Shown here in pieces: positions 1 through 27,662 of a stretch of 27,662 nt of DNA. Source of the DNA: a virus; the IMG/VR virus record IMGVR_UViG_3300031669_004405, positions 1 to 27,662 of that record. One strand, written 5' to 3'. Under the pieces are notes generated by a model that had not been told where the DNA came from, searched no databases, and saw nothing but the letters and a program-made list of their open reading frames with translations. A program made the position numbers and the translations under genes. Positions within the stretch are counted from its first letter, which is position 1, and the number at the start of each line of letters is the position of its first letter.

Positions 1-1038
1 CGTGTTTTACATAATTCCGTTGGTGAAACCGACCCAGATTGGGAAACAAATCGTCTGAAATTCGTAGAAGAATATAATCTACCCATAAGACATGTTAGCG
101 AAGACAAATTACGTGTGTTGATTTGTTGCCAGTTCTTCAAAAACTACACTGGTTCTGAGGTCAGTAATTACGAGTTATCACGAGAACTTGTTAAATTAGG
201 TTGTGACGTAACAATTATTACTTCAATGGTAGGTGACCCATTATTAAGTAAGGCACAAAAAAATGGCGTTAAAGTATATTCCTTCGGCAACCTTCCAAAT
301 CACCGCCTCAATAGTGAGGGTCAGTTCCAATTTGTTAAAAACGAGAAAGAATTCGATATCATTCACGTCAATCACAAACCAATTGGTGAAATTATATTAC
401 AACTTTACCCCAACACACCAGCAGTTATGCACGTCAGAAGCGAAGTCATACCGACTTTCGAAGAACCAATCGTTAATCCCGTGATTAAACGATATATAAG
501 TATCAGAGAAACAGTTACTGAATATATTAAAACATTTGGAATCACCGATGACCAGATAGTAACAATTGATAATCCTTTCGATTATACCAGATTTAATACC
601 AATTATAAGCAAGTTAAGAATGAGAAGGAAGTAGTGTTGTTTATCGGCACATTGGATTACCTGAGAATCAAAATTATCTTAGATTTAATCGAAATGACTG
701 CTGAAAATAATCAGGAACTCTGGGTAATCGGTCATGATAACGGTGATAATCTGAAACTAATTACTGGTGAACACGTTAAATATTTGGGGGTTAAATCAAA
801 TGTTGAAGAATATCTGAAGAAATGTGACTATACCGCAGGTATTTTCAAAGGCAGAACAACAATTGAAGGTTTCCTTTGTGGTAAACAGGGTTGGATATAT
901 GTTGTGGACAAAGAAGGAAATATTTTAAATCGGGAATTAACTGCCGTTCCTACTGATGTCGAAAAATATAGGTCAGACTTTTCAGCCGAGCAGGTATTTA
1001 AGTTATATGAAGAAGTAATTGATGAAACTCAGCAATGA
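1..1038 (+). CDS. GT4-like glycosyltransferase, 5' end outside the window
   Basis: The reading frame is open from base 1, so the gene starts outside the window; a GTG at 115 is only an internal codon and not a convincing start. The 345 visible residues look like a two-domain GT-B glycosyltransferase. From about residue 38 there is a Rossmann-type N-domain (strand RVLICCQFF, then helix SNYELSRELVKLGCDVTIIT), as in GT4 enzymes that carry an acceptor-side N-domain. The second half has the donor-domain pattern VLFIGTLDYLR and then an acidic-residue stretch, FKGRTTIEGFLCGKQGW, where GT4 enzymes bind the sugar nucleotide. About 37 residues upstream of the N-domain belong to something I cannot identify. 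The stop overlaps the next start (ATGA), so the two genes are probably cotranslated. The donor and acceptor sugars cannot be read from sequence. Confidence 0.75.
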   Translation, partial: RVLHNSVGETDPDWETNRLKFVEEYNLPIRHVSEDKLRVLICCQFFKNYTGSEVSNYELSRELVKLGCDVTIITSMVGDPLLSKAQKNGVKVYSFGNLPNHRLNSEGQFQFVKNEKEFDIIHVNHKPIGEIILQLYPNTPAVMHVRSEVIPTFEEPIVNPVIKRYISIRETVTEYIKTFGITDDQIVTIDNPFDYTRFNTNYKQVKNEKEVVLFIGTLDYLRIKIILDLIEMTAENNQELWVIGHDNGDNLKLITGEHVKYLGVKSNVEEYLKKCDYTAGIFKGRTTIEGFLCGKQGWIYVVDKEGNILNRELTAVPTDVEKYRSDFSAEQVFKLYEEVIDETQQ

Positions 1039-1964
1039 AAAGTGAGAAACGGCAGATAAAAAAGCGGATAAAAGCAAGAATCGGACTTCCGAAACAAATA
1101 AAAAAAATGGGTGTAAGAGACAAATTAAGAGAGGTTCAAAAATTTAAACCGATTCGTGTTGATTTGGTTGACAGGAATGAAATTAGGACTGGTGTAAAAA
1201 AAAGTATTAAAGAACCAATAATTTATGACATTAAAGATTATGGTGAATATGTGAAACCAGAAAATGTTGATTATGATGTTCTTATTTATATTTCATCGTT
1301 TGATAGATACGAAAAACTTCTAAGAATTTTAGAACAATTACATTCACAAGAAACCAGATATTCGTTCAAAATAATTGTGATGAATGACGGGTCAGTCGAT
1401 AAAAGATATTATTATTTAAAAAATAAATTTCCCGAAATAATTTATTTGAAAAACAAAATCAATGGTGGACAAAAATTGTATTGGGAAACGACAAATAAAA
1501 TATATGATGAAATAAAAAATTATTTAGTATATGCTGTCATTCAAATAGATGATGATTTCATTTTATGTGATGGCTTTATTGATACGTTAATTGATAGATT
1601 TTTTTGGTTGAAAGAAAAAAATAATGCCTATATGGGAATTAAGTATCATCTCGCATCTTTCAATGAGGAAGGTGATATTAGTGATAATGTTTTTGATTGG
1701 AAAAAAACACCACAAACTTTAGATGGAGGTAGTTTATTTGACCCAGAATTTTTAAGGTTATTTGATTATAAACTTCACAATTATCACGTATGGGGGCAAT
1801 TATATAATTATGTCAGGCAATTTGGTGTTATGGTACATACTCTTAGAGAATCATTAGCTTATCATGATGGTAATTTTGACTCAAAAATGTATCCAGATGG
1901 ACGAATAAATAGAAAAATTCATACAAAAAGGTTTGTTAATGATAAATCAGGGAACATCATATAG
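1035..1964 (+). CDS. GT2-like (GT-A) glycosyltransferase with basic N-terminal extension
   Basis: This 309-residue protein is a GT-A type glycosyltransferase. The nucleotide-sugar domain begins near residue 80 (YDVLIYISSFDRYEKL). It carries NDGS at 117-120, as in the VNDGS motif of GT2, and the metal-binding DDD at 172-174 within QIDDDF. A late YHDGNF segment may supply the C-terminal histidine seen in some family members. The first ~60 residues are unusually rich in lysine and arginine and precede the catalytic domain; they could bind nucleic acid or membrane, or be a linker. The last residues (VNDKSGNII) are encoded by a 21-bp repeat that also forms the start of the next gene, so the natural C-terminus may have been replaced when that module arrived. 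Base composition is more AT-rich than in the preceding gene. Confidence 0.8.
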   Translation: MKSEKRQIKKRIKARIGLPKQIKKMGVRDKLREVQKFKPIRVDLVDRNEIRTGVKKSIKEPIIYDIKDYGEYVKPENVDYDVLIYISSFDRYEKLLRILEQLHSQETRYSFKIIVMNDGSVDKRYYYLKNKFPEIIYLKNKINGGQKLYWETTNKIYDEIKNYLVYAVIQIDDDFILCDGFIDTLIDRFFWLKEKNNAYMGIKYHLASFNEEGDISDNVFDWKKTPQTLDGGSLFDPEFLRLFDYKLHNYHVWGQLYNYVRQFGVMVHTLRESLAYHDGNFDSKMYPDGRINRKIHTKRFVNDKSGNII

Positions 1965-1978
1965 AATGAGTTTAAGAA
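1935..1978 (+). repeat. Copy 1 of 44-bp gene-start module
   Basis: Bases 1935-1955 are identical to 9624-9644 (21 of 21), and the following 23 bases match at 18 positions, giving 39 of 44 overall. In both places the ATG inside the repeat opens a protein beginning MINQGT, followed by S or T and then YR. In both places a second frame across the repeat reads VNDKSGN and ends at a TAG. The similarity fades after about 44 bases, and the bases upstream differ. Confidence 0.9.
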
Positions 1979-2805
1979 CAGGACAACAATCTCATAGGGT
2001 TAGTGTCAATACTAAAGAACAGACGTTATTGGCAGGTCCTTGGATTGGGGAATTCGGCTGGGAGTTGTTTTGTTGGCAAGGACATATTAGAACCATTGCG
2101 CCTGATTATAAGAAGGTTATTATTGCAAGTAGAGCGGGTCATGAATTTATGTATGAAGATTTTGCCGATGAATTCGTTCCAGTAATAATTCCACCTAATG
2201 CTCAATCAGATAGTTGGTTTTGTCGTGGTATGCCAGAAAACTTTGCACAGACACTTATTACGAATATTAAATATGACGTTAGAATTCCAGCAAAAAACAT
2301 CGGATTTCTGATGTATGCGAATGGAGTCCCACAAAAAAGTACTTTATTTGGGTCACAAAACTTCATAAAGTTTGAATCAAACACATTGGATAAATCTTTT
2401 GACATTCTTGTGCATCCACGGAATAGAGATTTAGGTGCTGATAGAAATTGGAATAAAGAGAAATGGCAAGAACTTATTAACCAATTATCAGAAAAATATA
2501 GTATTGGCACAATCGGTACAGACGAAGCATTTGAGTTGGAGAATACTACTGACTGTAGAAACGTTTCTGTTCATGACACCGTGAGTCTGATGAATAGAAC
2601 TAAATTGGTGGTGGGACAATCATCAGGACCGCTTCATCTGGCAAGTCTTGCAACGACACCTCATCTGGTTTGGTCATCAGCACACAATAAAGACAGGTAT
2701 GAGAAATACTGGAATCCATTCAATACACCAGTGTATTTTTATTCGAATTACGAATGGAATCCACCTGTCGAATTCATTTACGATAAAATAATTGAAGCAT
2801 TATGA
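1939..2805 (+). CDS. GT9-like (heptosyltransferase-type) glycosyltransferase
   Basis: A 288-residue GT-B protein resembling ADP-heptose:LPS heptosyltransferases (GT9) in its second half. The segment at about 156-240 has strand FDILVHPRN, helix WNKEKWQELINQL, IGTIGTDEA, and then GQSSGPLHLASL at 226-237. The last of these corresponds to the GxSG-P-HxA donor-site motif of the family. The N-domain carries GPWIGEFGWELF (about 33-44) followed by WQGH, a pattern I associate with glycan-cluster glycosyltransferases. I place the start at ATG 1939 and not TTG 1933, because the residues from there (MINQGTSYR) are repeated at the start of the gene at 9628. The gene overlaps the previous one by 26 nt. The window also encodes ADP-heptose synthesis enzymes, so a heptose donor is plausible but not shown. 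Confidence 0.75.
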   Translation: MINQGTSYRMSLRTGQQSHRVSVNTKEQTLLAGPWIGEFGWELFCWQGHIRTIAPDYKKVIIASRAGHEFMYEDFADEFVPVIIPPNAQSDSWFCRGMPENFAQTLITNIKYDVRIPAKNIGFLMYANGVPQKSTLFGSQNFIKFESNTLDKSFDILVHPRNRDLGADRNWNKEKWQELINQLSEKYSIGTIGTDEAFELENTTDCRNVSVHDTVSLMNRTKLVVGQSSGPLHLASLATTPHLVWSSAHNKDRYEKYWNPFNTPVYFYSNYEWNPPVEFIYDKIIEAL

Positions 2806-3650
2806 AAATAATATTTGTAGCAGTTTTTAGTTATAATTCAACCAATGTTTCTCAAGCCGATGGGTTTAGGAAGAATGGTTGTGAAGTAATTGAATTTAAT
2901 TACAGGGAGATTGCTGGAAAAGTCGGAAATCATGAACGAGATAAACAATTAGTTGCTCTTTGTGAAGCAGAAAAACCCGATGTTGTGGTTTTTAGTAAAT
3001 GTAATGAAATTTATTCATGGGTTGTTGACGAGTGTAATAAACATTCTAAGACCGTCTTGTGGTACATGGACCCACTTAATGATAATTTTAATTATGCTTT
3101 GAAAGAAAAAATTCAGAAATGTACGTATAGTTTTTGTGCGCTTCAAGAACCACTTAGAGAAGCGAAAAGAATTGGCGGTAATAAGGTTTTCTTTTTACAC
3201 GAAGGTTATGACCATACAAGTAATTATCCTGTTGATATTCCATATAAATATAATTATTCGTTTATTGGTGATGCAAGGGCAGGTAGAAAAAAATATGTAG
3301 ATGCTCTTAACATATCGTTAATTCAAAATGCGTATGGAAAAGAACATTCAATTGCGGTCTCTGAAACCAAAATAAATTTAAATTTTACTGAAGGCGGTAC
3401 ATCGGACAGAACATATAAGGTTCTCGCAAGTAAAGGATTTCTTTTGACCGAACCTTGGGACGGCATGGAAGACGATTTTAGTGTTGGAGAAGACCTTGAT
3501 ATTTTTACGACTGTCGAGGAATTGAGACAAAAGATTGATTATTATTTAAAAAACGATGATGAGAGATTAATAATTGCCGAACATGGTTATCAAACTGTAC
3601 GGAAATTTGACAGAATAAATTGGGCAAAAAAAATTATTAATAAATTATGA
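2802..3650 (+). CDS. CgeB-like glycosyltransferase (Glyco_trans_1_2 type)
   Basis: This 282-residue GT-B protein starts with MKIIFVAVFSYNSTN and has a DVVVFSKCNEIYSWVVDEC helix-strand unit near residue 65. The C-terminal part (about 180-280) is typical of the CgeB / Glyco_trans_1_2 group. It contains SETKINLNFTEGG, RTYKVLASKGFLLTEPWDGMEDDF, and then a helix pair ending AEHGYQTV near the C-terminus. In the family these residues form the nucleotide-sugar pocket; the glutamate/aspartate after the LL-T segment and the downstream acidic residues fit. The gene overlaps its upstream neighbour by 4 nt (ATGA) and its downstream neighbour by 4 nt, so it sits within a continuous operon. The sugar donor is unknown. 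Confidence 0.75.
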   Translation: MKIIFVAVFSYNSTNVSQADGFRKNGCEVIEFNYREIAGKVGNHERDKQLVALCEAEKPDVVVFSKCNEIYSWVVDECNKHSKTVLWYMDPLNDNFNYALKEKIQKCTYSFCALQEPLREAKRIGGNKVFFLHEGYDHTSNYPVDIPYKYNYSFIGDARAGRKKYVDALNISLIQNAYGKEHSIAVSETKINLNFTEGGTSDRTYKVLASKGFLLTEPWDGMEDDFSVGEDLDIFTTVEELRQKIDYYLKNDDERLIIAEHGYQTVRKFDRINWAKKIINKL

Positions 3651-4306
3651 AAGGAAGAAAATCAAAACATAATCCCTATAAGGTGGTTCAGATGTTTGAA
3701 GAGGAAGTGGCTGAATATACGGGAGCACCCTTTGCTGTTTCTGTTGATAGTTGCACAAATGCGTTGTTTTTGTGTTTGATATATAAAAAATATGAAATGC
3801 AATTACAAAAGAGAAGAGAAATAACAATCCCTTCCAAGACTTACCTATCTGTCCCAATGTCCATTATTCACGCTGGTTTTGAACCCGTTTTTGACTATTC
3901 AATGAATGACTGGTCAGGAATATACCAATTAAAACCATATAATATATATGATGCAGCGAAACGATTAACAAACGACATGTATATTGGTGGTAGTTTCATG
4001 TGTCTTTCTTTTCATATCAAAAAAAACCTTTCAATTGGGAAGGGTGGGATGATTTTATGTGATGATGCGAATGCTGTTAAATGGTTTAAATCGGCACGTT
4101 ATGAAGGAAGAAACGAAAAACTTTATCATGAGGATGATATTAAGATGCTGGGATGGAATATGTATATGACACCACAACAAGCAGCACATGGGTTGGCATT
4201 AATGCAAAATTATCCAATTGATGTTTCAGACTTGGGTGAAAACGATGGATATCGTGATTTAACCGAATTTACTGTATTTAAATATCATAAAAAAATAAAT
4301 GAATAA
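3647..4306 (+). CDS. Shortened DegT/DnrJ/EryC1/StrS-type aminotransferase
   Basis: The protein resembles PLP-dependent sugar aminotransferases that turn keto-sugar nucleotides into amino sugars. Features in order: a substrate loop and N-helix (VQMFEEEVAEYTGAPFAVSVDSCTNAL, 14-40); TIPSKTYLSVPMSIIHAGFEPVF (60-82), matching the family's P-x-TF-x-AT-x-x-AI pattern; YDAAKRL at 101-107 with D102 in place of the PLP-binding aspartate of DAAHA; and SFHIKKNLSIGKGGMI (121-136), where K126 fits the Schiff-base lysine of SFHxxK. At 219 residues it is far shorter than the usual ~370. The family's C-terminal small domain is nearly absent and replaced by ~30 residues. It may be a minimal active enzyme, a degenerate one, or half of a complex. 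It overlaps both neighbours. Confidence 0.75.
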   Translation: MKGRKSKHNPYKVVQMFEEEVAEYTGAPFAVSVDSCTNALFLCLIYKKYEMQLQKRREITIPSKTYLSVPMSIIHAGFEPVFDYSMNDWSGIYQLKPYNIYDAAKRLTNDMYIGGSFMCLSFHIKKNLSIGKGGMILCDDANAVKWFKSARYEGRNEKLYHEDDIKMLGWNMYMTPQQAAHGLALMQNYPIDVSDLGENDGYRDLTEFTVFKYHKKINE

Positions 4307-4910
4307 AAGAGAAAAATTAAATGTCGTATTGGATAGAGTGAAAACTGTACCCACAGAATACATTCAAAGAAGTCTCTATAGAGACATTAATGAAATGATA
4401 ATGTTATGCGATAATATTATCGAAAATAATGTAAAAAACGTTATTGAAATCGGTACTTATTGGGGTGTTGCGTCAGCAGTTTTTGCATCAATAATTGATG
4501 GTGATGTTTATACAATAAATGTTAGTGATGACGAAATTTTTCGTTCAAAAACATTGTGGGATAGTCTTGATATTAAAAACATAATACAAATTAAAGGAAG
4601 TTCCTTGGATGAACTACCAAAATTAGTTAATAAGATTCCCGATGTGGGTTTTGTTTATGTCGATGGTAGTCATGAAATACCTTTTGCAATGAAGGAATTC
4701 GAAATTATTAAAAATTCGAAAATTAAAAACGGTAATTGTCTGGTTTATTTCGATGACGGTCCTCTTGCTGGTGTACAACAAGCAATTAAGACACATAATT
4801 TAAAGATACTTGATGGGGGTCATGATTGGATGATTGAAGACCAAAAAAATAAAAATGCTAATGCAACATTAAGAGCATATCATATATTTGGTGATTTTAA
4901 GTTTGAATGA
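4299..4910 (+). CDS. Class I SAM methyltransferase, Methyltransf_24-like
   Basis: A 203-residue protein with a Rossmann methyltransferase core. SAM motif I is NVIEIGTYWGVASAVFA (about 47-63). A GDVYTINVSDDE strand supplies the acidic residue after beta-2, and VGFVYVDGSHE is the motif seen in the Methyltransf_24 / cephalosporin-hydroxylase-like group. It is followed by CLVYFDDGPLAGVQQAI. Enzymes of this group often modify sugars or peptides in glycan and antibiotic clusters. Its position between an aminotransferase and an FkbM methyltransferase suggests O- or N-methylation of a sugar, but this is inferred from the neighbourhood only. The start overlaps the previous gene by 8 nt, and its stop overlaps the next start (ATGA). 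Confidence 0.7.
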   Translation: MNKREKLNVVLDRVKTVPTEYIQRSLYRDINEMIMLCDNIIENNVKNVIEIGTYWGVASAVFASIIDGDVYTINVSDDEIFRSKTLWDSLDIKNIIQIKGSSLDELPKLVNKIPDVGFVYVDGSHEIPFAMKEFEIIKNSKIKNGNCLVYFDDGPLAGVQQAIKTHNLKILDGGHDWMIEDQKNKNANATLRAYHIFGDFKFE

Positions 4911-5623
4911 AAATGGACACAGAAATAAAATATAAAAACAATATAATCAAGTTCTATAATTTATTTGAAACTGGTCATAATATCGATAAATTTATTATGA
5001 ATAATCAACTATATGCAAGACCTGACCATAATTTTGAATTTCTATTGGATTTAATTAAACCGAATAGTGTTGTATATGATATTGGTGCATATATAGGAAC
5101 ATTTTCAATCCCGTTTGCATTAAATAATATGGTAGTTCATGCATTTGAAGGGTTTCCAGATAATTTTTGGAGATTGAAAAAAAATTGTGAGGTATATGAA
5201 AAAATAATAGTTCATTTGGTGGCAGTTAGTAATAAAAATGAAACCGTTACCACAAAGTTCAATGATTGTACGGCACAAACACCAATCAAAAGAGAAATTA
5301 ATTTTGTTATTTTCGATGAGTATTTGAAGGAGAATTATATTGCGCCACCTGATTTGGTGAAGGTTGATATTGAGGGAATGGAAACCCTTGCATTATTTGG
5401 AATGAAGAATCTCATCGAAAACGTAAGACCTATATGGCAAATAGGATATCATATAGGTCTTAATGTTAAATTCGATGGATACCCGGGTTTTGTACATTCA
5501 GAAGAAGGTGGTTTCAATTTCAATGAATTTAAGAAATACGGTTATAAAATATATAATGAACAAAATAAAGAAGTTCAAGGATTTACTGGTTGGGGTGAAT
5601 ATATTTGCATCCCTAATAAATAA
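4907..5623 (+). CDS. FkbM family methyltransferase
   Basis: This 238-residue protein has the hallmarks of the FkbM family, SAM-dependent O-methyltransferases common in polysaccharide loci. SAM motif I is SVVYDIGAYIGTFSIPFA (about 54-70). It is followed by VVHAFEGFPDNFWRLKKN, where the E after beta-2 contacts the ribose, and later by PDLVKVDIEGMETLALFGM, the diagnostic K-x-D-I-E-G-x-E block. The family usually runs 200-280 residues, so the protein looks complete. ATG 4907 overlaps the preceding stop; a second in-frame ATG at 4913 is an equally possible start. A 20-nt AT-rich gap follows, one of the few true gaps in this operon. Confidence 0.85.
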   Translation: MKMDTEIKYKNNIIKFYNLFETGHNIDKFIMNNQLYARPDHNFEFLLDLIKPNSVVYDIGAYIGTFSIPFALNNMVVHAFEGFPDNFWRLKKNCEVYEKIIVHLVAVSNKNETVTTKFNDCTAQTPIKREINFVIFDEYLKENYIAPPDLVKVDIEGMETLALFGMKNLIENVRPIWQIGYHIGLNVKFDGYPGFVHSEEGGFNFNEFKKYGYKIYNEQNKEVQGFTGWGEYICIPNK

Positions 5624-5643
5624 TTTTAATAAAAAATAGTAAC

Positions 5644-6420
5644 ATGAAAAATCATATTAAAAATTTTTGGGACACACAGGGTGAGACATATGGTGACCAT
5701 CATTTAGCATCGTGGGGTGATAAATATGCAATTGACCTTGAGATTGAAGAAATTTCAGAACATTTAGAAGATGATGATAATGTTTTGGATGTTGGATGTG
5801 CCAATGGTTATTCAACATTCGAACAATTTGAAAAAAACCCAACATTGAAATTGGTTGGTGTGGATTATTCCGAGCCAATGATTGAAAACGCACAAAAAAG
5901 ATTAAATAATTTTATAAAACCTAATAATTTATCGTTTGCTGTAGGAGACATACTTGATTTAAAATTTGATAATGAACAGTTTAATAAGGTTTATACGACA
6001 AGAGTATTAATCAATTTACCAACATGGGAAGAACAAATAATTGGATTAAATGAATTACTTAGAGTAACAAAAGTCGGTGGTAAGGTGATAATTTCAGAAG
6101 GTTTTTTCGAACCAATGATAAAATTAAATTCATTGAGATTAATCGCAGGTCTTTCACCATTAGTGGAACACGATTTTAATAGATATTTGAAGATTTCCAG
6201 ATTGGAAGATTTTCTAATTCAAAAGAAATTGGTTTTCGAAAAAAATGATTTTTCATCGGTTTACTATCTGGGGTCGAGATTCATCAGAGAATTAGTTACC
6301 GATATTAGTAGATATGAAGGGTACTCAAATCCAATAAATGGTATTTTTTATGAATTAGAAAAGAATTTTTCTGGTGGTGGTTTCGGCATTCAACAGGCAT
6401 ATGTAATAACAAAAAAATGA
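5644..6420 (+). CDS. Class I SAM methyltransferase, UbiE/Methyltransf_11-like
   Basis: This 258-residue protein has a full class I methyltransferase core. Motif I is NVLDVGCANGYST (46-58), the acidic post-II position is VGVDYSEPMIENAQKRL, AVGDILDLKFDNEQFNKVYTTRVLINL covers motifs II-III, and GGKVIISEGFF ends the core. The N-terminal FWDTQGETYGDHHLASWGD resembles the lead-in of small-molecule and sugar methyltransferases. The C-terminal third (about 165-258) has no motif I recognise. It begins 20 nt after the previous stop, with no clear Shine-Dalgarno, and its stop overlaps the next start. Substrate unknown; glycan methylation is the simplest reading given the locus. Confidence 0.8.
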   Translation: MKNHIKNFWDTQGETYGDHHLASWGDKYAIDLEIEEISEHLEDDDNVLDVGCANGYSTFEQFEKNPTLKLVGVDYSEPMIENAQKRLNNFIKPNNLSFAVGDILDLKFDNEQFNKVYTTRVLINLPTWEEQIIGLNELLRVTKVGGKVIISEGFFEPMIKLNSLRLIAGLSPLVEHDFNRYLKISRLEDFLIQKKLVFEKNDFSSVYYLGSRFIRELVTDISRYEGYSNPINGIFYELEKNFSGGGFGIQQAYVITKK

Positions 6421-7103
6421 AAAAAGCGGTATTAACAAGAGCAGATTCAAATATAAAAGAAATGACGGATATTACACTTCCTGTCATGAGAAAATATGCC
6501 GAATCAATGGATTGCGATTTTATTATTTTAGACCATGACCCACCTTTTCTTACATTAGACCACAAACCACATTATAGAATTTTAAAAATGTATGAGTTGT
6601 TTGATGAATATGATAAAATTCTGCATCTTGATGCCGATATGTTAATAAACAAAAATTGTCCAAACATCTTTGAAACTGTGCCAGAAAATATGATTGGTGT
6701 CATATTCGAAGATAAGGGAAGTAGAAGAGGTAATAGACATTTTAAAATACAGAATGTTCAAAAGGTTTGGGGGGATGTTGGTTGGGTTAATGGATATACA
6801 AATTCTGGTACATTACTTTTATCAAAACAACATAGAGACGTTTTTTTACCACACAATGGTGAATATTGGTTAGATGATGGTTCTGGGGATATTCACATTT
6901 CCTATAATATACATAAATATGATTTTAAGATATATGAATTAGAGTATAAATGGAATCACATGACAATGTTTTCAGAGCCTTGGTTGAATGCCAATCGTTT
7001 CGATTCACATATAATTCACTATGCTGGAAAAGGAATTTTTGATGGAAACATTACAACAAGAATTGAACAAATAAGAAAAGATTATGAAATTATCTATAAA
7101 TAA
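6417..7103 (+). CDS. GT8-like glycosyltransferase
   Basis: This 228-residue protein fits a compact GT-A glycosyltransferase of the GT8 or glycogenin-like sort. The N-terminal strand MKKAVLTRADSN is followed by helix MRKYAESMDCDFIILDHDPP. HYRILKMYELFDEYDKILHLDADMLI then contains the metal-binding D72-A-D74. Further on are GYTNSGTLLLSKQHRDVF (acceptor-side NSG motif) and the C-terminal SHIIHYAGKG, whose histidine could be the third metal ligand as in GT8 (HxxGxxKPW). The protein is short for the family, but all core elements are visible. It overlaps the next gene by 20 nt. Confidence 0.75.
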   Translation: MKKAVLTRADSNIKEMTDITLPVMRKYAESMDCDFIILDHDPPFLTLDHKPHYRILKMYELFDEYDKILHLDADMLINKNCPNIFETVPENMIGVIFEDKGSRRGNRHFKIQNVQKVWGDVGWVNGYTNSGTLLLSKQHRDVFLPHNGEYWLDDGSGDIHISYNIHKYDFKIYELEYKWNHMTMFSEPWLNANRFDSHIIHYAGKGIFDGNITTRIEQIRKDYEIIYK

Positions 7104-7803
7104 AAAAATTTTAATCAACCAACCATATTTTTTGGGTGATATTATTTTTGTGATGGCATTGATTCAAAAATTGGTAATTGATGGGTATGATGTTACATAT
7201 CCTGTGCGTGACGAATATATTAATCTCCAGAAGAATTTTCCTACAGTTAAAATGATACCACTTAGTAGATTTCCAAATTATGAAAGATATAATCGTACTG
7301 AAGTATTATTTGAGGATAATGAATACGTTGCAATATCACTTCGTCATTCATATACGAGAAAAGGTTTACCCTATCACATGAATAATAAATATGAGAGTAT
7401 TGGTTTACCTGTGGATATGTGGAGAGACATTAAAATTACGAGGGATTTTGAAACCGAAAAAAAAATATTTGATGAATTGGGGTTAAAACCCGATGAAAAA
7501 TATAATTTAATTAATGAATTTCATCGCCCGTTTTTTCATAGAACACCCATTCTTATTGAAAACGATAATAGAAATATTTATATGAGTCAACTTGATGGTT
7601 ATAGTCTTTTGGACTGGATTGGAATTATGGAAAATGCACAATCTTTACATATGATTGCTTCTTCAAGTCAATACTTAATGGAAACAATACCTACGATGCC
7701 GAAAGAAATGCATATATATAGAAGATATAATGAAAATACTGGTGGTTATTGGGACCATTCTTCATACGAGTTTCTTTTCAAAAGAAATTATGTTTGGCAT
7801 TAA
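7084..7803 (+). CDS. Putative GT-B glycosyltransferase, distantly GT9-like
   Basis: A 239-residue protein I recognise only by pattern. The N-terminus KKILINQPYFLGDIIFVMALIQKLVIDGYDVTYPV matches the lead strand-loop-helix of heptosyltransferase-like GT-B folds (the G-D pair after the first strand, then two hydrophobic helices). Near the C-terminus LDWIGIMENAQSLHMIASSSQYLMETI resembles the GT9 donor-site helix, with H and S residues where the family has GxDSGxxH. The middle segment (about 90-165) is not diagnostic. It begins inside the end of the previous gene (20-nt overlap). A glycosyltransferase role is an inference from fold and position; another nucleotide-binding enzyme is possible. Confidence 0.5.
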   Translation: MKLSINKKILINQPYFLGDIIFVMALIQKLVIDGYDVTYPVRDEYINLQKNFPTVKMIPLSRFPNYERYNRTEVLFEDNEYVAISLRHSYTRKGLPYHMNNKYESIGLPVDMWRDIKITRDFETEKKIFDELGLKPDEKYNLINEFHRPFFHRTPILIENDNRNIYMSQLDGYSLLDWIGIMENAQSLHMIASSSQYLMETIPTMPKEMHIYRRYNENTGGYWDHSSYEFLFKRNYVWH

Positions 7804-7814
7804 TAAAAGAAATT

Positions 7815-8315
7815 ATGATTGAAACAATTAAATTTAGGGATATTGAATATCCACTACATCAAGCAGTTGGAAATGCAGCACAATTTGCAATCCCATATGC
7901 TAAACATTATTGTAAGGGGATTGGGTATGATATTGGGTGCATGAAAAAAGAATGGGCGTTTACTGATTCAATACCAATTGATTTAGATTTTCCTGATGAA
8001 TATCATGCACTGAATTTACCACAACAAGATGTTGATTATATTTTCTCAAGTCATTGTTTGGAACACATACATGAGTGGGTAGATGTGTTGGAGTATTGGT
8101 ATGATACATTAAAAATAGGCGGTGTTTTATTCCTATATCTTCCTCATTATAATCAAGAATATTGGAGACCTTGGAACAATAGAAAGCATGTAAACATCTT
8201 CACATCTGAAATAATAAAAGATTGGATGGAACAAAAGGGATTTATTAACATTTTTGTTGGTGAAAAAGACCTTAATGATTCATTCATGATAGTGGGTGAA
8301 AAAAGAACGATATGA
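7815..8315 (+). CDS. Small SAM-dependent methyltransferase-like protein
   Basis: The 166 residues from ATG 7815 contain a reduced class I methyltransferase core. GIGYDIGCMKKEWAF sits where motif I (D-x-G-x-G) is expected, but lacks the usual glycine-rich G-x-G-x-G pattern. DSIPIDLDFPDEY supplies the acidic loop. VDYIFSSHCLEHIHEWVDVLEYWYDTLKIGGVLFLYLPH is a near-typical motif II-III region, like those of glycan-cluster Methyltransf_11 proteins. I prefer ATG 7815, 12 nt after the preceding stop, over an upstream in-frame ATG at 7749 that would place 22 residues inside the previous gene. The altered motif I makes catalytic activity uncertain. Confidence 0.65.
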   Translation: MIETIKFRDIEYPLHQAVGNAAQFAIPYAKHYCKGIGYDIGCMKKEWAFTDSIPIDLDFPDEYHALNLPQQDVDYIFSSHCLEHIHEWVDVLEYWYDTLKIGGVLFLYLPHYNQEYWRPWNNRKHVNIFTSEIIKDWMEQKGFINIFVGEKDLNDSFMIVGEKRTI

Positions 8316-8905
8316 CATATTCAAGAGATAAACAAGACATTTTTGTATATAATGTTTTTAAAGAAAAACAAGGTGGCTATTTTATTGATGTAGGTGCATC
8401 ATTTCCAGTTGCGGGAAACAACACATATTTACTTGAACAGCATGGGTGGGTTGGGTTATCATTTGATATAAGAGATTTCAGTCAACAGTGGAAGACAAGA
8501 AATACACCATTTTTGGTTGTTGATGCATTAAAGTGTGATTTTAAAAAAATTTTTGATGATGTTTTTGTTCCTAATATCATTGATTACCTGAGTTCTGATT
8601 TGGATGGTAATGGTGATAGATTTGATGGAATTGTCAACATTTTTAAATCTGAACGAGAATTTAAGGTAATTACAATTGAACACGATGCTTATTGTGGGTA
8701 CGAAGAAACCGAAAGAGAACCACAACGTGAGTTTTTAATTAAGAATGGCTACGTATTACTGTGTGGAAATGTAATGTGTAGTGCTGGACCGTTTGAAGAT
8801 TGGTGGATTAACCCCAAATTTTTCAAAAAAGATGAATATGAACATTTAATTTGTGATGGGAAATATCCACAAGAAATTATTGATATATTGGGCAATAAAA
8901 AATAA
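8312..8905 (+). CDS. FkbM-like methyltransferase
   Basis: A 197-residue protein with the N-terminal signature of a divergent FkbM branch. SRDKQDIFVYNVFKEKQGGYFIDVGASFP runs over residues 4-32, with motif I at FIDVGAS. It is followed by LEQHGWVGLSFDIRD, where the first acidic residue after beta-2 is D52. IIDYLSSDLDGNGD replaces the family's DYLSIDVEGxE, so the usual E-G-x-E is changed to D-G-x-G. REFKVITIEHDAY and FLIKNGYVLL complete the fold. I judge it a methyltransferase fold; activity is uncertain because of the altered acidic motif. It overlaps the preceding gene by 4 nt and is followed by an 11-nt gap. Confidence 0.7.
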   Translation: MTYSRDKQDIFVYNVFKEKQGGYFIDVGASFPVAGNNTYLLEQHGWVGLSFDIRDFSQQWKTRNTPFLVVDALKCDFKKIFDDVFVPNIIDYLSSDLDGNGDRFDGIVNIFKSEREFKVITIEHDAYCGYEETEREPQREFLIKNGYVLLCGNVMCSAGPFEDWWINPKFFKKDEYEHLICDGKYPQEIIDILGNKK

Positions 8906-8916
8906 AAAGAAGTTTT

Positions 8917-9618
8917 ATGGATGAAAATAAAAATTGTGTGTTTACTGTTATTATTAATGATTACGATAATTTAGTGCCAAGTGAATATAAAAAATTAAGT
9001 AATTGGGATTATATTTGTTTTACTGATGACACAAATCTTAAATCTAATTTTTGGGAAATAATTTATGTGGAAAATAATTCTAAAACACAATTAGAACATA
9101 TCAAATTATCAAGATATTATAAAATAAATTTTTTTAAATATTTAAATAGTTATGAAAATTTGTTGTATTGTGATGGAAATATTCAAATTGGTGAGGACAT
9201 TAATGAATATTTAGAGAATCTTAAAGATAGTGACATTGTTTTTATTAAACATCCATTCCGACAGACAGTATTGGAAGAAATTAATTATTGTATTTTGCAT
9301 AAATTAGAAAAAATCGAAATGATTGAAATAATAAAAAAAAGATATGCAGAATATAATTATAATTATGATAATGGATTAATTGCTGGTGGTTTTATATTAT
9401 TTAATAACAATAAAAGAACAATTAAATTTTTTTCAGAATGGTGGGATGAGATAAAAAATTATTCACATAGAGACCAAATATCTGCAAATTTTGTATTATG
9501 GAGAAATCCCGAAATAAAATATAAAATTTTGGATGTCATTTATGATAAAAGACGTTTTGAAATCTTACCACGAAAAAAAGTATATTTTAAAATCTTACCA
9601 CGAAAAAGAAAAATATGA
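8917..9618 (+). CDS. TOD1/MUCI70-like (DUF616) glycosyltransferase-like protein
   Basis: This 233-residue protein matches the pattern of the TOD1/MUCI70 glycosyltransferase-like domain. It has WDYICFTDD (30-38), RYYKINFFKYLNSYENLLYCDGNIQIGEDI (66-95) with the acidic/asparagine cluster CDGN at 85-88, DIVFIKHPFRQTVLEE, and near the C-terminus SEWWDEIKNYSHRDQISANFVLW. That order (D-x-N, KHP-R, then RDQ with W) is the family's. The gene is extremely AT-rich: bases 9121-9180 contain only 8 G/C out of 60 by hand count. The last ~22 residues contain a decapeptide repeat (FEILPRKKVY, then FKILPRKRKI) encoded by a 23-bp direct repeat, perhaps a recent slippage event. Donor and acceptor are unknown. 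Confidence 0.7.
   Translation: MDENKNCVFTVIINDYDNLVPSEYKKLSNWDYICFTDDTNLKSNFWEIIYVENNSKTQLEHIKLSRYYKINFFKYLNSYENLLYCDGNIQIGEDINEYLENLKDSDIVFIKHPFRQTVLEEINYCILHKLEKIEMIEIIKKRYAEYNYNYDNGLIAGGFILFNNNKRTIKFFSEWWDEIKNYSHRDQISANFVLWRNPEIKYKILDVIYDKRRFEILPRKKVYFKILPRKRKI
9555..9607 (+). repeat. 23-bp direct repeat, 30-bp period
   Basis: Bases 9555-9577 and 9585-9607 are identical except for one position (9559 G against 9589 A). The 30-bp period preserves the frame and repeats ten residues at the C-terminus of the TOD1-like gene. It lies just upstream of copy 2 of the MINQGT module. Confidence 0.85.
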
Positions 9619-9623
9619 ATATA

Positions 9624-9667
9624 GTTAATGATAAATCAGGGAACGACATATAGAATTAATTTAGGAA
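9624..9667 (+). repeat. Copy 2 of 44-bp gene-start module
   Basis: Pairs with 1935-1978 (21 identical bases, then 18 of 23). It covers the start codon (9628) and first ~13 codons of the following gene. A short second frame from ATG 9615 reads VNDKSGNDI across it and stops at TAG, as the end of the GT2-like gene does at copy 1. Confidence 0.9.
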
Positions 9668-10383
9668 ACTCACAACCTCAAAAAAGTGTGGAGTTTGACC
9701 ACTTAATTGTCACGAGAGGAAATTTAAATTGGGTAGGTGGTGGATTTAGTCCTGCTCACAGCGAAAGAAGAATTCATTTAATGAATCGAACAGTAAGACC
9801 ATCAATCGAACAACAAACAAACAAAAATTTTAAATTCATCAGCCTCTGGAATGAAAAACCAACACATGCTGGAATTGATGGTGAAATAATGGAAGTCATG
9901 AAATCTAAATTTATTTTGAATAAAACATTTACAAAAACACCTGTAATTCATAATGCGGAAATTGTCGAAATTTGTAAAAAACACATTACAAAAAATTATG
10001 TGTTGGTGACTAAAGTGGATAATGATGATTGTTTGGGTATGAATTTCGTTGATGTACTTCAAAAAAACGTTGACATCATAAACTACCCTTATTATTATGA
10101 TATTCTTGCGTTTAGAACATATTATATGATGACAGGAGTAATGGAAATTTGTAAATTACCATATACCAGTATGTTTCTTTCGGTATTGGAAAAAAGTAGT
10201 GATTTTGTTTGTTACCCATATAATTATAAACACACGCAAATCAACAGTGTGCTCAGTGGAAAACATATACGGGAATTAGACGCATTATTTACACAACATT
10301 TAGATAATTCAGTAGCGGGTGCTTACGGTGCGCCAACAAGATTTAATTTAAAACATTATAGTCCTAAATTAACACAACAATGA
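9628..10383 (+). CDS. Putative rhamnosyltransferase-type glycosyltransferase
   Basis: This 251-residue protein resembles the bacterial Rhamno_transf group. HLIVTRGNLNWVGGG (25-39) is the opening strand. RTVRPSIEQQTNKNFKFISLWNEKPTH (54-80) matches the family's 'lPSI..Qt..nF.w....d' line. The metal-site block VLVTKVDNDDCLGMNF lies at 126-140, with D131-N-D-D134. YPYYYDILAFRTYY and YPYNYKHTQINSV are later core pieces. The first 12 residues (MINQGTTYRINL) duplicate the start of the GT9-like gene at 1939, although the two proteins then belong to different folds. That makes the peptide a transferable module, not a family trait. The sugar is not determinable from sequence. Confidence 0.65.
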   Translation: MINQGTTYRINLGNSQPQKSVEFDHLIVTRGNLNWVGGGFSPAHSERRIHLMNRTVRPSIEQQTNKNFKFISLWNEKPTHAGIDGEIMEVMKSKFILNKTFTKTPVIHNAEIVEICKKHITKNYVLVTKVDNDDCLGMNFVDVLQKNVDIINYPYYYDILAFRTYYMMTGVMEICKLPYTSMFLSVLEKSSDFVCYPYNYKHTQINSVLSGKHIRELDALFTQHLDNSVAGAYGAPTRFNLKHYSPKLTQQ

Positions 10384-11210
10384 AGAAAATAATCAATTTC
10401 ACACCAACGGGCATAATGCCAACAAAGGAGAATTCAAATGCACCATTACAACCCAATGAAATAATTGAGGATGTACATCAGGCATTTGAATTAGGTATAA
10501 CATTAACTCATATACATGCAAGAGATAGTAATGATTCAAACACATATAAAACCGAGGTATTTGGTAAAATATTTGATGGGATTAGAAAACATTGCCCCGA
10601 TTTGGTGATTTGTGCTTCTTTATCTGGAAGACTGTTCCCTGAGTTCGAGAAAAGGTCAGAAGTTTTGGAATTATATCCCGATATGGGTTCATTAACAATG
10701 TCGTCAATCAACTTCCCCAAATCGGCATCAATGAACGCACCAGATATGATGATAAATTTGATTGAAAAAATGGATAATTTTGGTATTACCCCAGAGATTG
10801 AATGTTTTGATTCTGGTATGTTGAATTATGCCAATTATTTATTGAGAAAGGGAATCATTAAAAGACCAGCATACATCAATGTGATTTTCGGTAACTTATT
10901 TAATGCACAGGCAGATGTTGCATCGATATCATCGGTGATTAATAATCTTCCCGATGACGTGTTTACCTGTTTTGGTGGTATTGGGAAAGAGCAATTGAAG
11001 ATGACTATCATGGGACTTCTATATGTTGATGGCATTAGAATTGGTTTAGAAGATAATTTTTATTACAACGATAAAGAAAAAACAACAAACATCGAATTAT
11101 TAAAGAGAATTTATAGGGTTATGGATGAACTTGGTCACACAGTATTTAATCACACAGAATTTAAAAATCTTGGATATGGGAACACAAAAATTGGCAATAT
11201 TGGGGGTTAG
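10380..11210 (+). CDS. DUF849 / BKACE-type beta-keto acid cleavage enzyme homologue
   Basis: A 276-residue TIM-barrel protein recognisable as a member of the BKACE (DUF849, Kce-like) family. Known members use Zn2+ to condense a beta-keto acid with acetyl-CoA and cleave it. Visible motifs: INFTPTGIMPTKENSNAPLQP (5-25); THIHARD at 43-49, whose H44 and H46 fit the two Zn-binding histidines; LTMSSINFP (105-113); PEIECFDSGML (138-148); FGNLFNAQAD (170-179); and GIRIGLEDNFYYN (218-230), with R220 and E224-D225 where the family has its arginine, third zinc ligand and catalytic aspartate. Length and residues suggest an active enzyme. Its substrate here is unknown; the context suggests a keto-sugar or acyl precursor. 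The start overlaps the previous stop (ATGA). Confidence 0.85.
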   Translation: MKKIINFTPTGIMPTKENSNAPLQPNEIIEDVHQAFELGITLTHIHARDSNDSNTYKTEVFGKIFDGIRKHCPDLVICASLSGRLFPEFEKRSEVLELYPDMGSLTMSSINFPKSASMNAPDMMINLIEKMDNFGITPEIECFDSGMLNYANYLLRKGIIKRPAYINVIFGNLFNAQADVASISSVINNLPDDVFTCFGGIGKEQLKMTIMGLLYVDGIRIGLEDNFYYNDKEKTTNIELLKRIYRVMDELGHTVFNHTEFKNLGYGNTKIGNIGG

Positions 11211-11847
11211 TGCTGGTGCGCTAACAATGCTTTTCGATGTTATAGAATCTTCTTTTGAGTTTCAGAAGCAATATGATTTGTTTCCAGAAATCTTCATACT
11301 CAACAATTTAGATATTGAGATAGAAAAACCATATATTAACAATGATGTTCTATACACAATGGTAACCGAAATACCAGAAAATTTTGATGGTAAATATCTT
11401 GTATGTCCCACAAGAGTGGTTAATAAAATAAAAATATTTAATGTATTCAATATCCCAATTGAACAATTTACAACCATATTCCATGCAATGAGTTCGGTGT
11501 CAAAAACGGCAACGATTGGACGTGGATGTGTTATAAATGCTGGTGTTGTGATTGCAGGTCAGAGTGTTATTGAAGACATGGTATTTATTAACAGAGGCTC
11601 AACAATTGGACATCACACAAGAATTGGGAGATTTACGACAATAAATCCAGCATGTAATATTGCTGGTGATGTTTTAATTGGAGAAAAATGTGAAATTGGT
11701 ATCGGTGCAACAATTATTGATGGAATTAATATTGGTAGTAATAATATTATTGGTGCGGGGTCGTTAGTTTTAAACGATATTCCAGATAATGTGGTGGCAT
11801 ATGGCAACCCGTGTAAAATTATTAGAGAAAATGGAACATTATTATAA
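11176..11847 (+). CDS. NeuD/PglD-like sugar O- or N-acyltransferase (left-handed beta-helix)
   Basis: From ATG 11176 the protein has 223 residues. It has a short Rossmann-like N-domain (KLAILGVSAGALTMLFDVI), followed from about residue 115 by hexapeptide repeats of the [IV]-G-x-x-x-x type: ATIGRGCVINAGVVIAGQSVIEDMVFINRGSTIGHHTRIG, and continuing to the C-terminus GNPCKIIREN. HH within TIGHHTRIG is the expected catalytic histidine position in NeuD/PglD-type trimeric acetyltransferases. GNP-x-K-I near the end is typical. An in-frame ATG at 11125 would overlap the previous gene by 86 nt; ATG 11176 (35-nt overlap) starts exactly at the first beta strand. Likely acylates an amino or hydroxyl group on the glycan, perhaps the product of the DegT-like enzyme. 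Confidence 0.8.
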   Translation: MGTQKLAILGVSAGALTMLFDVIESSFEFQKQYDLFPEIFILNNLDIEIEKPYINNDVLYTMVTEIPENFDGKYLVCPTRVVNKIKIFNVFNIPIEQFTTIFHAMSSVSKTATIGRGCVINAGVVIAGQSVIEDMVFINRGSTIGHHTRIGRFTTINPACNIAGDVLIGEKCEIGIGATIIDGINIGSNNIIGAGSLVLNDIPDNVVAYGNPCKIIRENGTLL

Positions 11848-12394
11848 TAATATACATGGTTGGTTTACTTTTCAGGATTTATATTCAGAAATGGTTGAGA
11901 AATTTCCTGATGGGTCACACTTTGTTGAGTTAGGGTCATGGCAAGGTAAAAGTGCTGTATTTATGGGGGTTGAGATAGTTAATTCGAATAAGGATATAAA
12001 ATTTGATTGCATCGATAACTGGTTGTTTGAGGGTGAAATCTATTCTCGAAATTCAGAATACATGAAAATGAAACACAATGCATTTAACATGTTCTTAAAA
12101 AACATTGAGCCATTATCAAAAGTAATTAATTACCATAAAATGGATTCGGTGGAAGCATCTAAATTGTATGATGACGAATCGTTAGAATTTGTATATGTCG
12201 ATGCATCACATTATTACGAAAATGTGAAAAATGACTTAACATATTGGTATCCAAAAGTAAAGAGTGGTGGTGTTATTGCTGGTCACGATTATCAATATGC
12301 TGGGGTTAAGTTAGCTGTGGACGAGTTTTTTACTGGAAAAATAATGAAAACCCCTGAAACAAGTTGGGTTTATTATAAAAATAATTTGATATGA
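11831..12394 (+). CDS. Class I SAM methyltransferase, Methyltransf_24-like
   Basis: From ATG 11831 the protein has 187 residues. Motif I is SHFVELGSWQGKSAVFMGVEI (about 29-49). The acidic strand is FDCIDNWLFEGE. The diagnostic block LEFVYVDASHYYENVKNDLTYWYPKVKSGGVIAGHDY is the canonical Methyltransf_24 second half (VDGxHxYxxVxxDL-x-x-W-x-x-L-K-x-GG). An upstream in-frame ATG (11789) would add 14 residues inside the acyltransferase gene; I prefer 11831, which overlaps it by 17 nt and begins just before the folded region. It is the last methyltransferase before the heptose genes and overlaps the kinase start (ATGA), so it may belong functionally to either group. Confidence 0.8.
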   Translation: MEHYYNNIHGWFTFQDLYSEMVEKFPDGSHFVELGSWQGKSAVFMGVEIVNSNKDIKFDCIDNWLFEGEIYSRNSEYMKMKHNAFNMFLKNIEPLSKVINYHKMDSVEASKLYDDESLEFVYVDASHYYENVKNDLTYWYPKVKSGGVIAGHDYQYAGVKLAVDEFFTGKIMKTPETSWVYYKNNLI

Positions 12395-13149
12395 AAAAAA
12401 CATTAGTAATAGGTGATGGGTGTGAAGACCTCTTTAGGTATGGTACTTGTGACAGGTTAAGTCCTGAAGCACCAGTACCAGTAATGAAGCCAACCAGAAC
12501 TACAGGTAATGGTGGTATGGCAATAAACGTATTTGAGAACCTCAAGGCATTGGGTGTCGATTGTGATATAATTACAAATGATATCAGACCAGTAAAAACC
12601 AGATATGTTGATGAAGTCAGTAATCAGATGTTGTTGCGTGTCGATGAAAAAGATGAAATCAGGGAAATTCTGGCAACTGACTTCGATGCGATTGATTTCA
12701 GTCAATATGGTGCTGTTGTTATTAGTGATTATGATAAAGGATTTCTATCAGATGTGGCGATTCGGTTAATTACTGAAAAACACGGTTTGGTTTTCATGGA
12801 CACTAAGAAAAAAATTGGTGATTGGGCATCGGGTATTGAATACATTAAAATAAATTATAAAGAATTTAAAGAAAATTATGATTGGTTATTAAATGAATTC
12901 GTTGAGGGTGATTTAGTTGTTACAATGGGAAGGAATGGTGCTGTTTTAAACATGACACAAACGTTTTCAATTGAAACTGAACATGAAGTACGTGACCTTA
13001 GTGGTGCTGGAGATACTTTTCTTGCAGGATTAGTTGCAGATTATGTAAAAAATAACGATATTTGCAAGGCAATACGTTTTGCGAATCGATGTTCAGCATG
13101 GGTTGTGTCGCAAAAAGGTGTTGTTGTGGTAAATCCAGAGAAGATATGA
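12391..13149 (+). CDS. hldA: PfkB-type heptose-7-phosphate kinase (HldE N-domain / HldA-like)
   Basis: The enzyme is predicted to phosphorylate D-glycero-beta-D-manno-heptose 7-phosphate at C1. It has 252 residues and matches the kinase domain of HldE (RfaE). GDGCEDLFRYGTCDRLSPEAPVPVM (8-32) contains the near-diagnostic R-x-SPEAPVPV. GNGGMAINVFENLKALG follows (39-55). QMLLRVDEKDE (79-89), VVISDYDKGFLS (109-120), MDTKK (136-140) and LVVTMGRNGAVL (175-186) follow in family order. DLSGAGDTFLAGLVADYV has the anion hole GAGD with catalytic D208. It is about 60 residues shorter than the usual HldE kinase domain and lacks a fused nucleotidyltransferase, which is a separate gene at 14098. The other PfkB sugar kinases are less likely given SPEAPVPV and the neighbours. 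Confidence 0.8.
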   Translation: MKKTLVIGDGCEDLFRYGTCDRLSPEAPVPVMKPTRTTGNGGMAINVFENLKALGVDCDIITNDIRPVKTRYVDEVSNQMLLRVDEKDEIREILATDFDAIDFSQYGAVVISDYDKGFLSDVAIRLITEKHGLVFMDTKKKIGDWASGIEYIKINYKEFKENYDWLLNEFVEGDLVVTMGRNGAVLNMTQTFSIETEHEVRDLSGAGDTFLAGLVADYVKNNDICKAIRFANRCSAWVVSQKGVVVVNPEKI

Positions 13150-13529
13150 GGATAATTGATTCCAAATTACAAACACATAATTGTATTGTTCCAAAGAAAT
13201 GGGGAGAAGAAATTATCATTCATAACGATGAAAATTATTGTGGAAAATTACTTGTTTTTAAGGAAGGTGCTAAATTCAGTATGCATTTCCATATGAAAAA
13301 AAAAGAAACTTTTTACGTACAGGAAGGAAAATTTCTTCTTAAGTACATCGACACAAGAGATGCAACACCAATGGAAGAGGAATTAACTGCTGGTATGATT
13401 ATCGAAGTTCAACAGGGTGACCCACATCAATTGTTGGCTTTAACAAAAGGCATTATATTTGAAGTTAGCACACAACACTTTGATGATGATAGTTATAGAA
13501 TAGGGAAAGGAGACAGTCAAAATGGATAA
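13146..13529 (+). CDS. Cupin-domain protein
   Basis: A 127-residue protein beginning at ATG 13146, which overlaps the kinase stop (ATGA); an upstream ATG at 13062 in the same frame lies inside the kinase gene and is unlikely. After KKWGEEIIIHNDENYCGKLLVF comes cupin motif 1, FSMHFHMKKKETFYVQEGKFLL, with the H-x-H-(x)-E metal ligands. Motif 2 is a shorter GDPHQLLALTKGIIFEVS with the histidine. Single-domain cupins in glycan loci include sugar-phosphate isomerases, epimerases and the C-domain of mannose-1-phosphate guanylyltransferases, and the KxWGxE opening is shared with that group. Its place inside the heptose operon suggests a sugar-phosphate substrate. It might stand in for a missing step such as the isomerase, but I have no motif evidence for that. 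Confidence 0.75.
   Translation: MRIIDSKLQTHNCIVPKKWGEEIIIHNDENYCGKLLVFKEGAKFSMHFHMKKKETFYVQEGKFLLKYIDTRDATPMEEELTAGMIIEVQQGDPHQLLALTKGIIFEVSTQHFDDDSYRIGKGDSQNG
13508..13512 (+). promoter_or_regulatory. Shine-Dalgarno sequence for the gene at 13522
   Basis: AGGAG stands 9 nt before ATG 13522, inside the end of the cupin gene. Clear purine-rich ribosome sites are rare elsewhere in this window, so this one stands out. Confidence 0.6.
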
Positions 13530-13809
13530 AAATTACACAAAACCACACGACAAGGATTACAAAGACACGCCAGAAGATTACCTATGGCTTGTAATGGCAT
13601 TTGGAAGGGCATTAAGTGCAATGCTTGGTGATGGGCAAGGTATCTTGATTGATATGAAAGCCGATGCATTAAAAATAAGACCAGAAGCAAAGCGTGTTGT
13701 GGTTTTTAATGATGGTAAAATGATTAGGGTTGTTGATGCCAGTGAACGCACTGACCTCAAAGACGGTGATAGGATTCAGATGATTGATAAAAACTTTATT
13801 TCGAACTGA
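13522..13809 (+). CDS. Small protein of unknown function in the heptose operon
   Basis: A 95-residue soluble protein that I do not recognise. It has a hydrophilic N-terminus rich in D and K (1-18), a helix YLWLVMAFGRALSAMLGDGQG (20-40), and then strand-rich residues (LIDMKADALKIRPEAKRVVVFNDGKMIRVVDA) ending with LKDGDRIQMIDKNF. No catalytic motif is visible. A good Shine-Dalgarno (AGGAG, 9 nt upstream) marks the start. It overlaps the cupin gene by 8 nt and the HAD gene by a single base (TGATG). The tight coupling on both sides implies a role with the heptose enzymes or simple co-expression. Confidence 0.7.
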   Translation: MDKNYTKPHDKDYKDTPEDYLWLVMAFGRALSAMLGDGQGILIDMKADALKIRPEAKRVVVFNDGKMIRVVDASERTDLKDGDRIQMIDKNFISN

Positions 13810-14096
13810 TGTTGATTTACTGTGATGTTGACGGTACAATATGTACAACCGAGGGTGGTTACGACAATGCGAAACCAATTCCAGAGAATATAGCCAAAAT
13901 CAATAAACTGTTTGACGAAGGTAATATCATAGTTTACTGGACTGCCAGAGGCGGTAATACTGGCAAGGATTGGACGGAACTCACTGGACAACAACTTGTT
14001 GCGTGGGGTTGCCGATTTCACGATGTTATTATGAGACAGAAACCCGCATTTGATTTATTGATTGATGACAAGAGTAAACGAATAGAAGAAATTTAA
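13809..14096 (+). CDS. Small HAD-superfamily phosphatase, capsule-type (EcbF/BcbF-like)
   Basis: This 95-residue protein is a minimal HAD phosphatase. Motif I is IYCDVDGTICTT with nucleophile D6 and acid D8, motif II is IVYWTARGG (T/A-R) and the C-terminal motif is LLIDDKSKR with the Mg-binding acidic pair. Its pattern DGTICTTEGGYDNAKPIPENIAKINKLFDEG is close to the small capsule-biosynthesis phosphatases of the EcbF-BcbF group. Between a heptose kinase and a heptose-1-phosphate nucleotidyltransferase, the expected missing reaction is removal of the 7-phosphate (GmhB), which is also HAD chemistry. GmhB is about 180 residues and has a zinc loop that is absent here, so this would be a substitute, not a GmhB orthologue. 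Function inferred. Confidence 0.75.
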   Translation: MLIYCDVDGTICTTEGGYDNAKPIPENIAKINKLFDEGNIIVYWTARGGNTGKDWTELTGQQLVAWGCRFHDVIMRQKPAFDLLIDDKSKRIEEI

Positions 14097-14097
14097 T

Positions 14098-14529
14098 ATG
14101 AATATCTGGGTAAACGGATGCTTTGACATCTTACATACAGGACATCTTGACTTATTTTGGTACGCCAAATTATATGGTGTTGAGGGTCTTGGGTATCACG
14201 AAGCCATGAAGGTGAATAAACTTTATGTTGGTATTGATACCGATGAAAGGGTTAAGATGCTGAAAGGTGACAGTAGACCGATAAACGATGCCCATGATAG
14301 GGCGAAAATGCTCAGTAATTTAAAAATGATTGACAGCGTTGTTATATTTCATGATGACGATGAAATGCGATATTTTATAACATCTTTTAATACTGATTAT
14401 TTAATGGTGGGTGACCATTACAGGGATAAAGTTGTAATTGGTGCTGAGTGTGCAAAGTCTGGGGTTATTTACTATCCTACAGATGAGAGGTCAAGTACAG
14501 GCATTATTGAAAAAATAAAGAAACTATGA
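14098..14529 (+). CDS. hldC: Heptose-1-phosphate nucleotidyltransferase (HldE C-domain / HldC-like)
   Basis: A 143-residue nucleotidyltransferase of the cytidylyltransferase-like fold. WVNGCFDILHTGHLDLFWYAK has the HxGH motif at 13-16, binding the ATP phosphates. LYVGIDTDERVKMLKGDSRPINDAHDRAKMLSNLKMIDSVVIF matches the GlcE-type block of HldE. DYLMVGDHYRDKVVIGAE and RSSTGIIEKIKKL close it, with the S-T-G-I motif of the family. It should join AMP from ATP to heptose 1-phosphate to give ADP-heptose. Other members (glycerol-3-phosphate or phosphoethanolamine cytidylyltransferases) share the fold, but the kinase, HAD and epimerase neighbours favour heptose. It begins 1 nt after the HAD stop and overlaps the epimerase start (ATGA). 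Confidence 0.85.
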   Translation: MNIWVNGCFDILHTGHLDLFWYAKLYGVEGLGYHEAMKVNKLYVGIDTDERVKMLKGDSRPINDAHDRAKMLSNLKMIDSVVIFHDDDEMRYFITSFNTDYLMVGDHYRDKVVIGAECAKSGVIYYPTDERSSTGIIEKIKKL

Positions 14530-15491
14530 TTGTAGTTACAGGCGGTGCAGGTTTTATTGGTCAGAATTTAGTTAATAAATTAATTGAATTGGGACATGAA
14601 AATATTGTTGTTATCGATAATAATATTAATAGGTCGATTGAGAAGTATTTTGGTGTTAAATATATGACCGTTGAAGATTCGTACCTCTGGCTTGAGTTCA
14701 ACCGTTATGACATTGATGTTGTTTATCATCTGGGCGCACGTACTGATACTATGGAGAAGGACGAGAAGATTTTCGAACGTCTTAATCTGAATTACAGTAA
14801 GTTGATTTGGAATTTCTGTAGTGATTACGATATTTCTTTGATTTATGCCAGCAGTGCTGCTACTTATGGTGATGGAGAAGACGGGTTTGATGACGAAGAA
14901 CCCATTCTTAATTTAAAACCGTTAAATCCCTATGGTGAATACAAACACTATTTTGACATGTACGCCCTTGGTAACTCAATTGGTGATAAGAAGTATCAAC
15001 CATCGTTCTGGACAGGATTGAAGTTCTTCAATGTTTATGGAAACCATGAAGAACATAAAGGTGCAATGGCATCGGTTATCTGGCATTTCTACCATCAAAT
15101 AAAAGAAACTGGTGCTGTGAAACTATTTAAATCACATGTTGATTTTTGTGAAGACGGTGAACAAAAACGTGATTTTATTCACGTTTCTGATATCATAAAT
15201 GTGATGATTTTACTTTATGACATCAGACATATTGTGCCTTCAGACATCTATAATCTGGGTACAGGACAAGCCAGAACATACAACGATTTGGCAAAAGCAA
15301 TTTTTAAAAGTTTAGGAAAACAAGAGAATATATCATATATTGACACCCCTTTGGAAATCAGGGATAGTTACCAATACTACACCAGAGCTAAAATGGATAA
15401 ACTACTTGAAACTATTTCGGGGTACAATTTTCTTACGTTGGAAGAAGGTATTGATTTGTATATAAAACTATTAGAATATGAAAATTGCTAA
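14526..15491 (+). CDS. hldD: ADP-L-glycero-D-manno-heptose 6-epimerase-like protein
   Basis: A 321-residue extended short-chain dehydrogenase/reductase. NAD(P) motif TGGAGFIG is at 5-12. YHLGARTDTMEKDEK is the HldD-specific G-A-x-T-D-T segment. SSAATYGDGEDGF comes at 109-121 and the catalytic Y136-x3-K140 pair at NPYGEYK. FFNVYGNHEEHKGAMASVIWHFYHQ and GEQKRDFIHVSDIINV follow, and NLGTGQARTYNDLAKAIF closes. These features, and the length (HldD is ~310), identify it well. The predicted reaction is 6-epimerisation of ADP-D-glycero-D-manno-heptose to the L-form, completing the donor for heptosyltransferases. A 14-nt overlap with the following unknown gene suggests that gene is cotranscribed. Confidence 0.9.
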   Translation: MIVVTGGAGFIGQNLVNKLIELGHENIVVIDNNINRSIEKYFGVKYMTVEDSYLWLEFNRYDIDVVYHLGARTDTMEKDEKIFERLNLNYSKLIWNFCSDYDISLIYASSAATYGDGEDGFDDEEPILNLKPLNPYGEYKHYFDMYALGNSIGDKKYQPSFWTGLKFFNVYGNHEEHKGAMASVIWHFYHQIKETGAVKLFKSHVDFCEDGEQKRDFIHVSDIINVMILLYDIRHIVPSDIYNLGTGQARTYNDLAKAIFKSLGKQENISYIDTPLEIRDSYQYYTRAKMDKLLETISGYNFLTLEEGIDLYIKLLEYENC

Positions 15492-16113
15492 CGTCATTCA
15501 CGAAAAGGAACTGGTAAATCACACAAAAGCACAGTACATCAACTACTTCAACGAACCCAAAGTCTATGATGACCTTGATAAGTCGTTGCCCACATTATAC
15601 GTGGGGTGGTCTTTTATGAAAACCTGTAATCCCGATAATGATATTATTCAAAACGCTGATATCTTGAAGAAGAAAATCATAACGAATGAACTATATTGGG
15701 AATTCAGTTTTCGAGAAAGTAAACCATCCCATGTTAAAGGGGTTGATACTTTTGTTGGTTTAGCACCACAATTTTATTTCACACCGAAATATACGTATAT
15801 TAATCTTGACCCCGTTTTCTTTCAATTAAAAGACATTGATGATGTTATGGATGTCACACCCAAAGAAATTGATGCCACTTATTTATATAAAGGGGAAATG
15901 TTCTATATTTTATGTGAAAATAAAATTACGGGAATCGACCTGAGAATGTATGGTTTCTTTAAATTTGATATCCCACAATTACTCGCCAGATTACAAGGAA
16001 GAACAACCAATCGCTTCGTTGATAAAGAGGGTGAAACCTACCAATCATATTACAAAATCTTTCCAAATTTTGAACTTCTGAAAAGATATATCGTAACGAT
16101 ATTGTCAAAATGA
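15478..16113 (+). CDS. Unrecognised phage protein, 211 aa
   Basis: I do not recognise this protein. It has an aromatic-rich central part (LYVGWSFMKTCNPDNDI; LYWEFSFRES; VDTFVGLAPQFYFTPKYTYINLDPVFFQ) and then YLYKGEMFYILCENKITGIDLRMYGFFKF. That suggests a mixed beta-sheet globular fold, with no membrane segments or signal peptide. A late RLQGRTTNRFVDKEG may be a basic loop. The start overlaps the hldD-like stop by 14 nt, but the next gene lies 37 nt downstream after a possible promoter, so this is probably the last gene of the glycan operon. It could equally be a conserved phage protein unrelated to sugars. Confidence 0.65.
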   Translation: MKIANVIHEKELVNHTKAQYINYFNEPKVYDDLDKSLPTLYVGWSFMKTCNPDNDIIQNADILKKKIITNELYWEFSFRESKPSHVKGVDTFVGLAPQFYFTPKYTYINLDPVFFQLKDIDDVMDVTPKEIDATYLYKGEMFYILCENKITGIDLRMYGFFKFDIPQLLARLQGRTTNRFVDKEGETYQSYYKIFPNFELLKRYIVTILSK

Positions 16114-16122
16114 ATGTTAAGT

Positions 16123-16132
16123 AGTATTTATA
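16123..16132 (+). promoter_or_regulatory. AGTATTTATA motif, possible late promoter
   Basis: The ten bases AGTATTTATA recur exactly at 20900-20909, in another short intergenic gap just before a structural-type gene. Here the motif ends 18 nt before ATG 16151. On the opposite strand it reads TATAAATACT, which equals the T4 late-promoter octamer plus CT, but it would then point away from the genes. Confidence 0.35.
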
Positions 16133-16150
16133 ATAAATAATTATAGTACT

Positions 16151-16333
16151 ATGGAAACAAAAGTAGAAAAAGCAATTAGTGATTTTGTTGAAGAACCTCA
16201 AGTAGAGGAAGTAGAAACAAAGGACGATGAAGCAAAAAAAGTTATTCTTGACGAAAGAGAAGGCTTAATTGAAAGAGTCGATAAAATCTATGTAACCAAA
16301 AACGGCAAACAATTACTAAGAGAACAATACTAA
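16151..16333 (+). CDS. Small acidic protein of unknown function
   Basis: A 60-residue protein with an acidic first half (EEPQVEEVETKDDEAKK) and a more ordered second half, REGLIERVDKIYVTKNGKQLLREQY. I do not recognise it. It opens the block of putative capsid-associated genes, 18 nt after the AGTATTTATA motif and 13 nt before the next gene. The charge pattern and position fit a small head or scaffold-associated component, but that is inference only. No catalytic motif or membrane segment is visible. Confidence 0.6.
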   Translation: METKVEKAISDFVEEPQVEEVETKDDEAKKVILDEREGLIERVDKIYVTKNGKQLLREQY

Positions 16334-16346
16334 TATTCATTCGACA

Positions 16347-17114
16347 ATGGCAAATGAAAAGAAATCGAATCTTTCTGAAGAATATCTAAGAAAGTTCAGA
16401 CATCGTTCGGGATACGTAATCAATGAATCCCCAAAATATCGTCCATTAGTGACTGATAATGAGGAATTTGATGAAATTCCTGTACTTGAGGTAGGTGACC
16501 AAGAAGATGCTCCGAAACCACAAGGTTTAGTGCGTCCAGCACCAAGTAATGACGTACCACAAGGTGCTGAAACACCAGTTCCAGCATTTGATGCTGAAGC
16601 AGGTGGTGAGCCACCAGAAGGTGAGATGACTGACCCAATGGGTGAACCAACGGCAGGTGAAGACCCACTGATTGGCGGTCCACAGGCTGCTGATGCTGGT
16701 ATGGGTATGCCACCACCAGAACCTGAAAACGAGGTCGATGACCTTCAAAACGAAATTATTAAACACAATATCGAAGCCATGAGAAGTATTCACGACCAAT
16801 TAGAAGGTTTGAATTCAACCATTCAGGGACTGAATCAGAAAATGGATGTATTGGGTGCTGAAGTTGAAGAAGTTCGTGAACCAACTGACTCGGAAAAACT
16901 CATGAATAAAACCGATGTGAGTTATCCTTATTATTTCAATCTAAATGATTTGTGGTCAGATAACTGGTTTGACCAAAAGCGTGTTGGTGCTGATGGCAAG
17001 ACTGATGATAGAGGTATGAAAGAATTACCTGATGGTACTTATGTTGCGGATTTCGATGATTTACCGCAGAAGTCTAAGATAGATGTGCAGAACAGTTTTA
17101 ACGACATGGTGTAA
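16347..17114 (+). CDS. Putative capsid-associated acidic protein with I-N-E processing-like site
   Basis: This 255-residue protein starts with SEEYLRKFRHRSGYVINESP. I25-N26-E27 lies at the same place as the L-N-E of the next three proteins and fits the T4 prohead protease rule (L/I)-x-E followed by a cut. Residues 45-130 are low-complexity, rich in P, G, E, D and A (PAPSNDVPQGAETPVPAF and so on), and look disordered. Residues 130-175 (DLQNEIIKHNIEAMRSIHDQLEGLNSTIQGLNQKMDVL) are a likely coiled coil. The C-terminal ~70 residues (YPYYFNLNDLWSDNWFDQKRVG) look folded. I do not recognise the family. A head-internal or decoration role is inferred from the N-terminal pattern and neighbours. Confidence 0.7.
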   Translation: MANEKKSNLSEEYLRKFRHRSGYVINESPKYRPLVTDNEEFDEIPVLEVGDQEDAPKPQGLVRPAPSNDVPQGAETPVPAFDAEAGGEPPEGEMTDPMGEPTAGEDPLIGGPQAADAGMGMPPPEPENEVDDLQNEIIKHNIEAMRSIHDQLEGLNSTIQGLNQKMDVLGAEVEEVREPTDSEKLMNKTDVSYPYYFNLNDLWSDNWFDQKRVGADGKTDDRGMKELPDGTYVADFDDLPQKSKIDVQNSFNDMV

Positions 17115-18031
17115 TGAAGAAATATGATAAACAAAGATTATTTGAAGTCATGGGAAGACTTGACCCAACGTTTAAACCCAGATTAAATGAGGGAGATGCC
17201 TTCAATGATGCTGGTGAGCCATTAATGACACATCAACAATTTAATGATTACAGTGAACCTGCTGAACCTGAGTACGATGATAATGAAAAACCACAATACC
17301 CAAAAGGTATGGGTGATTTTAATCATGTTGATTGGCAAATGGTACATGAACAACTGGTTATAAATACCGAATTACTTAGAGCAAATAAAACAAGTGACGG
17401 TAATTTAATGGCTGCAAATGTTGGTGATTTTACCGATTATGATGGTATGTTGAGTCCTGAAGAATTAAAACAACTCGAAGCATTTAATTTGATTTGGATT
17501 GACGGTCATTTTCCAATGATTGATGACGAACAATATTTGGATTTCGAAACATTTAAAGCAAAGGCTGCTGAGATATGGGATAAAGATACTCCAAGTCAGA
17601 TACAACCAAATGATAGTGAAGCACCTTATTTAAGAGGTAGAGAACCAATGTCGGAAGAAGAATTTGGTGCTCAAGAGTTACCAATACAAAATGTTCCTTC
17701 TCAGATTGATGGACGTAGTAAAGTAAGTGCAAAGAATTTAATATATAAACACATTGAACCTTTAATGAAAGGTATTTTTAGTGATGAATCATGGGAAGGT
17801 GTTAGAAAAATATGGGATAAGTTTGGTGAATTGGGTCTTGATTGGGATTTTAGCCGTAATTCCGAATATTATGGTGGCATGCCACCACAAGGCAAAACTT
17901 GGTATTTCGAAATCAAGTTCATGGGAAATAACGACAGACCCCAAACATTATTTGGTACTTTAACAGCAGCAGGTGCTGGTAGCGTTGAAGACCCATTAGG
18001 TAGATACGATATAACAGTAGTATTGTCATAA
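17114..18031 (+). CDS. Putative capsid-targeted protein with N-terminal L-N-E peptide
   Basis: A 305-residue acidic protein. Residues 6-16 (KQRLFEVMGRL) and the L24-N25-E26-G27 site parallel those of the two following genes (KERLFEM / KERFLEM, then L-N-E). After a disordered stretch (27-70), the middle (75-150) has WQMVHEQLVINTELLRANK and FTDYDGMLSPEELKQLEAFNLIWIDGHFPMI. The C-terminal third holds AKNLIYKHIEPLMKGIFSDESWEGVRKIWDKFGELG, followed by a beta-rich end (KTWYFEIKFMGNNDRPQTLFGTL). No enzyme motif is visible. T4 internal head proteins carry a short N-terminal targeting peptide removed by gp21 protease, and this looks analogous. The gene overlaps the preceding stop by 1 nt (TAATG). Confidence 0.7.
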   Translation: MKKYDKQRLFEVMGRLDPTFKPRLNEGDAFNDAGEPLMTHQQFNDYSEPAEPEYDDNEKPQYPKGMGDFNHVDWQMVHEQLVINTELLRANKTSDGNLMAANVGDFTDYDGMLSPEELKQLEAFNLIWIDGHFPMIDDEQYLDFETFKAKAAEIWDKDTPSQIQPNDSEAPYLRGREPMSEEEFGAQELPIQNVPSQIDGRSKVSAKNLIYKHIEPLMKGIFSDESWEGVRKIWDKFGELGLDWDFSRNSEYYGGMPPQGKTWYFEIKFMGNNDRPQTLFGTLTAAGAGSVEDPLGRYDITVVLS

Positions 18032-18032
18032 C

Positions 18033-18473
18033 ATGAAAATATTTCACCCATATGGTTCAAAAGAAAGACTCTTTGAAATGGTGAATAGAGTTAATGGTCT
18101 CAATGAAGAACTTCTCCCAAAAGAGAAGAAAGAAGAGATTATTAATAAATTCGTCAAAGAAGTTTGTAAATATTTGGGTGTTAGTAGTAATAAGATAGAG
18201 ATATCATATGACCCAAAAGAAGCACAGGGAATGTCTTCTTTCGGTAAACACACCCCAAGTACGGGGATTATTAGAGTGGTTGCAGAGAATCGAAACCTTG
18301 CTGATGTTCTGAGAACACTGGCACACGAGTTGGTTCATCGCAAGCAAGAGAAAGAAGGTAAACTTTATGCTGGTGCTGGTGATGATGGTACTAACATTGA
18401 AAACGAAGCAAATGCTGAAGCAGCATTAATAATGAGAAGGTTTGGTAAAACCAATCCGATAATTTTTGAATAA
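18033..18473 (+). CDS. Small HExxH metallopeptidase-like protein with capsid-targeting-like N-terminus
   Basis: A 146-residue protein in two parts. Residues 8-25 (GSKERLFEMVNRVNGLNE) match the next gene's start (GSKERFLEMFQGVNK, then QLNE) and end in L23-N24-E25, a prohead-protease-type site. After a linker helix (LLPKEKKEEIINKFVKEVCKYLG), residues 80-130 look like a minimal zincin. RVVAENRNLADVLRTLAHELVHRKQEKEG contains H98-E99-L-V-H102, and ENEANAEAALIMRRFG gives E125 or E129 as candidate third zinc ligand, as in gluzincin-like folds. Cellular substrates cannot be inferred. If packaged it could be injected with the DNA or act in the virion. A non-catalytic HELVH by chance is less likely because the helix and downstream Glu also fit. 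Confidence 0.75.
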   Translation: MKIFHPYGSKERLFEMVNRVNGLNEELLPKEKKEEIINKFVKEVCKYLGVSSNKIEISYDPKEAQGMSSFGKHTPSTGIIRVVAENRNLADVLRTLAHELVHRKQEKEGKLYAGAGDDGTNIENEANAEAALIMRRFGKTNPIIFE

Positions 18474-18484
18474 AAACAGAGGCT

Positions 18485-20842
18485 ATGAAAATAAAAACAC
18501 CAATTGGTAGTAAAGAAAGATTCCTTGAAATGTTTCAAGGCGTTAATAAAGTTCAACTAAACGAAGTCAATACAAATGTGGTGCAAACTGGCACACAATT
18601 GATTGAAAAAGCGTTTGAAGAACTAAAAAATAAACAAGCCAACATTCAACAAACTAATACACAAACAGTTGGTGATAATAATTTTGTTGAAATAATCAGT
18701 AATGACGAAGAAGGTAATGTAATTACATTCAAATTTAAAATTGATTCAGCAGAAGGTGACCAAGATGGTGTCTATAATGTGAGTAATGCGGTTCTATCTG
18801 AATTCAAAGTTCAATCACAAACACTTAATGTTGATATGCCCGAAAATATGGAGGCTGTGCAGGATTTTAATGCGAATCATGGTGGTGAAATCATGGATGT
18901 CGTTAGTGAATATGCTAATTTTGAAACCGAGACTGCAAGTCTTGGTGACGAGGTTTATGAGGAAGCCGTAAGATTCATTGATAAAGTACCATATAAAAAA
19001 GGCACGGAGCAAATGCAAACCAATAAAGCATATGCCGACCAGAAACCAACTAATCCTGATGTAAGAGTTAAATCTGATGAATTGGATAAATTTGTGAGTG
19101 AAATGGATGAATATGAACCAGAAGCCGAAGAAGACCCAATGGCGTTACCGCCCGAATTTACTGATGCCGACATACCTGATGACGATGATGATACAAAAGG
19201 TATCGACCCTTTTGACCAAGAAATAATGGATTATGAAAATGATGATGAACCTCTGGAACAAGTAAGTCCAGAGAAGGCTGCTGTTATTAATCAGGCTTAT
19301 GACAACCTTGTCAATGCTGGAAATCAAGCACCCACAACTAATGAAATAATGGCAGAAATCGATAGGTTACAGGGTAAAGTAAAACCAGTTGAAAAAACAA
19401 GAGCAATTCCTAAAGGTGCTGAAGCATTTTGGGAAAGCAAACATAAGGTTATTGATATGAATGCCGATACCGCAACCCAACATTTGTACAATAAAACGGT
19501 TTCACCAGAAATGAAGGAAAAAGTAATTAGATTTGCCGATGAAATTCTTGGTGAACGTCTTGGGGTTAGAAAATTTCAAATGCCCAGAGAAGAATATCTG
19601 GAAATGGTTAGGAAATTGGCAATTGAAATTTATCGACAAGATGCTATTGAAATGAATGAAACCGAAGAAAAGAAAATCAGTAAAGATTACCCAGACCAAA
19701 TGGGAAAGAAGTTCAAACCCAAAAATCAGATACCAAAGAAAAAGAAGAGACCACAATCTGTGGTAAAACTAAGTGAGGAATCTGAAATACCTCAAGAATA
19801 TTGGGGAAATCCTGAAGATGAGATAAATGAAGAAGATGTTGAAAAAGAAAAAGAAGAAGTTGGTGATATGATTGCTGGTGGTAAAGCCGATAAGAAAAAA
19901 CCACAGGATTTTGATAAAGAACAAATAAAGATGGGATTAAAAGTTGAGATGGAACACACTGATGACCCAATGGTTGCTATTGAAATTACTATGGACCACC
20001 TTACAGAATTTCCTGATTACTATACACGTCTTGATAAAATGGAAAAACAAGCTAAAGGTGATACCAAATCAGAAAGTGAAGAACCTCATGAAAGCGGTGC
20101 ATATCTTCAAGACGGCATGCCCGGTGAGAAAGACCGAAATGGACACCCAATACCATCAGTTGACCCAAATTTTACTATGATGAAGCCAATGGAAGGTATG
20201 GTAGATAATACTCCTGAAGAAGAAGAAATTACTGATGAATTACTTGGATATAAACCACATAATGTCGGTGATTATGCAAGTGAAGAATTTGACCATGTTC
20301 CAAGTGCTGATGCCGAAAAACAATATTGGGATAAAGAACATTACAAACAAGACCAAGAAAAAGAAGTTGGTGGAGAAGAGGAAAAAGAAGAAATTATTGA
20401 CGAAGAAGACGGAATGGAAGAATATACTGGTGAAGTTGGTGACCGTTACCAAGACGGTGAAGGTAACCAATTCACAGTAAGAGATATGGTAAAAGGCGGT
20501 GTGACGTTACAGGGACAAGGTGGTGATAAAGAAATTGCTACACGTGATATACAGTTTTTGAAAAAACTCAGTGAAGAGGTAAATAAACATATTGTTGTAT
20601 ATGATGGTACATCTGCTTATGTTGAAAATGAAAATAATATTCCAGAAGATGTTGAGGTAATAGGAAGATTTAATAATATCGATGATGCCCAAGCATTTGC
20701 TGATAAATATAATGATAGTGCATATGCCATTACCGAAGAACAAGTTAAAACGGCAAGACAGGCATTGAATAGGAGAGGAATTACTGATGGAATGACGAAA
20801 AAAGAAGCTGTACAACTTTTAATCAAGCACAATATCAAATAA
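18485..20842 (+). CDS. Large acidic putative virion protein with DUF5661-like segment
   Basis: A 785-residue, strongly acidic protein. The N-terminus (GSKERFLEMFQGVNK, then L25-N26-E27) is homologous to the start of the HELVH gene just upstream. Residues ~28-180 look folded (EIISNDEEGNVITFKFKI). Residues 200-260 are low-complexity acid (PDDDDDTK). Residues 320-395 include EEYLEMVRKLAIEIYRQDAI. About 407-424 is a basic patch with KPKNQIPKKKKRP. About 475-523 matches the DUF5661 pattern (DFDKEQIKMGLKVEMEH, then AIEITMDHLTEFPDYYTRLDKME). An acidic stretch and a C-terminal ~130 residues follow (TVRDMVKGGVTLQGQGG; DDAQAFADKYNDSAYAITEEQ). Such composition suggests an abundant internal or head-filling protein; the function is unknown. 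A hairpin terminator follows. Confidence 0.75.
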   Translation: MKIKTPIGSKERFLEMFQGVNKVQLNEVNTNVVQTGTQLIEKAFEELKNKQANIQQTNTQTVGDNNFVEIISNDEEGNVITFKFKIDSAEGDQDGVYNVSNAVLSEFKVQSQTLNVDMPENMEAVQDFNANHGGEIMDVVSEYANFETETASLGDEVYEEAVRFIDKVPYKKGTEQMQTNKAYADQKPTNPDVRVKSDELDKFVSEMDEYEPEAEEDPMALPPEFTDADIPDDDDDTKGIDPFDQEIMDYENDDEPLEQVSPEKAAVINQAYDNLVNAGNQAPTTNEIMAEIDRLQGKVKPVEKTRAIPKGAEAFWESKHKVIDMNADTATQHLYNKTVSPEMKEKVIRFADEILGERLGVRKFQMPREEYLEMVRKLAIEIYRQDAIEMNETEEKKISKDYPDQMGKKFKPKNQIPKKKKRPQSVVKLSEESEIPQEYWGNPEDEINEEDVEKEKEEVGDMIAGGKADKKKPQDFDKEQIKMGLKVEMEHTDDPMVAIEITMDHLTEFPDYYTRLDKMEKQAKGDTKSESEEPHESGAYLQDGMPGEKDRNGHPIPSVDPNFTMMKPMEGMVDNTPEEEEITDELLGYKPHNVGDYASEEFDHVPSADAEKQYWDKEHYKQDQEKEVGGEEEKEEIIDEEDGMEEYTGEVGDRYQDGEGNQFTVRDMVKGGVTLQGQGGDKEIATRDIQFLKKLSEEVNKHIVVYDGTSAYVENENNIPEDVEVIGRFNNIDDAQAFADKYNDSAYAITEEQVKTARQALNRRGITDGMTKKEAVQLLIKHNIK

Positions 20843-20863
20843 TTAATTAAATATTCACACAAT

Positions 20864-20892
20864 AAAAGAGACTACCACGTGTAGTCTTTTTT
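20864..20892 (+). terminator. Rho-independent terminator after the large acidic gene
   Basis: AAAAGAGACTAC (20864-20875), a 5-nt loop, then GTAGTCTTTTTT form a 12-bp stem with a single G-U pair and a terminal T run. It closes the putative capsid gene block and stands 30 nt before the next start. Confidence 0.9.
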
Positions 20893-20899
20893 GTTTATG

Positions 20900-20909
20900 A
20901 GTATTTATA
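20900..20909 (+). promoter_or_regulatory. AGTATTTATA motif, possible late promoter (second copy)
   Basis: Identical to 16123-16132. It lies between a terminator (ends 20892) and the start of a structural-type gene (ATG 20923), so a promoter is needed about here. The opposite-strand reading is TATAAATACT. Confidence 0.4.
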
Positions 20910-20922
20910 GAAAAATATATTG

Positions 20923-22347
20923 ATGTCGACATTCAGGTCATATTTCTCAAAGAACGATACGTTGATTAGTACTAATCTAACCAACAATTCTCAGAACCCC
21001 GTTACTGAGGTGTCATATGGTTCACTTCAAGAAAGAATTACCAGATTCATTTTTGATGTTGATTTATCGGATTTAATCGATAAAATCAATAATGGATTCA
21101 TAATTCCAAGTACTGGAATGACACACATTTTACATATGACCAATACTATAAGTTATGCTCAACAATATTTGGGAAAGAAATCGTATTCCGAAGCCATTGA
21201 AAGAGCAAATAGTTTTGACTTGGATTTGTTCAATGTTGATGAAGATTGGGATGAAGGAAGTGGTTATGATTTTATATATGATGACATAATTTTTCCTGAT
21301 GCTATTGAGCAAGCAGCGAATTGGAAAGACAGAAAAACTGATGTGGAGTGGACAAATGCTGGTGCATATAATACTGGCACAACACAGATAATTGGCACAC
21401 AGAGATTTGAAACAGGTGGTGAAAGCCTGAATATTGATATTACTGATTACATAAACCAGAGACTCACTGAAATGGGTGTTAGTGGATTAACAGGAACAAC
21501 AGGATATACTGGAAGCAGTTTTGGTCTTGGTCTTAAATTTCCAGACAGTCTTGAAGAACTCGTAACCCTTTATACACAAGCAGTTGCGTTTCATGCAAAA
21601 AATACCAATACTTGGTATGAACCCTATGTCGAAACCGTTGTTGATGACACAATTACTGATGACCGTAACTATTTCTATCTGGATAAAGACAATGATTTAT
21701 ATCTCTATGTAAATATTGGTGGCATTTTACAAGATATTAGTGTGTCGAGTGTTAATATTTACGATTATGAAGACAATCTAATTAATACATTAACTGGTGA
21801 TTCGATTGTGAATGTGACTAAAGGCATCTATAAAATCACATTAAATATTGATTCAGAAAGTTATCCAGATGCTGTTATATTCAAAGACGAGTGGAATCTC
21901 GTTATAAATGGTAGAGAAACTCAACATCTTGGTGAATTCTATCTAATTTCAGAGAAGAAATTCTATACTTTCGACCAAACAAACCAAATTGATTTCGCCA
22001 ATTATTTCTTCTATTTCTGGGGAATTTCTCAAAAAGAGAAACTTACTGCTGGAAATGTGAGAAAAGTAAAATTAACAATAAAAGAACTATACGCAAATCA
22101 AAATAATTTCTTACCTTTAGATATTGAGTACAGGGTGTTCATAACTGTTGGTGAAAAATATGAGATTGATGTAATACCTTTCACAAGTGTTGATAGAACA
22201 AGTGCGGGTTATGAATTTAACCTCGATACATCTTGGTTAATACCACAAGATTATTACCTGCAAATAAGAATGAAGAACGGAAATTATTACGAAAATAAGC
22301 AAACTTTATCATTCACCGTTGTTTCTAACAAATTATCACCAATTTAA
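20923..22347 (+). CDS. Putative phage structural protein (tail/surface type)
   Basis: From ATG 20923 the protein has 474 residues (a TTG at 20920 is an alternative start). It opens with TFRSYFSKNDTLISTN and then NSQNPVTEVSYG and ERITRFIFDVDLSDL, a pattern of beta-strand virion proteins that resembles DNRLRE-type beta-sandwiches. Around residues 186-200 is a G-x-T-G stretch (GLTGTTGYTGSS), as found in phage fibre or surface proteins. The C-terminal half is regular beta-strand sequence (YLYVNIGGILQDISVSSVNIYD; GIYKITLNIDSESYPDAVIF; FYTFDQTNQIDFANYF) suggesting Ig-like or fibre-attachment domains. No catalytic motif. It lies alone between a terminator and the gene-32 promoter, so it is probably its own transcription unit. 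Assignment to tail or capsid surface is inferred. Confidence 0.6.
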   Translation: MSTFRSYFSKNDTLISTNLTNNSQNPVTEVSYGSLQERITRFIFDVDLSDLIDKINNGFIIPSTGMTHILHMTNTISYAQQYLGKKSYSEAIERANSFDLDLFNVDEDWDEGSGYDFIYDDIIFPDAIEQAANWKDRKTDVEWTNAGAYNTGTTQIIGTQRFETGGESLNIDITDYINQRLTEMGVSGLTGTTGYTGSSFGLGLKFPDSLEELVTLYTQAVAFHAKNTNTWYEPYVETVVDDTITDDRNYFYLDKDNDLYLYVNIGGILQDISVSSVNIYDYEDNLINTLTGDSIVNVTKGIYKITLNIDSESYPDAVIFKDEWNLVINGRETQHLGEFYLISEKKFYTFDQTNQIDFANYFFYFWGISQKEKLTAGNVRKVKLTIKELYANQNNFLPLDIEYRVFITVGEKYEIDVIPFTSVDRTSAGYEFNLDTSWLIPQDYYLQIRMKNGNYYENKQTLSFTVVSNKLSPI

Positions 22348-22377
22348 TCAAAAAACTTACGATTTTTTTTAAAAAGA

Positions 22378-22409
22378 CTTGTATTTATGATGAATGAAGG
22401 CTATATTTG
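22378..22409 (+). promoter_or_regulatory. Bacteroidota-type promoter for gene 32
   Basis: TTG (22379-22381) and TATATTTG (22402-22409) are 20 nt apart, matching the Bacteroidota -33 TTG and -7 TAnnTTTG pattern. Transcription would start near 22416, leaving a ~47-nt leader before ATG 22463. The ten bases GCTATATTTG recur at 26024-26033. Confidence 0.7.
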
Positions 22410-22462
22410 TAGCATAATTTAATAATTGAAAAATAACTTTACTGAAAAACCAATTGAAAAAA

Positions 22463-23713
22463 ATGGAAAATCAAACACAGACAGGTCAACAAGACATGTC
22501 ACAATTAAAGTCTATGTTTTCGGACTATCAAAAGAAACAATCTCAAACAACAAACAAAAAATCACGTGAAGACCTTTTAGCAAAGTATTTCGTTCCACGA
22601 AAAGCTAAAGAGATTTTCAGAATTCTCCCCCCAAAAGCAGGTAGAAAACACATCGATGAAGCATTCTTCCATGTTATTAGTACTAACGCAGCAGGTGGGA
22701 AGAAAAAGCATGGCACAGTGATTTATTGTCCCGCACACAATGACCCTAAAGTACCCAAGTTGGATGCTAATGGAAAACCTTTACTGGATGGTAATGGTGC
22801 TCCAATGCTCGTACCTGCACCATGTCCTTTATGTGCAAAACATAAGACTTGGCTTGCAAAACAAGACCCTTCTCTCAAAGGAATTAAGAAGGAAAATATG
22901 AATGACTTGCAGTTAGTGGTTAAAGCCAAAAACGATGAAATTTATAAGGAAGCCATTAAATGGGAAGCCAAGAAATTCTACATCGTCAGAGGTATTGACA
23001 AAGGACTGGAAAAAGACGGAGTTAAATTCTGGAGATTTAAACACAATTACAAAAATCAGGGAACGCTTGACAAAGTTCTTCCTATCTTGGAAGATTATAT
23101 GACAAGTCAACAAGCTGATTTTAGTGATGCATTGACTGGAACTGACCTGAATATCATTATGACGGACAGCGAATTTAATGGACACGTGTACAAAGCAATT
23201 TCTGCCATTACCGCCAAAGGAAAATCACCACTTCATGCCGACCCACAAGTTATGCAAGCATGGCTTGATGACGACATCACTTGGAGAGATGTATTTCTTC
23301 CAAAGAAAGCACCTAATACCACACCATACGAGTTTCTCGAAATGTGTGCAGGTGGTACTAATCCTTATTGGGAAGATACAGACCAAACGAACAAACATTG
23401 GGTGTTCCCGGGTCGTCCAGATTTGGAAACAAAAGCCAATACTCGTACCATGAATCTTGACAGTGAGGAAAAGAATTTCGAACAGGCAAGTGATTTAGAA
23501 GAACTACCACGTGTAACTATCAGTAACATAACTCCTGAAAAGGTTGGTGAATTTACTGATGACGCAAGTGATGTTGGTAAAGAAACTCTTGCAGCAGCAC
23601 CAGTTGTGGAAACAGCACCAGTTGCTGATGCATCAGTAGAGGATGATGTAGAGGATGATGTAGAGGATGAAAATCTTGATTCTGGGTCGGATTACGATGA
23701 CCTTCCCTTTTAA
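22463..23713 (+). CDS. 32: gp32-like single-stranded DNA-binding protein
   Basis: A 416-residue homologue of T4 gp32, which coats single-stranded DNA in replication and recombination. A basic N-terminus (DYQKKQSQTTNKKSREDLLAK) resembles gp32's cooperativity region. FRILPPKAG begins the OB core, with FFHVISTNAAGGKKKHGTVIYCP. C89, H92, C121 and C124 (within CPAH and CPLC) are candidate zinc ligands, as T4 gp32 has one zinc. ADFSDALTGTDLNIIMTDSEF and a later TPYEFLEMCAGGTNPYW are core pieces. The C-tail is acidic, including three V-E-D-D/E repeats, and ends DYDDLPF, like the partner-binding tips of bacterial SSB proteins. T4 gp32 is 301 residues, so this one is longer. I start at ATG 22463; TTG 22454 is an alternative. 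A strong promoter precedes it and a hairpin terminator follows. Confidence 0.85.
   Translation: MENQTQTGQQDMSQLKSMFSDYQKKQSQTTNKKSREDLLAKYFVPRKAKEIFRILPPKAGRKHIDEAFFHVISTNAAGGKKKHGTVIYCPAHNDPKVPKLDANGKPLLDGNGAPMLVPAPCPLCAKHKTWLAKQDPSLKGIKKENMNDLQLVVKAKNDEIYKEAIKWEAKKFYIVRGIDKGLEKDGVKFWRFKHNYKNQGTLDKVLPILEDYMTSQQADFSDALTGTDLNIIMTDSEFNGHVYKAISAITAKGKSPLHADPQVMQAWLDDDITWRDVFLPKKAPNTTPYEFLEMCAGGTNPYWEDTDQTNKHWVFPGRPDLETKANTRTMNLDSEEKNFEQASDLEELPRVTISNITPEKVGEFTDDASDVGKETLAAAPVVETAPVADASVEDDVEDDVEDENLDSGSDYDDLPF
23636..23671 (+). repeat. Three 12-bp tandem units in the gene-32 tail
   Basis: GTAGAGGATGAT occurs twice in a row (23636-23659) and a third copy (23660-23671) differs in its last base. 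It encodes V-E-D-D, V-E-D-D and V-E-D-E and lengthens the acidic C-tail, so it is a likely site of slippage and length change. Confidence 0.85.
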
Positions 23714-23722
23714 AATTTACGG

Positions 23723-23761
23723 GGTTCAAAAAAAGGGGAATTATGTTCCCCTTTTTTGACC
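23723..23761 (+). terminator. Hairpin terminator between gene 32 and uvsX
   Basis: A core stem of AAAAAAGGGGAA with TTCCCCTTTTTT around the loop TTATG, extended outward by GGTTC... against ...GACC with a small bulge. The T run ends only 20 nt before the uvsX ATG, so it separates the abundant gene 32 message from uvsX. A partial read-through role is likely. Confidence 0.85.
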
Positions 23762-23780
23762 TTATTAAAATCACAAATTT

Positions 23781-24941
23781 ATGGCAAAGAAGACAGAAGT
23801 ACCCAGCAATGCGGTACGAAAACCAACACCAAAAAAGAAATTCAGTCTCGATGATTTCAAAAAGAAAATAGGAGCAGATAATGTTCCATCGAAACCCCTA
23901 TTGTGGATTCCAATTGATGACGCATTGAAGGAAGCAACTGGCATGCCCGGTGTACCGAAGGGATATGTAACACTTTTCCGTGGATACAGCAACACTGGCA
24001 AATCAACTGCTTTAATGCGTTCAATCGCCAATGCTCAGAAAATGGGAATACTACCAATCATTATTGATACCGAAAATAATATCGATGATGGTAATGAGAG
24101 ACTTACTCTCATGGGATTTGATTGGAGTGCTCCACATATTTTAGTTAATAACAAATTCCTTCTCGATAATTTCGGAAAACTTCAAAATAAGGAAAGGAAA
24201 GAAGCAGCAATTGAAGACCTTGCAAAAGCCGTTTATTATTTCCTTGACCAACAAGACGGTGGTAATCTGCCTTTTGATTTGTATTTCGCAATAGATTCAA
24301 TTGGAACACTGAATTGTATTGCTACAATTGATGCTGCGGTGAAAGAAACTGGACAGAATAACATGTGGAATGCGGGTGCTTACGAAAAAGCATTTATGTC
24401 AATACTAAATAACTCAATTCCAAATAGTAGGAAAATTGATAGTCAATATACAAATACTATTGGTGCTGTTCAAAAAATCTGGTACGACAGTATGAATAAA
24501 GTCGTGAAACACAAAGGTGGTGAAACTTGGTTCTTTGGTGCAAGAATGATTTATAATTTCGGTGGTATCATAACTCATGGAACTAAGAGAGTTACTGCTG
24601 CAAGTAAATCACGTGACGTTAACTTCGGATTCGAAAACAAAGTTAATATAGCCAAGAATCATGTTGATGGTGCATTGGGTGGAATTTCATTAGAAGGTAA
24701 GATTGCATCTACTCCACATGGATTTATATATGCAGATGAAAATGGTATTAAAGAATATAAAAAGAAAAACATTCTTCATTTCCGTAACATACTTGGTGAT
24801 GACACTCTAACTGCCGAAGACATCATAATCCAATCCAAAGAAATGGACGATGAAGGAAATGTTATCGAAAAAAGTAAAATAACCATTGGTGACGATTCAG
24901 TGACAACTAATATCAACAATGCAGAGGAAACTGAGGAATGA
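23781..24941 (+). CDS. uvsX: UvsX-like RecA-family recombinase
   Basis: A 386-residue strand-exchange ATPase like T4 UvsX. The Walker A motif GYSNTGKS is at 68-75. ILPIIIDTENNID follows (about 92-104), and the Walker B strand is PFDLYFAIDSIGTL near 170-178. Loops typical of UvsX follow: NNMWNAGAYEKAF and later GGETWFFGARMIYNFGGIITHGTKRVTA. The C-terminal quarter contains KIASTPHGFIYADENGIKEYKKKN, and the last ~30 residues are acidic. In T4, UvsX acts with UvsY and gp32 in recombination-dependent replication; gp32 is just upstream here. It starts 20 nt after a terminator with no recognisable promoter between, and its stop overlaps the nuclease start (ATGA). Confidence 0.9.
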   Translation: MAKKTEVPSNAVRKPTPKKKFSLDDFKKKIGADNVPSKPLLWIPIDDALKEATGMPGVPKGYVTLFRGYSNTGKSTALMRSIANAQKMGILPIIIDTENNIDDGNERLTLMGFDWSAPHILVNNKFLLDNFGKLQNKERKEAAIEDLAKAVYYFLDQQDGGNLPFDLYFAIDSIGTLNCIATIDAAVKETGQNNMWNAGAYEKAFMSILNNSIPNSRKIDSQYTNTIGAVQKIWYDSMNKVVKHKGGETWFFGARMIYNFGGIITHGTKRVTAASKSRDVNFGFENKVNIAKNHVDGALGGISLEGKIASTPHGFIYADENGIKEYKKKNILHFRNILGDDTLTAEDIIIQSKEMDDEGNVIEKSKITIGDDSVTTNINNAEETEE

Positions 24942-25996
24942 AAACCAGAACACTTTTAGTCGATAGTAGTTATCTTTTAAAGCGTTCGTTTCACGGAGCA
25001 AAAGATGTGCAAACCACCAAATTCGGACATATTGGTGGTTTGTATTCTTTTTTAACTACGGTTCGAAAGATGATTAAAGACCACATGATTAACAAAGTAG
25101 TGTTAGTCTGGGACGGTGAAGGTGGTGGAATTCAACGTTATCGAATAGACCATGCATATAAAGCGAATCGAGTCAGTAAGGAATGGCATAAACGCATAGA
25201 AATGAGTGCTGCTGAGATTCGTAGAGAAAATGAAAAGAAAGAATCGATTCTTAATCAACGTCAAAGAATTAAGGCATATGCAGAAGAACTGTTTTTGAGA
25301 CAAATTCAAGTCGATGATACCGAAGCCGATGATATTATTGCTGCTTATTGTTTGGAACACAACAATAAAGAAGAAATTTTCATCTACTCCAATGACCGTG
25401 ACTTCGCACAACTACTTGACCTGAATATCACAATAATATTCCCGAACATCGACCAACCAGTAACGAAAACAAATTATATCATGTATTTCAATCATCATTA
25501 CACCAATGCTTTGGTGATGAAAATTATTTGTGGTGATGATGCTGACAACATTAAAGGTGTTGGTGGAATAAAGGAAAAAGGTCTGGTGGAAAAGTTTCCC
25601 GAACTCAAATTCAAGACATTAAGTGTTCGAGAGGTGTGTGGTAGAGCCGATGAAATACAACAGGAACGAGCAGCAAAAAAAATGAAACCCTTAATAGCGT
25701 TGAAGAATTTGTTATCACCTGAAGGCATTGAGAGATTGAAAACTAATTTTCAACTTGTAAATCTAAGACAACCAATACTTAATGAACAAGCTAATGAAGA
25801 ACTACTACAACTCGAAGTACCATTATCACCAGAAGACCGAGGGAGTAAAAATCTCTATAAATTGATGATTGAAGATGAATTTTTAAGTGTTTACGGTAGT
25901 ACATTCCCACAATATGTCGAACCTTTTTATACTGTAATCATGAACGAAAAGCAGTTACTTACAGAGTATTGTAGGAATAACAAAAATAGTTTATAA
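24938..25996 (+). CDS. rnh: T4 RNase H-like 5'-3' exonuclease (FEN1/PolI-type)
   Basis: A 352-residue member of the PIN-like 5' nuclease family to which T4 Rnh belongs; it removes RNA primers during lagging-strand synthesis. Acidic metal ligands appear in family order: LLVDSSYLLKRSFHG (D8), VVLVWDGEGG (D57 region), DDTEADDIIAAYCL, and IYSNDRDFAQLL. The helix-three-turn-helix K-x-GDDADNIKGVGGIKEKG (DNA binding) follows at about 200-215. The basic helix KEWHKRIEMSAAEIRRENEKKESILNQRQRIKAY matches the arch region. T4 Rnh is 305 residues, so this is slightly longer. It lies in the same transcript as uvsX and is followed by a 69-nt gap with a promoter. Confidence 0.85.
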   Translation: MKTRTLLVDSSYLLKRSFHGAKDVQTTKFGHIGGLYSFLTTVRKMIKDHMINKVVLVWDGEGGGIQRYRIDHAYKANRVSKEWHKRIEMSAAEIRRENEKKESILNQRQRIKAYAEELFLRQIQVDDTEADDIIAAYCLEHNNKEEIFIYSNDRDFAQLLDLNITIIFPNIDQPVTKTNYIMYFNHHYTNALVMKIICGDDADNIKGVGGIKEKGLVEKFPELKFKTLSVREVCGRADEIQQERAAKKMKPLIALKNLLSPEGIERLKTNFQLVNLRQPILNEQANEELLQLEVPLSPEDRGSKNLYKLMIEDEFLSVYGSTFPQYVEPFYTVIMNEKQLLTEYCRNNKNSL

Positions 25997-26002
25997 AATT
26001 CC

Positions 26003-26033
26003 TTTCATCTTAATGGGATTCTCGCTATATTTG
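26003..26033 (+). promoter_or_regulatory. Weak Bacteroidota-type promoter before the 210-aa gene
   Basis: TATATTTG at 26026-26033 fits TAnnTTTG, and the ten bases GCTATATTTG are shared with the gene-32 promoter. The -33 box, 20 nt upstream, is TTT rather than TTG. A short inverted repeat (TAGTT, 6 nt, AACTA; 26038-26053) overlaps the expected start and could be an operator or hairpin. Confidence 0.5.
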
Positions 26034-26065
26034 CTAATAGTTATTAACAACTAAAAAATAATGAA

Positions 26066-26698
26066 ATGAACGAAAAGGAAAATAATAACGTGTTTAGATT
26101 TTCACTGTATCAAGGCGATGTTTTGTTGTGTGAAAAAATGTTTGATGCCGATAAGTTTAATCCTTTTACCCGATATTCAATTGATGTCAGAGATATTCTT
26201 CCAAGAGCCATTACGAGGTTGCAGAAAACCTTGTCGAAACGAAGTTATGATGTGGTTGTAGAAGTTGGTAGGGATGTGGATAATGATACTGACCACGTTT
26301 ATGACCTCTATAATTATCATCAGAAGATGGTTAATCTTTATCCCAGAGAATGGAGAGATGAAATGCGTTATAATCCACAATCTATTGTACAACAGATTGA
26401 ACAAAAAACAATTCGTGGCGTTCCCTGTAAAATCGGATTATATATAAATGAAAATCCAATTGTTGAACGTGAATTTTTTGTTGACGGATTCAACCCCGTT
26501 GCAAGGCAATCTCTTGATATTATGTATGTTGTTACTGATATCGCAGACACTATTCAAAATAAAATCAAAAGGAGCGACATTAAAAATATGTGGGATGATT
26601 ATGATTTAATTAATTACAGAGGTCTGTCGATTAATCAAATCAGGGAACTCCCTAATTTCAAAAGAGAAGAAATGCTGAGAAGACTCAGACGAAATTAA
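26066..26698 (+). CDS. Unknown phage protein with internal duplication
   Basis: I do not recognise this 210-residue protein, but it contains two copies of one ~90-100-residue unit. Residues 10-60 (FRFSLYQGDVLLCEKMF, then DKFNPFTRYSIDVRD, then RLQKTLSK) pair with 120-170 (CKIGLYINENPIVEREFF, then DGFNPVARQSLDIM, then QNKIKRS). The similarity continues with VYDLYNY at 79-85 against DYDLINY at 178-184. Each unit has three strands followed by an amphipathic helix, suggesting a two-domain beta-rich protein that behaves as a built-in dimer. The C-terminus (NFKREEMLRRLRRN) is basic. It lies between an rnh-like nuclease and a helicase, with its own promoter and terminator, so a replication accessory role is plausible. 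Confidence 0.65.
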   Translation: MNEKENNNVFRFSLYQGDVLLCEKMFDADKFNPFTRYSIDVRDILPRAITRLQKTLSKRSYDVVVEVGRDVDNDTDHVYDLYNYHQKMVNLYPREWRDEMRYNPQSIVQQIEQKTIRGVPCKIGLYINENPIVEREFFVDGFNPVARQSLDIMYVVTDIADTIQNKIKRSDIKNMWDDYDLINYRGLSINQIRELPNFKREEMLRRLRRN

Positions 26699-26705
26699 TT
26701 TTATT

Positions 26706-26775
26706 GGGACGGGGATAGGGTCTTTCCTTACAATTCTGACCAATTTTAATTAAACCTTGTTCTCGTCCCTTTTTT
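26706..26775 (+). terminator. Large-loop terminator or attenuator before the helicase
   Basis: Bases 26706-26721 pair with 26754-26769 in a 16-bp stem (GGGACGGGGATAGGGT against ACCTTGTTCTCGTCCC) containing four G-U pairs. Six T follow. The loop is 32 nt. The helicase ATG (26791) stands only 15 nt after the T run. Confidence 0.75.
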
Positions 26776-26790
26776 ACCCATATTTTTAAC

Positions 26791-27662
26791 ATGACGGAAA
26801 ATACAGAAAACACATTAACAGCATATCTTGGTCCTGAATTTCAACAACGCCTAATGTGGCAATTGTTGGTTGAACCAGAGTTTGCAGAAAAAATAATACC
26901 AGACTTAGCAATCGAATATTTTGATGACCCAAATCATAAGAGGTTATTCATTATCATGTTGGAATATTTCAAGGAGTTTGATAAAGTTCCAAATCTTCAG
27001 AATCAAAGCATTCATCAAGCAATTAATAAATATAAGACACCAAATAATCCTATTGAAGAAGAATCGTTATTTGCTGTTATCAAACGTATTGAACTCTGGA
27101 ACGAGAGAATCATTAATAAGCAAATGCTTTATGATGGTGATGTTGTACAGATATCGACCAATTCCTTTATTAAACAACAGGAATATCGTAAATTGGCTGA
27201 AAACGTTCTTGATAAAGTCAAGAATGGTGAGATAAAAAACAAATATGTTATTGCTGCAATAGAAGACCGATTCCAAAAAATATCACATATTGGTGAAACC
27301 GATGACGATTCCGAGTCACTTACTGAAGGAATTAGAAAAGCACTAAGAAAAGAATTCCGAGAAACCATACCAACGGGCATTGGTGCAATTGACGTATTAA
27401 CTGGTGGTGGATTAGGTAAGGGTGAAATCGGTGTCATTCTCACACCATCAGGTGTTGGTAAAACAACTGCACTTACAATTATCGCAAATACCGCATATGA
27501 ATGTGAAAAAAATGTTGCTCAGATTGTCTTTGAGGACACCAAAGACCAGATTAAACGTAAACATTTTACAATTTGGGCAGAGTCGGCACTAAGTAGATTG
27601 AATGAGGACGAAGAGAATGAACGAGTTTTTAAAATTTCCGATGATAAAGCCAGAGAAATGGA
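26791..27662 (+). CDS. 41: DnaB-like replicative helicase (gp41-type), 3' end outside the window
   Basis: The frame is open from ATG 26791 to the window edge; 290 residues are visible. The N-terminal half (about 8-140) is a helical domain (AYLGPEFQQRLMWQLLVEPEFAEKI; AVIKRIELWNERIINKQML), as in the DnaB/gp41 N-domain. It lacks a recognisable primase or zinc motif. FRETIPTGIGAIDVLTGGGLGKGEIGVILTPSGVGKTTALTIIA then opens the RecA-like motor domain, with a Walker A TPSGVGKTT (about 218-226), and VAQIVFEDTKDQIKRKHF follows. In T4, gp41 is a replicative hexameric helicase loaded by gp59. Position after gene 32, uvsX and rnh supports the assignment. ATG 26791 begins 15 nt after a hairpin T run, without a clear ribosome site. 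Confidence 0.85.
   Translation, partial: MTENTENTLTAYLGPEFQQRLMWQLLVEPEFAEKIIPDLAIEYFDDPNHKRLFIIMLEYFKEFDKVPNLQNQSIHQAINKYKTPNNPIEEESLFAVIKRIELWNERIINKQMLYDGDVVQISTNSFIKQQEYRKLAENVLDKVKNGEIKNKYVIAAIEDRFQKISHIGETDDDSESLTEGIRKALRKEFRETIPTGIGAIDVLTGGGLGKGEIGVILTPSGVGKTTALTIIANTAYECEKNVAQIVFEDTKDQIKRKHFTIWAESALSRLNEDEENERVFKISDDKAREM

Follow-up and report, generated by a model that had tools for sequence, protein, structure and literature searches.

A BKACE (DUF849) gene paired with a NeuD-like acyltransferase gene in a phage glycan cluster: a putative acyl-CoA source for the acylation of surface sugars

The window, i.e. the whole stretch of DNA that was analysed, is an IMG/VR virus record of 27,662 bases with a phage glycan cluster of 16 kb. 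The cluster contains glycosyltransferases, methyltransferases, a DegT-type aminotransferase and an ADP-heptose-like gene set. It is adjoined by genes whose products resemble the UvsX recombinase and the DnaB helicase and by an exonuclease gene, and belongs to a tailed phage. The initial annotation had placed a BKACE enzyme between a glycosyltransferase and a NeuD-like acyltransferase, and this order was confirmed with a PF11316 gene upstream and a NeuD/PglD-like gene downstream. The features concerned are as follows.

3647 to 4306, plus strand: short DegT/DnrJ/EryC1/StrS-type sugar aminotransferase of 219 aa (family match; PLP Lys126 and Asp102 invariant)
9628 to 10383, plus strand: glycosyltransferase, PF11316 (putative rhamnosyl transferase), with a 4-nt overlap with the BKACE start
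10380 to 11210, plus strand: BKACE (DUF849/PF05853), glycan-associated subfamily, 276 aa (Pfam, PDB sequence search, alignments, AlphaFold2)
11176 to 11847, plus strand: NeuD/PglD-like left-handed beta-helix acyltransferase (TIGR03570, PF00132, perosamine N-acetyltransferase 4ea7)
11789 to 12394, plus strand: SAM-dependent methyltransferase (Methyltransf_24/TylF-like; profile match), 3' of the NeuD-like gene in the glycan cluster

The window also carries an ADP-heptose-like route (12391-15491) with a split HldE, namely a kinase with a shortened N-terminal half (12391-13149) and a nucleotidyltransferase (14098-14529), as well as an SDR at 14526-15491, a WbuC-like cupin at 13131 and a small HAD-like protein at 13809. 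A 53-nt direct repeat with 83% identity is located at 1935-1987 and 9624-9676 and provides two unrelated glycan genes with a common N-terminal leader, MINQGT(S/T)YR. It was absent from every other locus compared and is possibly a cassette-insertion or recombination scar.

The protein encoded at 10380-11210 matched PF05853 with 213.9 bits (E 3.7e-63, residues 3-262), which is above the gathering cut-off of 24.8 bits across the full domain. Among the BKACE crystal structures matched by sequence were 3no5 (E 7e-35) and Kce (2y7d, E 4e-30), and 3fa5 was also close. The cut-offs of two equivalogs were missed, namely that of Kce in lysine fermentation (NF052387, 176.6 bits vs 382) and that of 3-oxoadipate:acetyl-CoA acetyltransferase (NF053568, 169.7 bits vs 350). 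No BKACE match was found in PHROGs and the INPHARED phage records, and a structure search of BFVD retrieved generic TIM barrels only. The zinc histidines of the HIHARD motif (H44 and H46) and the RxGLED block (here RIGLED, R220 and E224/D225) had initially been described as preserved. They are indeed, as is E141: across 43 viral and 80 bacterial sequences, no substitution occurs in the zinc ligands H44, H46 and E224, in the R220/D225 dyad or in E141. At position 48, the first Arg of HIHARD, 40 of the 43 viral sequences have Arg. Y228 aligns with Tyr251 of BsfD, which guides the pantetheine (PMC12871164); 41 of the 43 viral copies have Tyr there, and most bacterial members have either Tyr or Trp.

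The AlphaFold2 model of the enzyme has a mean pLDDT of 86.6 and a pTM of 0.89, with a loop of low confidence (residues 110-117) that is probably close to the active site. With Z 32.7-35.0 and rmsd 2.0-2.3 Å over 266-274 residues, it could be superposed on the structures of 13 BKACE entries. The related ObcA, Obc1 and cis-epoxysuccinate hydrolase followed with Z 28-29 and unrelated TIM barrels from Z 16.8 down. The median dN/dS of the viral copies was 0.17 and the maximum 0.30 (344 non-independent pairs), and the copies are thus under purifying selection. Given the zinc and dyad residues, the BKACE fold of the model, the purifying selection and Y228, zinc and CoA binding are very probably retained. 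The proposal of an active zinc-dependent enzyme hence agrees with sequence, predicted fold and selection, the activity itself being a prediction.

The downstream protein matched TIGR03570 (NeuD/PglD/VioB) with 137.7 bits from residue 99 onwards and has a divergent N-terminal domain. It is called NeuD-like here because the subfamily cut-off of 160.8 bits was not reached. It contains hexapeptide repeats (PF00132), and perosamine N-acetyltransferase (4ea7) was the best profile match with E 2e-31. A catalytic-type His163, numbered from the listed ORF start at 11125, is invariant in 42 NeuD-like sequences. The ATG at 11176 is the likely start, since it fits start and overlap in the relatives, and results in a 35-nt overlap with the BKACE gene.

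A search of IMG/VR with the BKACE yielded 56 further loci (57-70% identity), and a NeuD-like gene was present in every one of them except L035, which is cut by the contig edge. With the window included, the NeuD start lies at most 200 nt from the BKACE stop in 52 pairs; 50 of these overlap, mostly by 29-38 nt, and translation of the two genes is probably coupled through this overlap. A WbqC-like or related gene is inserted between BKACE and NeuD in three viral loci and a short DegT gene in one. In the reverse search with a NeuD profile, 66 loci matched this NeuD type strongly, and 63 of them contain a BKACE, although both searches have several contigs in common and are therefore partly dependent. 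Of the three loci without a BKACE, two start at the edge of their contig, which leaves L275 as the one genuine exception. The BKACE-NeuD pair is near-obligate in viruses.

In addition, 80 bacterial or archaeal BKACE loci were collected, mainly from Bacteroidota. They were chosen through motifs of the viral alignment, and the set is therefore biased toward the glycan subtype. A less biased, though small, test of the pairing used 395 Bacteroidota genomes that were drawn evenly around one Pseudarcicella genome. A full-length BKACE was encoded in 15 of these genomes, six being of the glycan type and nine long lysine-type (bifunctional) fusions. NeuD was at most two genes away in all six glycan-type cases and in none of the nine lysine-type ones (Fisher p about 2e-4, one of the six being the Pseudarcicella genome on which the draw was centred). 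The pair is thus near-obligate in this sample as well, and a lack of co-occurrence with the acyltransferase outside this phage, one of the two outcomes named initially as refuting the idea, is decisively contradicted.

In the tree, all viral copies group with five Bacteroidota genes (support 100), namely from Pseudarcicella, Arcicella, Emticicia, a Chitinophaga MAG and a Prolixibacteraceae MAG. These five show the BKACE-NeuD order of the viruses with a similar overlap, and three of them also have the short DegT. The viral BKACEs form one side of a branch with support 85, from which we infer, as the simplest reading of the tree, that viruses acquired the gene once or a few times from donors resembling Bacteroidota. 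In seven bacterial carrier genomes, the glycan-type BKACE is the sole BKACE and was therefore not copied from a resident catabolic BKACE gene. Its bacterial neighbours are WbqC, full-length DegT, GT2, flippases and NDP-sugar (SDR) dehydratases. WbqC was considered as an obligatory member of the module and rejected, being present in a minority of the loci.

The partner is not always NeuD. The Flavobacteriaceae form one clade (SH-aLRT 99) with a GNAT in its place, and a GNAT is located directly 3' of the BKACE in 36 of the 80 bacterial loci. The downstream protein of the Flavobacteriaceae has approx. 214 aa, and PF00583 was matched at E≤1 by 19 of 21 members, the best of them with 2e-7, although several of the matches are weak when taken singly. 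In a Woesearchaeota locus, an Antibiotic_NAT gene (PF02522) ends immediately 5' of the BKACE. NeuD, GNAT and Antibiotic_NAT have unrelated folds and one function. The constant partner of the BKACE is therefore acyl-CoA-dependent acylation rather than one protein fold, which points to acyl-CoA as the link and is hard to explain otherwise.

In a Chloroflexota locus (L138, 4685-10744), NeuD, BKACE, a fusion of a PylC-like N-terminal domain with an SDR, DegT and a PglF-like dehydratase are encoded in a row, which makes it a compact candidate pathway for the BKACE-acyltransferase chemistry. In Winogradskyella and relatives (L073-L092), BKACE-GNAT is followed by one to three ATPgrasp_ST genes (PF14397) and a CapK/PaaK-like gene, an order that suggests that additional acyl groups or peptides are attached to a polysaccharide. 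Rhizobium and Roseobacter-type bacteria have many plasmid-borne relatives of the BKACE. On plasmid pRSE21 of Salmonella enterica serovar Karamoja (L058, 11474-17841), a BKACE with 47% identity to that of the window is accompanied by gamma-glutamyltransferase, RibD, RibA, a methyltransferase, riboflavin synthase and transporters, a set reminiscent of natural product clusters of the flavin or pteridine type.

We consider it fairly probable that the BKACE makes a non-acetyl acyl-CoA from a β-keto acid and acetyl-CoA and that its partner acylates a sugar, probably an amino sugar. It would be the acyl-donor enzyme of a sugar-acylation module of two to four genes. With its zinc, the enzyme would bind the β-keto acid, the R220/D225 dyad would form the enolate, and the enolate would be condensed with acetyl-CoA to an adduct that is split into acetoacetate and the new acyl-CoA (R-CO-CoA). 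The NeuD-like enzyme, or else the GNAT or NAT, would then use the acyl group to N-acylate a nucleotide sugar. The amino group needed for this would, in most loci, have been installed by the linked DegT-type aminotransferase, and the glycosyltransferases of the cluster would join the acylated sugar to a glycan of the phage or host surface. We infer from these data in which direction the reaction runs, that acyl transfer is the common step, that an amino sugar is N-acylated and where the glycan is attached. The suggestion that the enzyme may generate an acyl donor is hence the best-supported reading, with the reservation that Tyr145 of Kce is Phe here and that the donor role is predicted. Plain acetyl-CoA is the usual donor of NeuD enzymes, and a BKACE is unnecessary for it, which speaks against this reading.

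In the pocket comparison with Kce, the members of the subfamily have S80, S/T82-G83-R84 (with L81 in nearly all members), S104-L105-T106-(M/L)107-S108-S109, G146-M147, N167 and N172 in common. At the positions taken to line the pocket of Kce, compared by alignment, Q13 (in most viral members), S/T82, R84, T106, N167 and N172 stand opposite E14, G84, A86, N108, Q170 and V175 of Kce. The site of Kce's Glu14, which we take to bind the substrate amine, is Gln in 42 of the 43 viral sequences, Met in the window and mostly Ile or Val in bacteria. The loss of this Glu speaks against an amino-hexanoate (lysine-type) substrate, and the polar pocket favours a substrate that is polar but neutral, for instance a β-keto acid with a hydroxyl group. 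Position 13 differs between viral and most bacterial members, which suggests that the acyl group varies within the subfamily. For BKACE15, 5-hydroxy-β-ketohexanoate was confirmed as substrate, and formation of formyl-CoA from malonate semialdehyde by BKACE was also described (PMC11961710). By analogy, cleavage of 5-hydroxy-3-ketohexanoate would yield 3-hydroxybutyryl-CoA. The 3-hydroxybutyryl residue is a known N-acyl group on surface sugars; no result obtained here singles it out.

The supply of substrates was considered as well. A conserved source of the β-keto acid was not found, which weighs against the acyl-donor reading. Among 14 large records of phages that carry the cassette, which may be fragments, none encodes an AMP-forming acyl-CoA ligase (PF00501), so that no phage-encoded source of acyl-CoA of this type is apparent besides the BKACE. 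In seven of these 14 possibly fragmentary records, an SDR of the dehydratase/epimerase type (PF01370) was absent, and the sugar substrate is therefore probably derived from the host there. In phages, the β-keto acid would thus be supplied by the host, and often the sugar substrate as well.

The short DegT has approx. 200-220 aa in all members; compared with the full-length enzyme (approx. 370 aa), its C-terminal part is missing and some 50 residues are deleted in the interior. It is of fold type I with K126 and D102 kept throughout, and its model resembled a sugar transaminase with Z 18.6 and rmsd 3.0 over 203 residues. It follows directly after NeuD in many other viruses and lies 6 kb from the BKACE in the window. 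The short DegT is a very frequent gene in viral contigs and occurs without a BKACE in 78 of 80 viral loci, and 74 of the 80 also lack this NeuD type. It was rejected as obligatory member with respect to these 74 copies and is, judging from gene neighbourhoods, a probable but not obligatory partner of the BKACE module. The amino-sugar part of the proposal is consequently weaker than the acylation part.

A different chemistry has to be weighed with regard to F143, which stands in place of Tyr145 of Kce in every one of the 43 viral and 80 bacterial sequences. Tyr145 was proposed as catalytic and stated to be present in all BKACEs, and BsfD of the flavophos pathway, which has Phe at that site, carries out condensation without cleavage (PMC12871164). 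The BKACE could likewise only C-acetylate a β-keto acid, or a keto-uronic sugar as a β-keto acid in its own right, by means of acetyl-CoA with subsequent decarboxylation and deliver a branched sugar or diketone-type product to NeuD/DegT. The invariant Phe143, the precedent of the same Tyr-to-Phe change in BsfD and the dehydratases and DegT in glycan context fit such a condensing enzyme. However, Phe is also found at this position in the structures 3no5, 3fa5, 3chv and 3c6c; Tyr is thus not defining for the BKACE family and Phe no marker of BsfD chemistry. Phe143 as proof of such chemistry was therefore rejected. Moreover, the constant partnering with three unrelated acyltransferase folds would be left unexplained, and the window sequence is nearer to 3no5 and Kce than to BsfD (9zsc). 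We regard a condensing enzyme as rather unlikely, and the initial idea of an unusual sugar, with the BKACE acting directly on the sugar, is less supported than that of an acyl donor.

It is very improbable that the BKACE supplies acetoacetate, clears a toxic β-keto acid or is a non-catalytic structural or regulatory partner of the acyltransferase. The gene overlap suggests linked translation, but the catalytic residues are all invariant at a dN/dS of about 0.17, and the exchange of NeuD for GNAT speaks against a specific physical complex. Less probable still is an auxiliary metabolic gene for lysine, carnitine or aromatic catabolism of the host during infection with incidental neighbours: although characterised BKACE members are mostly catabolic and plasmid relatives are numerous, the NeuD pairing is near-obligate here and lacking in all true lysine-type BKACEs of the draw, Glu14 of Kce is replaced, no lysine, carnitine or aromatic catabolic gene was recognised beside the BKACE, and the bacterial BKACEs closest to it have no second BKACE beside them in their genomes and lie within polysaccharide loci.

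Beyond the preferred acyl-donor function, we give an even chance to the wider proposal that phages and Bacteroidota share a mobile module in which a retro-Claisen BKACE makes a tailor-made acyl-CoA for the N-acylation of surface sugars, without need of a ligase or ACP, and that this is the first biosynthetic glycan role in a mainly catabolic family. No earlier report of a BKACE-acyltransferase pairing was found in the open-licence literature searched. To our knowledge, the origin of non-acetyl acyl groups on surface amino sugars is known in few cases only. If true, the proposal would add a new donor-making chemistry for such groups, the gene pair would serve as a sequence marker for unusual acyl-sugars, and phages would be seen to customise glycans instead of merely taking over genes of their hosts. 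A BKACE branch that databases label as 'lysine fermentation' also gains a testable function.

In comparison with known systems, Kce shares the TIM barrel, the zinc site of His-X-His and Glu and the Arg/Asp dyad with the BKACE of the window (Z 33.7-34.0, 25% identity). The subfamily differs from it in Phe for Tyr145, in Gln for Glu14 in most viral members (Met in the window), in the motifs SLSGR and SLTMSS as well as N167 and N172, and in its gene context, which is glycan instead of lysine. The DUF849 structures 3no5, 3fa5 and 3chv are the closest solved relatives (27-30% identity, Z ∼35) and have Phe at the Tyr145 site as well, but the signatures that mark the glycan subfamily (SLTMSS, N167/N172 and SGM) are absent from them. 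BsfD (9zsc) likewise has Phe at the catalytic Tyr and is a biosynthetic rather than catabolic DUF849 enzyme; it matched the window BKACE with E 1.6e-19 only, has an extra loop of 20 residues that contains Arg91 for the phosphonate, and no acyltransferase partner was described for it (PMC12871164). As in the present clusters, a DegT-type aminotransferase is combined with a NeuD-family N-acyltransferase in the glycan clusters of PglE-PglD, of GDP-perosamine synthase with its N-acetyltransferase and of VioA-VioB. These modules for the N-acylation of bacillosamine, perosamine and viosamine use, as far as we know, acetyl-CoA as donor and have no BKACE, and the aminotransferase found here differs from theirs in its shortened form.

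Follow-up and report, generated by a model that had tools for sequence, protein, structure and literature searches.

The T4-like virus represented by an IMG/VR record of 27,662 nucleotides, the whole of which was analyzed and is referred to here as the window, is likely to encode a five-enzyme pathway to ADP-heptose in which a cupin protein would serve as a non-homologous replacement for GmhA, common to phages and some bacteria. This reading draws on gene content, protein families, linkage, gene fusions, and complementary occurrence. The genes at 12391–15491 form a single co-directional, tightly overlapping operon on the + strand (Table 1), the junctions of which mostly overlap as ATGA or TGATG (13146–13149, 13522–13529, 13807–13811, and 14526–14529). 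A sequence-only reading of this DNA had named a kinase, HAD phosphatase, HxGH nucleotidyltransferase, and HldD-like epimerase in sequence, and all four were confirmed in order and coordinates, the kinase being of HldA type, the HAD phosphatase small, the nucleotidyltransferase of HldC type, and the epimerase an HldD. Two genes between the kinase and the HAD phosphatase had been overlooked, a 95-aa gene and the cupin gene, and the latter changes the interpretation of the operon.

Table 1. Features of the window, with the evidence for each assignment
Feature	Position	Strand	Evidence
HldA-type sugar-phosphate kinase, PfkB family, 252 aa	12391..13149	+	rfaE_dom_I, nearest PDB structure, tree, signature columns
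Cupin, proposed aldose-ketose isomerase replacing GmhA	13146..13529	+	Cupin_2, D-lyxose isomerase profile match, invariant residues, fusions, complementarity to gmhA
95-aa protein without family match, operon member	13522..13809	+	Conservation beside cupin
Minimal HAD phosphatase, 95 aa, AfhF-like, proposed heptose 1,7-bisphosphate 7-phosphatase	13809..14096	+	HAD motifs, AF2 model, 9iqw match
HldC-type nucleotidyltransferase (HxGH), proposed heptose-1-P adenylyltransferase	14098..14529	+	rfaE_dom_II score, nearest PDB structure 5x9q
ADP-L-glycero-D-manno-heptose 6-epimerase (HldD)	14526..15491	+	TIGR02197 above cut-off
Weak GT9-like protein, candidate user of the sugar donor	1933..2805	+	PF01075 under cut-off

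The module is not an accident of assembly, given that it recurs with 100% identity in a second IMG/VR record (L129), the match spanning the C-terminal half of the kinase and all that follows. In L126 and L128, which are closely related, some of the module is missing. Family-profile searches returned no match for the 95-aa protein, a homologue of which, with 68% identity, adjoins the cupin in L126.

The best curated match of the kinase, top among all families, was rfaE_dom_I (126 bits, E 1.6e-36), and its nearest PDB structure was the HldA protein 4e84. The score falls under the NCBIfam equivalog cut-off of 345 bits for TIGR02198 (rfaE_dom_I), partly because ∼35 residues of the lid found in bacterial HldA are missing, and the protein is therefore termed HldA-type rather than HldA. 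Phylogenetic analysis placed the phage kinases in one clade (support 97/96) inside HldA/HldE and well separated from outgroup PfkB kinases, so the grouping with other sugar-specific families that had been named as grounds for abandoning a heptose assignment was not observed for this enzyme. Inspection of the signature positions of HldA/HldE reveals that 38 of 50 are retained, including RLSPEAPVPV and GAGDT (PfkB outgroup mean, 43%). In relatives L033–L035 a fused HldE scores 295.6 bits to the HldE model, and in L033 it occurs together with a cupin, a HAD protein, and an HldD-like epimerase. The kinase clade, the HldA signature, and these fused proteins support the earlier proposal that the phage makes its own heptose-type donor. 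Kinase and nucleotidyltransferase are indeed separate genes in the window, unlike the fused HldE of many bacteria, but this arrangement is less unusual than had been implied, as split HldA/HldC also occurs in Patescibacteria. The split form is known from Burkholderia as well.

The epimerase matched the ADP-heptose 6-epimerase model TIGR02197 with 316.8 bits, above the cut-off of 274.6. Assignment of the nucleotidyltransferase is less sharp. It scored 88.9 bits to rfaE_dom_II, under the NCBIfam equivalog cut-off of 181.5, versus 42.5 bits to glycerol-3-phosphate cytidylyltransferase, and its nearest PDB structure was 5x9q; the fused phage HldE also favors HldC. A profile of the phage set had ethanolamine-phosphate cytidylyltransferase as its best PDB match, and the tree (support 31/40) did not separate HldC from glycerol-3-phosphate and ethanolamine-phosphate cytidylyltransferases. 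The tree was left out of the support for the heptose reading.

The HAD protein displays the motifs DxDGT/T/K/DD, and its AF2 model has a pLDDT of 90. Its best match in both fold and sequence was 9iqw (36% identity), which is AfhF, a phage sugar-bisphosphate phosphatase acting on D-arabinose 1,5-bisphosphate in phage HY126 and the closest characterized relative. Identity with GmhB was rejected on this ground and because no NCBIfam GmhB model matched and the Zn loop is absent from the 95 residues; the AfhF-like protein may still perform the GmhB reaction. Homologous proteins of 95–115 aa (T4-GC 306, phrog_1238) are labeled “phosphoheptose isomerase” in RefSeq, which is unsupported: they are HADs without an SIS match and were rejected as the missing GmhA.

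The kinship with AfhF raises the question of whether the operon might make a pentose donor, for example from D-arabinose-5-phosphate, with which DNA is glycosylated, as happens in phages of the RB69/HY126 type. The order of isomerase, kinase, phosphatase, and nucleotidyltransferase is shared with the arabinose-donor (DNA arabinosylation) module of those phages, the HAD proteins are homologous (68 bits), and that of RB69 adjoins an arabinose-5-P isomerase (PMC6024577). By contrast, the SIS isomerase, NTP_transferase nucleotidyltransferase, and kinase-like protein of RB69 are unrelated to the proteins of the window. Here a kinase of the HldA clade is accompanied by an HldD above cut-off, and the substrate of HldD is ADP-heptose, making a pentose product very unlikely.

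The cupin matched Cupin_2, and the best match of its profile among PDB structures was D-lyxose isomerase 2y0o (E 7.1e-8). In D-lyxose isomerase the metal is bound by H75, H77, E88, and H143, and K86 is catalytic (PMC8378251). These correspond to H47, H49, E54, H94, and K52 of the cupin, which are invariant in 70 of 70 sequences and compose the isomerase-type pattern of two His, Glu, and His as Mn ligands with Lys two residues before Glu. Relative to the D-lyxose isomerase/cupin phosphomannose isomerase group, identity is ∼25%, and the window cupin is one short domain without the insert and is found in nucleotide-sugar contexts. Cupins of many functions gave similar scores in fold searches; therefore, only the profile match and the residues are used as support. 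The cupin probably does the job of GmhA, as judged from these features and its genomic associations.

Above cut-off, no SIS-domain GmhA was found within the window, nor any SIS_2/GmhA in 50 related phage records, 9 of which are complete cyanophage genomes with the module. The statement that only GmhA is absent thus stands literally, but “near-complete” does not, as the cupin probably fills that place. The search for gmhA that had been suggested for the rest of the genome covered the 27,662 bases of the record, so that this absence applies to the record rather than to the whole genome. Loci gathered by the cupin mostly had nucleotidyltransferase, kinase, HAD, and cupin in a row. Gathering by the kinase, which is independent of the cupin, gave 62 non-redundant loci with a cupin in 30, the nucleotidyltransferase in 36, the HAD in 25, and GmhA in none. 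Given that 22 of the 62 had no partner within 10 kb, and that L126 and L128 are incomplete, the module is mosaic. Fecal “phage” MT838225 (L008), which looks bacterial in origin, was not used as evidence.

Such mosaicism, and a possibility raised for cyanophage clusters (PMC3037559), would fit decaying LPS genes retained as stuffer DNA for packaging length. Yet the genes are intact with overlapping starts and stops, the gene set is kept across a wide range of phages, and the active-site residues of the cupin do not vary, so that this explanation is barely credible.

Replacement of GmhA is also indicated by bacterial genomes. Cupin::HldA fusions were found in G053/L032, G051/L030, G219, G439, and G455, the reverse order HldA::cupin in G271, and one cupin/HldA fusion exceeded the HldA cut-off (351 > 345). 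In G177, GmhA is fused to HldA in the position otherwise held by the cupin. Patescibacteria have the cupin fused to HldA in both orders or replacing gmhA in a collinear operon, as in RmlD-cupin-HldA-GmhB-HldC (L206) versus RmlD-[GmhA::HldA]-GmhB-HldC (L209). HldA is encoded by 16 of 239 Patescibacteria; SIS_2 is missing from all 4 in which a cupin is linked to it and present in the remaining 12 of 12. In a widened sample of HldA genomes, true GmhA was present in 0 of 7 with a kinase-linked cupin versus 18 of 19 without (Fisher p 1.2e-5). Most genomes compared are MAGs, and single absences may therefore be gaps; in GmhA-less G219 (1.24 Mb) and G271 (0.82 Mb), the cupin contig is about the size of the whole genome. 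Cupin and GmhA co-occur in a chlamydial MAG (G050), and a divergent SIS paralogue (∼90 bits) is retained in G051 (L030).

An ordinary partial pathway, in which host GmhA supplies heptose-7-phosphate and the cupin does another job such as later isomerizing or editing of a nucleotide sugar, was also considered. GmhA is common in bacteria, as in the control genomes, and the cupin family is not exclusive to heptose, as it occurs without HldA (G184, G042–G044, and G046) and adjoins a different nucleotidyltransferase in Campylobacterota (L016 and L017). The complementary distribution of cupin and GmhA and the fusions in both orders argue against this explanation. Moreover, host supply is not obvious, since the LPS of the cyanophage host Synechococcus WH8102 contains no heptose (PMC4515613) and control Synechococcus elongatus gave no GmhA match. 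A partial pathway consequently appears unlikely.

In the preferred five-enzyme pathway, an Mn-type cupin isomerase, kin to D-lyxose/mannose-6-phosphate isomerases, would convert sedoheptulose-7-P to D-glycero-D-manno-heptose 7-phosphate; the GmhA reaction has the same C1–C2 stereochemistry as fructose-6-P to mannose-6-P. The HldA-type kinase would add the anomeric phosphate, the AfhF-like HAD would remove the 7-phosphate, the HldC-type nucleotidyltransferase would add AMP, and HldD would epimerize C6. A glycosyltransferase, of either phage or host origin, may then draw on the donor, with a host surface glycan or virion protein as acceptor. The GT9-like enzyme proposed as user (at 1939) may be one, but its similarity to GT9 is weak: PF01075 scored 21.0 bits against a Pfam cut-off of 22, and no NCBIfam model matched, including those for heptosyltransferases. 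Just 6 of the 50 phage records searched had a GT9 that exceeded the cut-off, and GT9 was therefore rejected as the general acceptor enzyme. For relatives that infect cyanobacteria, it is doubtful that the pathway supplements or replaces the LPS chemistry of the host, because WH8102 LPS is heptose-free while two phages of WH8102 carry the module.

Compared with the bacterial ADP-L-glycero-D-manno-heptose pathway (GmhA, HldE or HldA/HldC, GmhB, HldD), the phage shares an HldA-type kinase, HldC-type nucleotidyltransferase, HldD, and reaction order, but has a cupin for SIS-type GmhA, a minimal AfhF-like HAD for GmhB, and a kinase without the lid segment. T4-like cyanophages P-SSM2, S-SM2, and S-SSM7 have clusters of “LPS genes” (T4-GC 304, 305, 307, and 308), in which the gene set was noticed earlier without a pathway or a role for the cupin (PMC3037559). 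Nucleotidyltransferase, kinase, cupin, and epimerase are orthologous there, with the HAD as T4-GC 306, whereas the window phage is of another lineage and has a full-length HldD. No report of ADP-heptose in phages or of a cupin replacing GmhA was found in the open literature, the search having covered papers outside subscription.

Synthesis of glycero-manno-heptose is considered to begin with GmhA, which is also viewed as a target for antibacterials. On balance, comparison of sequences and loci favors the existence of another sedoheptulose-7-phosphate isomerase, unrelated in structure to GmhA: a small metal cupin, which would have taken the place of GmhA in heptose operons of bacteria more than once. 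In T4-like phages it would usually catalyze the first step of a complete ADP-heptose pathway. These phages include some that infect cyanobacteria with heptose-free LPS, where the phage would add sugar chemistry new to its host. If so, genomes scored as lacking the heptose pathway may possess it, and a family now labeled “cysteine dioxygenase” or “cupin” would gain a defined reaction. The widely copied label “phosphoheptose isomerase” on the HAD phosphatase is corrected, and the function of the conserved “LPS genes” in marine cyanophages, a question of long standing (PMC3037559), becomes directly testable.

The region at 12391-15491 forms one co-directional six-gene operon in which neighbouring genes are mostly joined by overlapping stop and start codons (ATGA, TGATG). 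The sequence-only reading had named four of the six but had missed the cupin and a 95-residue protein with no family match; the latter recurs beside the cupin in a related phage (L126, 8947-9231). The record itself is a 27,662-base IMG/VR fragment which, as judged from ORF translations, would derive from a T4-like phage. In a second record (L129), the module is 100% identical, beginning at the C-terminal half of the kinase.

Genes of the operon and phage genes read elsewhere in the window
Feature	Position	Basis
HldA-type kinase	12391-13149	
Cupin	13146-13529	
95-aa protein without family match	13522-13809	
HAD phosphatase, 95 aa	13809-14096	
HldC-type nucleotidyltransferase	14098-14529	
HldD epimerase	14526-15491	
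gp32-like protein	22454	ORF translation read by eye
UvsX	23781	ORF translation read by eye
RNase H	24938	ORF translation read by eye
gp41-like helicase	26791	ORF translation read by eye

Ahead of the operon lies a cluster of glycosyltransferases, methyltransferases and further sugar genes, which unusually includes a beta-keto acid cleavage enzyme (BKACE; 10380-11210, 214 bits). A 53-nt near-repeat (83%) at 1935-1987 and 9624-9676 spans the starts of two glycosyltransferase genes that are not related to each other, so that the products of both begin with MINQGT(S/T)YR(M/I)(S/N)L. This is possibly a recombination or cassette-joining site; no copy was found in the other loci collected.

The epimerase scored 316.8 bits against the curated ADP-glyceromanno-heptose 6-epimerase model, above the cut-off of 274.6. 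The top curated matches of the kinase and nucleotidyltransferase were also heptose families, at 126 and 88.9 bits, respectively, below the equivalog cut-offs of 345 and 181.5; the nucleotidyltransferase scored 42.5 bits against the glycerol-3-phosphate cytidylyltransferase model. Their closest PDB sequences are 4e84, a heptose 7-phosphate kinase, and 5x9q, which we take to be Burkholderia HldC. In a maximum-likelihood tree, all phage kinases, among them the HldE fusions encoded by phage loci L033-L035, formed a single clade (97/96) within HldA/HldE and apart from other PfkB kinases, consistent with the heptose assignment in the sequence-only reading. The window kinase retains 38 of the 50 columns (76%) conserved in bacterial HldA/HldE, compared with 43% for other PfkB kinases. 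Branching in the nucleotidyltransferase tree was not resolved, and the HldC-type assignment therefore stands on profiles, linkage and fusion. The HldA proteins of G335, G356, G433 and G405 (L230, L231, L229 and L232) branch as sister to the phage kinases; these are TGA-recoded Patescibacteria, with numerous TGA codons in frame in their HldA and GmhA genes.

The closest relative of the HAD protein, by both sequence and fold, is AfhF of phage HY126 (9iqw, entitled D-arabinose 1,5-diphosphate phosphatase; 36% identity). A homologous HAD in RB69, the DNA of which is arabinosylated (PMC6024577), adjoins a SIS-fold arabinose-5-phosphate isomerase. This kinship supports a putative role as sugar 1,n-bisphosphate phosphatase. 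The RB69 module follows the same four-step logic, but its isomerase has the SIS fold where the window has a cupin, and its nucleotidyltransferase and kinase-like gene are unrelated to those of the window. That these HAD homologues work in arabinose systems makes production of a pentose donor the main rival explanation, against which the HldD epimerase and HldA-clade kinase favour heptose.

A route from sedoheptulose 7-phosphate requires an aldose-ketose isomerase, for which the cupin is the candidate. No SIS_2/GmhA protein scored above cut-off among 50 phage records, including nine complete module-bearing cyanophage genomes, and none lay within 10 kb of 62 non-redundant, independently collected phage kinases. 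The cupin was present within 10 kb at 30 of these 62 loci; 22 had no module partner in that range. The RefSeq "phosphoheptose isomerase" of these phages was rejected as GmhA, the proteins being small HADs with no SIS match. This label (phrog_1238) sits on AfhF-family HADs (L001 8722-9066, YP_214542.1; L002; L359 4983-5369; others) and is likely a propagated misannotation.

Counterparts in T4-like cyanophages are T4-GC 305 (kinase), 304 (nucleotidyltransferase), 306 (HAD), 307 (cupin) and 308 (epimerase). T4-GC 304, 305, 307 and 308 have been reported to occur together in P-SSM2, S-SM2 and S-SSM7 and were named LPS genes, whether functional or not being left undecided (Sullivan et al. 2010; PMC3037559). 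The gene set is thus already known; the lacking piece is a pathway accounting for the co-occurrence. RefSeq labels the cupin (L001 9047-9403 and orthologues; T4-GC 307, phrog_7851) "cysteine dioxygenase"; its sequence and context would instead fit a sugar-phosphate isomerase. A transketolase-like gene lies closely upstream of or adjoins the kinase in S-SM2 and P-TIM68 (L002 5984-7192, L003 6850-7995) and could be a source of sedoheptulose 7-phosphate.

The GmhA and mannose-6-phosphate isomerase reactions share the same C1-C2 chemistry and configuration. With a profile of 62 cupin sequences, the first PDB match was D-lyxose isomerase 2y0o (E 7.1e-8), with 7nzo also listed, and a second profile search of the PDB likewise placed D-lyxose isomerase first. 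The Thermofilum enzyme binds Mn through H75, H77, E88 and H143, with K86 proposed to be catalytic (PMC8378251). The window cupin has H47, H49, E54, H94 and K52, all invariant across 70 sequences, with the same K-x-E spacing. Its AlphaFold model is confident (pLDDT 92); fold comparison alone did not tell apart cupins of differing function.

Patescibacteria provide cupin-HldA fusions (G053, L032; G051, L030; G219; G439; G455) and one of reverse order (G271), the G219 fusion exceeding the HldA cut-off (351 versus 345 bits). The fusion operons, where read out, also encode a GmhB-type phosphatase and HldC and mostly GT9 heptosyltransferases. In G177, GmhA is fused to HldA in the position otherwise held by the cupin, and L206 (RmlD-cupin-HldA-GmhB-HldC) and L209 (RmlD-GmhA::HldA-GmhB-HldC) are collinear apart from this exchange. 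HldA was found in 16 of 239 Patescibacteria genomes sampled; a SIS_2 match occurred in 0/4 of those with a kinase-linked cupin versus 12/12 others. When a class-level sample was added, true GmhA (defined as ≥183 bits to TIGR00441) was present in 0/7 cupin-linked versus 18/19 other HldA genomes (Fisher p 1.2e-5). Scores were bimodal for both families: linked cupins 120-178 bits and unlinked cupins, in GmhA genomes, ≤105; true GmhA ≥183 and SIS paralogues 84-103. In two GmhA-less genomes, the cupin contig approaches whole-genome length (G219, 1.24 Mb; G271, 0.82 Mb). On the kinase tree, on which some rows are long-branched, the cupin label requires five changes, of which well supported branches force at least four. 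Cupin-bearing G063 sits within a clade of GmhA-linked kinases (100/100). Together these point to putative repeated replacement between GmhA and cupin.

The partner-less kinase loci, the partial modules of the closest relatives (L126 and L128), one chlamydial MAG holding both cupin and GmhA, a divergent SIS paralogue in G051 and cupins accompanied by a different nucleotidyltransferase in Campylobacterota show that the pattern is not perfectly clean. The Campylobacterota pairs (L016 759-1585, L017 9971-10808) involve another nucleotidyltransferase family, in genomes lacking HldA and true GmhA, and may make another nucleotide sugar from a ketose phosphate.

As to use of the product, GT9 was above cut-off in 6 of the 50 phage records; the GT9-like gene of the window fell below it. 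In L036, a GT9 matching LPS and protein heptosyltransferase models adjoins the cupin. The module sits between tail-fibre or neck genes in several cyanophages, a position that would agree with, but does not prove, a virion glycan. Synechococcus WH8102 and CC9311 have LPS without heptose (PMC4515613), and phages of WH8102 carry the module, so that there the product is no supplement to host heptose. In these phages, it would be a sugar new to the host surface or else would belong to a virion glycan.

Follow-up and report, generated by a model that had tools for sequence, protein, structure and literature searches.

We identify a short N-terminal tag shared by three, and plausibly four, consecutive genes in the window, the whole 27,662-nucleotide stretch analyzed here, which is a 27.7 kb fragment from a virus record. 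The tag follows the pattern K-x-R-L-F-E-(V/M)-M...(L/I)-N-E over ~25 residues. Comparisons with related phages make it probable that this N-terminus is a capsid targeting sequence specific to the lineage and serving a T4-type head. A sequence-only reading had described the four products as likely co-packaged head proteins with a shared signal. Our analysis largely supports this description for 17114, 18033, and 18485 and supports it more weakly for 16347, where it is plausible, with packaging and cleavage as the steps that we infer.

We propose that the amphipathic helix K-x-R-L-F-E-(V/M)-M docks onto some part of the prohead core, and that this binding would build whatever lies behind the helix into the prohead. 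A gp21-like S77 protease could then cut after (L/I)-N-E, as at the end of the gp23 propeptide. The cut would remove the tag and free the cargo inside the head, from which it would probably exit with the DNA at infection.

The N-terminal tag and its conservation

The genes and their landmarks, in window coordinates, are as follows.

16347..17114, plus strand: gene 16347, 255 residues, acidic and proline-rich, possible fourth tagged protein (18 relatives aligned)
16347..16427, plus strand: candidate tag of 16347 (residues 1-27), INE at 16419-16427, divergent and of uncertain membership
17114..18031, plus strand: gene 17114, 305 residues, comprising tag, module A (~54-180), and module B (~196-305)
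17114..17191, plus strand: class I tag of 17114 (residues 1-26), KQRLFEV at 17129-17149, LNE at 17183-17191
17648..17659, plus strand: MSEE (residues 179-182) at the module A/B joint of 17114, possible internal cleavage site
18033..18473, plus strand: gene 18033, 146 residues, zincin-type metallopeptidase-like cargo
18033..18107, plus strand: class II tag of 18033 (residues 1-25), KERLFEM at 18060-18080, LNE at 18099-18107
18324..18338, plus strand: HELVH, predicted zinc site of 18033, with a conserved ENEAN downstream at 18399-18413
18485..20842, plus strand: gene 18485, 785 residues, acidic, with a DUF5661 domain at residues 477-521
18485..18565, plus strand: class II tag of 18485 (residues 1-27), KERFLEM at 18512-18532, LNE at 18557-18565

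The motif positions first reported for these proteins are correct: INE at residues 25-27 of 16347, and LNE at 24-26 of 17114, 23-25 of 18033, and 25-27 of 18485. The KxR(L/F)(F/L)E(V/M) block likewise stands in three of the four, as KQRLFEV (6-12, 17114), KERLFEM (10-16, 18033), and KERFLEM (10-16, 18485), and is not found in 16347. The 34 called genes of the window (8,824 residues) contain 13 instances of (L/I)NE. The chance of it starting in one 3-residue slot in four consecutive genes is ~9e-11, or ~1.4e-7 once any run of four genes and any slot at residues 10-60 are allowed. The description of the proteins as otherwise unrelated also holds, with no mutual match between their mature parts in BLAST and profile searches. 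Pairwise similarity exceeds all 1000 shuffles for the tags of 17114 and 18033 and for those of 18033 and 18485; for 17114 and 18485 the pairwise similarity alone is not significant (0.115, shuffle test), and by the same test the 16347 N-terminus shows no significant similarity to any of the three other tags. Genome-wide, (L/I)xE at residues 15-35 is only slightly enriched because few proteins per genome carry the tag.

Relatives were collected as 80 IMG/VR loci found through UvsX, and seven longer contigs were then examined. In these and the window (eight contigs, 424,730 residues), K.R(L/F)(L/F)E(M/V) has 17 matches, all at residues 5-15. Scanning IMG/VR for the coding pattern, wherever in a gene it might lie, returned at least 119 stretches, with 90 matches in the 80 listed loci. 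Among the matches listed, 79 of 90 start at residues 4-13 and have a tag-like continuation; the remaining matches listed, for example those in one helicase family, look like chance. Comparison of N-termini across these contigs and the scan bears out the earlier expectation of a shared signal, as the tag recurs and is N-terminal and modular.

The two ends of the tag occur together. Among the matches listed, 70 unique N-terminal ones were picked on the helix block alone; (L/I)NE follows the block by at most 18 residues in 55 of these (background 2.1%) and (L/I/V/M)xE is present in 67 (background 26.6%), leaving three without it at the expected place. Some tags carry IKE, LKE, or VNE in place of LNE. 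Two classes can be distinguished, class I reading KxRLFEVMxRLDKTFKPKLNE and class II GSKxR(L/F)(F/L)EMMxxVNKxxLNE. Invariant tag residues are encoded by varying synonymous codons, to about the same extent as in the rest of these genes; it is therefore the peptide, not the DNA, that is conserved, and a conserved nucleotide element is not supported. Homogenization of tags within genomes was also not seen, identity being 0.57 within and 0.58 between contigs.

Beyond this group, tblastn of 17114 and of a class II tag against 50,697 phage records gave no match, and no description of the tag was found in the literature searched. A class I tag matched only Lak megaphages, at a tblastn E of about 3, which is too weak to use. 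The site concerned, in Prevotella phage Lak-B9 (L172:3001-3087), has the N-terminus MDKIQKKRLYESIMKSISKTVKGKLNE, which resembles the tag and is the sole such site in that genome.

Membership of 16347 is less secure. In its family (18 relatives) E27 is invariant and the site is conserved as (I/V/L)(N/S/G)E, several relatives read KxKLFEE, and the gene remains beside tagged genes in relatives, all of which makes it a plausible fourth tagged protein. That 16347 lies outside the tagged set and has its INE at 25-27 by coincidence is a serious contender, to which we give somewhat less than an even chance. This possibility draws on the lack of significant pairwise similarity to the tags, on an hhalign profile-profile probability of 8.7 against the tag, and on an N-terminus about as conserved as the remainder of the sequence.

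Head genes in relatives and the probable fate of the tag

The tagged genes of the window adjoin replication and recombination genes, away from the head block, and the fragment ends before any head gene. Profile matches identify a UvsX-like recombinase and a 5'-3' exonuclease. The region upstream is an extended series of genes for sugar and nucleotide-sugar functions; among its glycosyltransferases, methyltransferases, and nucleotide-sugar enzymes, 10380-11210 encodes a beta-keto acid cleavage enzyme (BKACE, E 4e-63). A Bacteroidota host, as in the earlier attribution, is likely by relatedness, because the best cultured relative by UvsX is a Flavobacterium phage and distant zincin homologues sit in Bacteroidota MAG contigs. 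Kinship with the published bS21 phages of Bacteroidetes was rejected, Ribosomal_S21 not having been found in the seven contigs searched.

One relative, G018, keeps the window gene order at ~74-92 kb (16347-, 18033-, 18485-, and 20920-type genes, then UvsX, the exonuclease, and the 26066 type). It is without a 17114-type gene at this locus; elsewhere on this contig, at 22-27 kb, it encodes gp23 and a gp21-type protease. Since the window is a fragment without head genes, its protease is presumed from syntenic relatives of this kind. The gp21-like protease that the sequence-only reading proposed to look for is present among syntenic and tagged relatives: a gp21-type S77 protease scores above cut-off in G001, G011, G013, and G018, and of 16 other long tagged contigs it does so in 11; gp23 occurs in all four of the named contigs and in 12 of those 16. 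The five long contigs in which gp21 is unmatched may be incomplete. Neither a gp21-type protease nor gp23 was found in 14 control genomes. The protease of relatives matches Peptidase S77 (PF03420, 58 bits, over the curated cut-off; phrog_207, E 8e-34) and the T4 gp21 structure 5jbl (E 5e-9). In G013 (302637-304544) the gp21 gene is split by a ~400-residue insert that matches an intein profile, beside a conserved EADHPD; the same split arrangement, with ORFs of 598-651 residues, is seen in G022, G023, G025, G026, G028, and G033.

The site itself also links tag and head. In all 13 gp23 precursors examined, M(I/L)NE closes the propeptide, before S; its last three residues are the tripeptide at the end of the tag, and homology to mature T4 gp23 starts ~11 residues further on. 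Near residue 32, an (I/L/V)(N/T/K)E tripeptide is found in most gp21 homologues. At G019:2750-3373 and G013:103600-103989, small proteins with another body begin like the gp23 propeptide (RW(R/E)K(L/I)GLLEG...) and may represent a second head-targeting route.

These observations bear on whether the tag is cut. It could instead be a permanent, uncleaved docking peptide for a shared partner (core, portal, tail, or chaperone), with LNE only ending the binding motif, and the helix block is indeed conserved as strongly as LNE. We consider this improbable. Uncleaved docking sits poorly with a tag tripeptide identical to the gp23 propeptide end and with a site at which E is fixed and the neighboring residues vary. 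In the zincin family of 18033 (28 sequences), E25, G8, K10, and L13 are invariant in the tag, and insertions between helix and LxE are tolerated, yet LxE stays at the border with the fold. The linker is also modeled as disordered: the 18033 model has a helix at 9-21, pLDDT below 50 at the linker (20-26), and a fold that is modeled with confidence from near residue 30 onward.

Less probable again, and in our estimate quite remote, is that the tag serves a process outside the head, such as intracellular addressing to a phage-made compartment or signaling for host turnover. The placement of the tagged genes beside replication and recombination genes would fit such a role, but the T4 ip genes too lie away from the head block, at what we take to be its position. 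A non-head process would also leave the gp21-type site and the co-occurrence of gp21 and gp23 unexplained.

Presumed cargo behind the tag

Among the matches listed, the mature parts behind the tag fall into 29 BLAST clusters, of which ~26 are credible; one large cluster fuses several families through low-complexity sequence, and small clusters may be remotely homologous. Cargo includes a zincin, GP88, and a DUF5661 protein. The 18033 product looks like a zincin-type metallopeptidase, with activity predicted from sequence and model. H98, E99, H102, and E123 are invariant in the 28 zincins, which gives HExxH and a conserved downstream Glu, and the profile search matches the phrog_87 metallo-protease (E 4e-4). 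In fold searches of the PDB the best hit is PprI/IrrE-like and weak (E 9e-3), with nothing at E 0.001; against predicted models of phage IrrE-like proteins the fold matches at E 4e-10.

Modules are also exchanged behind the tag. While 17114 consists of tag, module A, and module B, relatives carry tag and B (L003) or tag and A (G017, L021, L067). The MSEE of 17114 lies at most 1 residue from where the tag LNE stands in the L003 protein, which has tag and module B only; as an internal cleavage site it is a weak candidate because M is not L/I. The structure model of 17114 is of low confidence overall (mean pLDDT 56). The linkers of 18485 contain further (L/I/V/M)(N/S/T)E tripeptides, at a family rate 1.8x background. 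In L181, L242, L258, and G019:49525-50649, a 16347-type protein is fused to module B of 17114. The joint of these fusions carries (I/V/L)xE tripeptides, and by sequence the fusions look like a polyprotein that would be cut.

Common ancestry, in which the tagged genes would be duplicated copies of one gene with diverged C-terminal parts and the N-terminus a conserved domain without targeting role, is compatible with the BLAST clusters in so far as these allow remote homology, but is very unlikely given bodies that differ in domains (zincin, GP88, DUF5661), zincin homologues without the tag in L292 and L293, and the occurrence of the same module behind the tag or fused to another protein.

Implications and comparison with known targeting signals

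T4-type targeting is itself already known; what we regard as new is the length of this probable head-targeting tag, its lineage-specific character, and the unusual breadth of its cargo. If this reading is true, it provides a sequence rule that predicts packaged, and probably injected, proteins in a large group of uncultured phages, and loading of a T4-type head can also rely on a targeting peptide that is unrelated in sequence. More tentatively, at just under an even chance, we suggest that one interchangeable tag acts as a general cargo-loading code. Under such a code many unrelated proteins, among them a zinc peptidase and multi-module proteins with internal cuts, would be loaded into the head and injected, cargo would evolve by module swaps, and other Bacteroidota phages would have codes of their own. 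Among the internal proteins of T4 is one described as inhibiting a restriction enzyme of the host (PMC3012670, PMC9026906), and tagged proteins would therefore form a candidate list for host takeover or counter-defense, with the conserved zincin first.

Tags of other sequence occur in other phages. On the Bacteroidetes MAG contig L292 (12073-20317), tags such as MKxxKRFTQF(V/I)(N/T)E, MKYIKLFEE, or MKLLKFSQYITE open about nine small genes; these short tags are close in shape to the T4 signal and are probably another tag code. Flavobacterium phage immuto carries the N-terminal tags LSEQFKRMQFLAGIITE and MKKSQLRQIIKEAL; in its records (L168-L170) two genes begin MKKQILSEQF(K/R)RMQ(F/K)LAGIITE, before S, and others MKKSxLxxxIKE. 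Like the tag of the window lineage, MKxxKRFTQF(V/I)(N/T)E of L292 and LSEQFKRMQFLAGIITE of immuto stand on several small proteins per phage and end in (I/V/L)xE, but their sequences differ from the K-x-R-L-F-E tag. The gp23 of immuto reads VSE in place of the (I/L)NE of the window lineage, and the tags and the second position of the site may therefore change together.

Processing of packaged proteins is also described in more distant phages. In phiKZ and SPN3US, the prohead protease removes N-terminal parts of packaged head proteins by cutting behind a short motif whose last residue is Glu (PMC9026906), and the N-terminal part of P1 DarA is removed by Pro (PMC12810830). Unlike the present tag, these propeptides are not described, in the accounts drawn on here, as one short sequence common to many cargo families.

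The closest parallel is with the internal proteins of T4, described as having targeting propeptides of 10-19 residues that gp21 cuts after L/I-x-E (PMC9026906). In T4, Asp in place of the Glu of this site prevents processing while targeting persists (PMC9026906). Local alignments of the tag with T4 IP propeptides are not significant (best of 12 shuffle tests, 0.024), and we therefore liken the tag to these signals by function and not as a demonstrated homologue. Both are short N-terminal propeptides on otherwise unrelated small proteins and end in (L/I)xE, and in both the genes lie outside the head block. Unlike the T4 signals, the tag is 25-27 residues long rather than 10-19 and, among the matches listed, stands before ~26 cargo families compared with three in T4.

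What the first reader, a model, noticed from the sequence alone, without database searches (positions are those of the whole stretch)
18033..18473. A tiny HELVH metallopeptidase-like protein carrying a head-targeting-like N-terminus
The protein joins a KERLFEM...LNE N-terminus to a ~70-residue zincin-like core (HELVH at 98-102, downstream acidic helix). A protease packed in the capsid could be injected into the host early in infection or process virion proteins. At 146 residues it is unusually small.
Basis: partly seen in the sequence, partly recalled or inferred. Interest (0 to 1): 0.7.

Follow-up and report, generated by a model that had tools for sequence, protein, structure and literature searches.

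The report
Zinc peptidase tagged for phage heads
This gene encodes a small zinc-dependent peptidase behind a removable 25-residue leader that very probably sends it into the head of a large T4-like virus of bacteria, so the enzyme would be injected into the host cell along with the viral DNA.

Summary
ORF 18033-18473 (146 aa) has a KERLFEM...LNE leader (residues 10-25) and a zincin core with HELVH at 98-102. The core is a gluzincin-type fold; the third ligand is most probably E123. The leader is not chance. It sits on about 18 unrelated protein families in related T4-like jumbo phages, including three consecutive genes here. Its docking helix and LNE site are strongly constrained (dN/dS about 0.06), while the linker between them is not (0.79). 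The same phages encode a gp21-type prohead protease, and their gp23-type capsid protein carries an invariant INE at the expected maturation site. In other phage lineages the same zincin starts with leaders like the proven T4 IPII/IPIII capsid-targeting sequence (MKTFKQYLAE against MKTYQEFIAE), or has [L/I]xE just before its core. I conclude that this is a head-packaged internal protein, trimmed after E25 and delivered with the DNA. The host target is inferred, with anti-restriction or host takeover favoured. It is not unusually small. CTS-targeted internal proteins and packaged zincin domains are both known. The combination, a standalone zinc peptidase as recurrent CTS cargo plus a lineage-wide 25-residue leader, was not found in the papers searched.

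The parts
18033..18473 (+). Complete ORF, 146 aa: head-targeting leader plus zincin core
   Evidence: ORF; profile and family searches; homologues
18057..18080 (+). Leader docking helix, residues 9-16 (SKERLFEM)
   Evidence: Predicted helix 10-21; dN/dS 0.059; same motif on about 18 unrelated families
18099..18107 (+). Predicted prohead-protease site LNE, residues 23-25; cut predicted after E25
   Evidence: pLDDT under 50, so exposed or flexible; dN/dS 0.055 against 0.79 for linker 17-22; [LI][ND]E in 28 of 28 homologues fetched without using the leader; capsid protein carries MINE|SS
18120..18452 (+). Zincin core, residues 30-140 (helix, three strands, HExxH helix, Glu helix)
   Evidence: AlphaFold2 with 32-sequence alignment, pLDDT mostly 74-93 in the core blocks, 69 in block 111-120; VIA Z 9.3 to Wss1, 7.4 IrrE, 7.5 selecase, 6.5 ArdC and minigluzincins
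18324..18338 (+). HELVH, residues 98-102: two zinc ligands and catalytic Glu
   Evidence: Invariant in alignment A1 and in the wider family
18399..18401 (+). E123, probable third zinc ligand (HExxH-x20-E)
   Evidence: Invariant in A1; neighbour E125 is Gln in three homologues
16347..17114 (+). Upstream ORF, 255 aa, with INE at residues 25-27 and no KERLFEM helix; possible head protein
   Evidence: Sequence; homologue at 123564-124319 of G001, directly before its zincin, which reads VNE there
17114..18031 (+). Tagged ORF, 305 aa (MKKYDKQRLFEVMGRLDPTFKPRLNE), no known family
   Evidence: related tagged proteins in cluster 4
18485..20842 (+). Tagged ORF, 785 aa (MKIKTPIGSKERFLEMFQGVNKVQLNE) with DUF5661; usual downstream partner
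   Evidence: Pfam DUF5661 E 2.3e-14; follows the zincin in nearly all tagged loci

Best explanation
The protein is a T4-type internal head protein. During head assembly its N-terminal helix (residues 9-16) docks it into the prohead scaffold. The phage's gp21-type prohead protease then cuts after LNE (E25), leaving a mature zinc peptidase of about 121 residues inside the capsid. It is ejected with the DNA into the host. There, using a zinc ion held by H98, H102 and E123 with E99 as general base, it cleaves one or more host proteins early in infection, most likely restriction or defence proteins or regulators. Shown computationally: zincin fold and active site, modular leader, processing-site conservation, presence of the protease in relatives. 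Inferred: packaging, cutting, injection, catalysis. Least certain (about 0.5): the host-directed role and its target.
For: (1) The leader is carried by about 18 unrelated families in the same phages, and a scrambled pattern gives far fewer matches. (2) Constraint is bimodal: helix dN/dS 0.059, linker 0.79, LNE 0.055, core 0.14. (3) Prohead protease (phrog_207) in 11 of 12 large tag-bearing contigs; gp23-type capsid protein with invariant MINE|S in all 12. T4 gp21 cuts after L/I-x-E, and 10-19-residue leaders target T4 internal proteins (PMC9026906). (4) In other lineages zincins begin MLTFKQYIAE, MKTFKQYLAE, MKKFREYLKE or MNYKQFLRE, against MKTYQEFIAE in T4 IPII and IPIII. 5 of 40 zincin ORFs and 1 of 204 neighbouring ORFs match (p 5e-4), and 36 of 43 have [LI]xE within 23 aa before the core against 27% background. 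(5) The HExxH...E123 site is invariant, with a zincin fold. (6) The family is essentially viral: one hit in 84,980 prokaryote genomes, at least 590 in viral contigs.
Against: There is no virion proteomics for this lineage and no isolate close to it. The Synechococcus phage S-SRM01 homologue has no obvious leader. The window lacks head genes, so the protease and capsid evidence comes from relatives. Foldseek E-values to solved structures are weak (best 0.013), and middling VIA Z scores are common. No substrate evidence exists. Some tests were framed after seeing examples, and related sequences are not independent.
Confidence: 0.72

Rival explanations
1. The zincin is packaged but works inside the prohead or virion, trimming other tagged proteins such as the 785-aa DUF5661 protein that follows it.
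For: Zincin and tagged DUF5661 genes are adjacent in nearly all tagged loci. P1 DdrB processing was proposed to be done by its own zincin domain (PMC5512222).
Against: G013, G017 and G022 keep tagged DUF5661 proteins but have no zincin. The zincin occurs in other lineages next to other genes or fused to other enzymes. gp21 already supplies maturation cleavage.
Confidence: 0.2
2. The leader serves a purpose other than head packaging, for example as a docking motif for a host or phage complex during infection.
For: The helix is longer than T4 CTSs, and no bench test exists. S-SRM01 has a homologue without a leader.
Against: The leader ends in the same L/I-N-E site as the capsid protein maturation site. 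The linker is free while the site is fixed. T4-type leaders replace it in other lineages.
Confidence: 0.08
3. The core is a packaged zincin that acts by binding rather than by proteolysis, as reported for plasmid ArdC, whose antirestriction did not need metalloprotease activity.
For: ArdC precedent (PMC7213743); ArdC is among the fold matches.
Against: HExxH and E123 are invariant across a very wide family, with active-site dN/dS 0.069.
Confidence: 0.12

Closest known systems
T4 internal proteins IPI, IPII, IPIII and Alt with capsid targeting sequence (PMC9026906, PMC3012670)
   Same: Short N-terminal leader ending at an L/I-x-E site; unrelated cargos share the leader; gp21-type protease in the phage; homologous zincins in other phages carry nearly identical leaders
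   Different: Leader is about 25 residues with a KxRLFEM helix; cargo is a zinc peptidase, whereas the characterised T4 cargos are a restriction inhibitor and an ADP-ribosyltransferase
Zincin-like MPTase domains of polyvalent proteins, including P1 DdrB and N4 virion RNAP (PMC5512222)
   Same: Phage zincin linked to virion packaging; distant homologues here are fused to nucleotidyltransferase, zeta-toxin and nucleotidase-like domains
   Different: Here it is a standalone single-domain protein with a processed leader; sequence clade membership was not tested
ArdC of plasmid R388 (PMC7213743)
   Same: Zincin fold (VIA Z 6.5) linked to evading restriction when DNA enters
   Different: No ssDNA-binding ArdC-N domain here; ArdC is expressed in the recipient and did not need protease activity
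Minigluzincins (proabylysin, projannalysin) and selecase
   Same: Core of about 110 residues, HExxH plus Glu, similar fold (Z 6.5-7.5)
   Different: No detectable sequence relation; cellular archaeal proteins; no capsid leader
IrrE/PprI and ImmA (Pfam M78)
   Same: HExxH and an E-x-E-A-N-like helix; 16 of 32 family members hit M78 weakly
   Different: No HTH or sensor domain; the window protein itself gave no M78 match at E up to 1

Membership tests
T4-type CTS internal head proteins | N-terminal leader ending at an L/I-x-E site | tested here: met
   LNE at 23-25; [LI][ND]E in 28 of 28 homologues fetched without the leader
T4-type CTS internal head proteins | Same leader on unrelated cargo proteins of the phage | tested here: met
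   19 clusters of tagged proteins, one of them a doubtful 55-aa ORF
T4-type CTS internal head proteins | gp21-type prohead protease and gp23 with L/I-x-E maturation site in the same phages | tested here: met
   phrog_207 in 11 of 12 contigs, MINE|S in 12 of 12; the window itself is a fragment without head genes
T4-type CTS internal head proteins | Mature protein present in the virion and ejected | not testable with these tools
   Needs mass spectrometry of virions
Zincin metallopeptidases (gluzincin type) | HExxH in a helix after a three-stranded sheet, plus a downstream helix with Glu | tested here: met
   Model; invariants; E123 inferred
Zincin metallopeptidases (gluzincin type) | Zinc bound and peptide bonds cut | not testable with these tools
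   No coordinates or assay available
Pfam M91 / DUF3920 families | Score above the family's gathering threshold | tested here: not met
   Window protein: M91 18.6 bits (cut-off 25), DUF3920 15 bits (27.3)
Polyvalent-protein MPTase | Belongs to one of the 12 described MPTase clades | not tested
   Alignment of those clades was not at hand; description read in PMC5512222

The most novel reading that the evidence does not exclude
T4-like phages across several lineages deliver a dedicated zinc peptidase from the capsid into the host cytoplasm with the first DNA, where it cleaves a host defence or regulatory protein. In one jumbo lineage it travels on a shared, previously undescribed 25-residue address tag used by some 18 cargo families.
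Probability: 0.5. Interest if true: 0.8.

Novelty: new variant of a known kind. Interest (0 to 1): 0.66.

Why it matters
If true, phage heads carry a standard proteolytic effector into cells before any phage gene is expressed, a role so far known mainly for restriction inhibitors and ADP-ribosyltransferases. The leader also gives a simple sequence key (KxRLFEM, short linker, LNE) for listing the injected proteome of uncultured jumbo phages, most of which has no assigned function. The T4-type leaders on homologous zincins make both packaging and function testable in laboratory T4 and E. coli.

Tried and rejected
A PDB sequence hit to 9hnh (E 9e-5) matched only helical repeats against residues 13-57 and was rejected as compositional. 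Pfam hits to Peptidase_M91, DUF3920, Tox-MPTase3 and M76 are below curated thresholds; I use them only as signs of a zincin. PADLOC hits (RmrA, capP) are weak and not used. NCBIfam Hvo_1808 is far under its cut-off. A latency prosegment like that of minigluzincins was considered, but the leader has low model confidence, so docking on the active site cannot be judged. Lethal-factor-like rows in the fold list reflect the shared zincin fold only. Zinc-site distances could not be measured, because model coordinates are not exposed.

Full report
Observation. The ORF at 18033-18473 (+) encodes 146 residues with KERLFEM at 10-16, LNE at 23-25 and HELVH at 98-102. The window is a 27.7-kb viral record. 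It carries UvsX-like and exonuclease genes and lies in a T4-like phage. The closest long relative is a 324,744-base contig, G001, whose UvsX is 71% identical and whose zincin is 80% identical.

The core. An alignment of 32 homologues has invariant H98, E99, H102, E123, N124, E125, A126, N127 and also R87, D91, R94 and Q105. Wider family members replace E125 by Gln (L243, L248, L265) but keep E123, so E123 is the likely third ligand, with spacing HExxH-x20-E. AlphaFold2 with this alignment (mean pLDDT 78.8, pTM 0.71) gives helix 30-48, strands 55-58, 71-74 and 79-83, the HExxH helix 89-107 and the Glu helix 121-140. Fold matches are Wss1 (Z 9.3), selecase, IrrE/PprI, minigluzincins and ArdC. 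These Z values are moderate, but the top rows are nearly all zincins and the motif coincides. Close structural matches in viral models are other phage proteins, several of them multi-domain and none with a known role.

The leader. Of 114 tagged ORFs collected, bodies without the leader fall into 19 clusters, one a doubtful short ORF. They include the zincin, the DUF5661 protein, a GP88 protein and a cupin. In the window, 17114, 18033 and 18485 are consecutive tagged genes, and 16347 has INE at residues 25-27 without the helix. Pooled pairwise dN/dS over zincins is 0.059 for the helix, 0.789 for the linker, 0.055 for LNE and 0.143 for the core. Caveat: some of these sequences were found through the leader pattern and pairs are not independent. 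However, 28 of 28 tagged zincins found by core patterns alone also end the leader in [LI][ND]E; a further one, L243, reads LKE. The model places residues 21-25 in an unconfident, flexible stretch.

Head maturation. G001 encodes a gp23-type capsid protein (phrog_138, 5.7e-66), a gp21-type prohead protease (phrog_207, 1.3e-27, split by an intein-like insert) and a gp20-type portal. The capsid proteins of 12 tag-bearing phages all read ...MINE|SS or ...MINE|ST at the position corresponding to the T4 gp23 site FLTE|AE. That this is the maturation site is inferred from the alignment with gp23. The protease family is present in 11 of 12 such contigs; in the twelfth, G024, the capsid gene lies near the contig end. 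T4 gp21 is reported to cut after L/I-X-E, and 10-19-residue leaders carry internal proteins into the core and are then removed (PMC9026906). T4 internal proteins are described as a diverse set sharing only the leader (PMC3012670).

Independent lineages. A profile scan found at least 590 family members in viral contigs and one in 84,980 prokaryote genomes. In phages without the KERLFEM leader, zincin ORFs begin MLTFKQYIAE, MHTFKRYLQE, MKKFKQFLNE, MKKFREYLKE or MKTFKQYLAE, and in Synechococcus phage B23 MNYKQFLRE. T4 IPII and IPIII begin MKTYQEFIAE. Such a start occurs on 5 of 40 zincin ORFs and 1 of 204 other ORFs of the same loci (p 5e-4). [LI]xE lies within 23 residues before the core in 36 of 43, against 27% background. 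The window length was chosen after seeing examples, so these p-values are indicative. Many other members sit in multi-domain proteins with a nucleotidyltransferase, zeta-toxin-like or nucleotidase-like domain. All five zincin-bearing genomes over 170 kb that were checked encode a phrog_207 protease. One counter-example, S-SRM01, has no clear leader.

Mechanism. The best reading is packaging through the helix, cutting after E25, ejection with DNA, and peptidase action in the host. Action on head proteins is less likely, because G013, G017 and G022 retain tagged DUF5661 proteins without a zincin. Precedents for packaged zincin domains and their possible host-directed or self-processing roles are reviewed in PMC5512222. 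P1 DdrB, a protein with such a domain, is co-ejected and affects type I restriction (PMC12810830). ArdC shows that a zincin protein can defeat restriction without its protease activity (PMC7213743), so a binding role stays open. Jumbo-phage zincins have been noted before as possible virion-maturation or host-directed enzymes (PMC7824862).

Verdict. The kind (CTS-targeted head cargo; phage zincin) is known. The variant, a standalone zinc peptidase recurrently carried by different head-targeting leaders plus a lineage-wide 25-residue leader, was not found in the papers searched. Only open-licence papers were searchable.

Noticed in passing
window 12391-15491: Phage-encoded ADP-heptose pathway genes: heptose-7-phosphate kinase-like (TIGR02198), adenylyltransferase-like (TIGR02199) and ADP-glyceromanno-heptose 6-epimerase above its curated cut-off (TIGR02197), inside a long run of glycosyltransferase- and methyltransferase-like genes (1-15 kb).
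   Followed up: partly
window 10380-11210: Apparently complete beta-keto acid cleavage enzyme (BKACE, E 3.7e-63) in a phage.
   Followed up: no
G001 63002-64846 and 47719-50661 (L022, L021): Intein-like inserts in the prohead protease and terminase genes; the portal ORF also holds endonuclease-like inserts. The protease match is also split in G021, G022, G026 and G018.
   Followed up: no
L007 7368-8360, L290: The zincin is preceded by a domain of about 200 residues beginning YHFTKITSIKSIL, possibly related to ADP-ribosyltransferase-like folds, with LHE just before the zincin; no Pfam match.
   Followed up: partly
L014 722-3802: A protein of about 1030 residues joins nucleotidyltransferase, zincin, zeta-toxin-like kinase and DUF6321; it may be a packaged polyprotein cut at internal L/I-x-E sites.
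   Followed up: partly
L249, L252, L264, L276, L251 and others: Multi-domain zincin proteins share N-termini such as MNLGQYLVQQLLE and ..WWKEVLDLNE, which look like further families of head-targeting leaders.
   Followed up: no
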